The position numbers and the translations under genes were made by a program. This document shows positions 1 to 64,000 of a stretch of 64,000 bases of DNA, in pieces. The stretch's first letter is position 1, and each line of letters opens with the position of its first letter. The notes beneath the pieces are model-generated. The model was not told where the DNA came from and did not search any database. It saw only the letters and a list, made by a program, of their open reading frames with translations. Source of the DNA: Lepisosteus oculatus (lineage: Eukaryota; Chordata; Actinopteri; Semionotiformes; Lepisosteidae). The DNA lies in NCBI RefSeq assembly GCF_040954835.1, contig NC_090706.1, positions 25,739,148 to 25,803,147 of the forward strand, in the 5' to 3' direction.

Positions 1-250
1 ATCAAAGTAAAATATATATATATAATGCTATTGTAATTATATAATGAATGTCAAACTAATTATTGCTGTATTATTTTAAAGGAAAAAAACTGTTAAATAT
101 ATTAGTTGTATCTATCATTAATCCTGTCTTTAGATAGAATTGTCTGATCAGGCTATTTTAGAGCAATATAGGGACTAATCCCATAGTTCATAGGAGGATT
201 TTCTTTATAATGTGACTCTGGAGAAAATGTAGTAACATAATAAAATGCCA

Positions 251-746
251 CTATAATTCCAGGGCCAAAAGATAAAGTGTGATGACCACAATATCTGCAA
301 AAGTGTTTTGGAATTTAAAATATTTTGTAATATTGAAATATGCAATACTATATATGTGTATTTCACCACTAAATATTTCAAACACCTTTGTAGCATGATT
401 TGTTACAGTGCTGACTTCATATTTCAGCATAATATCTACATGAGCGATCATTTCAGTAGTATGATGAACTATCATAATTATAAAAATGACTGTGGCATTC
501 ACTGTAATAGGATGTGATATATGGGTAAATGGAACAACTATCCCAAACGAAATTAACACCAGCAAAATAAGACAGATCAACTTCTTCACACTGCTCCACG
601 CCATTTCCTTGTCCTGTTTTATAAGGGTTATATATGTGTATAATGTCTGCATTTTGTGTTTGTGGGTTGTTCTTGCTGGAGCTGGTATCCTGAAGCTCTA
701 AGTTAGTGGATTTCCAAATGGCTATTTCTGACATTTCTTGAATCAC
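251..746 (-). other. Unrecognised hydrophobic open stretch, two frames
   Basis: Two overlapping minus-strand frames look mildly protein-like. One (746-453) begins with an ATG and is polar. The other (652-251) contains a long hydrophobic segment after the residues AWSSVKK, which would make one membrane-spanning helix. A splice acceptor-like AAAACAG lies at the point where the second frame takes over, and a donor-like AAAG/GTGTTT lies downstream, so one exon of a small membrane protein is possible. I cannot assign a family. A chance ORF in AT-rich DNA is the main alternative. Confidence 0.2.
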
Positions 747-1199
747 ACAAGTTTAAATGAGTTGCTACCGATTAATGGATGTGTAATTCATGATGTCCAT
801 GACTTTGTTTTTTTCTGATTCATAAGGGGAGAAGGGCAGTCTCTCATGTAGTTCTCAGACTGTTTAATTTAGCTTGATTGTGCTTGATTCAGAAACCTGT
901 ACAAAGCACCTAGTCGGTCTTGTGCTTTGAATTGGCTTTTTATCTGTCGTATGAAAACTATAATATATACATGAGACTTTTGTTACAATGTGAATAAATT
1001 ACATTTGTTGACAAATTAAAGTGAATTACTTCTGTTTCCTGTGCGTTTTGTAGTTCTGCATTGGAACAGAGAATTTCTTCACCCTCTGAATTAAAAGATA
1101 AATTAAAAGTGGTCAGATTATGAAAGCTATGGCTACACTTAGCTAAATTTTTTTGACCAATTCCAGTAATCTTAAATCTTACTTTCACGCATCATATCA

Positions 1200-1315
1200 A
1201 CACCCTTCTTCGGGTGTGCTCCACAGCCGAAACGTTGTGTTACTTTTCTTCTCTTTTCAGCATGGAATAAACCTTTTTTCCCTTTGCAGTTTGCGCAGCT
1301 ACCTACTTGAATTTA
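1200..1315 (+). repeat. 3' fragment of dispersed hammerhead-like repeat
   Basis: Contains GCCGAAACGTTGTG followed by a pyrimidine stretch, CAGCATGGAATAAACC and a TTTGCAG...GCAGCTACC tail. The same ordered blocks occur at 2965-3225, 36820-36990 and 59930-60180. This copy keeps only the 3' half, and its stem region is altered. It probably belongs to a Penelope-like or related retroelement family. Confidence 0.6.
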
Positions 1316-2964
1316 TATCATGCGTATACGCCTGCAGCTGAATTTCATTCGCAACACCTCTTCCCAGTTTAGGTGAATGTCTTGGCTGTAACAGGTCTAA
1401 TTCATTTTTGCGCAGGCTACGTGACGATGCTGATAGCCGTACAGGGCAGCCATTGTGTTTTGTGTATTTCGATTCAGCAGTTAAGCTCCCAGCCGGCATC
1501 ACGGGGAGTTGACAAAATCAGAAGTGACAGGAGGATTGCGAGACGAACCGTCCTGATAACCACAGTGTGCCAATTCATCCCAACCGACATTTTCCTTATT
1601 TTCAGAAAACCGTACGAAGCAAGCATACTGCATTGCAGTTTGGGCACAGATGCAGGTGTATAAACACCCCTGCATGAGCACATGTTCTGTTTTTCGTCAC
1701 TTTGCAGATACACGGTTGTTCATTAGGTTTCATACTTATTGTATTACGTCAGAATATTTTTCACCGCGCCCTGTTAGTAACATTTGAAGGTATTTGAAAC
1801 TCGACTGGAGCGCAGGAGCGGGTTTTGTAGAACAAACATACTCATAATATATATTATATATATAAAGCTGAATGTTATGGATATATATGGCAAACAATTT
1901 GGTGTTCTCATTAATTTCAACATTGGCAAAGAAACAGAGGACGGGTCAAAGCTGAAATGAAATTCAGAAAATTAATTTAAAAGTTGACAAAATGCCGTAA
2001 ATACATCATATTCATTCCAACTACAGTAATGCAGGAATAATTATTAATGTAAACGTTTTCTATTTTATGGCACAAATGTGTGTTATATTTGCTTATGGCA
2101 ACGTTTTCTTTTATAGCATTAATGAAGCTGTCAACGAGAGCTTCACTCTTCTAAGGAGTGATAGAGTTTGCAATAAGAAATGTCCTCCAAGGCTGATGAC
2201 CTAATCAAAGAAAAACGGATAGTGCAGAGTACTGGGTGTCAGGGGACAGGGTGGCTATGCTGCGTTTACTGTGGATTTGCAGTTTTCAGCAGCCAAACCA
2301 AAATTGGCTCGATCTTTAAATGGAGTTTATAACACAAGTTCAGGAGGGATGACAACAGCCAAGTTCAATCACACTCAGCTATTAGTAATTTCTAATCACC
2401 CCGACATCATCTCCTCACCTAAAACATTATAAATACTATACCTATTCCCATTCCCTTCCTTGCATGTCTTTTGCATCCCACCTCCACCTCTGCAGCTGCC
2501 CCTTGGTCACTCCTCACTCTGCCTAGGGGTCCCAGCCTCCTTGTCCTGTGGCCATGAGGTTAGATTTAAGCAGGTCAAGTCAAATTTGGACTAAATAATC
2601 CTTTTAGTACACTTAATTCTCCAGTGTTATTATTCCTAGTGAATAAATCTCTTTAATCAAATCAGTTTAAACTCAGTGGCCATTAACAAGTCACACACTT
2701 CATGAAGTTCTTACCTACACAAAGATTGTGACTGTCAGTCTGGGGTGATAATTCCATCTGATGATTCTTTCACAGACTTGAAGACCTAATGACTCATTTT
2801 TATATACATTTAAGGCAATATCTGTCTTTCATGAGAGATGTTAATAAAAAAAACTAGATTAAGCAACAATGACCATTCTGTAAAATGAGTCAATGTATAA
2901 GTCAATATTTAACAAAACTCATCCTTCCCCCTTCTCGCAATGACAGACTTGTTTTCGTGTAATC

Positions 2965-3225
2965 TTCTTTTGACTTCACACCTCTCTCCACTTCACACCA
3001 CCTGAGTGGCCTCACTGCCTCTCCCCTGCTCCCGCCTCCTCCACTCTCCCAGCTTTTGTTCTCCTTTGCTATTTAATCTTTGCTGTCTGCCCTGTCTTTC
3101 TCCACCAGAAGAATGCTCCATAGCCAAAATGTTGCATTTTCTCTCTTCTCTTTTCAGCATGGAATAAACCTTTAAATTGTTCCTTTGCGGACTACGCATG
3201 CTGACACAACTACCCACCTGAACCG
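2965..3225 (+). repeat. Dispersed hammerhead-like repeat, longer copy
   Basis: A roughly 260-bp copy of the repeat family. A CT-rich 5' part (ACACCTCT..., CTGCTCCCGCCTC) is followed by a degraded core (CCAGAAGAATGCTCCATAGCC), CAGCATGGAATAAACC, and a tail ending ACTACCCACCTGAA. The whole length matches the reverse complement of the copy at 59930-60180. The core has lost several conserved positions (GAAA has become AAAA), so this copy is unlikely to be active as a ribozyme. Confidence 0.65.
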
Positions 3226-3229
3226 ATAT

Positions 3230-6200
3230 TTAATCATTCTCGTTATGTTAGTGTGTGTATCATTATTCAGTTTTCCTTGTTCTTGTTTCATGAAAACTTC
3301 ATGTTCAAATCAGATTTAATACTGAAAATAGGCCACACGTTCTCAGGAGCTGTGGAACTGTCTTAGACCACAACTCTGGATTTTGGATTTTGGGATCGGT
3401 TAGCAACTGGCTAGCAAATGGATTGAACACTTGATTCTTGTTTCTAAGCCTTCTTATGTTTGATGATCTTAGTCTGGCAAAGTCAAATAATGAAAAGAAT
3501 AAAAAAAATAAAGCCAGCGGGCAGGTCAAGAGATATGCAAGGGCACAGGCCCTCTAGACAAGCCCAACTGTGAAGGGAATGCAGAGGTGGTCCACGTCGG
3601 ACAGTAAGACTCTTGAGTATGAAAGAAGGGCTACTATTCACATAGAAACACATCCTTATGCGTTTCAGCAATGGCAGGAGATTTTTAGAAGAATTACTTT
3701 TTTTTCCCTAAATTATGATAAAAAAATAATTTAAATATATATTATCTTATGAAAATATTCACCAGTCCAGTACTTTCACCATACCAGATTATATATCAAA
3801 TATATGTAAAACAGTACGATATCCTTCCAAAGTAGTTTCAGTCTGCAGAGAAGTGCATGCAGCTCTTCATGTTGTCTGACAGTGTTTTGTATCGCGTATC
3901 TATTCCATTGGAATGAATTAACCTCTCCTGCATATGTTTAAAAACCGTATGAGAAAAACCGATGTAGAGCAGCTCTGGAACGTACATTGTTCTCTTCTTA
4001 ATTGGGCCTGTGAATAGTTCATTGTCTTCTTGCATATCGCGATTCCACAGGAATCTGGAATGGAATGGAGTCTTGTGAACTTTCTAAACTTTTATTGCTT
4101 ACTTAAGAGGTAGATGTGCAATGATTAAAACTAGTTCAAGTCAGACGTTTATTGAATAAAAAAAAGGAAAATAATTCACAAGCTTGCATTTAGTGCACCA
4201 CAAGTCCCACCCACCTGCGCTCCTCTCTTTCCAGCCCTCTCACACAGTTCCTACAACCACTTCAAGCTCAGACATAATCAAACAAGAGGGAAGACAGGAA
4301 TTTAGGGAAAACAACACACTTTGCCTATACATGCCATGCTGCACCTTAATCAAAACTATCAACACAATCAGAACAGCACATACAATACAACGCAACTGAA
4401 TTTTGCAGAAGATATTGAACTTATGACATGAAAATAATCTTCTGACTTTTTCCAATCTTTTAATAATAGGTTGCTAATGTTGTTATCAGTTTTACAAAAG
4501 TATAACATGACACTAAAACACAAAATATTATAGGAGCTGAAACAGTTACAGAAATGGACAGAAGTTCATACAATAAACTCTAAAGTGCTTGCCTGAAAAA
4601 TTGGAAAAGTGTGTCTCTATGTGGGGGATGGTGTGGTTGAAAAGTGGTGGATGCATTATACCTGAACATTTCCTGTACTGACCTCGCATGAATATTATCA
4701 TCTCACTGTTTATCTGCAGAAACAAAGCACATACAATTAAAAAACCCCATTGTATTACCTTATTATGTTAATACCCAAAGTGAAACGAATCAATGGATCT
4801 GGAATATCAGACATTTTTCTCATTAGTTCCATTCCAAAAGCACATTATCATTCATATTTGGATCTACTGTCCCTAAACAGTCCTCACGTTTACTTTAATC
4901 TCTGAGTTTTGGTTAATATACAGTAGCTCATTTTTGTTCTTAGCTAGGAGTTGCGCCTTTTTGATAGCCCCAGTAAAATCATGTATCCCTTTTTTACACA
5001 TTCATATAAATCACTAAGCATCATTAATAGTTTATAAATTGTCAGTATTTAAAAGGCCCATCTTCCCTGGTGTTTTATATAATCTGAAAGAAGAGAATAA
5101 GAAAAATATTTTTCATAGCTTAGCAACTAGTACCTAAACTAAACATTAAAAAAGTAGACATTCAAAACACAACACATTAGTTGTTCTAACTGTAGTTTGT
5201 TGAGTTTTTACTGTCGCACAGTATACATTAAATTTAGTATACAACATTTTTAAATGGTGTGTTTCCATGACTGAGTTGGCACAGAATGAGTGTTTAATTT
5301 TAGAGTTCAACAGCGTGATCCTTATTGGTCTAGTATTGTTTTCCTTTGCAACAACTGAAATAATCACTGGTTAATTGCATTAATAAAAGGGTAGCATCTT
5401 CTATGAAATGTGGTCCATATCATTCTACATTTCACTCCAGCAAAGGATCTCTTGTTAGGTCATAACTAATGTCAGTTATGCTACAAATTAATATATCTAG
5501 CTGATCCAGACGGTTCCTGAACTTTATCCAAGGAAGACACTGAAATAATAGGAAAAAAGTATAATAAAATGTGGCAATGGAACACAAGATGTTTTAGAAA
5601 ATAATTAAAAATTTAAACTTTTATTGTCATTGATAAAGAAATGCCACAGCCAAATGATATTAAAATATTTGAACCAATTCACATTACTATACTGAAATTA
5701 AATATTTCAGGTATAACACAAGACAAAGAGTAAGTTATACAAGCCTATCTGTAATCTGTGCTCCGCCCTGTGGTATACAATAAAACAAAATTGGGTGGAT
5801 TTGGACTTGGAACTCTAAGACTAATATTGTATGAGTGGTGTTTGTGGTCCTCTGAAAAAGTAAAATTAAAAGTGAGCAAAATGAGTACAGTGTAGCAGAT
5901 ATTGCAAAACACTCAGACAAGGCAAATTCTTAACTAGTTCATAAAAAATACTTATGACATAAATTTCATTGCATGGCAGATTGACTCTTACTAAAAGCTA
6001 GCTTTCCCATTCTCTTTGTGCTCCCTGTCCCTTTTCCCAACCTTTAGATCCAGTGACAGGCATGAACTTCAAAGAATGCACCTAAAAAATATCATCACAC
6101 CAGCTCAAGTCCAGTTTCTTGTAAGTCTTCTAAAAGCCTGTGCTAAAATGTGCTGTTTATCCTGACAGTACATTTCATAATTTAAAAAAAAAAGTTTCTC

Positions 6201-6240
6201 CCCATATAGAGTCCGGTCCAGGAATCCACTGAGACATCAG
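3230..6240. other. Region downstream of SOWAHA, no recognised gene
   Basis: AT-rich sequence containing the probable SOWAHA 3' untranslated region. On the minus strand, possible poly(A) signals (TTTATT as written on the plus strand) lie at 5620-5625 and 4148-4153. A minus-strand open stretch at 3838-4035 looks faintly protein-like, but it has no convincing splice sites and I do not recognise it. Confidence 0.55.
5620..5625 (-). terminator. Candidate SOWAHA poly(A) signal
   Basis: An AATAAA on the minus strand about 630 bases past the SOWAHA stop. It is the nearest clear canonical hexamer downstream, but several other A/T-rich hexamers are close and no transcript evidence is available. Confidence 0.4.
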
Positions 6241-6251
6241 TGCTTGCTTAC

Positions 6252-7889
6252 TTACAAAAATAACTCAGACACAGGTCTGCGCTTGACCATACCCCCCTTC
6301 CGCTCTTCATCCTGTTCCTCACTAATAGAATAGAAGCCTGGCCTTTGCTTGGCATGTTTCTTTTTAGTTCCCAAGTGAGGATTGAACAGCCTGCTGAGTG
6401 TCTGGCTCTTAAAGGTTTTGAGGTGTTCCTGAAACCGGTCCTCGTCTTCTCTTCTTCTCTGAATATTATCCTGATGCATTATGTGGGGGTCTCCTAACAA
6501 CTCTTTGACCTCTGCTGACACCTTTTTCTGCAGATATTGATAGGGCTTCTTGCCACTGTTATCTCGGATGTGGCTGTTCGCACCATAGTCCTGGACTAGC
6601 GTTGCCAGTAACTGTTCGTGGCCATGTATGGCAGCGATGTGCAGTGGTGTGTAGCCCCCGTAGGTCTTGGCGTTCACATCAACCTCTGTGCCACCTCTCT
6701 TGGAGACCTCGATGATTTTGCCCACCATGCAGCTGTTCCCACTTTTGGCTGCCCAGTGGAGGGCCGTGAAACCAGACATGAAGTCCCTCTTCCCTGCCAG
6801 ACTGGTGTCCCGCAGGAGGAGGCCATAGGCTTGGGTCCACTGTCCTGCTGCCGTTTTCACCAGCCACTCGTGTTCTGCCGGGTCCAGGGGTATCCCATCC
6901 GAGCTCACCTGATCCTCGCCTGGTTTGATGATCTTGGAAACGCGTTTCAAGTATGGTGAGTTAGGAGCGGCAGTTTCCTCTAGCTGTCTCCTCTTGGTTC
7001 TAGGCGACCTGTAATGTTCATGCTCTAATGGGCTCTTTTGTTGAAGTTTCTCTTTGTTCTCCTCACCAGAAGATAAAGTATTTATCTGGGGTGGAGGAAC
7101 TCTGAGGGGAAGCATATAGGGTTTCTGAACTGGTTTTTGGTTGCCTAGGTTTAACGTGTCTCTGACCAATGACCTCTCCTGTTTCTCCTCCTGGTAATGA
7201 GCAGGAAGATCCGGCTGTGATTGTGAGTTTGGGGCTAAACGATCGGGCACAGCCACAATTGCGAAAACAAGACCGGTCTTCCCAGTCTTTTCAATTACGC
7301 ACCCGACGTCCGCAGAAAATGTGGACTTCTTAGCCTTTGAATGCTTGTCCTGTGTGGTTTTCATAGAAGCGGCTTCGCTACCGTCAAGAACCGCTGCCGG
7401 GGTGTGTGACGAAGCCCGAGTTCTGTGTAACGCCAATTCAAGGAACGAATCACTCGAATTTCTCTTTAAAAAGCCTTCGTTGGTGCTTGAAAGCATTGTC
7501 ACATTATTGTTTTCAAGGTCGGAAGACAAGGTCTTACCTACAGCACTTTCATATTGTCCACTGTGATCTTCACCTGTAGTAGGTGACGCCAATTCACTTA
7601 TTGTTTCTGACCTCTTTTCTGCGTTGGAATTTGCGGGCACAGTTGCGTCCTCTTTCACCAGATGCTGCAATTTTTTCTTGATCACAATGTATTTAACCCC
7701 CTCGCAGTCTTTCACTACCGCGACATTGTTCACAAACCTTTTAAAGAGGTCTCTGTTTTGTTTCTTTTCCTCGGGATCGCCGCAGTTTAGTAGACCTTTA
7801 AACTCGCTCAGCATATCGGAGTTTTTAGCTTTGCCGCCCCTGTCCAACAGGAATTTTAAAACTGTGTCTTGAGTCAGAATCACATCCAT
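6252..7889 (-). CDS. SOWAHA: Sosondowah ankyrin repeat domain protein A (SOWAHA)
   Basis: Intronless 545-residue ORF, close to the length I recall for human SOWAHA, which is also single-exon. Residues 1-80 form the conserved N-terminal domain of the family (start MDVILTQDTVLKFLLDRGGK). Residues 81-330 are low-complexity and polar. Two ankyrin repeats follow, at about 371-400 (GFTALHWAAKSGN) and 410-443 (GGYTPLHIAAIHGHEQLL). The basic tail ends VKRRPVSELFL. The ATG at 7889 is the first in frame and opens the conserved domain. The molecular role of the family is poorly known; ankyrin repeats suggest protein binding. The gene is divergent from SEPT8, with 1.5 kb between the start codons. SOWAHA rather than SOWAHB or SOWAHC is chosen because SEPT8 and CCNI2 are the neighbours, as at human 5q31. 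Confidence 0.93.
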   Translation of the reverse strand: MDVILTQDTVLKFLLDRGGKAKNSDMLSEFKGLLNCGDPEEKKQNRDLFKRFVNNVAVVKDCEGVKYIVIKKKLQHLVKEDATVPANSNAEKRSETISELASPTTGEDHSGQYESAVGKTLSSDLENNNVTMLSSTNEGFLKRNSSDSFLELALHRTRASSHTPAAVLDGSEAASMKTTQDKHSKAKKSTFSADVGCVIEKTGKTGLVFAIVAVPDRLAPNSQSQPDLPAHYQEEKQERSLVRDTLNLGNQKPVQKPYMLPLRVPPPQINTLSSGEENKEKLQQKSPLEHEHYRSPRTKRRQLEETAAPNSPYLKRVSKIIKPGEDQVSSDGIPLDPAEHEWLVKTAAGQWTQAYGLLLRDTSLAGKRDFMSGFTALHWAAKSGNSCMVGKIIEVSKRGGTEVDVNAKTYGGYTPLHIAAIHGHEQLLATLVQDYGANSHIRDNSGKKPYQYLQKKVSAEVKELLGDPHIMHQDNIQRRREDEDRFQEHLKTFKSQTLSRLFNPHLGTKKKHAKQRPGFYSISEEQDEERKGGMVKRRPVSELFL

Positions 7890-8113
7890 TTTTTCACACC
7901 TGTGTGATACACTGTTGCTACAATAATAACGACTTCAGTGCAGAAAACACATGCCAAGTTCAACCAAGTTTCCTTACTTGCTTGTTTATCACGCAATCTG
8001 TAGTTGGTGTCTTCAGATCTACCTGGAGTTTCCGGGGAGAGTGCCCATCTGGGCTTCATTAGAATAATATATGCGGATAACAGAGAGAAAGAGGGAGGGT
8101 GTTTCGCGTCACA

Positions 8114-8134
8114 GTGCTTTCTGGTAAGTGTAGT
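8114..8134 (-). promoter_or_regulatory. ZNF143-like motif, SOWAHA promoter
   Basis: Read on the minus strand this is ACTACACTTACCAGAAAGCA, close to the ZNF143 consensus ACTACAATTCCCAGAATGC. It lies about 230 bases upstream of the SOWAHA ATG. Confidence 0.45.
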
Positions 8135-9033
8135 CTATTGTATTGGCTTTTAAAAACACTGTTAGAGGCCTTTAAAATATGTAAATTGAGTTTATTTACG
8201 TCAGTTTTCAAACTTTAGGCAGTAGAATTAAACAGGGAATAAGTTTGAACGTGCAAAATAAATACATACATATATTAAAGAACAACATCAGAAAAAAAGT
8301 TTGCAATCAGTGTGATGGAGTAGTTTGAAAGTGTCCATGGGAATTAATTGTTCAGAGCAGTAGCCTGTCGTAGGTTAGTAGGATTCCCTCAAAAATCGCC
8401 TTAGCCCCAAATATCGTGAAGATTTGTGTAGGCTTGAAAAAAGAAACCTTACACGATTTGATCAAATTTACATTGGCCGAGCAACGTCTCACCATCTGAA
8501 GATGATGCTGCAGAAAATATTGGATATACATTATAGTACTATTAAAACTAAAGAGCTATGTATGCTTTTTTCCATTTCCCAAAAATAAAAAAAAATAATT
8601 GGCCATAAATATTGCATTTAACCAATGTGCCGAACCCTTGTGTTCTGTGTAACCATTAGTATTTTCAGCATTATTGTTATCTAAACGCGGTCTAAAGATC
8701 TAAAGGCCTTAAAAAAATTGAAAAACTTGGAATAGTTTTCCATGGGAAACACCCATTCTAAAGTATTACTCAAAACTAAATAAAAATATTGAATAAATAA
8801 ACCGTGTTATATAAACAGAAGTTGCATACAAAGTAGGTCTTAATACCTGTAGCTAGGAATAGCAATTAAGAGAAAATCTACTGGACTTTTAAATAGGCTT
8901 ATTACGTGTGCAATGAAACTGGTGTAAAAATGGAAACATAATTTGTTCTTCAGAACTAGCTGTTAACGGGCCTACATCTTGGACTCTTATCAAATCTCAA
9001 ACTTTTTGATGTATTTCGAAGAGCCAACAGGAA

Positions 9034-9053
9034 ACTACAGATCCCGGGAACGC
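9034..9053 (+). promoter_or_regulatory. ZNF143-like motif, SEPT8 promoter
   Basis: ACTACAGATCCCGGGAACGC matches the ACTACAnnTCCCnGnAnGC layout of ZNF143 sites, about 340 bases upstream of the SEPT8 ATG in a locally CpG-richer stretch. Confidence 0.5.
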
Positions 9054-9371
9054 TTGGGGCGAGACGTTCGCCTCATCACACAATAACCCGGGCTCTGTTG
9101 TCTTTCCAGAAAGTGGAGAACTCAACCGCCTGGCCATTTTTTCTTGTTTCATCACAGCACATCTGTTCTGGCGGGTTGAATGATGAAATTACAAACGGTC
9201 CCGACATAAAACGCTCCGACTTGTGGGAATGGTATTCCTTAACAGTGGGAGTATCCAGGAAGTAGCCATATTGGATTCATTGAGCAGTTCCACTGTGTCA
9301 GTTTAGGGAGAGAAAGACGGAGACAGCCCCTGTTTGCTCTGCTGCTTGATCAAATATTCACACATACTACA

Positions 9372-12300
9372 ATGGCTGCCACGGATATAGACAGATTTTC
9401 AGTAAGTATGCATTCATCAGAAATTCATAGATGAGCTGGACAAGTAATTATTTTCCCCTTCGGGTTTTCTTTAACGTTGTTCACCACAGCCAGTTAGCCT
9501 AAGAAATACAGTAGCGAGCTTGCCTAGTAGTAGTAGCGATTCACATTAATGCTGATTTTGATGTGTTAGTAGTCTGGTGTTTTTAATATTTAAGATACAT
9601 TTAGATGCACGAATCAGGCCTGAATGGAGATAATTGTCATTTACTGTGTGGATCCGACCATAACCTTACTACGTTACTGGCATTGTGCTCTGTTGGGTTG
9701 GCAGGACTAATATAATGGATGGTTATAGGAAAAATTTAGCTTTCAGTATCTGGAGATCCAGTAGATCTAAAATGAAATTAGGTGTTCCCTTAAAACCGTT
9801 AGCTTGTACTGTACGCACTGACAAAATTATAGGTGTAAAGCAGGCAAATTTATAGGTTTTATAAATTTAGCTGTATTAGGTTAATGATGGTTCTGAATGT
9901 TTAAGTTTGTGATTATTTTGAAATGTTTAGACATTCGACTGTGCTGTTTTAAAGTGATGTTTTATGTTAAAGTTTAACAATTGGTTTTGCGCATTGAAAA
10001 CCGTGCGCACATGTACGTATAGTCTTTAAAAGATGAAATCATGATTACTAGTCGTAAATAAAACTACCTCTAAAGCAAATTACACAGGATAAAACCGTAT
10101 ATTGTTATCTTCTGTCAATGTAATTCGGTGGTTAGGTACGCAGATTTTGAATGAAGGCAGCGTTGAAAAGTATCTTATTTAAATCATCTCCTTAACGTAG
10201 TGGAAGACACACCTTATCTCCATACATTATGCATGGAAACGGGTGAAAACAGCCTTCATTTTCATCAGTGTTTTGCCTTCTTTAGATTAACGGCGTCTAA
10301 ATTAATCGTGTCTGTAGTCAGAATTTGTGTATAAAACATGTCAAGTAAGGAAGCATGTTGTTTAAAATCCATAGTGCCTGCCTGATTAGCTTCTGAACTG
10401 GAAACGCACACTTTAAAAACAGACAAATCTTTCAACGCAATTACATAATACACATTGACCTTCAAATTACAATCGGACTGGAGATTGAGAGGGTTGGGGT
10501 CACAGTGAAGCTGTTCTATAATAGGAGATTGCTTTTTTTGAGACCATAAATCTTAGTAAAGCATAGTGATGCGGACTATTGGCCTGCAACGTGGTCCATA
10601 TGTGATGACTCGATTAAAAAAAAAAAAAATCCGAGTATTTCCTTTTGACATTAAGCATTCGCAAAAGAGATTCTTTTGAATTGCCGGATTGCAGGCATTA
10701 AGTGGATTAATAGATTAGCATCAAGCTACTCACCTTCAGGTTAGAGAGTTGATTCCACTTTCGTACTGATTTTAAGCAGAATTGAAGCTAACGATGTGTG
10801 TATGTTATGATGTCATTCAAAAATCAGTATTATAAAGGGTACAATTCTTAAATCGTTATTTGCCCGCTTAGGATTATAAAGAGAGTTTCCCTTGCCCCCC
10901 ACCAAGTCTACATCAAAATGTCTTTGCTATAAACATAGTTCCTGTGAAAAGAAATATGTGAGTTATCTCCTACTGCTTTGAGTTTGCGAAATTATCACTG
11001 TAACATCATTTTAAAAGCTTTTATGCAGTTTGAATAAGATTGGTATGACAGCTTTTATTCTAAGTCTCTTATTATAACGAGGCATATGAATTTAAGACCA
11101 TCTAGTCCAATTATTGTGGTCATCAATAATAAGCAAATTTTGAAAGAGGATGAAAGGTAAAACAAGAAGAAACATATCATAAACAATCTTCATACATTTT
11201 TAGTGGTCGGACATTTCCTAAATGGAGGAAGTTTGCAAGGCTTTGAGACTGTGAAGCAGAAGGATAGGTCCTGCTTCATCTTGCTTTACCAGGGGGGTAA
11301 TTTAGCTCGCAATATGAAAAAAGGGGTGATGAAGACTGTGCAGGAGTGAAATCAACAACCTTCAGCATTGTAGGTGAAGGCAGTTAAAACTGTTAACTTT
11401 TTACAGATAAATCTGTACCTTCACATGATGGGAAGTTGTCTCAGAACCACATACCAAGTTTGAGATTGGTAGTTCTCACAGCTAACAAAAATACAAGCAA
11501 TATCAGACAAGCGCTGCTTTGTTGAAGTGTTTCTTCAATGTAACTCCAGATTACATTTGCTTAATGTTTAAAGTCATCTTGGAACAAAGGCTTTTTTTAC
11601 ACAGCATATGGTATAAACAGCTCTGCCCGTTGTGAAACCATTTGAAGTGTGTAACAAGCTCGTTAGATCTGCTTGATGGCGCTCTCAAAGAAATCAAGAC
11701 TGTTTAAAGCTAATTGGTGGGAAGTGATGTGCAGATCTTAGTATGTGCTTATTTACTTACTATCTCCAGACTATTTAATTCTCAGTATGGTTTTTCCCCT
11801 TAATCAAATAAGTTTACGAATTTGTCAATCGCCAAATGTTTTTTCTCAAGGTCCTTATATCATTAGTACAAAAGATACAGAAAATGAGAAAAATATGAAA
11901 TAATAGTATTCCAACTACCATTCACAATTGTCTAATCTCTAGGTGGACAGACTAAATTGCATCTAAGTATGGCAATATCTCCATGATTAATGTCGGTAGT
12001 CAATGAGAACGAAAATCTAATGACCCCATGAAATAACAGATGAAGAAAACATTCATTATCTTTCTTTGTTGTGTGAGTGCTGAGCTGCAGAGCTCCAGAA
12101 GAATAGGCGATTGTTAGTTGACAGACTGGGCTGAGTTTGTACAGTGCCCTGTTCTTTGCCCTGAGTGACTTGCTACTTATGATTCTTCACTGAATTCCTA
12201 CATTGCTTGGGATAGTTCCTAAGTACAATATCTGGACTGTTTTTCTTACAGTTTAAATATTTTATTCTAAAATGTAATTTCATCTGGGATTCTTGATTTC

Positions 12301-15300
12301 TTCTTTGGGCTTGGAATACAGCATCAGTGAATCCATGTGACATTACCAGGAGTATTTCGGTCGTAGTTCCCATATCTGTCAAAGGGGAAAAAAAAAAAAC
12401 ATGCACAGAGCATTTGGATCATGTTTGGATAATGCCAATCACATGCACTTCCAACCAATTGACTTCTATTTGATGCATGCATCTTTTTAGCTTTATTTTA
12501 TGTTCTATTTAGGGTTTCTCAATGTAGTTGCTTTTATCACACAGAAGGTGTCATCTCTTTTTTTATGGTGCAGAATTCACCTGGGGCTGGTCACCATTTA
12601 GAAAGATTTAATCTGACTTAAAATATATCTTCTTATATAGCTGCAGTACTAAATGTAGTTGTACATATAAGAATAGTGCTTAAATGAAATATGTATAGCT
12701 ATAGTATGCAATGCCACTGCACTGGTATCAAGAAGGCAGGTAGAAAAAAAAATCAGACAACACAAGAATTATAGAGTTTTCTTAAAGTGGTATATGTCCC
12801 CCTAAAGATGCATTATAATGCCTTTGTGCTTTTGTGAACTAGAAATACACTCTGAAAGAACAATGTAGTGGTGTCTTTTTGTACAGTAACTTTCTTCTCT
12901 GCTCATGTTAAAATAACCTATCATCACAGCGCATTGCTGAGTCCCTCATTGCAATCACTGTTGATTTGTTTTAGACCCCCTCATACTGCATTACAATGAC
13001 TTGGAAACTGATCAAAAACTGATTCTCCTTATGCATAGCGGGTAGTTCTTCTGCTTCGGCAGCCAATATGGATGACTCATCTCCCTTTTCATGAATTTAT
13101 TATAGTAGGTAGGTCATCACACGGGTGTTTTTAACTCATGAGGCTAAACACCACCTACTACTGAATGTCTAAGCGCCAAGGCAGGGTATTGAAATAAGGT
13201 TTCACTTTTGTTATGGATGTGGAGGGCAGCACTGAACTGTTTAAACTGTTAGTTTCAATTGAGATTCAGTTTAACAGGTGAGGTAAGAACTAATAGATCA
13301 GAGAGAATGGGTTCATTGTCTTACAAATGGAATAAGATGACAACTGCTATGCTAATGAAATAAAAAAAATAGCAGCAAAAAGAAACAAATATGTGTGCAA
13401 GAAGAATTCATTTCCCTTTGGCCAAGGGAGACAGATTCTCCTATTCCCAAGGGCTGATCTGTCAGTACAGATGCCTGCAGCTGCTATTAACTTAAAACAC
13501 TTAAGGTTTTTTCCCCCATATGAAATGAAAGTCATTGTTACCTGTGACTGTATTATTGGTAGAGTTACAATGCAACACTGTCCTTTTTCAAAACATTTTT
13601 TTCCACTGTTCATATTAGATTTCTAGATTTGTTTCTTGTGTTATGTGTTTATATGCACTTTCTTTTACAAATACATACAGGGTGTGTAATGGTTCGAACC
13701 AAACAGAGAAAACTTGAAGTTTCCTTTGACTGTGTATGGGACTCTAATCATGTGATACCTTAGACTAAATACAGCTAAAGAGCACACAAGACTTATGGAA
13801 GATTTGGTATACTGAATATATAACTTATATAACTTCCAATTTACTTTGCTTGCCTGTTTCGGGACAAACGTTTTCTGATTACTACCAAATCCTTAAAATG
13901 GTCTTTTATTTTCTACATTGCCTTTGGTTATTTTCTGTATTTTGCCTATAACGTATATTTCAGTGAACCAAAGACCGTGCTCTAAAGCTAATTAAATTGT
14001 AAGACCTCAGCACCATTGATTGCTAACACATTATTTGGTTTTGCTGAGCTCATCAAGATAAAACAAAAGGGCTTTTTTTCTTCTCACTCATAACTGAGGA
14101 AAAGACTTTCACACCACAGTGTAACTTTTTTTTCTTCTTATCTAGTCTGGAGAACTAAAAAAAAGCCTTAGAGAAATTGATACAAGTTGATTGATTTGTT
14201 GTATAATGGATAAATATTTAGATCCTTTGAGGATTACTGGAAGGTGGCTGGTTGGATTGTCATTATATCAAATCACGTGCACAATTGCAGTATTTTTTTC
14301 CTATCAGTGTCTGATGGAGCAGCTGAATGGCTTAGCTGGTGCCAACGAATTCTCCACAGTCGGTGGGAAGTAAAGAGATCGTCCCACCTGAACGTGCTGA
14401 TTTCATTGGCCCTCTGGATGGGAATGATTAAGCTTTCATCTGTGCACATTGCTGCTTACCAACCAGGTGTGAACATGTGTAGTCATCAGCCTTCGCCCTG
14501 AGATGGGATCTTGCATTTATTCCCCTAGTATTGCATTTTGCTGTGTACACACCAGTTCAGTGAGCCAGTTATTCCATATGTTTCAAGGGATGGTATATAA
14601 GCTGTTATCCTTGATGATATTTTACAGGATATGAGCTTGTTACCCAAATCCGCAAATCCATCTGCTTGGTGTTAGTAAGAATGAATGATTTCTGAGTGGA
14701 TGTTTAGTTACTGAACTGAATCTCATGTGTGTAAAAGCCTTTGGTCTCCCTAGTCCAGCCTGTTGCCCTTACTATGCTTCATTCAGACTTCCTTTTAGTT
14801 TGTAAATTTAATTGCATTTAACATCAGTAGCCAGTTCATACAAGAATGAATTCTGCTCTTTTACTGTGTGAATTGCAATGTTTTTTTGTCAGGTCCATGA
14901 CTAATGTTTTTAAGAAAGATGCATATTAAACTGCCTTTCTATTTTCTCCTAGTTAAAAATCTTACTTTGTCATGATCTGTATATTTGTGCTTTCTTACTA
15001 TTTTGATGGTAACATTTGCAATACAGTGGTTGGTGTTTTACTCTGTCATCAATCAGCCCGATGAAATAATTTGGACAAATTGCTGTGTTCCCTAAGGTAG
15101 TGTACTGATAGTGTATGTCCTGTGTTGTAGTCATAACAGGCTGAGTGGTCTGAGATCTGCAGCAGATTCAGATTACATCATCTACTGAGTATGTAGTGAG
15201 AATGCTTGTGCTTGACAATCCCACAGCTCAAGGGGAGGACAGTAAGATTTTACACTTAAATGTACCAGAATAATAAAGATTTATTTTCTAATTTGATTAT

Positions 15301-18300
15301 GCACTTTTGTTTATGCACTGTCTATAATGAAACATTTGGAAATTCTGCAATCTCATAAGCAAAGGCTTTTATATGTTTTTACAAACAGTGAGACACTATC
15401 AGTATTTTCTCAAGACCTTGGAAAAGATCTTCTTTTAAGGAGTGAATCGTTTGCTGATTGAACGTGTAGGATATATAGAATTACACATAGTTTAATAGTT
15501 ATATTTAGGACCTCATATCTTCTGATCTTAGATGTGCTTTCTTAAGCGTAAACAGTTTTTAGTTATTTTGCCTGTTCAATGCAATTGCTGCACTGCTGCA
15601 CAGACAGGGGCCATGAAGGAACAGCTTTTGCCCTTTGAAAAACAATTCAACCAAAGTTGTATACATACTTTGTATATAGTTAATAAGTGCAGGTGAGATG
15701 TATTCAAGGTGTATTCTTTTATTTAAAATAAGGCCATGCCTTTGCTGGATCTGTGTGTGTTTCAGTTTGAGGTGCAGAAACATGCCCTTGTGTTCTTCAG
15801 TACACTTATCACTAAAGGAGCTGGAACACACAGATTGTTTTGGCCTTGCTTATTCATGGGAACCCACATTTCTTTAAAAAAAAACATTCCAGAGGAATGG
15901 GGGAGGGGGGTGGGGTCTGAGGCACTAGCTGTGAGAGTTTTGCCAGAGATACTAACATCTTCATTTCCTGTGTTGTGACATTATGACCAGCGTAATTGGA
16001 ATGTGCAGTGTCAGAACAGTGGTTCGGCTTGCCAGCCTGAGAAAAGAGTTCAGGTTTTTAGAAAGATGAGAAGGAAACTCTAATATAATACTGTTGATTA
16101 GTAATAGTTTTACACTTCTCTATGGTGTGTTAAGGCTATTCATATTTAAATTAAGCATTGTATGAAAATGAACAGAATGAATATATTAAATATTTCAATT
16201 GTCCTCTTAATTCGCCTATGTTAGTATTCCTGTATTTTGTGGGTAAAAATGCTGTAAGAATTTTTCTAGGTTTTGTGAGGTCTGATGGGAAGAATTGCAG
16301 TTGTTTCAATTGGTACTATTCTGACTTTTTTTTTTGATGAATGATACAATGGTTAAAAGGAGGACAAATTAAAAAAAATGCATCAAAACAATCCAGTTTT
16401 TGTACTTTTACAGTTATTTTCATTTTTAATTACACAGTCATATAATCGACATAATTAACAGCAGTTGTTTTAGGAGGGGGACTGAAAAAGCAATGTTTCT
16501 GGGGTGTCATTTAAAAGTACCGCTTGGCTTATTTGAACAGAATGAAGAAAAACGGAACCTCAATCTTGCGGGCCATGTTGGATTTGACAGTCTTCCAGAT
16601 CAGCTCGTCAGTAAATCAGTGACACAGGGGTTCTGTTTCAATATACTCTGTGTAGGTAAGTCTGTTGGTGATTTTTCACTTTTCATTTTTTTTTATTTAG
16701 ATCTGTTTTGTGCATTCATTTTATCCTGAATGTCATACTTGTTTTTCTTATGTATCATTTGCAAAGGTTATATTTGAGCATGTAGTTTTTAGTTTTTTGC
16801 TTTCACCCCTAGAATGTTTGATGTTTGGAAATAAAAGGATTCAAAACGGAATGGTTTTGTCATTTGCATCACCTTATGTGCACAAGAGAAAATCAGTAGT
16901 GGGATACAGTCTTTGGGAGGAAATGTAAGAAATCTGAAAAAGTTTCACTTAGGAAAATGATTAGATTTTAAGAGGGAATGATGGGCCAAATCATAGAGAA
17001 TTATGGGAGTTTGCCCAACCATGGTGTAAAAGCAGTCTCAGATCCTTCAAAAAGGAAGTGGACACGTTGGTGAACCCTTTGGAATTACCTGGATTTCTGC
17101 ATGAACCACTCATGAAAATGTGGTCTGATCTTCAGCTAAGTCACAATAATAGACAAACGCAAGCTGCTTAAACTAATAAGACACAAACAATTGTACTTCT
17201 TCTTGTTAGTATTGAACACTGGGACAGTGTTCTATGGATGGATGAGACAAAAGTTGAACTATTTGGGAGAAACGTGCAACGCTATGTTTAGAGGGGGGAA
17301 AAAGCACTGCACACCAACACCAAAACCTCATCCCAACCGTGAAGCATGGTGGAGGGAGCATCATGGTATGGGGCTGCTTTGCTGCCTCTGTGCTTGGACA
17401 GCTTGCTATCCCAGAGGGAACTATGAATTCAAAATTGTATCTAGAAACTTAACAGGAGAATGTCAGGGTAGAAGTTGGGTGATGCAACAAGACAGTGACC
17501 AGAAACACAGGAGTAAATCAACAACAGAATGGCTTAAGCAGAAGACAAGTTGTGTTCTGGAATGGCCAAGTCAGAGTCCAGACCTCAACCCAATTGAGAT
17601 GCTGTGGCATGATCTGAAGAGAGCTGTTCATGCAAGGAATCCCAGAAATCTCAATGAACTAAAACTTTTTTTGTAAGGAGGAATGGTCTAAAAGTCCTCC
17701 TAACCATTGTGCAAGTCTCATTAGCAGCTACAAGAAATGTTTGGTGGAGGTTATTGCTGCTAAAGGAGGCTCTACCAGTTATGAAATAAAAGGGTTCACA
17801 TACTTTTTCCAGCCTGGACTGTGAATGTTTAAACAATGTGTTCAATATTGACAAGAAGTACAATTGTTTGTGTCTTATTAGTTTAAGAAGATCTTGTTTG
17901 TCTATTATTATGACTTAGTTGAAGATCAGACCACATTTTTATGAGTAATTAATGCAGAAATCCAGGTAATTCCAAAGGGTTCACAAACTTTTTCTTGTAA
18001 CTGTACTAAGACCCAAATGAGCTAGATGAATTGAAAAAGCCTCATCTCATTCTTAATTTTTGTATTTTGATCTTAATTGCTGTTAGAATGATTTAGAAAA
18101 GATTCACATCTACAAGTGAGCAATGATTTTCCAAACACTTTTCTCATTGCAGAATGTTCTTATTTGTCTGTTTTTTTTTGCACCAGGTGAGACGGGTATT
18201 GGCAAGTCAACATTAATGAATACGCTTTTTAACACAACGTTTGAAAATGAAGAGGCTAGCCACTATCAGAATGGAGTGTATTTACGCCCCAGAACATACG

Positions 18301-21300
18301 ATTTGCAGGAGAGCAATGTCCACCTGAAGCTTACGATTGTCGACACAGTGGGGTTCGGGGATCAGATAAATAAAGAGGACAGGTATGTGTGCAAAACGGT
18401 GAAAAGCTGTAGCTGTAGAGCAGAAATTCATCAGTACGCTCTCTGCTTGGTTTTTTTCTAAATTCTTTTTTGTATACAGAAGTAAAGAACGGACTCTCAT
18501 TTGTGGTATAATGTGTTTTAGAGGAAAAATAAAGGCAGAAAAGTAATCCAGTCAGGTAAGGGAAACAGGTGGTATATTGAAATGTAAAAAAGATGCTAGA
18601 ATGTTTTTTGAGAAGGCGGAATTCTTTCATTGAGCTCCAGCTGGGTGGTGTTCTGGTTTCAAGGCCTTGAAGGGCCTGACACTACTCTGCGCCTGGCGAC
18701 ATATGAAGGCAGGAGATCATTCACACAGTTTTTCTTCTTAAGCAAAATGTGTTGTATAGATTTTTTAAAAGAAATGAGACTGGGATTTTTGTGAATGTTC
18801 AAATATTTTGCTTGCCACATGGACTGGCCCGGCAGTTTCTTTTGGTGGACTGTGGAAGAAACTCAAAATGTCAATAATTGGAATAACTTGTCACTGAATA
18901 TTGAATATTAAATATGTCCCATGTAAGTCTCCAAATTGATTTCTTTTGTGGAATATTTCTTGCAGAAATGGTTGTTTAGCAGACTGATTTATAAAATGCA
19001 ATGTGAATACCAACTGTTCTCGCTTTGATCAGACATTGGACATTGGTTCTTTTCTTTTGGTATATTTCAGTCAAGTTGTTTTTAGCCAAGGTTATTTCAT
19101 ATAAATAAATAAAAAAATACATTTTTCAGAAGAAGGGAATGATTGGCTTGAATGGCCTTGTGACTTTTAAATGTCTAGAAATATATAATTTATGAGGTTA
19201 TTGATTGTGGATTGTAAGCGGTCTGACATTGTGCATTGTCTGATACTCCCCGTGGGGCTTTTGAAGAAGCTCTTAAAGGAAAACAGCTAATAAGTTGTGA
19301 AATGCAATCAAATAATATTCAACAAAACCCAAAACAGGCATGACTACATTGATTTCAACAGGAGTTAATAGAATAACCATAAAATGTAGTGTTACAAGAG
19401 TATAGTGTTAGTTCAGTTTTTCCTTTGTTTTGTTCACATTACTCCTCAGCGATAACCCCTGTATCAGATTTCTAAATATTTATTTCAAGGCTCACTAAAA
19501 GTTAAAGATACATTAGCATGATTAATCTGAAGAGTGCAAAGATAAAACATGGTAATTATAAAGCTTCCCCTAGGTATCAATTTAATGATTCCTGAAGACT
19601 GTTGCTGAAGGTTATGATTATTGTCTTTATTGCCTATACATGAGGAGAGTAAAACACTTGATGTAGACATACAGGTTTATTAACATATAGTAGCATATTT
19701 ATGCATTTAAATAATACATTAAAAGATTTTAGGGGGATATATTAGTTAACTTCAAAACAAATGCTCTTGTTTCATCTTGCCTGCTGTGTTCTCTCTGCAG
19801 CTACAAACCGATTGTGGACTACATTGACACACAGTTTGAAAACTACCTGCAAGAAGAGCTGAAAATCAAGCGCTCCCTCTTCAACTACCATGACACGAGA
19901 ATTCACATCTGCCTTTACTTCATCGCTCCGACAGGGCATTCCCTCAAATCCTTGGATTTAGTCACCATGAAGAAACTGGATAGCAAGGTATTGAAGCAGC
20001 ATGCCAGCTCTTAGCGTAGAAAAGTGTGCGCTCAACATCTTTTACTAATTTAGCAGAACTGCCTTTATTCCATCATTGTTTACGTGTGCTGCTTAATTTG
20101 TTTTAAGAAGTGGCATTGTTGTCATGTTATAAATAGAAAAGGATTTAACTGTAAGCTGTAAAGGTTTATTGGAATTACTTGATTCATACACTTCAGAGCA
20201 CTTATATAATTGATGTACTGTAAATTTTATCTTTCTAACCCCTGTTGTTGTTTTTATTTCAAGTGTCCAGAAACTTTTGAGGACAGATTGTTCACTACCG
20301 ACACAAGCTGTGTCTGCTGCCCATATTTAGGCAGTCCTTTTTTTGTTGGCAGATGTTTAGGTTACATTATGTAGGATTTTCCGAATTCCTCTCACTTTGT
20401 TAGATGGTTTTAGTGCAGCTGAAAGGAAATTCTAAATGGAATCCCGAAAATCTATTGGAGCAGATGCTGCTGGGCCCCTGACTTTATGGCCTTAATACGT
20501 GTCATATCCTTAATACAGGGAGGGGGCTCACGTGAGCGGTTTTGCTAATCGTCGTGTATTGGGAGGGGGCGCCGAGCACTGGGATACAGGGGTGCCCAGG
20601 GGGATATTTATAGTTCCACATGTCTCAAAATTTAGCTTCCACACAGACGGTAAAGGCCAAAGAAACAAGGGCCTTTTAGAAGGAAATGAGATCATTTCTT
20701 TTTTCAAGTGAAGTCCAAAGAGATCTTTGCTACTCATGACTTATCCCCAATGTATATAGAATAGTAGTATATTTCTGTAATTATATGGCACTATGTAATG
20801 ACACGCACTTGAGTAGAGCTTTTCTCTTGGTTATCTGAGAGTATGTTTAGTTGCTTAGTAATTGATATTGGTATTGATATTTAATAAATGAACCTAAACA
20901 GATCACGTAAAAATATAATTTTCTTGTCGGTCAAAAAACAAGCATTTTTCTTGAATTATCTTCGAGCGAATCTACAGCTCCTGTAGTTGACACATATCCT
21001 CTTTTCATTGTCCAGTGTTAGATGTACTGTAGTGGACATTGGACATTCATGCAGGACTTGTAAGATCACGTTTTTAATGTCGCAGTTATCAGCTTCAGCA
21101 TTTTGACAGAGAGCTGCAGTGCTGCCCCTTCACAAAATGGTTCATGACCGCACTATTTGTTTCGCATTTGAAAAAAACAAAAACTTTCTGTAGTCTCTTT
21201 AACGCAGCAGGGGTGAAGTTGCATCAGGACACCTGGGAATCTGATTTCTCAATAGAGAAAAGGTGCAGAGGGAGACATTTTAGAAATACACGGGAGTACC

Positions 21301-24300
21301 AGCTGATCAGTAAGCGAGTGCATAGTGCAGATGTGTATTGAGTCGGAGGCATTACAGTTAGCTGTTAAGGATGCCTACTGCAGTAGGGTAGAGGCTGTTC
21401 TTAAGTCTAGTGGTCCGTGCATTTATGGTGTGGTACTGCTTGCCAGAACACAGGGGGGGAGAGACGTTTGTGGCTGTGCTGGTTGGGATCCTGAATAATG
21501 GAATTGGGCTTTATTGCAACAGTGGGTAGTGTGAATCTTATCAATTTGATGGTAAATTGCATCCTATAATCTTCTGTGCTGTAACACTCCTACTTAGTTT
21601 TAATAGGAAACAAGCAAGTGGCATCTACCTTATTGTTGCCATGAATTTGATGTTCATGAGTTACTTGGTAATCAAAGATTTATTGTTTTTTTGATATTGG
21701 TCTGCAAAGCTTGATGTTAGGCTTTTCACAAATATGCTCTAGTATCAGCCTGTTCTTGCAGTGGTGTGGCAGAGGACTCAAGGAGTTCCTATGATGATAG
21801 CTTAAAAGTAATCCTCTCCCCTTTTGTTCTCTGCATAGGTGAACATCATCCCCATTATTGCAAAAGCTGATACTATTTCCAAAAGCGAACTGCACAAATT
21901 TAAAATTAAGATCATGAGTGAGCTGGTCAGCAATGGAGTTCAGATTTATCAGTTCCCAACTGATGATGAAGCTGTCACAGAAATCAATGCATCAATGAAT
22001 GTAAGTATTGATTTTTTTTTCTAAACTGTTTTAAATAAATCATTCAGCAATTTGGTAAACTTTACCCTCCATCTCTTTTAAAGACAGATCTAGGCCTTTG
22101 TTGAAGCTGCTCAGTGTAGAATTAAGTTTCCCTTCACAGCTTTTCCTTTGTTATAAATCTGTTCCTTTTTACTCTGTGGAAAAATTGATTTTGGGAAATG
22201 ATCAGTAGTGAGGATTATCTCGGTCTAAATGGAATAAGTATTCTGGCAGTATATGAAGCTCTGCCACAGTTTTATAATGGTTTAAACATGAGCTTTCTAA
22301 GTAGGCAGCTCCTTTGTGAAACAGGAAAGGCTGTTTTTCTTTCAGTCTCTTTAAGAACTTCCTTGCTTCCAAGAAAACTACTTTAGAAGTTTACTTTTAC
22401 ATTCTTGGCTCAAGTCTCTGTTTCTGAAGCCAATCGTTATTAGTACTTTGCCTTTACATCAGAATTTATTGCTCAGAGCAGCAGAGGAATGCATATTAAG
22501 GCTTATAAATAGTCTCATATATACTTACTCATGAAACTGTCTCCTGCAAATTGACTTTTTTCAGGTATATTTTTAAGAGACTGTGATTTCTCTTTTGTTT
22601 ATGGATTACTCTTATTTTTTACGAAAAGTCAGCAATAACTATGCTAACTATCATTAGCCTGAAACATTTGTACTGTTGTATTCACAGAACATTTTGAAAT
22701 CTTTTTAAATTTAAGTTTAAAAGTGGCAGGATAAATTTGATCCAATAGTTTGTTACCCCCCCTGTTGATTCCTTATCTAGTAGGAACAAAAAAAATGTTT
22801 CATTGATATTTCTTGAAAAGTGGTAATTTTTTAAATATATATTTCAAAGGCACATCTTCCCTTTGCGGTTGTTGGAAGCATAGAAGAAGTGAAAGTAGGT
22901 AATAAACTGGTGAGAGCCAGACAGTACCCCTGGGGAGTTGTTCAGGGTAAGTATTTTGCAAGCCATGCTGGATTTTGTCAGTTTTAGAACAGACATTTTC
23001 TCAGGGCTATTAACTTGAGCACAGTCTACAATATCACACTTGTCAAACTGAAGTCTTGCTAGGTTTTAGGTGCAGTTTGCCAGATTTTTGAACTGATATT
23101 AAAAGGCATTAAAATCAAGATCCAAAATTAATCAGATACTGTTCAATGGAAAGTTGTTTTATGACTTACTTTGCTCTGACTGGAGTCAAAACGGCATCGG
23201 GTTCCTAATTCAATTAGCGTGAATTTGATGACAGATGCACCACAGATCATGTGAGCTCACAGGACTTGCTGGTTTATCTCTTCTCTGCTTACGTTAAAGG
23301 TCTTGTGATGTGTAATTAAAACTTCATGCAAAAGACTTTAATGACCCCTATAAATGTAAAGTCTTTGTCTTGGGACAGTGCATTTTCCAGAAATTATAAG
23401 TTTTTTAGTTGTTTAATCTTGCGCTGGTATACAGTATGTCATGTTATGGACTGCTAGGTTGATAAGGGGCTATTCATTGATGGTCCAGTGGCACTCTCCC
23501 TTCATATAATAACACTTTGTGGTCTTAAGGAAGCTGATTAGAAACGCCACCAGATTTCTTTCTGATTTACAAGGCAGGAAAGCTTTCATAAGATTGTTGC
23601 AATCAGATGCCAAACTATTGATTTTTGTATGTTTGCATTACGGCAAGTTAAGAGGTCTGGTTATGTATCTGGAGAATGGGGAAAAGTCAAATTAGTTTTG
23701 GTTGTATTTGCAGCCCAAACATTTCAAGATTTAAAATGTTCCGTGTAAGCATTTCAATATTATGTAATGGACTAGCTTTTGTTCATTACTTAAAAAGCGC
23801 TGTACACTCAGTAAATGTATTTTTTACCATCTGTTGATGTATGTTTATTAAATATAACTGATAAAACAGTGAAGCATGTAATGCATGAAAAGCCACTCAA
23901 CATGCTGTGAAATACAACATTGTAAAGTTCATCTGGAGTGATATCAGAATAACGATTGGTGTTACTTAGAATTCTTGCTCTCCCATCTTCTCTTATGAAA
24001 CAGGATTAATCCTCCCTTGGTGATATAACAGTTTCTAACTTAGTAGGACACACCATCTATTTATGATGGGTGGGAGCTGAATGGACCACTTAACTGGTTT
24101 AATGAGGCTTTACTTTTAAAAAAAAAAGTAAATTAATCTTCTGAACAGAGCTTTCCAATAAATGGAGCCTTGGTTAATCTTTGCCTAATGCCTAGCCAGG
24201 GTATCCCAATAGCAGTAAACTGTTGATTTTCCTCTATCTGACAGGAGTAAACCAAAACAAGACAAAGCCCATTAATCACTGAGCTTATCTCCACAAGCAG

Positions 24301-27300
24301 GGTCATTTCGTGACAGGATCAGGCTTAGGAAACTCACTGTATATTTACTGAAGCTTCAGAACCGTAATCGTGAGATCCTATCAGAAGGATCAGGCTTGCA
24401 CAGCAGTTGGTCACATGTTACTTAGCTGAACTTCTTGGTACTTGGAAAATTCTAAAACACAAGTGATCACTGTATATTCAAATGCTAGTCAATAGAATGT
24501 ACTGTTTCCTTTCTGGAATTTGTAAAATAATTTAATTATGCATTAATAGCTCATTACAACAGCGTCAGCTCATTACAACAGCTTCTTGGTTTATGGTTAT
24601 ATTAAATAATTATTAAGGTTTTTATCCTTATTGCTCTGTGGAGAAACTGCAAAGTACCCCTTCACATGGGGTATCGCCCACAGAAGTGATTAGTCATAAA
24701 AATTGACATATCACATCTTTGGTCATATGAGTTTACTAAGTATCCATTATAAAATTAAACTTCAATAATGCATGCTACATTTAAATGATAAATATTAAGA
24801 ATTTTAATTAGTGTAAAACAGTGTTTGCTGTCCCTTATGTATTTATAAAATCAAAAAATAAATATACCAAAAATATATTTTTAAAAAGTGTGTATAGTGT
24901 AACATTATTTAATTGTTGCATCACAAAGAAAGACCTCCAAGCTCCCATAGTGGAATCACAGAAACCTCAGAACAACCTGGAGTTATAAAAAGAGCTCAAG
25001 ACCAAAGTCCTAATTTAGGACATCTATGAGATAAATGCGAGGGTTTACAGGGAATACAAGAAGTTACAAGAAGAAATTACAAGAAGACCTTCTTAATGTA
25101 GTGACCTTCTAAAGATCATTTAACATTTTACCATTTAACCCGTTATAATATGACACTTAAACACAAAAATTCACTTCCAAGTAATAGAGACTGTATGAAT
25201 TAGTTTGAATGTCAAAATGTTAAGATAACACAAGATTTTTCTTCTTTTGTCTTGACTTAAATAGTGGAGAATGAGAGTCACTGTGATTTTGTGAAACTTC
25301 GCGAGATGCTGATTCGGGTAAATATGGAAGATCTTCGAGAGCAGACACACGCCCGGCACTATGAGCTGTACAGGCGTTGCAAACTGGAGGAAATGGGCTT
25401 CAAAGACACAGACCCTGACAGCCAGCCCTTCAGGTAACTCCTCCATCTTGACAAAAACACAGATCCTGATAGCTGGCCCTTCATAAAGCTCCTCCATCTT
25501 GACAAAGACACAGATCCCGATAGCTGGCCCTTCACACAGCTCCTCCATCTTGACAAAGACACAGATCCTGATAGCTGGCCCTTCACACAGCTCCTCCATC
25601 TTGACAAAGACACAGACCTCGATAGCTGGCCCTTCACACAGCTCCTCCATCTTGTAAATGACTGTGTTATTTCAGCTTAGGCTTTTATCATAACATTACA
25701 ATTATTGTTTTTTTAATGTGCAAATGTGGTCACAGCTTATACCTTTGGGTTTGCTGGAGTAATCCAGGTAAAGTAGACTCAGAGCCTTAAGTACTAATCT
25801 TTACTTGTCTGAAAAGAAAATTAACTCTAGAGACAGCTTGCACTAAAAGTTAATTAAAAACAAATCTCAATTTTTTTCTCAGAGATCAAACATTTTAAAT
25901 GATTACAGAAGATCAAAACATATCCCAGTTTTACCTCTTTCCTGATTAGAGAGTCCTCATGGATGCCTTTACCTGTTAGTGGATCAATAAGTTGTGGTTT
26001 AAGGGACACCCGCCAGATCACACTGACAAATAATATAGAAACCTTTTCCAGCACACAACAAACTGAAACCAAAAGACCAAAATTAAACTTATAGTTTTAA
26101 GACTGAAATAATTTGACAATTAAAATAAATAACAAAAAAATAAAAATGAAATACCCCACTCATATTTTTTAATCACTGGAGTAAATGCCAGCAGTCATCT
26201 CTGTCTGTGTTCATGAGGTAAAACCAGCCAGAGTCCATAGAGAAATCTCATGTCTTCGTTTTGTGTAGCTTGCAGGAGACGTACGAGGCCAAAAGGAAGG
26301 AATTCCTTGGGGAGCTCCAGCACAAGGAGGAGGAGATGAGGCAGATGTTTGTTAACAAAGTGAAGGAAACAGAAGCCGAGCTGAAGGAGAAGGAGAGAGA
26401 GGTGAGAGACGGAGGTGGGGTGTGCCCAGTGCTAAACTTCGGGACACAAGACACAACGGCTTTGTCTCTGCGCTGTGTCGCATTGAGTGTTGTTCTGAAT
26501 TGGGCACACATTTTCATTGACTGTCCGCGTGCTTGTTCAAAAGACTGTCCATTTTTGTAAGTTTTGGATCACAATAAATGGAAAGCTAGAACATCAGCTG
26601 TTTGAAAAATTATTTACGACTCATCAATTCTAATGACTGTTATCTTTGGTTACGTGTCCACAGAGAAGCTGTTTTCAAGAGATTGATTGGCGACTCTTCA
26701 TCGGTGACCTGACTTAACTGTCGACCTCTTTCCCTTGCTTATTTCCTCGCCCTCCTTTCAGCTGCATGAGAAGTTTGAGCAGCTCAAGAAGATGCACCAG
26801 GAGGAGAAGCGGAAGGTGGAAGAGAAGCGCCGGGACCTGGAGGAAGAGCTGAATGCCTTCAACAGGCGGAAGGTGGCAGCCGAGACGCTACAGGCGCAGT
26901 CCCTGCAGGCCACCGCACAACAGCCGCTGAAGAAGGACAAGGACAAGAAAAAGTAAGTCCTATCTCTTCTCTTTTTTTTTCCCCACTTCCTTTTTCTCCT
27001 CCTGGGCTGTGCCATGAGGGGCCAGTGTGAACACGTACAGTAGCAAATGTCTCTTCTCTATGAAAACTGGACGTGTAATGTGCAGATGAACCAGGGGAGG
27101 AGTGGATACTTCTGTCTGATGCAAGACAAGCCTCTCAATTTCTGCCCTTTATACCATTATTAAAATAATAAGTCCTGGCTTTTGAAGGGATTCATATTTT
27201 TCCATTTGGAAAAGGAAAAAAAAACTGAAACACTTTTACATTTATGGTGAAATTAGTCTGAGATTCAGATTTTGTTTGGTTTTAATACCTGTTACGTGAC

Positions 27301-28475
27301 ATACCTGTTTTTCTGAGGAAAGCCAGGCCTTTAAAGAAAAAATCGTGGCAGCTGAACTATGAGGTGTGGTTCTGGAGACACTTCTTGAAACAAAACAAAT
27401 CTACATTTGCATTTAATTGTTGTTTTTCATCTATACACCTGGAACAGATAATTAAAAGAAGTGCATAGTTTCAACTCCTTAATATTTAGTTTAGTATTTT
27501 CAGCCTGTAAGGGAAAATTTAACTTTTATTGGCATGGACACTCCAGGCTCTCATGTGGGTACAACGCAGTGTTGTCTTGGTACTTATTTCTATGACGGCT
27601 TCGTCTGTTATGAATTTGTCAAAATATCATTAAATTGCACAGTACATCTTTCCAAGTACATTTTTAAAAATGTTTTTGTTGGTTGTACTGGACATGCCAG
27701 TCTTAGACTTTTTATATAGATTTAAAAATGTGATTGGTCTTTGTATAGCAAATACTGTTGATACACCTATCAATCAGCCTTCTGAAATAAGGTTTAGCAA
27801 ATCTGTCTTTTTTATTTTTTCCATTTATCTAATCTAATATAGTTCGAAATTAAGTAAAACGTTTTGGAATCTTGCAGCTCCTCAGATGTTTTAACCTTAT
27901 TCATGTTAATATAAACACTTCACTTTTAGTATTTAAGAATTCAAATCATTTTCAACTCTGAAATGCAGCTTTTTTTCAAGGTCTTCTCAACTACTTATAT
28001 TTCTTGCGCCACCTATAGTCTCATCGAGGAAATTTTGCAATGAGTTTTTTATTGCGATCAGAAAGCTAGGCATTTATCAATCCTGAGCACTGCAGAAAAT
28101 GCCAGATAATTTCTTTTCATTGTAAAACTACAGGCTTCATTGTTCCTTGATTTATGTTTTCATATAAATGTATTCATTTATTCATAAATGATCAAAATAT
28201 TGTTTGATTTATTTAAACTGATATTAACTGATAAAATGAAATCCATATATCCAGTATTATATAACATGCAAAAAAACTCAGAACAACAGCACTTTTTCAT
28301 TAATTCTTTGTCTTGAGTTTTAAAATGTGGGGAAAACCATAATAGTTTTTAAAACGATCAAGTTCATTCAGTTAATTTTATGTCGCACTCCATATTTCAG
28401 TTGATTTATCTTTTTAATTTCACTTCATGTGTTTTTATTTAATTTTTGTGTTATTTCATGTTTTCTTTCAGTTAA
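9372..28475 (+). CDS. SEPT8: Septin-8, ten coding exons (short isoform)
   Basis: Filament-forming GTP-binding cytoskeletal protein of the SEPT6 group. Coding exons: 9372-9401, 16541-16655, 18187-18382, 19801-19987, 21839-22000, 22850-22946, 25265-25433, 26269-26401, 26762-26952 and 28472-28475, all with GT/AG introns and matching phases, giving 427 residues. The P-loop GETGIGKS is at 49-56, the G3 motif DTVG at 101-104 and the G4 motif AKAD at 184-187. The septin unique element follows, then a C-terminal coiled coil from about 325. The start [10 protein letters not shown] matches SEPT8 and not SEPT11. The last shared exon ends ...KDKDKK plus AA; the terminal exon adds T TAA, giving Asn-stop. 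SEPT6-group septins are known as poor GTPases. Intron 1 is 7.1 kb. An alternative last coding exon lies 8.7 kb further on, inside CCNI2. Confidence 0.95.
9402..16540 (+). other. SEPT8 intron 1
   Basis: Donor GTAAGT at 9402 and acceptor ...TTTGAACAG at 16540. The intron is AT-rich and no exon or known mobile element stands out. ORFs on both strands are short and show no family resemblance. The acceptor is a weak one, with purines close to the AG. Confidence 0.75.
17060..18003 (+). mobile_element. Internally deleted Tc1-like transposon in SEPT8 intron 2
   Basis: The right terminal inverted repeat ends ...CTTTTTCTTGTAACTG at 18003, followed by the TA target. The left repeat is recognisable from GTGAACCCTTTGG near 17070. 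Between them is only the 3' half of a transposase (about 17220-17676) with [18 protein letters not shown] and a QQDSDQKH segment. The 5' half, including the DNA-binding domain, is deleted, so the left repeat runs straight into the catalytic region. The family is the same as the fuller copy at 53766-55360. The frame carries stops and it cannot encode an active enzyme. Confidence 0.85.
18383..19800 (+). other. SEPT8 intron 3
   Basis: Donor GTATGT at 18383 and acceptor CTCTCTGCAG at 19800. I see no gene or named repeat inside. Confidence 0.75.
19988..21838 (+). other. SEPT8 intron 4 with possible retroelement remnant
   Basis: Donor GTATTG at 19988 and acceptor CTGCATAG at 21838. Positions about 21350-21500 (GGCTGTTCTTAAGTCTAGTGG and following) resemble a dispersed fish repeat I know by sight but cannot name, here degraded. 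No exon is seen. Confidence 0.6.
22947..25264 (+). other. SEPT8 intron 6
   Basis: Donor GTAAGT at 22947 and acceptor TAAATAG at 25264. It contains a small tandem duplication (CAGCTCATTACAACAGC twice, about 24548-24584) and a TTACAAGAAG-type triplication near 25060. No gene is seen. Confidence 0.7.
25401..25655 (+). repeat. 51-bp tandem array spanning SEPT8 exon 7 3' end
   Basis: Five units with a period of exactly 51 bases (starts at 25401, 25452, 25503, 25554 and 25605). The first unit is the last 33 coding bases of exon 7 plus the donor GTAACT and its flank. The other four lie in intron 7. Each later copy keeps the exon-derived part (GACACAGATCCTGATAGC type) but has lost the donor: the CAGGTAAC of unit 1 is CATAAAGC or CACACAGC. 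As 51 is 17 codons, the copies stay open in the exon frame after the first TAA. Confidence 0.9.
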
Positions 28476-28875
28476 TTAATGGCACAGGAAAACCCAGGCC
28501 GGACATGGATTTGTCTTCCATCACTGTAACAACAAGAACTTTTTTTTTCCTGACATTCCAACATTGATTGACATTTTGTAAGTGGACCAAAGAAAATTGT
28601 GGGAGGCAAGAACAGTTGCTTTGTATACAGACAATGGGTGATAATTGCTTTATGTGCTTTTTTCTATGATTAATAATGTTGTAAGTCAATTGGGACATTT
28701 TATCGAGAGTTTCACCTTTTCTGTTTCATTTAAGCCTTAGGCTTTCCTTTATGTATGGCTGGTAATGACTGATTTAAGAGAAGAGGATAAAATGGGTAAC
28801 ATTTTTTATTTCTTGGTACTAATGTCATACACTTAAGGGTTTTATTGAAGAAATAAAGTTTATGTACACTTATTT
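28476..28875 (+). other. SEPT8 3' untranslated region, proximal form
   Basis: Follows the TAA at 28473-28475. A canonical AATAAA lies at 28852-28857, giving a 3' UTR of about 400 bases. Further AATAAA hexamers downstream, including one near 34538, would allow much longer forms. Confidence 0.6.
28852..28857 (+). terminator. SEPT8 poly(A) signal
   Basis: AATAAA about 380 bases past the stop of the short isoform, the first canonical hexamer in the 3' UTR. Confidence 0.6.
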
Positions 28876-31800
28876 CCATATACTGGAAGATTTCTTTAGA
28901 GGACATTTCAAAGTCTTTATCAGTAGAGAGCGCCTCAGAATCTGAGCCAGGTCAGGCCTGTAATTTATTCCAATACAAGATGATTATGGATAAAGCAGAG
29001 TTTATAGTTGTCACCAAATTCAACTAGTTACAACAAGTCTAGAGAATATGAATTACTCTGGTGCTTTTTAATGTTTTTTTTATTAACAAATCCAGGTCTG
29101 TGGATGTCTTAAGGGCTTAGTTATATTTAAGAATTATACTTCAAATCGCATTTTTCTACTTTATGACTTTGTTATACACTAGAAAATAACAATGCTGTTT
29201 GATTTTATCTTGTACATATAAGCTATATAGGAAATTGAGATTCTGTAAGTAGTATGAGAGGTTTGACCGTTTACAGCGCTCAGAGGACATGTAGGGGAGG
29301 AAGAATGTAGCTTGAGCCTAGTTTCTTTTATTTTTTGGTGGAGGAAAATCTTGTGTATTTGCTTGTACTAAAAATAAAATGAAGACAACATTACTATGAA
29401 TAAATAACTCAGCCATGCAACTTTGCTACATACTGGGCCCCGAAGAGGCTGCTTTTGTTGCTGTGGAGTGAGTAATGTTAGCGCTCAGGCGTGAAGAATC
29501 AAATTATGTTATTTTACCCTACTTAATATTTTTGTCCTGTTCCGTGAAGGACTCCCCAGTCTTTGACAGGGACTTGTTATCCAGGTACATCCTCCCAACT
29601 CTGCTCCATGTCAGTTTTACACCAGAATGTGCTGTTTACTATTATACCAGCTCAAGCATAGACATTTGAATTGATCCAGTTTCAATAAGAAGTTATTATG
29701 CTTTATAAAATTACACTAGTCTTTAATTTCCTGTCCTGTCATCATTTGATCAAATTCCATGAAAACATGTTTTAAGTTCTTTAATGTTTTACCGTCCGTA
29801 TGTGTGAGTATACCAAGTGGCTTTTGACTCACTCTGTTTACACCTTAAACCTACAGAAATATCTTAATTAATTTGATATAATTAAGCCCTTTTGGAGAAC
29901 TTTGGTTGAACACATACTCTGTATTCAGTGTATTTAAAGACCTTTCTTGATAGGAAGAGTTCTCTGAAGACAAGTGGTGCAAGGTGCCAGTGTTACAATG
30001 CAATAAAATAAGTCATAATATGAACTGAGAAGTGAAGATGCCCTATGAATTTTTCAGCAACATCACTGATGTCCTAATTCTTCACTTGTATTTCTTATAC
30101 AGGGGAACAAATTCAGTTGCACTGGGAGTCTTAGAGGGTTGCAGGATATCAGAATTTCACAATAAACATGCCATTGACAGTGCTGATTTAATATTTGCTA
30201 GGTTTGTGCTAGGTTTTGACTGACTTCAAAGATCTTTACAAAACCATTTTTCTTTCAGATAAATAGTTCAAGCAAGGATAGTCCAGGGCTAGGAGTGCTG
30301 TTGTAGTTTCTGATTGCAACATTAAAGAGATCACATCACAATTCTTATTGCGCTGTATAACCTGTCTCAGTATTTCAGATTATTTCCAAGCACAGTCATT
30401 AAAGTAACTCAGGTTCGACGTACTGTAATATGGCAAAATAATTCTGGCTAGATAACTTGCTATACAAGTATATAATCATGACTGATACTGTTTGATAAAT
30501 TGTGTACCATGTGAATTAGGTATTCCTCCCTTGGAATATATTTTCAGGAAATAGGAAAATAAAATTTCTATGTAATTGTAAGAAGGGCCTTGTATAAAAA
30601 GAATGTAACCTGCTGGAGAATGTATTTGCTATAGAAGTAAAAGTGTGCAACAAATAGTTCTTACAAATGTAGTATGCAGATCAGTGATGTGTCCAGTAAC
30701 ATCAATATTTATTAAGTTTAGTGAGGACCTTTTTAACCAAAATGGTTCATATTGAATTGGGGCCTATGTATTCACTAGTACTAAACATTTCACCTATGTT
30801 AATATAGTTAAAACTGGCTTATGAGAAAAACTTGTCATTTAAGAATCTGTTATGGGTAGCACAGTGACGTAGTGGTTAGCATTACTGCCTCATAATGCTG
30901 GGGCAGTGGTTCATTTCCGGACCCGGGGTTTTGCATGTTCCCCCCCTCTGTTCAAGTGGGTTTCCTCCAAGTGCTCTGGTTTCCTCTTGCAGTCCAAATA
31001 CATGCAGGCAAGTAACTTGGTTTCTGGGAAAACTGGCCCTGGTGTGAGTGTGTGTTCCCTACGATGGATTGGCGTCCTGTCCAGGGTGTACCCCACTTTG
31101 TGCCCAGTGCTTGCTCTGGCACCCCTGTGTTCCTGAATTGGATGAAGTGGTTAGAAAATGGATGGATGGAAGAATAGGTTTAATCACTTTCTTAAACGGG
31201 ACCATTGTCGTTTCTAGACATTTCTCTTTGTTAGTTCTTCACTTTACTTACACTACCTGCATTCCATAATTCAGTATTCCCCTGTACAGGTTGTTCCTAA
31301 TGGCTGAAGTTTCACTAACTCGGCAGAATCCTTGTTTGAAACTGAGTAGTAGGTCTTTGCCATCGCTTGCTCTGTAGCTTTAACTTATGAACCCTTTCTT
31401 GCTGAATTTTTGGATGCGTATTACGATAGCAATCTTACTGGTCAATGGTGGTGTTCTTTTGTTTTCTGGTGTCCTGCTCTTGCAAACAATGTTTAAAGTC
31501 CACAATAATTTGCTAGTAAAGATAATCTGCAGAAAAGATTATGCAGCAAAATCAAAATGCTTATCTTGTGAGTAAAGATGCTGAAGAGGGGTGGGTGTAG
31601 AGTGTTGCACAAAGGATATAATTTTATAATCACTCTTAGCTTTATACATTTTGTATTCTATATAAAGGTTTGTAGAAGTTAGTAATGAGAGTAACATTTC
31701 AAATTCCCTTCATCTCCACTGTTATATATGTATTTTTCTATCACTTTTATATTCACTTAGCAATTGAATTGTGTTTTTGTAATGACACTGAGGAGAATTA

Positions 31801-34800
31801 CTTTTGTAACCAAGATTCTTTGGGGGGGGATAGATTTGCCCTTTTAGGGAATATGTCTGAGCAGTATAATGCATGTTACAGTTCCATACATTATGGCATT
31901 ACATGAATAATTACAGTTTCTATATTTTTTGTTTAATGGCTCATTTCTTTGTATCTATATTTTATTTGTAAAGTAAATCAGCCATGCTTGTTTTCAAGAC
32001 CTTTAATAATGACATATTTACAGGATAAAGGTGCACACGTCCGTATTTACTGTAAAATATCTCCATGGTGTACAATCATAATAAACGATTTTGTTATGTT
32101 ATCAATCACTCATCTCTATTTTTCTTATTGTGGTAATGTGCGTGTTTCCTGCATTGTTTTCGGTCGGGGGTAGTAAATCTTTCATTCAGACAAAAACCGC
32201 TTAACAGCCTTTTGTCTTTATTCTTTTTTTCCTGCAATGTGTAAGGTGGTTTTACATAATTTTATGGTAAGGGATAAATGTGACCTTTGAATTTATACCG
32301 GTTTCTGTTCCATGTTGTCTAGCCAATACAAACTGGATGGCACAAAACGGGTAAGAGGGAGGACAGGAAATAAAATAAAAATGATTAGTAAAGTGCTTTC
32401 AGTGCAGACGGCAAACCTGCACGGTGATGATTGTCTTCGCAGGCATGCTGCTATCAGTGAAGAATGAATGAATGAGTGACATTGCTTTATTGCTCCCTAT
32501 ATACACTTGTTCTTCACCAGCTTCTCTGGGTGTTACTTTGCATATATACAGAAAGCAACCTAATACAAGTCCTAACTAAAATATTACTCCTGCAGTTGTG
32601 TAAATGTGGAGCAAGAAATTCTGGCTTTCTGTGCATAAAATCATGTTGCTTTTAACTGTTTGACCATAATTTACTATATATGCAACCTTCTGTATTTAAT
32701 CACCCTTTCATATTTTGTACCCATCCTTTTCAAAAGTAGACTTGTCTAAGGGACTGCTGATGCATTCTTAAATTTTTGCTTGCGCTTTAGACATGCAGAA
32801 CTTTCTTTTCAAACAAATTTATACAGTAATTTATTTTTACAACAACTGTGTGACACATGTAGGATGATTTGTTTTGGTTTGTTTCTAATTCACATTTTCT
32901 CTCTCTTGATATTTACTAAAGGGTATGGTTAGTTTTAAAATGTCCCACCACGTTATTTTTAGTCAAGCTTGTGTTACCAGTCAAACCTGGTGTTCAGGGT
33001 TATGTTATTCTGGCCATTTAGAATGATTATGATTATTATGATTATACCTCCAGATTTTTCTAATTTGGCAGAATTCTTTTTATTTTTCCACATTTAGAAT
33101 CACAGGTTACATTATAAAATCCCTTGGTGCAATTAATTTATATTAGATATCTCATATTAGGGAGGATAGATTTACAGATCTACAGTTTGAAGATATACAG
33201 TATAGTGCAGTATATCCTTAGCAATTCTAAAATAAATCTTTAAACCCAACTGTAACAAAAGTATTTTGTTTGTTTATGTAAGCAATAATTTCAAGACCAT
33301 GGTAATTCCCCAACCAGGAACTTGACAGCAGAAATGTGTTTTATGTATCTTGCTCATCATCAATCAGCTACCACTTCCTATCCATTTCATAATCATGCCA
33401 AGAGCCTTTAAAAATAATTGGATGTATTTCATTAGCTAGTCAGGTTGTTTTTTACTTATGTTGCATTTCTGCTTCATTAATAACTTTTTACTGCACATTT
33501 AATGCAGACAAGACAATATTGAGACTCATTGCATGCCTCGTGTGCTGCCCATCTGTTAAGTTATGTTCAATGTGCTAGTCACTGACTTGCTGTTCTGTTT
33601 TTTTTCTGTAGTTTCTTTAGTCTTCCAAGTGCGTGCTCCTTAACATCAGGAAGACATTTTAATTAGAAGATTTATTAAAACCAAAACGCCACATGCTGAA
33701 GGAGTTACATTTGGTGCTGTCGCCTTTATGCTTCCATTAATTCACCACTTTAACTGGTGTAAATGCTGCAGACTAAAACTCTTGCCATTTGCTTCCTGTG
33801 AAAGTGCCCTCCAGTGGGCTTCCTGTAGACTTCGGATTGGTTTCTGCTGACCTGTCATTTCCAAATTCATTTGCTGATGCACGAGAACGTGGTTTCCTGA
33901 GAAATGTTTTCTTTATGTGGCCAAAGCTTTCTCCTACACTTAAAAATGCTTTCGTAAAGTGTTAAGTACATAATGTACAGTGTGGCTGATGCATTTGTTT
34001 GAGCTTTTTTGTATTGCTTTGGATTTGTAATAGCCTGATGTCATGCACTGTAACATTGCAGTTTTAAGCTTCCCAGCCACTCCTGCATTGGAAGGTTCCA
34101 GCATTCCTGAGCAATAAGCACTTTCCATTGTGACTTCACCTTGTTGTACATCAGTGCTGAGTACATTCAGCCTTTCCTTGCTGTGTTTAAGAGTCTCGTT
34201 TGAGTTCCTGAAGTGGGAAGGGTTATGATTGATAGTTTGACTTGCTGTTAACATACTGTATACTGTATTGCCAGATTAAAGATGCATTCATTTTTTCACT
34301 TAAAAACACAACTTGACAAACAATGCCTTCGTGGGTATACCATAAAGAAAAACTGCAATACTTTCATTTTGAGAAGAAAAAAAATATATTGGACACCTGG
34401 AAGAAAATTTTGACAATTTTGGAGATTTAAAAAAAAAATCAATGCATCTTAATCTTTTGCCCCCTACTGATTTTGGCCACCGTTTACCGATGGCTAAAAA
34501 CCAAAATGGTCCAGATTTGTATCTCTTATGCTTGCTACCAATAAAAACTTGTTTTTGAACTGTTCATTTGTATTTGATTTGATGATTTATAATTAATGTA
34601 AACATGGAAATATTTGCTCAGCTTGATCATAATATTTTCCCTTGGGAAAAATGTCCTTTTTCAAAACAAAAGGTTCCATAGGCAGTCAATCATTACTCCC
34701 TTTTTTGTAATAGTTTGTATGATTGGTTTTCTGCTAGAAAGAGCTGATACACTTCGGCGATTAAAAATATTGTTAAATATTTAACTTATCATACTGATGA

Positions 34801-35100
34801 GTAAAATATTGAATATACTTAAGTTTCAAACATGCCCTGCTTTCAGATTTATAAACCTGAAAGAGTCCAGGACTTGCCTGACTGCTCTAGAGCTGCTTTA
34901 TGGAAATTAAAATAAAGCAGTGTAGAGTATTTGAAAATGGATATGTACTGTATGACTGTGGTGCACTCAAAGTACTTACAGTACACTTTATACAGCTTTA
35001 ATTCCACTTTGTGATTTTTGTAAATGTGTAAAAGCAGGGAACATTTTAAATACCCAAAAGTCACATTTAAGTAAACATTCAGGAAACAAATCTGTAGTGA
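28876..35100. other. SEPT8-CCNI2 interval, no separate gene
   Basis: AT-rich sequence holding one V-SINE (30854-31170). It may be distal 3' UTR of SEPT8, and it is also intron of the long SEPT8 isoform, which reaches 37355. No ORF longer than about 100 codons resembles a known protein. Confidence 0.6.
30854..31170 (+). mobile_element. V-SINE, copy 1
   Basis: A tRNA-derived head (GTAGCACAGTGACGTAGTGG) is followed by the central V domain (TTTGCATGTTC, GGGTTTCCTCCAAGTGCTC, GGTTTCCTC, CAGTCCAAATACATGCAGG). The tail (GATGGATTGGCGTCCTGTCC, CTGAATTGGATGAAGTGG) ends in GGATGGATGG. This layout is typical of vertebrate V-SINEs such as the zebrafish DANA relatives. It is diverged and not in a coding exon. 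Confidence 0.8.
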
Positions 35101-35107
35101 ATTCATT

Positions 35108-36344
35108 TTTATTCATTAAATGGCAAAGGAAAAGAGTCTTTATAAAACATTAGGCATGAACTTCACAGTATATTATAAAACAAACTGAAGGTGCTTTTTA
35201 TAGTTTTTGGTCCCATCATAAAGGGAGGAAGTAATAAACATCTAGTTCAGTGGTACAGTTTTTATCTTATTTATATTCCTGTGCAACTTCATACTTGTTA
35301 ACAGGACACGCAATCTGCAACAGTCTTTAGCTGCCTTTGTATATATATATTTTTTTTTTCTAAACAGACAAGTTGATTCATACATTTCACAATTTCCACA
35401 TACGTACTTAGCTTATGAAAAGTAATATTTGGGTACATTAAGCATCACATTTTTTCAGTATAATAAACAAGCAATACTATGATTCTACACCATAATATTA
35501 AAAGGTGTAATTTAAAGGCTTTCAAAAGGAATCGCCATTTTAAAAGGAAATGGTTAACCAGATAGTTGTGGAAAAAAGAAGGTCTGCAATAAAGCAATGT
35601 TAAACCAAACAAAAGATAAAACAAAACTGAAGAAATAAATCAAGAGCAGTAAAAATCTATAAAAATAACGATCTCTAGAAATACTCCAAATATTTTACAT
35701 GGTAAGATATAAGACGTACTGTAGCTTTAATATCTTTAACCATTAGTTTTGGCACTCTTTTGCCACTTTTAAAACAAACCTTCATCCTCATATTGGATTT
35801 TAAACATACCTTGAGAAAGAACCTCTTAGTCCAAAATGTTTTTATCTGTAGAAATGATGTATGAAATTAGAAAACAAACTTCTTAAAAGTCTTAAAAACT
35901 GTTATAATCAGCTTTTGGAGTGTCTTAGAAAACAGAAGAGTATTAAAGGATTTGGATTTTTTTTTCCCCCAGTGAAATCTACATCCTAGATACTACAAGA
36001 GTTCTTGTAAAAATATAAAGCTACAAATCAGGATGCAACTTAAAAAAATAATTCCCTACACACAAAGCATTTTCCACTGTGGTAGGCTTACTGCTCTTTG
36101 TTTTGAAGGACAAGTACTTGCTGGAGCCTCTGACCTAGAAATTGAACATGTTTTTTTTGTGGCAGAAGATGCAGAATTCAAGCTGGAAAGAAACAGTATT
36201 ATGTCAAATGGTTTCTGAATGTGGGGCGACTCCCTGCGAATTTGAAGATGGTGTTCAGAGACTAGAAAGCACCAATGTCTGTGTGCAGGCTGCGCACGCC
36301 CTCACTTCTGCTCCCCTCAGCTCTGCCTTGTTCCCAGGAAGGCC
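35108..36344 (-). other. CCNI2 3' untranslated region
   Basis: Runs from the CCNI2 stop to a minus-strand AATAAA at 35108-35113 (plus strand TTTATT). Nothing else is recognised inside. The length of about 1.2 kb is an estimate from the first convincing hexamer, not from transcripts. Confidence 0.45.
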
Positions 36345-39300
36345 TTAGCTGACTGGAGGCTGAAGTGGAGGGCATGGGGACCCGTTTTCCTGCAAGGCCT
36401 CGTGGGGATTCACAGTATCGTTCCCTCCAACTTCCACGGCTATGCCTTCGTTGTACAAGCACCTGAAGCCATCATAGAACTCGTCCGCCTCCACCTCCCC
36501 ATTGTGCTGTTCGGCCTTCCTGAACTGGCACAGTACACGGCCTGGAAGACTGGGCTGTGTGGCTCGCTTTCTGAGGACTGCGGGGCAGAGCTCTGGGATA
36601 CTTCTTTCACAATACAGAGCGTCCCTGTTAGCTGGGTGGAAAATGTACACCGTGTTGGGTGGAAGAGAAAACTGGAGACCACTGAGGTACTGATCCACCA
36701 GTTCTTTGCAACGGATGAGCTCAGTGCTGTCGATCTGGAACAGAAAATAAAGGCACTTGAGAACAACTCTGCCAATAAGTGTAATACTAATAGGTCTGCA
36801 GAAGTTTAATTAGCTATGTCAGCATGCATAGGCTGCAAAGGAACAAGTAAAGGTTTATTCCATGCTGAAAAGAGAAGAGAAGAAACAGTTTCGGCTGTGG
36901 AGCCTTTTTCAGATAGTGAAGAAGGCTCAATAGCCGAAACTGTTTCTTCTCTTCTCTTTTCAGCATGGAATAAACCTTTACTTGTACCAATAGGTCTTAC
37001 ACTTTTGAGCTAACCTTCAGAATAGTGACACGTTCAAGCATTTGCCCTTAAAAAGCCAATGTCCTAGCTTTTAAAGGGAAATTTCATGTATGCAATCCAC
37101 AACATTTCTGTTTAAACTGTTACAAATGTTACATAATGTCAGTAAAATGTACATAAATATCAGTAAACTCCTACCTGTGCTTTCTTCAGCAGATCGGTAA
37201 AAACAGAGAACCAATCAGGAGTCAGCCTCTCCAGCTCCAAAGTTATGGTTGCCAAGGCCAGCGTGGAACCTTTGAACTGTGAGAGCTGGTGGCAGGCCAT
37301 ACAGTGCTGCACCTGCCTGGTCCATAGCTCGGCTTGGAGGGAAGGGATCTTCTGAGCAAGCACGCCAGGAAGACGGGGGTGGCTGGACAACGCCATGGCA
37401 TGGAACTGCGAATGAAATTGAGACCCATCAGCAATCTCCCACCCTCTATTGCTACAAACGTTATTCAGGCCCTTCCTTGCTTCATTTTCCCGTCTGTGTC
37501 TCTCACATCCAAGCTGGGGGGTGGGACGCCGTTCCCATTTTGCTACATGTTGTACTTGTCCATCGACTTGTCTGGACCGTCACTGTAAATTAACCAAGGG
37601 AAGACTACATATTTTTGGAATCCTGGTCTTGCCGACCAGCCTGTTTGTATTTGCCAAACTTGTTTCTATTGTCTTACTATTACGTTCTGTAATTTTGCAA
37701 AATGGTTTTTGGCTTTTGTAAGCTTTACATGTTTAGCGAATAAGCCATGTGTACTTCGGTTTACAGGTTGCACAGCTAAGGATCCTATCAGACTGGACAG
37801 AGGTTGAGAACTGTGGTTGTTGGTGGGATGGTTTATCATCAAGGCCAACGTTAGAAATTTGAAAGTCTTTAACTGGATTGGCCAAAACTCATAGGCGTCT
37901 ACCTCTAAAAAGGAGGGAGGATCACATTCCCTAAATGATGAAAGCAACCTCTTTTGTAAGGAATGTAATTTAATAATGTCTGGAAAGTGTCTTAGCTTAT
38001 TCTTATATAAAAACAGCAGTCATATCATAAGGTGGATCCTGCTGCTTATTCAGGGTGTTAGATATAGTTTATACAAGAGGAAAACCTGGCTAATGAAACA
38101 CAAATCTCAATTTTTGATCACTTATTAACTCTTGCTGCCGAGCCATCTCTGCAAAATCCTCTAGAAATGTCAGACTTTCTTACAAAGTTTGAAATGCAGA
38201 AAAATGACACCCCTGTGTCTAACAGAAAGTATTTTAAACCTTTTAAAGATGAAAGTTAGCTATTTAACAGTATTCTCTTAATCAACTTCAGGTGTTTGGG
38301 AGATTTTTTTGTTTTTTTGCAACCAGAGAGTGAATTCAACAATCCAATTTAGACAAATTAATTAACATATTTCAAACTTATGTGCTGAGCATTCCTGTAT
38401 GTGGTTAAAATAGTCAGGTTTTGATAAATGAAGCAATACAGATAACCCATTTTGCACTGATGGCACCAGTACCTGTTATCACATTATGTCTGAAAGACTA
38501 ATGCATTATCCCCCCCTCAAAAAGTCAAAGAACTAAGTATTTCCAACTGCCTTATTTTCTTATATAAATGTTTGAATATGTTCATATAAATAGATCATTT
38601 TATTTTGTAAAGCTTATCCACTGTAGAAGGCTTACAAATTAGAATAAATCTAATGTGAGAACTACTAAAGTGGCCTCCCTGTAGAGATAGAAGCATTAAA
38701 GATACAACAGTTGAGAATTGGAAGCTGTAGCATTTGTTGCTTATTTATTGCCTCTCAGTATACTATGAGTGTGAAATTCCTGTTACAGAGAAGCAGATTC
38801 AATTGTTTAAATGCAGAGCTATAGCAGAGAAAAACAGCATATTCACTTTGGCTACTGACCCATTTTTTAGATTGGACATTCAATCTTACCTATGCAAATT
38901 ATTAACAATCAAGATTCTCTTTGTACTCCATCAGTATTTAAGCACCACTGTCGAAAAAAAGTATTCTAATCTTTTTTTAAGCTTTATTCCACAGTCTCGA
39001 TTCATAGAGAACCAGAAAGGAGCACTGTTCTTACTTACAATGTTAAGAAAGTCGACTGGAGTTGCAATGTAAAGGTCCCAGTGCAGCTTGTTGAGAATGG
39101 TCCTCTCCATCCTTAGAATTTCTGCTGGTGAACATTTGCATCTGCTCTGCACTGCAAGATCCTTAACTGACACAATCACCTATTACAAGAAATATAAACA
39201 ATAAGCAAAACAATAAATGCGATTCTATCGAACTATACATTTTGTATTACATGTTTTTTTAATGTAAAACAGCTTTTCGTTAATGATGAGAATTCTAGTT

Positions 39301-41671
39301 TTGTGCTATGATGCAGTCTTTTAAGTAATCAAAAGGGCTTATACATTTACCAAATCAATGTTTTTTTAGATAAAAAAAGTGTATGACACAGAAAATATGA
39401 ATCTTTATGAAGTAGTGCATGTAAAATAAAAGTAAAGCACTAATTTAGTTAGCGTAATTAAGGCATTAATTAGACTCAGGTGATTCATTTTGAATTTGAG
39501 TTTGGGCAGCCCTGTCCTATAACTTCATCAGAAACTTTGTGAGTTTTGTCTTCACCATAAAGGTTAGTGGAAAGGCGTCAGGTAATGATCAAGAGAGTTT
39601 CCAGAGGACCTCAGAAAAGAAATGTCAGTCTGGAAATAGAAAATGCTCAGGCCCATGGTGACTCTACCCAGGACCAACCATCCTGCCAAGATCCCCCAAT
39701 GGGAACCTGGAAAATCACCCAGGAGAACACAAGGAACCCTTGGGTGATACCTCTGGATCTGAAAGCCTCTCGCAGTGTGGCTGATGTCAGTGATCATGCC
39801 TCAACCATCAGGAAAATATTGAATGTGTTGGATTTTCACGGGAGGATTGTCAGGAAGAAAGATTTGTTCTCTAAAAAGAGCATTGCCACTCATTTCAAGT
39901 TTGCCAAAGAGCCCCTGGATGACCCACAAAACTACTGAAAGTGATCTCTGGACAGGTGATCAATAGTGAATCTTTTTGGCCACAGTGAAAAATGTTATGT
40001 TTCGCAACAACCAGACACTGTCTTCCTAGAAAGATGCTGACAAACATGGTCAAAGGAGAACCATAGTTATTTGCCATCATTGAGGGAACAATGTTGTTAG
40101 TGTTAGAGCATCAAATTCTGGAGGAGAATGTCAGGCCATCTATTCATCAGCTGAGGCTGAGTTAAACGTGAGTTATGTGGCAAAGCAATCCTATATACAA
40201 CAGAACTGCCGAAGAAGAGACTTTGCATTTTTGACTGTCCAAACCTCAGCCCCATTGTTATTGCAGGACCTGAAGCCGTCTGTTCATGTAAGGAATTCTT
40301 CAGACATTCAAATTCAAGATCAAGTTTGCTCAGCCACAGTACGTAAGCTTCAGAAGATTTAATGAAAATGTATTTTTAAGTAAACTTACTTCATCTTCCT
40401 CATTGGTCTTTGCAGCAAGAATCAAGGAGGTGACAGCAATGCAGCGTAGGTACTTTGGCTGTGCCTGTAAATGAAAGGAAGACACAGTTTGATAAATTGC
40501 AGCATTAACCACTATATGGTATTTTCTTAACATGCATTGAAATAAAGTAATCACAGTTCATACTAAAATAGTGTGCAAATTGAAACTAAGCAAAAAGGAT
40601 TAAAAGATTGAAAATCTCATCACCTTTGGCAATAATGCTCAATGTACATTAGCTCATTGAATGTCTGTGTCATGAAGTACAATGAGGAGACCAAGTACTT
40701 ACCTTGACTGATGCTAGCATTCTGTTGAGAATGCAGACAGCAAGTGCAAAGGTTTCTGGGCAGTATTTAAAGAAGGTGCCCAACTCCAGTAACCACAAAA
40801 CCACCTCCTCATATTGAGATGGAGAGATATCTGTGCCCTATCATTAGAAGAGAACAAAAAAGTCCACCACAAGGTCAATTAGTTAGAAAATACAGCCTTA
40901 CTTAACAAATCTATGCAATCTGGAATGGTGCATGAGAGAGTGTGTACTTAAAATTAATAAAAATCAAACAAAGGAAACAAAATCCTTTTAAAAAAACCTG
41001 AACATCAGACTTTGGTGTTAATCATTAACATGGGTATTCCAGACGTTGCAGAAAAAAAACTTAAAACGTCTGCACCTTAACGTATTAACAATAAATGATC
41101 CTTTTGAAAGCGATCCAGGTTGATTCCCCCACAGGCAGTGTAAAATAAATGAACACTGATACGTGTGTTTATTTGTACAAATAACATAGGTGCTGTATGA
41201 AATAAATAGCGTTCTATAGAAGAAAGATTTCTTTAATCTGCATGCACAAAAACCTTTTACTTTTTATGTTCTCGTTTCATTTAATACAATAACTTTTTTA
41301 AAACAAGAAACAATATTACAATGGCGATTATGATTAGAGACAGCTGTGGTCATTGAGCTCAGTTAAGATTTAGAATTGAAACTACTATTATAACGATTAG
41401 TTTCTGAGCGTAAACGTTCACATTTCAGTAGGCAGAATATCTTTACTTTGAAATAATTACTATCTCCGATTAAATCTTGACAGGATCTCTAGTTTTACAA
41501 ATGCAGAGGAGACAACCCACGTTACTAGTCGTAAAATTAGGAGAAGATAGAGCTCACCTGAGATCTGCTGTGTTTGAAGACTGGCGCTTTCCAGAGCCGG
41601 GACTCTCGGGAAAGCGCGTCTTCCAGCAGGATTGCCAGTCGGCATTCGTCTGATCCTGTAGGACACTTCAT
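36345..41671 (-). CDS. CCNI2: Cyclin I family member 2, six coding exons
   Basis: Coding exons in transcript order: 41671-41558, 40837-40703, 40464-40390, 39179-39039, 37405-37175 and 36734-36345, all phase 0 with GT/AG borders, giving 361 residues (human CCNI about 377). Start [20 protein letters not shown]. The cyclin box spans about residues 45-150, with [17 protein letters not shown] and [16 protein letters not shown]. The second cyclin fold includes [20 protein letters not shown]. The C-terminal motif [13 protein letters not shown] and the ending CPPLQPPVS match cyclin I. CCNI2 rather than CCNI is chosen because it sits beside SEPT8 and SOWAHA. Cyclin I proteins bind CDK5 and lack cyclic degradation boxes in mammals. 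It is convergent with SEPT8; exon 5 carries a SEPT8 coding exon on its opposite strand. Its introns hold a palindrome and a Tc1 relic. Confidence 0.94.
36820..37005. repeat. Perfect 54-bp inverted repeat from two repeat copies
   Basis: The arms 36843-36896 and 36932-36985 are exact reverse complements over 54 bases, separated by 35 bases. The short loop contains a further GAGCCTT/AAGGCTC pairing. Each arm is the CAGCATGGAATAAACC portion of the dispersed hammerhead-like repeat, so two copies have joined head to head. It lies in the CCNI2 intron between exons 6 and 5 and, on the other strand, about 200 bases before the alternative SEPT8 exon. Confidence 0.9.
37190..37355 (+). CDS. SEPT8: Alternative SEPT8 last exon, antisense to CCNI2 exon 5
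   Basis: A pyrimidine-rich acceptor (CTGTGCTTTCTTCAG) ends at 37189. The next base, C, completes the AA left by SEPT8 exon 9 (26952) to give Asn, the same residue as in the short isoform. The frame then runs 54 codons to TGA at 37353-37355, giving a 481-residue protein. The tail includes [20 protein letters not shown] and [20 protein letters not shown]. It aligns without gaps to the 54-residue tail of long human SEPT8 as I recall it, about two thirds identical. The cysteines CCTC (residues 466, 467, 469) correspond to those I recall as palmitoylated in mammalian SEPT8. The exon lies wholly within CCNI2 exon 5, with third codon positions facing each other. Confidence 0.82.
39490..40365 (+). 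mobile_element. Degraded Tc1-like transposase relic in CCNI2 intron 3
   Basis: The plus strand (antisense to CCNI2) reads [20 protein letters not shown] and [20 protein letters not shown], the linker region of a Tc1 transposase (compare STIRKALN and LLSKKKH in the 53766-55360 element). It ends in a degraded [11 protein letters not shown] block equivalent to [11 protein letters not shown]. It is much more diverged than the other Tc1 copies, with several frame breaks, and I cannot define terminal repeats. Confidence 0.7.
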
Positions 41672-44659
41672 CGTACCACCGTCCCCGGGACTGGCCAGGT
41701 TTCCCTTGGGGGACAGCTACCTGTGACAGGGTACGTCATCCGCACTTAGTGTGTTAAAAAAAATCTAAAATTGAACTTTACGGCTCTCATGTTTTTTACA
41801 GAACATTCTCCACTCACGAAAATTACAGAACGTTTCCTTTAATTTCAAATCGTGACATTCATTTCATAATCTGGTCAAGGAATTCCCCTTGCCAAGCAAA
41901 CTGTTCACAAGGAAAACCGAAACTTCATGATTACAAAAGAGCAGCCAGTCTGCGTTAAAACGCGAGAATTTCAGGGTCTTCCAAAAGTGGATCACATCTT
42001 CTGCTTTGTTTTAAAGTTAAAACAACTAAATAGTGCTATTTTTTTATCAAGAATTGTCAGTGATTTCCTGTGCATGAGAAACATTTTCCGATTTCAAACT
42101 TTGCAGAACCTTCACTAGTCACAGAGTTAGCTAAGGCTCAACAGTCAAATCAGCATTTTGCTCTATAGAGGAAAGAAAGCAGCCTTTCCTTTTTTAAACC
42201 TCTTTTTTTCATTAGAATTGAAACAAGTAGTTACTGTTTCATCACTGTAGTACCCGGACTAAACAATTACACCACGGACAGATTCAAAATTTAGATCTAT
42301 GAAAAATCAATACGTTTATAAACTAGGAACCCTCCAAATTCCCAAAAGCAAAAACAGCGGGTAAAATTTGTCCGGTGCACTCAAACATTCACCGTATTGA
42401 CTTAGTAGGTTAACGGAGGACGCAGTTTGCTAAACGAGTTTCTATGTACTGTATTCTCCCTACACAAAACCAAGAAAGAAGTTGAACGATGCATGCTATA
42501 TTCCTCGTAATATTTGTTTATCAAATATTAGACATTTCCGTGTAGTAGGCTGCTGTAGTAATTTGCATGTTGCATTGGAGCACCCTGGTTTAATTCTGCG
42601 GATTTACTTCAACTCCTCAAGACTAGCCTTAAATTTTCAACTTCTGAAAAACATTCTGGTAAAATATTTTTAGCTGAACTGAAAAAGTGAAAGAGCTGCG
42701 AATAACAATAATTGCAACAACATTGCGACAATAATAATTGTAGTAGAGCCGCGTAGGTAACATCACTACCCGTATTGTGAGAAGCCAGCGTAACAAATGT
42801 TAGACTAACACAGGAAGAATAAGAGTAAGAAAGAAATTTGAACCGCACTCTCTTCCCTAACCGATGTCATGGTTGCATAAATTACACCGATGTCTTGTCA
42901 TGCACCAAGAATTTACTAACATTCTAACCCTCAAATTGTCAATAAGTAGAGCATGCATGAACAGACCACCACAAAACAGAGATGCGCACATACCAAAAAA
43001 GAAAACAAGTTATGATATTGCATGCAAGATTAAAACGATTTTAATTATTCATATGAGTACTTTTATGACAGAAACGATTCTTTAGCATTAATGTAACCAC
43101 AGTACAGTACATACCTACTAATGGGCGGGACGAGATTTCTTTGGTTATGTATATACACCCATAACCTATACATTGATATGAAAAAGCCACAATTCAAGAA
43201 AACAAATCCCCCTTACCTCTCCGTATCGAATCACGAAAATATCCTCCGACCTACGGCGCATTTAAAATTTTCAAGTTAAACCTCTCTTCATTCGTCCATT
43301 TTGTCATAAACAAAGGGGTGAAAATCTACAACACAGCAGAAGGGACCTTTTGTTGATCGTAAAACAAATCTGGAATATTTCGCTGTACAGCTTCCGAACC
43401 AAAACTCTGGCACATCGTAAAATGCCTCTGATTACGGAACACAATAAAAAAAAAGATGAAAAATACAGGAATAGTGGAAAGCTAAACAATCAAAACAAAA
43501 ACAGCCATCTCTTAAGAGGCGTACGCCAGTTTGTGGCAATATATGTATGATATTTGAACAGCTTGGCTCCTCCTACACTGTCGTCACTGGGCTACGTGAG
43601 TTGTTTCAGGAACAAGCTCAGGGCTCGAATTGTGTTAATCGGTCAGACAAGCTGGTGAAGGCACTGAAGTTATGCAAAGTATTATAATAAAAGAAAGGCA
43701 ACTTCCGCATAAGGCATATATATATTTTAGACATATTGTATAGTAAGCACATACACACACAATTCAGGTTTAAAATGTCTCTGTCAAAGAATTACGAGGA
43801 ATGTGAAACTGTATTTGACTACTGTATATTCTAACTATAAGCACCATCCATGTTACTGACACATGCAGTATAATAAATTCGTATATATTATTTGTTTGTA
43901 ATTGAATTTTCTGACAAATGCTTAGCAAGAACTGCATCAAAGTGTGCCTATTGATTATAAAGTCAATGTATGCAAGAACTGGATTGCTGGATGCATTCTT
44001 TATTTTATTTGCAACCTCCTGGTCACTTCATATGACAACAGAACACCGATTTAATTTGTGCAGTGATCTTCTGTCTGTTGGCGCTGGGGCAGATGGGCTA
44101 CAGCCTGTTCTCCTGGCTCTAAAGTAGCAGGACAGCTTCCAGACGTGCTTCACTGTCAGCTGTGGCCTTTCTAAAAGTTTCAGATTTCAAGGTCTTCGTC
44201 TCAGTGATTACACATGGTACAACCTAAAATAGCATAGCAGAGACGGCTTAATCTGAAAACCTAAACCATGAATTATTTTTCAGAGTAACACAACATGAAT
44301 TCTTAGCCATCCACTTAGCTGGTTCCCAATGAGCAGTGAAAAATGGTTCAGTGTTCAAATCTTTTATTATATCCATTGCAAAAGAATATTCTCCTCAAAA
44401 CTGTAATTTATAGGAAAATAATAAATAGATATAGTAAAAGTCTGCATGAAATATATATTAAGATAGTATAACCTACAAGAATATTCCATTAACAGTATTT
44501 TGTTGATATCAAACTTTCAATATGCTGTTTTCTGAAAGATCCAAAAATCGTTTTTTAAAGAATTCCACAAGTGGCATTCTTTAAAATGCACAGCGAGAGT
44601 GTATTATAGTTATAGTTACACTTCTATTAGGCCTGAAAATAAGAGCTGGAGACAGATTT

Positions 44660-45060
44660 TGAATAGTCTTTCAAGTTCAATACTTTATTGCCATAACAAC
44701 CAGTTCCATGGAATTAGGTTTGGCTAGCTCATTCAATTGAAGACACATGATGCAAATATGCGACATAAAGCAGATAATTGATAGCCTCCACCCAGCACAA
44801 GAACAAACATCCTAAACGCATGATAAATAACAGTGAGGCCTGATGGAGTAATGACATACTGTGCAAGATCTCAAAGTGCAACGTTTCTGCACCTCACCTA
44901 CTCCAGGTAGGTGCTGTAACAGAACAGAGGGGAGAGAAGTAAATGCAAGTTAGGCAGGGTGGGAAGGGTCGGTGAGGATCTTGAAAGCTTTGCATTGTGG
45001 TCTAGAAAGGCAGAGCAAGTCCACAGAGAGAAGGTGGCATCCTACAATCTTTCATCAAAA
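44660..45060. repeat. Possible dispersed retroelement remnant
   Basis: AATACTTTATTGCCATAACA near 44690 and GTCGGTGAGGATCTTGAAAG near 44970 resemble the 3' end of a repeat seen often in fish genomes, whose name I cannot give. The weak similar segment at 21350-21500 may be the same family. Confidence 0.3.
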
Positions 45061-46020
45061 GTGTGTGAAAATTGGACCATTGAACAATGAACCTTAAACT
45101 GTAGAAGATTTAGGTGTAAAAGGAGAAGGTAAAAATATGTTTTAATTTTTTTTATTACATTATAACTTATTTAAACTATTTTTTTTACCAATAGTTGAAC
45201 TGGGAAGGAACCGTTTGTGGAAAAATCTTTCTGGGTGCATACAGCGTTTAATTTGAATCACAGCTGTGCTGTTGGAAATGCATGCTACTTTAGCACTGAC
45301 GAGCTGTACTTGTACGGCACAGACTATTCCAGCCTGATATGATATGCCTCTGAATATGCAGTAGTATGAGCCTGCAGATCTCAGCTGTGGCTGTCTCAGC
45401 TGTCTGGTCACATGAGCAGTACAGTTCTGATGAAGACGCAATTTACACTGATTGATAGTTTAGTTAGCGAATAAGTGGTGAATACAGACTCGTATTACTA
45501 CGATTTTGACCAATCCCACCGCTCCCTGGGATGGTTTTGGAAGCTATGTCCCGCCCTACTACTTTATATATAAGTAAGGACGGACATTTTGTTGCTTTTA
45601 GCCAAGGGTAGGGAGTGTGCAGGGGTTTGAAGTTCTGGGGGTTACACCGGCTCCTCAATAAATTCATGCTTACACATATTTATGTACTTTAGTGCAATTT
45701 TTATTTACCTTTGCGAAAAGGTGACTTTTTCACAAAGTTGCTAAAAGGAATAAACCTACTTTGTATTTACCCAGCTTTTCACATCTTATTTTTTTATTCC
45801 AGTGAGGATAGAGGTAAGTTATGACTTAAATATTGTATTTATTCTTTAAAGATGTGGTACAGTAAGAATTGGTTGACGGATCACTGCATGAACGTAATCA
45901 AAATGTCGAATAGCTTAAAAACCTCAACGCTGATTTCTAAATGTAGGTTTACTTTGAACGTTTTACAAATTTGTATATTTTTCAGTAACAACCTTTGCCG
46001 TCATTGACTTGAGTGGAGTC

Positions 46021-46040
46021 GGGCATGTTCAGACATGAGT
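46021..46040 (+). promoter_or_regulatory. p53 response-like element upstream of CCNG1
   Basis: GGGCATGTTC AGACATGAGT: the first decamer is a perfect RRRCWWGYYY half-site. The second, directly abutting it, differs at two of its last three bases, so 18 of 20 positions fit. It is 440 bases upstream of the CCNG1 ATG. CCNG1 is a classical p53 target in mammals. Confidence 0.6.
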
Positions 46041-46480
46041 CGACAAGGCTCTCTCAGACGGGCACTGTCTGATGACGCGCAGACCTGCGCCTTTTGCTAG
46101 TCGTTAAATTAATTTTAAAATCGATGTTTTATTGTTGAAAGCGGGGAGATCGTTATATCAACTTATTTACTCAAGACAGTGGTGGTCTATTCTATGGTAT
46201 TTTTGAGTTTTGACACTTTTGGAAGTGTCCCCCTGCAATTTTTAAGTTATGTAACGAAAGCCTTTAACTTGAGCTGTTTATCCAGGCTCGATGTCTAAAC
46301 GGGCACTGCTGAAGGTCGTGATGGCACTTAAAAAGTACTTTTCTATAATTCTTAGAAATGCATTCAATACAACGCCTCTGACTTTCCGTCTTTAAGATGC
46401 ATGGCCCATAGGAATAAGAAGTATGTCAAACGGAGTTTGTGTTAGTTTACGAAAGGCGTTTACTTTTCTTGCCGCATCAG

Positions 46481-49400
46481 ATGATTGACACGGTGGCGGC
46501 TCCCGAGACGACTTTTCCAGTCCAGCTGAAGATGCTTCTAGAACAGGAGGCCAGGTACCAACCCAAGCTCTGCGGCTTGAGGATCATCGAGTCCGCCCAG
46601 GACAACGGGCTCAGGATGACGGCGGCGCTCCGGGACTTCCAGGTGAAGGAGCTGCTGTCCCTGACTCGGTTCTTCGGCTTCAGTGCAGAGAGCTTTTCTC
46701 TGGCGGTGAACCTTCTGGATAGATTCCTGGCTCAGATGAAGGTATGCGTCGATTCATTGACCATAAAATGCTGTAGACCTGCTGTAGACCTGCTGTAGGT
46801 GGTGTGCCGGTGTTTTAGTGCTTGCAAACCATTCATTGATGCTTGATGTAAAAACGTGTATCACCGTTTGAAACTGTGTTAAAAGTATCCACCAAGCTAA
46901 TATCTTGAGACTTAATGTTGGCTGGTAGCTCTTGTTGGTGTTTGAAAGTTTATCACGTCCTTTCACACTCACTTTTCTTAAATTCTGCATTTAATATCTT
47001 GCACCATCTGAATAATTTCCTGAACATCAAACTTAAATCTTGATCCATATCGTCTACAAGCAGTAATGAAACTGAAGGGTAGTGCTGGGCATTTTGCTAT
47101 TTTTGAAAATTTTTTTTAACCTGTTAAAATGGATTTCTTCTTGCTTTTATGACTTACAATTGTACAACTCTGTTGTCCAGGTGCAGCCTAAACATCTATC
47201 CTGTGTGGGACTCTGCTGTTTCTACATTGCTGTGAAGGTGTCTGAGGATGAGAAGAATATTCCTCTGGCCAATGATTTAATACGGATAAGCCAGCACAGG
47301 TTTACTGTGTCGGACATGATGAGAATGGAGAAGATTGTTCTGGAAAAGCTGCACTGGAAGGCAAAGGCCACAACTTCTCTGCATTTCCTGAGGCTGTATT
47401 ACTCGCATGTCATTGAGCAGATGCCTGCTGAGAGGTACAGAATCTGTGTAAATAGCAAGGAATGTTCTAGAGTGCTACTCTTTTTGTTTTTGGAATAGGA
47501 AACCTAAAGAGCCATTGGTTCTAAAATAAATGCAAAACAAGTTTTGTGGGGGGAAAAAAGGAAAAAATATTACTGTATTAGTTTTGTGCATTGTTTAAAA
47601 ATATTTGTCTGTTAACTAAGTGCATACATTAAGCACCCTTTAATGAATGAATGCTTTATGTCTAAGATATACCAAGATTTCTAAAGGTTTTCACTCTTCA
47701 TGTTTTAGAAAGAAGATGCTGAACATTGAACGATTAGAAGCTCAACTGAAAGCTTGCTACTGTTGTTTTTCCTTCTCCAAAGTAAAGGTAAGAGAACCTT
47801 TGCTAGTTATCTAAAGTTTTATATTGACATTATCTACTGTTACTAACTTCCTGTTAAAGGAAGTAACTTATTTTCTGAATTGAAAAAGTTTCAGAAGCTG
47901 TTAAGGTTAATGCACGCCAATATAGTACTACCATAGCATCTGTCAGCTATTTGAATATAGCAGAATATTCAAGCATTTACCTCTTGTTTTATCAGATTCT
48001 ACTTTGGGTACAAATGTAGCAAATGTAATGTTTGTCCATTTTGCTGGTAAATGTAGTGAATCTTGTTAGATTAGTCTGGGGACACCGTCAATTTCCATAG
48101 TTCAGTGTTCCTCTTGCTTTTAAATCTTAACTATAAATTGTTCTGACCTGTTTGATGTCTATATTGTAAGGTTTTTTTTAGACCTATTGTAATTATGCCT
48201 CACAGATATTGTATGCAAGTTGCAATTTTAGGTATAGTTGTTTTTTTTTAGTTCCAGGTACTTGAACCTCGCAGTTAAAACCAAATGTGCTTGAGATAAG
48301 TTGAAATGCATCTGTGGACTAGTGGAGATTACACATGTAGTCTCAAACTCTTTAGATTGTGTTTTAGTTGAAGGCATTTCATCAGTTTGCTTCTTATGGA
48401 TTTTCTTGGCATTTCAGTATTGATAAAGGTTGAGCTTCAGTCTTGTCTTGATAAAAGCTCTAATCAGTAACTTTTTACAGCCCTCTCTGCTTGCACTGGC
48501 TGTATTAGCTTTGGAGATCCAGGAACAAAGCCTCCATGAACTGACAGAAGAGTTCCAGAGCCTCAAGCAGTATTCCAATGTAAGTGTCAAGGAATGTTTG
48601 GACGAAGGCATTGAACTGGGGGGACAGAGCTGAATATAAACTGTAACCTAAGCTTTTGCACAAACTAAATTCTAAATGTTTTTCTGAAGTGGATATGTCA
48701 ATGGCATCATATTCATCCTGTGTGATAGAATGGTTGCCACCAACTAAGATTTCCTGTGCCATGTTCAAGTCTTTTTGTTACCTGAATCACTTGGTTTCTC
48801 CTTGTTTTTAGTGAGAGGCACCAGCACTTATTCATATTGAGTAATATGAATATCAGTGTTGATGGGAAATTTATGTCTTAAGTTTTGGATCCTTTGCTAA
48901 TCTTGCATTCATGTTTCAAGAACATGTAGCTGAAAGGATCGTTTTAAAGCAGCTGAGTCAAATGCTGCACGTTTTGCTTTTGAGACTGAATTACTGGTGG
49001 ATGTGTAGATGAAATTTAGTACTACTGAAGCACCTACATAATGAGCCTGAGTCAGTTAATTCACAAAGTTACAAGTCTGAGTGATGAAGTTTGGGGAAAA
49101 ATATTGAATGTACACTTTTCAGTTGAAATCGCCTTTTCACAATTATTCAACATGATTAAACTTGCAGCCTATCTAGGCATGCCTTGATTGATAATGTATT
49201 AATGTATTTGATTTAGCAATCTTTAGGGTTTCTAATTGTAGAGTAGTAAAATACTTTAAGCCAGTTCAGACTCTATTTCTTTATCTGATGAAGTTTATCA
49301 ATATATATATTTCTGGGATGTCAAATCCATTTTTTGTAGTGTTAATACTGCTCCGTAATGAAACCTTTTGAGACAGTTGCTTGAATGGTCTGATCCAGTT

Positions 49401-49748
49401 GTATATTTCCATAGTGCAGTGGGATTTTCCATATCGAAGTGGTAGAAAAGGTGCTGGAGTTGCTATAAAGCTTTTTCATGTAGGCTCACAGTTTTGAAAA
49501 CTTACAAATTTGATATTAATGAAAACATCGAATTGTCAATCACTGTTTTTCTCTAGATTAAGGAGGGGGACCTTATCTGTGTGAGAGAGATGGTGGCAAA
49601 GTGCCTTGCTGAGTACTCCTCTACAAAGTGCACAAAGCCAGACAACCACAAGCTGAGGTGGATTGTATCAGGCCGGACTGCAAGACAATTGAAACACAGC
49701 TACTACAGGATCGCCCATCTGCCCACAATTCCTGAAGCAGCCTGTTAA
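46481..49748 (+). CDS. CCNG1: Cyclin G1, five coding exons
   Basis: Coding exons: 46481-46741, 47181-47434, 47709-47787, 48481-48579 and 49557-49748, with GT/AG borders and consistent phases, giving 294 residues (human 295). The ATG immediately follows the acceptor GCCGCATCAG, so the 5' UTR is mostly in an upstream exon. The cyclin box spans about residues 45-150, with LLSLTRFFGF, AVNLLDRFL and VSDMMRMEKIVLEKLHWKAK. The C-terminal part includes LRWIVSGRTARQLKHSYYRI and the end HLPTIPEAAC. Cyclin G1 is a p53-induced atypical cyclin that recruits PP2A and interacts with MDM2. It is chosen over CCNG2 because of the NUDCD2 neighbour and the QPKLCGLR/HLPTIPE blocks. It is convergent with NUDCD2. 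Confidence 0.95.
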
Positions 49749-51830
49749 GATGGATGAAATATAGGTAAATTTATTTTATAAAGAGGCTTTGATCCTGCAG
49801 CCTGCCCCACCCAAATACATTTTCAATTTCAACTTTAAGAAGTATTAAAGATCTTTATTTGCATTTAAAAGGTTAAAATGTCTGGTCCTGTCTTAAGCTT
49901 AAAGGTAGCATCTTCATAGTATGGAGCTTTTTTAAGATCCCTGTTCATCAAAGCCTCTTAACATAATTTGTCTATGTGGCTTTTTAAAAATACTAACTTG
50001 CTTTTTTTTTACTTTTGCAGGTATGGAAGAATGCTTTCTCTCCCAGCAGAAAAGAAAAAAGATAGTTGCTAGTTGCGTTACTATGACATTACTAATTTAG
50101 TTACAGCAAAGTGAAGTTTAACTATGAAAGGGAAAGTATTTCAATATGCTTTGATCATTTCTAGAATGGTCAGCTTCATTAAGACTTGAAGATTTGGTCT
50201 CTGTAGTAGTACCACATTTTATGCTTTAAAGGGATCAGTCTTAATTGGAAACACTTTAGAAGTCTCATATAACATTTCCTAGTGGTTCTACAGACCCTGA
50301 TTATCACCAGCTCTGGACAAGCTAATCTTAATTTAGGTAAGGAAGTCTAGTACTAGTGCTAATCAGGGTCTGTCCAGCTAACCCTTTATTTTAAAGCTGT
50401 GAATTTTTTTTAACCCTGTGAGGTTAAAAAAAAAAACTGGGCATGACTTATATTGTCTCAAATCATTGAATACATGTTTAAGTTTTGAGGTAGGCTTTAC
50501 AAAAAATGTAAGCAGGTAGTTAAAACTAAAATCTAATGTTTTGCAGTATTTGCACACAAATAGCATTTGCATTTTGTTACTTTTAATATTTTGAAATTGC
50601 TTAAACTTGTTTATACCTGAGACTTAATATGACAATACTGCTATTACACTGTGCAAACAAGCCAGGTGAATGACATTCTGTGCATCTTTTGCCAAAATGG
50701 AAAGTAGTTTATTTATCTTTTGTCTCAATGTCAAACCTTCAGTTACAAAGTAAAGGACATCTTTTGGTAATGTCAGACAAGACCAGGGGAACCTTGTTCT
50801 ATAGTGGGTGAAGGCTTGTATTATGTGTATGTATGTGCTCTGAAATCGGTGCTATGGTTATTAAGTTAGGCCTTGGCACTGGTGATTGGTCTAAAAGTAT
50901 TGAACCACCTAGGTCCTCAGTCCACTATGTGGAAGAGGAGGAAGAAGGGTTTTGTGATTTAAAACATTGGAACCAAGAAACCGGGCCCAAAACCCTTAAA
51001 CTTCCAACCTAGGTAGCTGAACAAGCCTATTGCACACTCCTACCCTAAGGTATATATATATTTTTTCATTTCTCTATTACACTGCAATGTATCCCCCAGA
51101 TTAAGGAAAATGAAAGTGATCCTTAATGTATATGTGGAGGGTACATGTAAAGCTCTGAGCCTGGGCTATTGTTATTGTTAAGTGCCTGTTTAATAGTCCT
51201 GTAATTGCTTGTCACAAGTCTGCAACATGAAAGGCGTTACACTAACAACTTTTTTTATTTTTGAAAAGTACAGGAAAAGTAGCCTAAGTTTTTTGGAAAC
51301 TGTTAATGAAAAGTCTTGTTGGTTACACCACTTCAAAACCTTTGAGAATACCTTATTTGAAGTACAGCAGAACATGTTTTAAATGCATCTCAAAATTGGA
51401 TTTGTCTGGTTTAAACTAAATGTAGAATAGCAGAAATGGAGTTCTGAGTGTTTAAAGTGAGATATTGTAAAATGCTCAGTTAACGTGTTGACTTTGAAGT
51501 TCCAGTTGCCTAATGGCAAGAAAAAAGTAAACCGCTCCCCTTTTAAAATTTATTTTGAAGGACTAAAATTGGCAAAATCTCCTAAATGGAGAAATCCTCT
51601 TTTCAAACTAAGGGTCCTAAACACAAAATTGTTACAACCACATTGCCATATAAAGGCAGTCTGTTCTAATGTATTCATTAAGGTATGATGGCTTTACAAT
51701 GCAGTACTGTGTGAACATTTTCTTATTTAACTGCAGAATGTGATGGTGGCTTCTTTAAAGACTGATCTGATGATGACTTTTTTGAAGTGTAAACCTTTCA
51801 ATAAACTCTTATTGAAATGCAGTAGATGTC
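49749..51830 (+). other. CCNG1 3' untranslated region with likely intron
   Basis: After the stop, ATATAG/GTAAAT at 49764 and a strong acceptor CTTTTTTTTTTACTTTTGCAG ending at 50020 suggest a 256-base intron inside the 3' UTR. The UTR then runs to AATAAA at 51800-51805. A 13-bp inverted repeat lies at 50291-50303 and 50360-50372. Confidence 0.55.
51800..51805 (+). terminator. CCNG1 poly(A) signal
   Basis: CAATAAAC about 2 kb past the stop, followed by a T/G-rich stretch (GTAGATGTCTTGTC) suited to cleavage. Confidence 0.6.
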
Positions 51831-51839
51831 TTGTCATTC

Positions 51840-53350
51840 AGAAATACACACAAGGCTGATTTTTGCCATGTTGACTGCAGATTTCATTTGGGTAAATAAA
51901 CCTGAGGGGAAAAAAAAGTAGATGAGTTTCTTTGAAGCTCTTGTTGCGATTCACCTGTTTTATATGAAGCTTGACAGTACCTTGCAGGTGGTGGGGGGGA
52001 GTGGAAGGAATGCAATGCTAACACATACTGTAGTCACTGTAGTTTTGACAATATTGCCTAGCATACTTGGGCAGTACCTGGGAATAATGGTGTATGAACC
52101 CTGTATACCCACGAGAGAGTACCCCCTACTATTTCATTGGCAGCCATGGAGTACTGCAAGTGTGGTGAAAGGGTGTGTTCACAATGCAATAGATCTTGGA
52201 CACACAGCACACATTCACAGCAGGTACACTCCTAGTCATTAAATGTGCTATAATTCTCAACCTGCACTTCACGTGACTGGCTTTGTTTATCTTAATTGCG
52301 GTTCATGGTTTTACTCCATTTTAACTGATTAATTTTCATATTATGATTTTTGTTCCAATTAAAAGTCATCATCCTTCATGGAAATGTTGAAAAACCAAAC
52401 TGAAATTGAAGCAAATTTATTTTTGTACACCATTGTGCAGAAAGCATTTCCTTTACATCTGGTGCACATCTTCTGGGGAAAAACTAGATCCATCCTGACA
52501 CATGGCTTGCTTAATTAATTTGACATTTTATGAAAGTGTTTCACCTTTAAAGTAGTATTAATTTCTAAATTATTGGACACTTAATTCTGAGATACAAAGG
52601 TGGGAGCACTTTCCTTGATCTTGGATGCATCTCATACAGGCTCAATCTTCCACTGCTGAAACTGCTTTGCAAAAACATCTTTTTGACAGTTTAAAAGAAA
52701 CTAATAGTTTCAAAAGTTTAAGGTCTCATTGTTACCTTATACTTTAATTTAGAAGATAATACTCCTTAAAATCAAAATGCAAAAAAGGAAGGGTAGCCAG
52801 AACTTCTTTCTGCCCAACCTAATAGTGTTTCAATTTGCAATAGAAAGAACAGCCCTTATGCAGATCCTTCCATTACGTTTTTGTATACATTAGGTTGATG
52901 GACATATCGTAAAACAAATTTGTTTTTTTCTTTCATTCTCAGAGCCTAAATAACTTCATGAATTTAATTAAAACAGTCAAAATGAATGCAGGTTAGTACT
53001 GCTATATAGTTGAAAAATAGAAACTACCTTACGAAGTAATCTGGGAGTTGTAATACACAAAATAAAGGCAGAAAAACAAAAAACATTCCTACTCTCCTGA
53101 TATTTGATGTTTGGACATCTTGTGTAATAAATTGACATACAAAATAAGCCACTAACACAGAACGTCCTTAATATGGTTCTCATTTCCTCTGTTCTTTAGA
53201 GTGCTCATATGGCATATCTTTAAGTTTCCCATGAACCATTCTCAGGAAGGCCACATTGTAGGAAGGGCTTCTTAACCACTTTAGTTTCTTTGCTTCTTTC
53301 CTTTTCCACAAGACATCAGTCCCTTCATCCGCAAAAACCACTCTGCAATT
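51840..53350. other. CCNG1-NUDCD2 convergent interval and NUDCD2 3' UTR
   Basis: No gene is recognised. The NUDCD2 3' UTR should run from 53350 leftwards to a minus-strand AATAAA at 52416-52421, about 930 bases. Confidence 0.5.
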
Positions 53351-56300
53351 CTATTTTCCTAAATTGGAAAAGTCTGGTCCACCGCCAGCAAAATTTCCAG
53401 AAATCTCTGCACCGCTGAAGTCAAATCCAGGATTCTGCAGGAAAAACAGATATTGTCAATGTAATTGTAGGCATTCAGAATATTGTAAACAATATCCACA
53501 TTCTTGTCTATGATATCTGAGCTAAAGCAAGGCTGCTCCTTAGAAATATTAACTATTGGTATATTGTTTTGTATAGTGAAAACTCACTGGTAATCTGTTT
53601 TGTGGCAGTTCCTAATGTTTTTTTTTTAAAGTATTTGGTTATTATATCTGACTAAATGGATCTCAAATCAGGAAACACAATCTTTTACTGAATTTATAAA
53701 GAAAGCTTATGCCACATAAAGCAGGAGATGAAACTAGTTTTACTATTACTGTAGTACAGTACATACAGTTCCAAGAAAAAGGGTTTGGGGTATGTGAACC
53801 CTTTGGAATTACCTGGATTTCTGCATTAATTACTCATAAAAATGTGGTCTGATCTTCAACTAAGTCACAATAATAGACAAACACAATCTTCTTAAACTAA
53901 TAACACACAAACAATTGTACTTCTTGTCAATATTGAACACATCGTTTAAACATTCACAGTCCAGGCTGGAAAAAGTAAACCCTTGTATTTAGTAACTGAT
54001 AGAACCTCCTTAAGCAGCAATAACCTCCACCAAACATTTCTTGTAACTGCTGATGAGACTTGCACAATGGTTAGGAGGAACTCTAGACCATTCCTTCTTA
54101 CAAAATAAAGTTTTAGTTCATTGAGATTTCTGGGATTCCTTGCATGAACAGCTCTCTCCAGATCATGCCACAGCATCTCAATTGGGTTGAGGTCTGGACT
54201 CTGACTTGGCCATTCCAGAACACAACTTGTCTTCTGCTTAAGCCATTCTGTTGTTGATTTACTCCTGTGTTTCTGGTCACTGCCTTGTTGCATCACCCAA
54301 CTTCTATTAAGCTTCAGGTGACGGACCTTTCTCCTATAAAATTTCTTGATACAATTTTGAATTCATAGTTCACTCTATGATAGCAAGCTACTGTATACAG
54401 GCCCCAAGGCAGCAAACCAGCCCCAAACCATGATGCTCCCTCTACCATGCTTCATGGTTGGGATGAGGTTTTGGTGTTGGTATGCAGTGCTTTTTTTCCT
54501 TCAAACATAGCATTGTGCATTTCTGCCAAAGAGTTCACCTTTTGTCTAATCTGTCTACAGAACTTTGTCCCAGTTGTGGAACATCCAGGTGGTCTTTTGC
54601 AAACTTGAGACGTGCAGCAATGTTTTTTTTTGGAGAGCAGTGGTTTCCTCCGTGGTGTCCTTCCATTAACACCATTCATGTTCAGTGCTTTCCTTATAGT
54701 GGACACATGAACAGAGACTTTGGCAAGTTGAAGAGATTTCTGCAGGTCCTTTGCTGTTACCCTAGGGTTCTTTTTCCTCCTTCAGCATGGCACTCTACGC
54801 TCTTGCTGTGATCTTTGCAGGACGCCCACTCCTAGTGAGAGTAGCAACAGTACTGTGGATTGATAATTTACTGTGGATTGATGAACACCCAGGCCTTTAG
54901 AAATGCTTTTGTAGCCTTTTCCAGCTTTATGCATCTCTACAATTCGTCTTCTAAGGTCCTCTGATATTTTATTTTGATCAGGGCATGGCGGACATGAACA
55001 GCTCTTTCTTGAGAAGAGCAGGCTCTGTCAGTAACCAGACTTTGTGTGTCTTTTTTATAGGGCAGGGCACCTCCAACCCACAGCTCCAATCTCATTGATT
55101 GGAACATCTGACTCCAATTAGCTTTTGGAGAAGTCATTAGCCTAGTGGTTCACAAACTTTTTCCAACCTAGACTGTGAATGTTTAAACGATGTGTTCAGT
55201 ACTGACAGGAACAAGTACAATTGTTTGTGTGTTATTAGTTTAAGTAGATTGTGTTTGTCTATTATTGTGACTTAATTGAAGATCAGACCACATTTTTATG
55301 AGTAATCAATGCAGAAATCCAGGTAATTCCAAAGGGTTCACAGCCTTTTTCTTGCAACTGTACATGAACTTATTCTTATATGTGGTTTAAAAAATTAGGA
55401 GTATTCCCATCCAAAACTTATTTTGTCCTATACTGGCATGCTAGCCAGGTTTCTTAACATTTCTGGTGTTTAGGTGTACACTGTAGCTGGATGTTCACAG
55501 CTAAACATAAACTATCATCACACATGGCTATTTCGAGGAGATGTGCATTTATACGGATTTCCTCTCTCACGTATTGGGACAGGTAATGGTTAATCAATAA
55601 ATGCACTAATGATTGGTTTAGAGCTTTCATTATTTTAAATGGTTTTTAAGCGAATGTTCTTCCGATAAGTGATTTAAATGGTAGCACCAGACTTTTGTCT
55701 GAATTATGCTTTTATTGATATCATAGACACGTTAAATGCAAACAGAGAGCACTACTGAACTCCCTACAGCCATACCAGACAGGTGAGTGGGAGGGTACTA
55801 ACCTCTTATCTTTTGAGCTCCACAGTGCCTGCTAGGACAGCTGGCACTGAATGTAAGACTGGCACACCTTACTAATATTAATGCAAGTCTGCAGGCACTC
55901 AGTAAATAGCTGGAACCCATTGATCCCAGCCTTACCACAGGAGACAGTCCGCCAGGTGTGCACTGCTGCAAGGCAATGCCCTCCCCACAAGCCCCTGACG
56001 GAACCACAGAATATCTAAAGGACAGCACCAGTCTAGATACCATCAAGCCTGCTGAGCTTCATAACAAATCAGCATTATATTAAATGCAAGCACAACAATG
56101 TAGTACTGACGGTCTCAGGAAAAAAAATCCTATAGATCCGTAATTCTCACCTCCCTCTGGAATCTCTCCAGAGTTAATTTCCTCTGCATCTGGTCCTGCA
56201 CCCAGGGGTCCGCACAGTACTCTCCCTCCAACAGCGAAGGCCAGCAGTTTCCTGCCTCCCGATTGGACTTCATTAGAATAATCCGGATAAGCTTCTTATC

Positions 56301-57337
56301 CTCTGATAACACACGGAAGAACAAGCAGAATGTATTTCTGTTTCTGAATAGTCAAAACACAATATTTTGATTGCAACGCAGACTGTTTAATGGAAAATGC
56401 ATCTACTTGCAATTTTGCAGTTTAATGAAAAATGCACCTAGTTATCGGACCTACTCGGCAACTCCAGAAAAATACAAAACTCAAAGGCGTTTTATTATTT
56501 GTTATATAATATATAATATATAACATACACATGAATATATTTGTTGAAGCAGTTTAATAGTAACTTTGCAGCAGATTAAATAACGTCTTCTTGACTCTAT
56601 TTCAGTCTTTTAAGCAAAAAGATGAAATAATTTTACTGTATAACCTCGATCTTCAATTTAATCGTCTAAAATAAGATGACTCACCTAATGTCCAGGTTCC
56701 TTCGTCTGCAATAGTGGAACCGAACAGTTTTCCCTAAAAGAAATATTAAAAATCAATAACATGCATTTCCTATTTTAACGTCGCAACGTTTAAAGTCCAA
56801 AGCAACTGAAAGACTTTAAGACAAATGATTCAAAAGAAGTAAAAATGTTTTCAGAATAAAAAAAAAAATGGACTACGAAATTGTGTCCGTTTAGGAGTTT
56901 ATCTGGGATGGGCATCATTAAGTGTCGTGAAGTGTCTCTGTCCAAGAAAGTGTATTGTTATTAGGTGTATTGTTATCAATTGGAAGATAAAACATTCCTG
57001 GGGTCCCGAAGAGTTCAATGACATCATGCTGAGCAGTCGTGCGTTGTGATGATTTGGTAAATCTTGACAGCAAAACATAACCCTGCCCATAACCCGGATC
57101 CCAGGTCAAATCGTGGGAAGAAGATGACGCATTTCGATTGAACCCTACCTTAAAAACGTCTCGTCCCTTTACAGCAAGCTCAATTTGTTTGCTGCCGAGA
57201 TTACACTTAATGTCTTTAGCAGAAGTTCCCGGAGGAACATCAACTTCAATAAAAACCTCCTCCATGGTCTGATACCAGGCACCCCATGGGGTTTTGCAGG
57301 GAATCACCCCGCTTCGTTCATCAAAATGGACCGACAT
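53351..57337 (-). CDS. NUDCD2: NudC domain-containing protein 2, four exons
   Basis: Exons in transcript order: 57337-57149, 56733-56685, 56302-56151 and 53434-53351, all with GT/AG borders, giving 157 residues, equal to human NUDCD2. Start MSVHFDERSGVIPCKTPWGA. The CS domain spans about residues 13-105 (WYQTMEEVFIEVDVPPGTSA, GKLFGSTIADEGTWTL, KKLIRIILMKSNREAGNCW). The helical region ADPWVQDQMQRKLTLERFQ and a glycine-rich end (FDFSGAEISGN...GPDFSNLGK) follow. CS-domain NudC proteins act with Hsp90; NUDCD2 is reported to stabilise LIS1 and the dynein pathway. Intron 3 (56150-53435) contains a near full-length Tc1 transposon. Confidence 0.95.
53766..55360 (-). mobile_element. Near full-length Tc1-like transposon in NUDCD2 intron 3
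   Basis: A 1595-base element flanked by TA on both sides (53764-53765 and 55361-55362). The ends CAGTT(C/G)CAAGAAAAAGG are inverted. The terminal repeats are about 220 bases long and carry an outer and an inner direct repeat (AAAAAG...GTGAACC), the IR/DR layout known from Sleeping Beauty-type elements. The transposase lies on the minus strand in broken frames: an N-terminal piece (55137-54937), a middle piece with NGRTPRRKPLLSKKKH (about 54706-54452) and a catalytic C-terminal piece with [20 protein letters not shown] (about 54296-53946). Frame breaks make it non-coding as it stands. Confidence 0.9.
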
Positions 57338-57700
57338 GCCTGGTGCTGCTGGCTAACGCGCTAATGTTCACAAAAGAATAAACGAAATATTTCTTGAATA
57401 TCTCAGTTTCTTTCCATTTAAAACTTGCAGTCACCTCATAACCTGTATCTAGAAACATGCGTCACTAGACGCGCCAGTGAGTTCATTTAACGTTCTACGT
57501 CACATGAACGTAGCGGAAACGTGCTCGTTCCCGGAAATGTAGTCTTTTGAGACGCGGTGCTTGCATTTACAAGCAGTTTTAGAGCACTGATAAAATCTGA
57601 GCTCTAAGTCTGGCGTCTACGCTAGTATACACTGGAACAACCAAAGCGAAAGCTATCTAATGTTTATGGTATTAAGCGATGCTCGTTTTTATGCAAGCTT
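57338..57700 (-). promoter_or_regulatory. NUDCD2 promoter
   Basis: A CpG-richer stretch upstream of the NUDCD2 ATG with a CRE-like TACGTCAC near 57496, a CACATG E-box beside it, and a ZNF143-like motif at 57528-57543. In human the equivalent promoter is shared with HMMR. I see no HMMR first exon on the plus strand here. Confidence 0.55.
57528..57543 (-). promoter_or_regulatory. ZNF143-like motif, NUDCD2 promoter
   Basis: Read on the minus strand it gives ACTACATTTCCGGGAA, matching the first two thirds of the ZNF143 consensus and also holding an ETS-type TTCCGG core, about 190 bases upstream of the ATG. Confidence 0.45.
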
Positions 57701-57987
57701 CGGATGGTTATTTACCTTATACATTGTTACCACTCTCCAGGAGAACAAGATGTGTAAAACACGTGAAAAAACATCAGCAAAACGTATTCCTTTTGCTTAG
57801 ACAATGCAGATTTTCACAGAATATGCAGTGTTTCCTCTAATTTTGCATGTGTTGTAGGGTAGGAGCCTCGAGGCTTCCTTTTATCAAAACAAGAAGCAAG
57901 AGTACTATCGATAACAGAATTCCTATCAGCAACAAAATAGCCTTGGGTCTTTTCAATAACAAAAGACTTTGTAAAGTGAGAGGTTTA

Positions 57988-58234
57988 TCATGCCTCCTCT
58001 GGAGGTGCATTCAAAAATGCCACGGGGTCTATCATTGACGTTGAAACCCCAGTGGTCTTGTCAATAGAAGAGCTGATCTGTGGTATACAAACATTACACA
58101 AAATAGCCTCCTCTTTCACAAGATCTGCAATCCAGCGGTCTCTTTTAGTCACATTGCTACATAAAATATTCTGTGGCACTCCAAGAAGTGGAGGGTAATA
58201 AGGTATATTGTAGATGTATAGTGCACTTTGCAAC
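57988..58234 (-). other. Exon-like ORF, unrecognised protein
   Basis: About 82 open codons ending in TGA, without an ATG at the start, so it would be a 3' exon. The product looks like real protein: YNIPYYPPLLGVPQNIL, KRDRWIADLVKEEAILC and the ending MIDPVAFLNAPPEEA. A possible acceptor (TTTAATGTCTGAG) stands just upstream on this strand. I do not recognise the family. A chance ORF remains possible. Confidence 0.3.
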
Positions 58235-58325
58235 ACTCAGACATTAAACATAAATGTAAAAAATGGCATGTTTCTCCTAATGCATTTAGTTACGCCTCAT
58301 TTTTATGAAGGTAATTAACCACTAC

Positions 58326-58472
58326 TATATAAAGGGAAGCAATTTAGGACTCTCCAATCAGCACTTGCTTATCCCCATATGCAATGTTGACTTTTTCAGG
58401 ACTGGTATTGTGAATGTTAGCACTCTGAAGTGTTGAAGAGCAGGAATCTTACAGCTGGAGAGAATATATCAG
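58326..58472 (+). promoter_or_regulatory. TATA box with candidate first exon
   Basis: TATATAAAGGG at 58326 is followed about 140 bases later by a donor-like CAG/GTGGGT at 58472. Together they could form a promoter and a short non-coding first exon on the plus strand. No partner exon is proven; the exon-like stretches at 61814 and 63654 are on the same strand. Confidence 0.25.
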
Positions 58473-59600
58473 GTGGGTGATTTTCAATGCAATTTGTTTT
58501 AGAGCACAATTAGACTTTCATTATCTAAATATAAGAACAAAAGTCTGAAAATGGATGACTAGTAAGAGAAATCCCATGGAGAAAACGTATTAATTAAAAA
58601 ATTAATGTGCGTTGGTATACATTTATTTAAATATTTATATTTATCTGGATTTAATTACACAATACATACTGGACCAAGAACCTTTGAAAAGTTTTGCAGA
58701 CAATAAACTACAGCTAAAACATGAATGATTATTACTAACCTCTAGGCCTTATTTTTAAAAGAATATTTGGAGGTGTTTTCTGTGATACATTTATTAATTT
58801 TATTCAGATTTCTTTTATGGACCAGACTTAATAAGGAGAGGGGTTAGGGATAGGATTCTTCATAATTACAAGCTCTGGTTCATCACTATAATTTGTTGGG
58901 CTTGTTTGATTTTTTGCGTTCATCGTTGCTGGGGAAATGCTACATTTCACTTATTGTTGCCTCCAGAGGTTAACTGATTACCTTAAAAGTGTGGAAAGAG
59001 CTGTTTCCTGCTGAGTGTGATGTGAGAAGCTCTTGAATCATTAATTCAGTTCACAGCATGCTCTTGCTTTGAATTGCACTAGAGGTGGTATACAGGCTTA
59101 TTACAGTGTCAGAACCTGAACTTTGCATAAATAAGCCAAATTACTTAAATTAAAGAAGAGTAAGAGTTTCTTGACATCCTGCTCTTCCTGGGAACCAAAA
59201 GTATTCAATGTTGTAGTGTTGCACTCATTTAAAAGTGTGATGAGCTTAGGATGTTTGCATTGCAAAATGTAGGATGTAAAATACAATGGTTAGTATGAAA
59301 AAACCTGCTTCTATATAATATTATGGTATAATTATATACTACATTAATGTCCATCATTGAAAAAATAATTGTTATGATCATGATCTTCATGTACAGGTGT
59401 GAGAACTTATGGAAACTGTTCAAATGCTCTGATCACATGAGGTTTGAAGATGAGCTTCTGAAAAGCAGCAGTTCTTTCTATTTTCTGTTCCAGTGTGTGA
59501 CGTCTCAGTGTGTCTAGTTATTCATTTACATGGAAAAAAGTGAACATTCCTTCCTCATAATGTTTTATGGGGACTGTACCTAAGCAATTGCAATTCTTTA
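58473..59600. other. AT-rich interval, nothing recognised
   Basis: No ORF, RNA gene or mobile element that I can support was found here. Confidence 0.6.
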
Positions 59601-59604
59601 TTCA

Positions 59605-59862
59605 TCAAATGCAAGATATCATTACAAAACATGGTAAATAACTTGCACAGGTAATTCGATAAATTAAATCATTCATTCTTCGTGCTGCAGGGAAGACCAA
59701 ACCCACAGTAGCGTTTTGGGGAAGGAGCCCAGGAGCCTGAATTAGTCCCTGATTAAACAAAACATCTACACAGCAAGCAACCACAATGTGCATGATGGTG
59801 TTTATCAGGCTGTTTAGTGACTTCTTGAACTTGCCATCAGCCATTGGCCTTGAGATTTGCAA
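59605..59862 (-). other. Exon-like ORF, unrecognised protein
   Basis: Opens just after an acceptor-like CTAACAAAGTCAG and has an ATG at 59844 (MADGKFKKSLNSLINTIMHI), followed by VVACCVDVLFNQGLIQAPGL and FPAARRMNDLIYRI, then stops. The composition is protein-like, with an amphipathic or hydrophobic middle. I do not recognise it, and a fragment of an old mobile element is the main alternative. Confidence 0.25.
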
Positions 59863-59929
59863 CTGACTTTGTTAGACACGTCTAGGTTTTGATTTTATCT
59901 CAGCCTCAGTCACATGACTTATATTATCA

Positions 59930-60180
59930 GGTGGGTAGCTGCGTCAGCATGCGTAGGCTGCAAAGGAACAAGTAATAGGTTTATTCCATGCTGAAAAAAA
60001 GAAAAAAGAGAACACAACGTTTCGGCCATCGAGCCTTCTTCAGGTGTGAGAGAGACAGGGCAGTAGGCAAAGGTAAAGTAGCGGGAGAAAAAAGGATGGG
60101 AGGGGGAAGGAGTGAGAGGCGGGAGCAGGGGACAGAAAGAGAGGCCAATCAAGAGGTGTGACTATAGGTGACTATATTAT
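59930..60180 (-). repeat. Dispersed repeat, best-preserved hammerhead-like core
   Basis: Reading the minus strand: a CT-rich 5' part, then CACACCTGAAGAAGGCTCGA and TGGCCGAAACGTTGTG, a T-rich run, CAGCATGGAATAAACC, and a tail TTTGCAGCCTACGCATGC...GCTACCCACCTGA. The core has CUGAAGA, a 4-bp stem II (GGCU/GGCC with a CGAU loop), GAAA, then CG-UU, flanked by CACA/UGUG pairing as stem I. This fits a minimal type I hammerhead like those reported in Penelope-like elements. Confidence 0.65.
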
Positions 60181-60594
60181 CGGATCTCTAGTTCCATGTG
60201 AAGCCAAAAACATGGTGGTCCACTGAAGTGATAATTATATGTAGTGGATAGTTTGTTGTTGAAAGTGGAATATATATTAAGGAAAAAAAAGCAGTTAAAG
60301 CTTCAAGACATTAATACATTGAACGACAATAGAAAACATCAGTTGCCAAGAAATTGACAGCTGTAGCTGGGGTGCTGACATTTTAGTGCACAGACAAGAT
60401 AGAGATAAATTCATTATGCTGATATCATCAATAGGGTTGATCAACATGGAGTGATTGTGAAATCTATGTGTTGTTAAAAGCAATACAAGCTGTACGTATG
60501 TGACACATTCTTTATACCAGGTTGCTGTCTTGTGGAATTGTTTCTCATTTCTATTCCTGGACAAGCCTGTGCCTGTTCACAGGTTTCTGAGCTT

Positions 60595-60940
60595 TAGACA
60601 CCACATGTCACCCCTCACGTGTTCAGTGGGGCTCACGTCTGTCAAGCAAGGTTCCGTGGCGTAACTGTCACCTTCTCTTTTTGCAAGAAAGTCTTTGTTA
60701 GATGCGTGTTGTCCTTCTGGAATGTTGTCACATTCAGACAAGCCCGCAGGAAGGGCAGCAAGTGAGATTACAAGACACGAACAATGTGGCGCTGTGCAGT
60801 CAGGCGGCCATCAATCATTATAAGCAGGGAGTTCTGTACTGACTAGACACTCCTGCCCAGACAATCACACTTAGACCTCCCCATCAATTTGTCTCTTGAA
60901 CACAACAAATAGAATATCGTTCCACATGCCTGCACCACTT
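60595..60940 (-). mobile_element. Degraded Tc1/mariner-type transposase relic
   Basis: Minus-strand frames contain SVIVWAGVSS, IDGRLTAQRHIVRVL, LLPFL...NVTTFQKDN and a shifted SPTEHVRGDMW. These are in the order expected for the catalytic part of a DDE transposase (VWAG, DG.LTAQRY, TTFQQDNA, SPIEH..D). There are at least two stops and one frame change. It belongs to a different subfamily from the three other Tc1 copies. No terminal repeats are found, and a V-SINE abuts it. Confidence 0.7.
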
Positions 60941-60942
60941 CC

Positions 60943-61160
60943 ATCGTAGGGTGCACAGAGACACACACACTCTCAATAGGGCCAATTTTAACTGGACCAA
61001 TTAACCAACCAGTATGTCTTTGGATTGTGGGAGAAAAAACCCACACAAACACAGGGAGAACATGCAAACACCACACAGATAGCACTCTGGGAATTGAAAC
61101 CAGGGCCCAGGGCCCAAGTGGTGTGAGGTAGCTATGCTAACCACTGCACCACTGTGCTGC
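60943..61160 (-). mobile_element. V-SINE, copy 2
   Basis: On the minus strand: tRNA-like head GCAGCACAGTGGTGCAGTGG with a B-box-like GGTTTCAATTCC, then TTTGCATGTTCTCCCTGTG, GTGTGGGTT, CCCACAATCCAAAGACATAC and GGTTAATTGG. The 3' tail is lost where it meets the transposase relic. It shares head and V domain with the copy at 30854-31170. Confidence 0.8.
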
Positions 61161-64000
61161 TCCAGCCCAATACACTATTTCCTTAATGAGGTGATTAAGT
61201 ACTGATGCAATTTAAGCCACTAAAAGTGTGTCATGGTCAGTCATGAATTGTGACACATCAAACATTTATTAATGTGTGTATCCATACACTTTTTTCCCCC
61301 GAAATATATACATACAGTGAAGTATTTTTAATGTTTAGTATAGTTTAGGGTCTTTGCTTACCATTGTTAACAACATCAATTGGGAAAACGTAAACTTTTT
61401 TGGGCTTTCATAAAATATAATTTTAAGTGAACAATTTTAAGGTTCCATTTTGGATATGCGTTTCCAAACCTAAATTTGCCGAATATTTCGCGCTGTTTAC
61501 ATAGTTTGCCTGTTTGAATGAATCTCAGATTAACCATTAGAGGGCGCCATAAACTAAAGAATAAGGGCCGTTCATATATAAGACTCAATATACAAGTCTA
61601 TCTACATATTTAGCTCTAGAGATCGATTATTACATATTGTGGACTGTCTTTGATTAGAGGAATTTTTGGAAGATAAAGTACACTACGTTTAAAATGTGAG
61701 TCATCCATATAGTGACAACAAAACTATTATTATATTGTCTTCCCTTCCCCAAAATTCCCATGAAAGTCTAATAATATTTCAGTGTTCTGTTTCACAGGTT
61801 TTTATTATTTCAGATAAAAAGCTGATGGGGGTTATCCAATACATAGAAGGAGATTTTGGAATTCATTTGGCCGATTTAGTTAAGAAAGTTTATTACAATG
61901 CAGCAAACGTTAGTATTTAATACCCAGAAGAATGTATTATTGTATGCGCTTGAATGGTGTCCCTTGACACAGTGATTGGAAAGATGTGACACTGTTTGGT
62001 CTTTGGGTGAATAAGATAAGTAAAATCAGAGATATAATTCCTTTGGCAACAGTTGTAAACTTTCCCTTACCCACATTTTTCCAAGACTTTGAAAGTAGAT
62101 TTTATAGTTCAGACATCTATATTTTCTCATTACCAGCTTCCACTCACTCTCCTAGCTATAGAAAAGGTGTTATGAAGTTGTTATGTTGTTAAGTCTTTAT
62201 GCTTCCAATCTGAATATCGTCAACATGAATGAATTGAGCAAAAATATTGGTACATTAATTGTCAGTCAAACATATTTGTGGTAGTTTTTCAATTGTATTT
62301 TTAAGCACTAATTTTAATATTTACAAACAATAGTCATTTACAAAATAAGGATAACCCTTGACATCAATTTAATATTTGCATTCACCAAAGCCAAGTGCCA
62401 TACTGCAGCAGGTATGAAACAATTGTCTCATGAAAAATGTGTTATTGCAGCTCTTCAACAGAGAAGAATAATACAGTGCACATCTGGCCTGGTTCCTAAG
62501 AGAAACTTAGGTGGCAGTGTTGCTACAGCTAATAGATCTCTTCAGTTAACTGCCGCATTAGCCCGCCGAAGCTGGATTGTGAACATACCACACACAAATT
62601 AAAGTGACAGCAGTGTTAAGGTCTATCCATGTGGAACATGAAGAACATGAAATAATAGCTTCTATAGGTGTACTTGTTCTCACAGGTGACTGATGAACAA
62701 TGTGGACTAGATGCAGGGGGCATTAAGAACTGTTTAAATGTTTTAAGCCTGGCTTTAACACTGGCAACTAGGTCACTATTTTACTTTGTCTCTGCAGATA
62801 AGCATAAATAATTACACATAAAAAACTTTAAAATATTCGTTATAAGGTTGGATGTTTCATTAAGTCTTATTCAAAAGCCACGGATAATTGTGGAGCAGGT
62901 TTGTCTGGGAGGCTAATTCTCCTTTAAACCTCAGTCGTTCCAGTCCACATAGCATTCATCTGAGGATAAAGTTCCTCTAGTGATATTCCTTTTGTACGAG
63001 ACAAGCTTGAAATGCACTGTACAATTATAATATCACACTCTGCACATCCGCGGAGGTGCTGATACAGTTCGTGACAGGACAGTTTCACACACACCTCAGG
63101 TTCTGATCTGTGGGTTGCACTTGGCCTTCTACTCAGGAAAAGTTGCAATGAGTGTTTTTTTTCATTGCAAAACAGCTGGTCTGATGTCAACCAGGCTTGG
63201 GTGGGGCCAGGAGCTACAGAATCCAGGCTGCTGATCTTCAAATAGAAATTCCTGTCTTTTTACTTCATTTGTTTCTCCTATAGTTAGGCCTTATCTTATT
63301 GCAATTTTATTTGTGATGTGTTCTTAAATTGGCTCTTATATGTAAAGTGGTTATTAGCATTGTGATGGACACTTGAGGTGCAGTGCTGCATGTTGCTATG
63401 ATAGTTACTAGCATACCAAAGTGCAGTTAGTTACTGGAAATGTGCTGTTGTATGTACAGAGTAGAATGTGGTTGTAAGTTTTGTGCTTTTACTTATTTGG
63501 TTCTTATACAGTAGTTAGTAATTGCCTTCATTTGCCTCAGTACCCAACATTTTGGCAACAAGGATGTCTCTACTGTTCCTGCATGAGCCTGCAAGTTTCC
63601 TTCTCCTGCCTCAGTACACAACAACATTGCACAGTGTTAATATTTTTGTTTAGGTCACTAAGGAAGACCTTTAAAGATAACCGACTTAAACCGGTTTCTA
63701 TTGCTTCAGCCAAGTTTTATAATTTAGTGTATGATGGTGATAACATAGATGTCAGTTTTAATAATTGCAATGTTGGTTTTAAAATGGTATGAAACATTCT
63801 ATTCATGTTGGACACATTTTTGAAGGGTACACGTGATAGGATTTTTAATTCATGAAAGCAGGATGCAGGTCCCTTATGAAACATTTCCTAAATCACCACT
63901 GAAGTGCCAAGAAAGCGGCTTAAGAGCTTGTGACATTGCAAAGTGCAAGGCAATTTAAAGACACTTCACTGTTCTTAAGTTTAGCAGTTTAACGTAATGT
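61161..64000. other. Right flank without a recognised gene
   Basis: AT-rich. Weak exon-like stretches are present on the plus strand at 61814-61920 (after ATTATTTCAG) and at 63654-63786 (listed separately), and a 105-codon minus-strand ORF at 62924-63241 is of uncertain nature. HMMR and MAT2B, which follow NUDCD2 in human, were not recognised. Confidence 0.5.
63654..63788 (+). other. Exon-like stretch with both splice signals
   Basis: An acceptor ATTTTTGTTTAG ends just before 63654 and a donor-like AAAATG/GTATGA lies at 63787. The open frame between reads SLRKTFKDNRLKPVSIASAK and FYNLVYDGDNIDVSFNNCNV, with balanced protein-like composition. The interval is about 133 bases, a typical internal exon size. 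I do not recognise the protein. Confidence 0.35.

Follow-up and report, generated by a model that had tools for sequence, protein, structure and literature searches.

Probable overprinting of a SEPT8 C-terminal tail antisense to CCNI2 exon 5 in Lepisosteus oculatus

The closest described parallel to the locus analysed here is TRalpha2/Rev-erbalpha (THRA/NR1D1), a pair of convergent neighbours in which one gene has an alternative last exon that codes antisense to its neighbour, and in which alternative processing decides whether the overlapping last exon is used (PMC4569393, from the excerpts available). TRbeta and Rev-erbbeta are also convergent neighbours (same excerpts of PMC4569393). The TRalpha2/Rev-erbalpha overlap, the best-studied of its kind, is confined to mammals, being interrupted in the opossum and not expressed in the platypus (PMC4569393 and PMC3047299, both in excerpt).

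The closest described relative of the exon itself is in mouse Sept8, which has alternative last exons 10a and 10b. According to the available portions of PMC6092797, NOVA, bound close to the poly(A) site of 10a, permits read-through and favours 10b, and motoneurons use 10b more than the spinal cord as a whole does. Exon 10b encodes palmitoylated C469 and C470, with R475 and R480 nearby, and 5-10% of the protein is palmitoylated in transfected cells; isoform knock-down reduces dendritic branching and leaves spines nearly gone, and rescue is partial with X1 and nil with X5 or the Cys-to-Ser form (same portions of PMC6092797). The C469S/C470S form loses both palmitoylation and rescue, and the Cys pair of the 10b tail is reported to promote dendrite and spine growth. 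Palmitoylated Sept8-204 is reportedly the subject of Liu et al. 2023 and 2024.

Within the window, by which we mean the whole 64,000-nucleotide stretch that was analysed, a septin gene on the plus strand and a cyclin gene on the minus strand are convergent neighbours that share a segment in which each strand carries an open coding exon. We consider it probable, at roughly 0.84, that 37175..37405 is a true sense-antisense dual-coding exon, in which a SEPT8 tail is overprinted on CCNI2 exon 5. By the character of its sequence, the pair seems to be a rare antisense coding overlap of the TRalpha2/Rev-erbalpha kind. Unlike the TRalpha2 exon, the SEPT8 tail is contained entirely in an internal exon of the cyclin, occurs in this genome and presumably also in human, and has a host gene that is reported lost in mouse and rat while the tail exon is kept in mouse. 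The SEPT8/CCNI2 overlap would be much older than that of TRalpha2/Rev-erbalpha.

The plus-strand septin is assigned to SEPT8 from its matches. It has a Pfam Septin match of 1.8e-90, with a GTPase domain and a C-terminal coiled coil to ...KDKDKKN; its top PDB match is Septin-8 6wsm (1.5e-24), with Septin-6 second (3e-16), and the 6wsm chain aligns through ...KDKDKKN, which are that chain's last residues. The last shared exon (26762..26952, plus strand) encodes the end of the coiled coil, ...KKDKDKK, and is followed directly by the donor AAAAA/GTAAGT, with GTAAGT at 26953 in phase 2 (slashes mark splice boundaries). Directly before 37190 is the acceptor CTTTCTTCAG/C (CTTCAG/C), and when 26952 is joined to 37190 the frame is kept through a split Asn codon, after which 54 residues are encoded. 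The coding part of this alternative last exon, the counterpart of mouse exon 10b, is at 37190..37355 on the plus strand and amounts to 166 nt up to and including the TGA at 37353-37355. Thus the plus-strand acceptor, the phase-compatible 166-base exon and the stop described in the first-pass annotation are all in the sequence.

The pyrimidine tract and tandem acceptor, CTTTCTTCAG/CAG/ at 37170..37192 on the plus strand, are the antisense of cyclin Leu-Leu-Lys-Lys codons, and choosing the second AG of the tandem CAGCAG (37187-37192) would swap Asn-Arg for Lys, giving ...KKSVKTENQ. The cysteine cluster noted at the outset is found as Cys-Cys-Thr-Cys codons at 37305..37316 (plus strand), antisense to cyclin Gln-Val-Gln-His, and its first two Cys are, from their place in the sequence, the likely counterpart of the mouse palmitoylated pair. 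As in mouse SEPT8-X1, the same gene has an alternative last exon with an adjacent Cys pair and with a basic residue 10 after the second Cys, but five residues beyond the second Cys mouse has Arg and this tail has His, and the opposite strand here serves as a cyclin exon. In terms of the mouse motif, then, the Cys pair and the R480 counterpart are present and the R475 counterpart is His. In the presumed human tail, the spacing of Cys, Cys, Arg and Arg agrees with mouse C469, C470, R475 and R480. By homology with mouse SEPT8-X1, we infer that the Cys pair of this tail is palmitoylated.

A candidate start of exon 10a lies at 28472..28475 on the plus strand, TTTTCTTTCAG/T TAA, with its acceptor at 28470; it would end a short SEPT8 isoform at ...KKN, and within 26953-37190 just two sites of this form, this one included, reach 14 or more pyrimidines in 20. 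The long SEPT8 transcript has a candidate poly(A) signal, a consensus match, at 38643..38648 (plus strand), the first AATAAA or ATTAAA 3' of the tail stop. YCAY sites counted near the poly(A) signals of candidate exon 10a form no clear cluster, and we therefore claim no NOVA control for this locus. When the tail was used as a query on its own genome, the matches were this locus, the antisense of CCNI (5.4e-7) and one chance-level match (E 6.8), and a degenerate pattern of the tail core had 0 matches in each of the viral_contigs and genome_contigs collections. Searches with the septin model gave many weak matches at 35.2-37.0 Mb of contig C14, several of them within exceptionally long open frames of up to 1287 aa, which presumably represent a large family of other P-loop NTPases.

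On the minus strand, CCNI2 exon 5 occupies 37175..37405, a total of 231 nt that account for the 77 cyclin codons first noticed there, and encloses the septin tail's coding part in full, in antisense. Both of its splice sites are present, the acceptor as ...ATTCGCAG and the donor as CACAG/GTAGGA, and the approximately joined CCNI2 exon pieces have a Pfam Cyclin_N match of 8.2e-16. Exon 5 matches, in its own genome, itself, one paralogue on contig C3 (54% identity) and one chance-level sequence (E 0.28); the naming of the copies as CCNI or CCNI2 rests on the septin neighbour and on presumed human sequences. The CCNI2 intron beside exon 5 holds a palindrome at 36840-36988 with two 72-nt arms, 94% complementary, and a 5-nt spacer. 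This is a dispersed MITE-like repeat with at least 80 matches on many contigs (from the best 40 of 1732 candidates scored), which correspond to fewer copies than matches since both strands of each copy match. A second cyclin, presumably CCNG1-like, lies beside CCNI2 at 46418-47498 on the plus strand (Pfam Cyclin_N 6.7e-22), and CCNI on C3 has weak second-cyclin matches on the opposite strand, ∼9.5 kb upstream of the first matched CCNI exon; the gene pairs of cyclin I and cyclin G look like an ancient duplicated block.

The register of the two frames determines how much of the tail is supplied by the cyclin. Codon positions 1 and 2 on the plus strand pair with positions 2 and 1 of a single cyclin codon, and the two third positions lie opposite one another, as the first-pass annotation had stated; thus, the plus-strand residues are largely set by the cyclin, and it is mainly the wobble base that is free to be adjusted to just one of the two proteins. 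By the genetic code, a plus-strand stop requires cyclin Tyr, or His or Gln after a codon ending in T. With the cyclin protein fixed and the wobbles random, the 54 antisense codons are open in about 9-22% of draws and 25-27% of draws put a stop at codon 55; neither openness nor the stop is significant by itself. Six exon stretches of CCNI2 and CCNI read in the tail register have one antisense stop per 39-76 codons (that of CCNI2 exon 5 being the tail's own stop), and therefore 54 open codons are unremarkable. The acceptor AG is the complement of Leu CT; every wobble-only draw retains it, as do 66-81% of full synonymous draws. We therefore rejected acceptor, phase, open frame and stop as strong evidence, since they are by-products of the cyclin residues or likely by chance. 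The first-pass annotation had ranked acceptor, phase and stop strongest, a ranking that does not stand: the acceptor follows from cyclin Leu-Leu-Lys-Lys and also occurs in CCNI, and the stop is a one-in-four event. The stronger arguments are a test restricted to wobble positions and the reported absence of CCNI2 from mouse and rat together with the presence of the tail exon in mouse.

These chance levels for openness and stop are what would be expected if the cyclin alone were under selection, the antisense frame merely looked conserved and open because the third positions are opposed, and no septin exon were made here. The authors of PhyloCSF dropped 234,336 antisense-frame regions (PMC6886504, in excerpt).

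Identity of the tail to its human counterpart was assessed against a null in which the cyclin residues and codon positions 1-2 were held fixed. The references, here and below, are what we presume to be the human SEPT8 tail and the human CCNI2 segment. The tail is identical to the human tail at 36 of 54 residues, in agreement with the earlier estimate of about two thirds; the expectation is 29-30 (P 3e-5 to 9e-5), and with a null of 29.3 and sd of 1.7 this identity was reached in 1 of 20,000 draws.

For a test confined to wobble positions, we counted only sites at which a cyclin-synonymous wobble change alters the plus-strand residue and at which the human residue is reachable from the first two bases, which dropped 41 of 54 codons for CCNI2 (42 of 54 for CCNI, and 44 of 54 in the reverse test). 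All 13 free tail residues equal those of the presumed human tail, where 6.0-6.6 are expected (P 3e-5 to 8e-5, with 6.6 and 8e-5 obtained when the exon's own wobble composition is used). These sites are Trp, Cys, Glu, Lys, Ser, Met, Ile and Arg codons, spread over tail positions 17 to 51. The 13 sites are few, and synonymous identity by descent would weaken the test: if half of the wobbles are assumed unchanged by descent, P is 0.019 (0.024 with exon composition), and if 60% are, P is 0.047. In the reverse test, 9 of the 10 cyclin residues left free by the tail match human, with 4.8-4.9 expected (P 0.005-0.007). On this sequence evidence, both strands look constrained. The central claim of the first-pass annotation, a SEPT8 alternative C-terminus antisense to CCNI2 exon 5 with both frames selected, is supported.

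The CCNI ohnologue provides a natural control. On its antisense strand the acceptor motif TTCTTCAGCAG recurs, 49 codons are free of stops, and 30 of 54 residues agree with the presumed human SEPT8 tail (26.8-27.0 expected, P 0.05-0.07). The CCNI antisense carries Trp-Trp-Ser-Cys, not Cys-Cys-Thr-Cys, and its stop comes 5 codons earlier. In the free-wobble test CCNI matches at 9 of 12 sites (expected 5.75-6.0, P 0.05-0.07), which is mildly raised and not significant; part of the wobble signal may be compositional or ancestral. Over the same stretch of cyclin protein, the presumed human sequences and this genome agree at 39 of 56 residues for CCNI2 and 35 of 56 for CCNI, a small edge that neither helps nor hurts the case for dual coding. 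The CCNI control favours selection on the cyclin alone in so far as its acceptor motif, open codons and tail-like residues arise where no septin was found, but the Cys-Cys-Thr-Cys codons, the position of the stop and the match at every free tail residue speak against it, and we regard that explanation as quite improbable.

The same control bears on the age of the overlap. The CCNI exon at C3:66568550-66568771 reads ...NQSGQHFSSSKVTIASARVEPLNCSS... in antisense behind the acceptor motif TTCTTCAG, with no septin found nearby, and this reading might be left over from an older overlap or be nothing more than a by-product. In human, SEPT11 and CCNI are convergent neighbours, an arrangement that parallels TRbeta/Rev-erbbeta. 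Together with the acceptor motif, the frame and the weak wobble excess retained by CCNI, this arrangement might indicate that the overlap predates the vertebrate whole-genome duplications and that the SEPT11/CCNI side lost it, which is a variant in age of our preferred explanation. We find this variant doubtful, as the 100 kb around CCNI contain no convincing septin exon (four chance-level matches, E 0.2-0.6), the septin model has none on C3 among the matches listed for this genome, no other tail-like sequence occurs in the genome, and the CCNI wobble excess is not significant.

The overlap appears, from the presumed human sequences, to be in the same register in human as it is here. The presumed human SEPT8 long tail and CCNI2 segment, a comparison proposed at the outset, are compatible at all 55 codon pairs (54 residues plus the stop), whereas 100,000 shuffles average 7.3 and never exceed 19.

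Rodents offer a second line of argument. Mouse and rat reportedly lack CCNI2, and chicken CCNI2 protein expression has been published (PMC5256034). The mouse tail is expressed and functional (PMC6092797, in excerpt), although its cyclin partner is reported gone, and therefore the tail is not merely a shadow of a selected cyclin. This argument combines two papers, and the orthology of 10b in it rests on gene position and on the spacing of Cys and Arg; the available portion of the main text of PMC6092797 makes no mention of Ccni2.

The wobble bases could instead be conserved by RNA-level elements, such as splicing enhancers of either gene, in an exon that is spliced but whose tail residues matter little. 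The exon structure has both genes splicing here, and the wobble test is blind to the difference between protein and RNA constraint. The bias, though, was scored as residue identity and is spread along the tail, and the mouse C469S/C470S form is without palmitoylation or rescue (PMC6092797, in excerpt), so that we consider a purely RNA-level explanation very improbable indeed.

If the dual-coding reading is correct, SEPT8 transcription would run past the proximal last exon 10a, which would yield the short isoform ending in ...KKN, and the last shared exon would be spliced to 37190, with 54 codons translated through CCNI2 exon 5 in antisense. The palmitoylated pair of the Cys-Cys-x-Cys tail would then take the septin to membranes, promoting filopodia and the branching of dendrites. 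Of the two readings, that of the cyclin is probably the ancestral one, because CCNI has the same exon, and the septin tail would have been overprinted on it. The acceptor and a largely open antisense frame would have pre-existed as by-products of the cyclin residues, and selection would later have fixed wobble bases to suit the tail. Ray-finned fish and tetrapods split some 400 million years ago. We would give even odds to the full history, in which the tail was overprinted by that split, the dual frames were kept wherever CCNI2 was, the tail outlived the cyclin in rodents and NOVA couples the two genes.

Among the literature matches listed, to which subscription papers are mostly external, we found no account of the SEPT8/CCNI2 coding overlap, which genome browsers may well show. 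Four tail peptides sought in paper texts gave no match, and nothing on this exon was found in the available portions of PMC4978525 and PMC7341584. An overlapping-gene survey counted 51 human and 28 mouse opposite-strand coding overlaps in 13,484 orthologous gene pairs (PMC2335118, in excerpt). Like the case here, these are exon-exon overlaps on opposite strands, but the survey required one-to-one human-mouse orthologues, and since CCNI2 is reported absent from mouse, the SEPT8/CCNI2 pair would escape it. The antisense frame in which third positions are shared was left out of one genome-wide coding scan (PMC6886504); this is, on the excerpted description, the register used by SEPT8/CCNI2, and this exclusion may be one reason that the overlap has gone undescribed.

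If true, this would be a very old opposite-strand overlap whose overprinted part has a function described in the literature. It would offer a worked route to a new protein part, in which a cyclin supplies an acceptor and a nearly open frame and selection needs mainly wobble changes, and the free-wobble test, combined with lineages that are missing one partner, would be a way to recover real cases among discarded frames. In rodents, the selected relic of the lost CCNI2 would be its reverse complement. Where both genes remain, the NOVA-driven neuronal switch to the tail exon would also produce RNA complementary to CCNI2 mRNA, and would thereby couple SEPT8 to CCNI2, a CDK5 activator.
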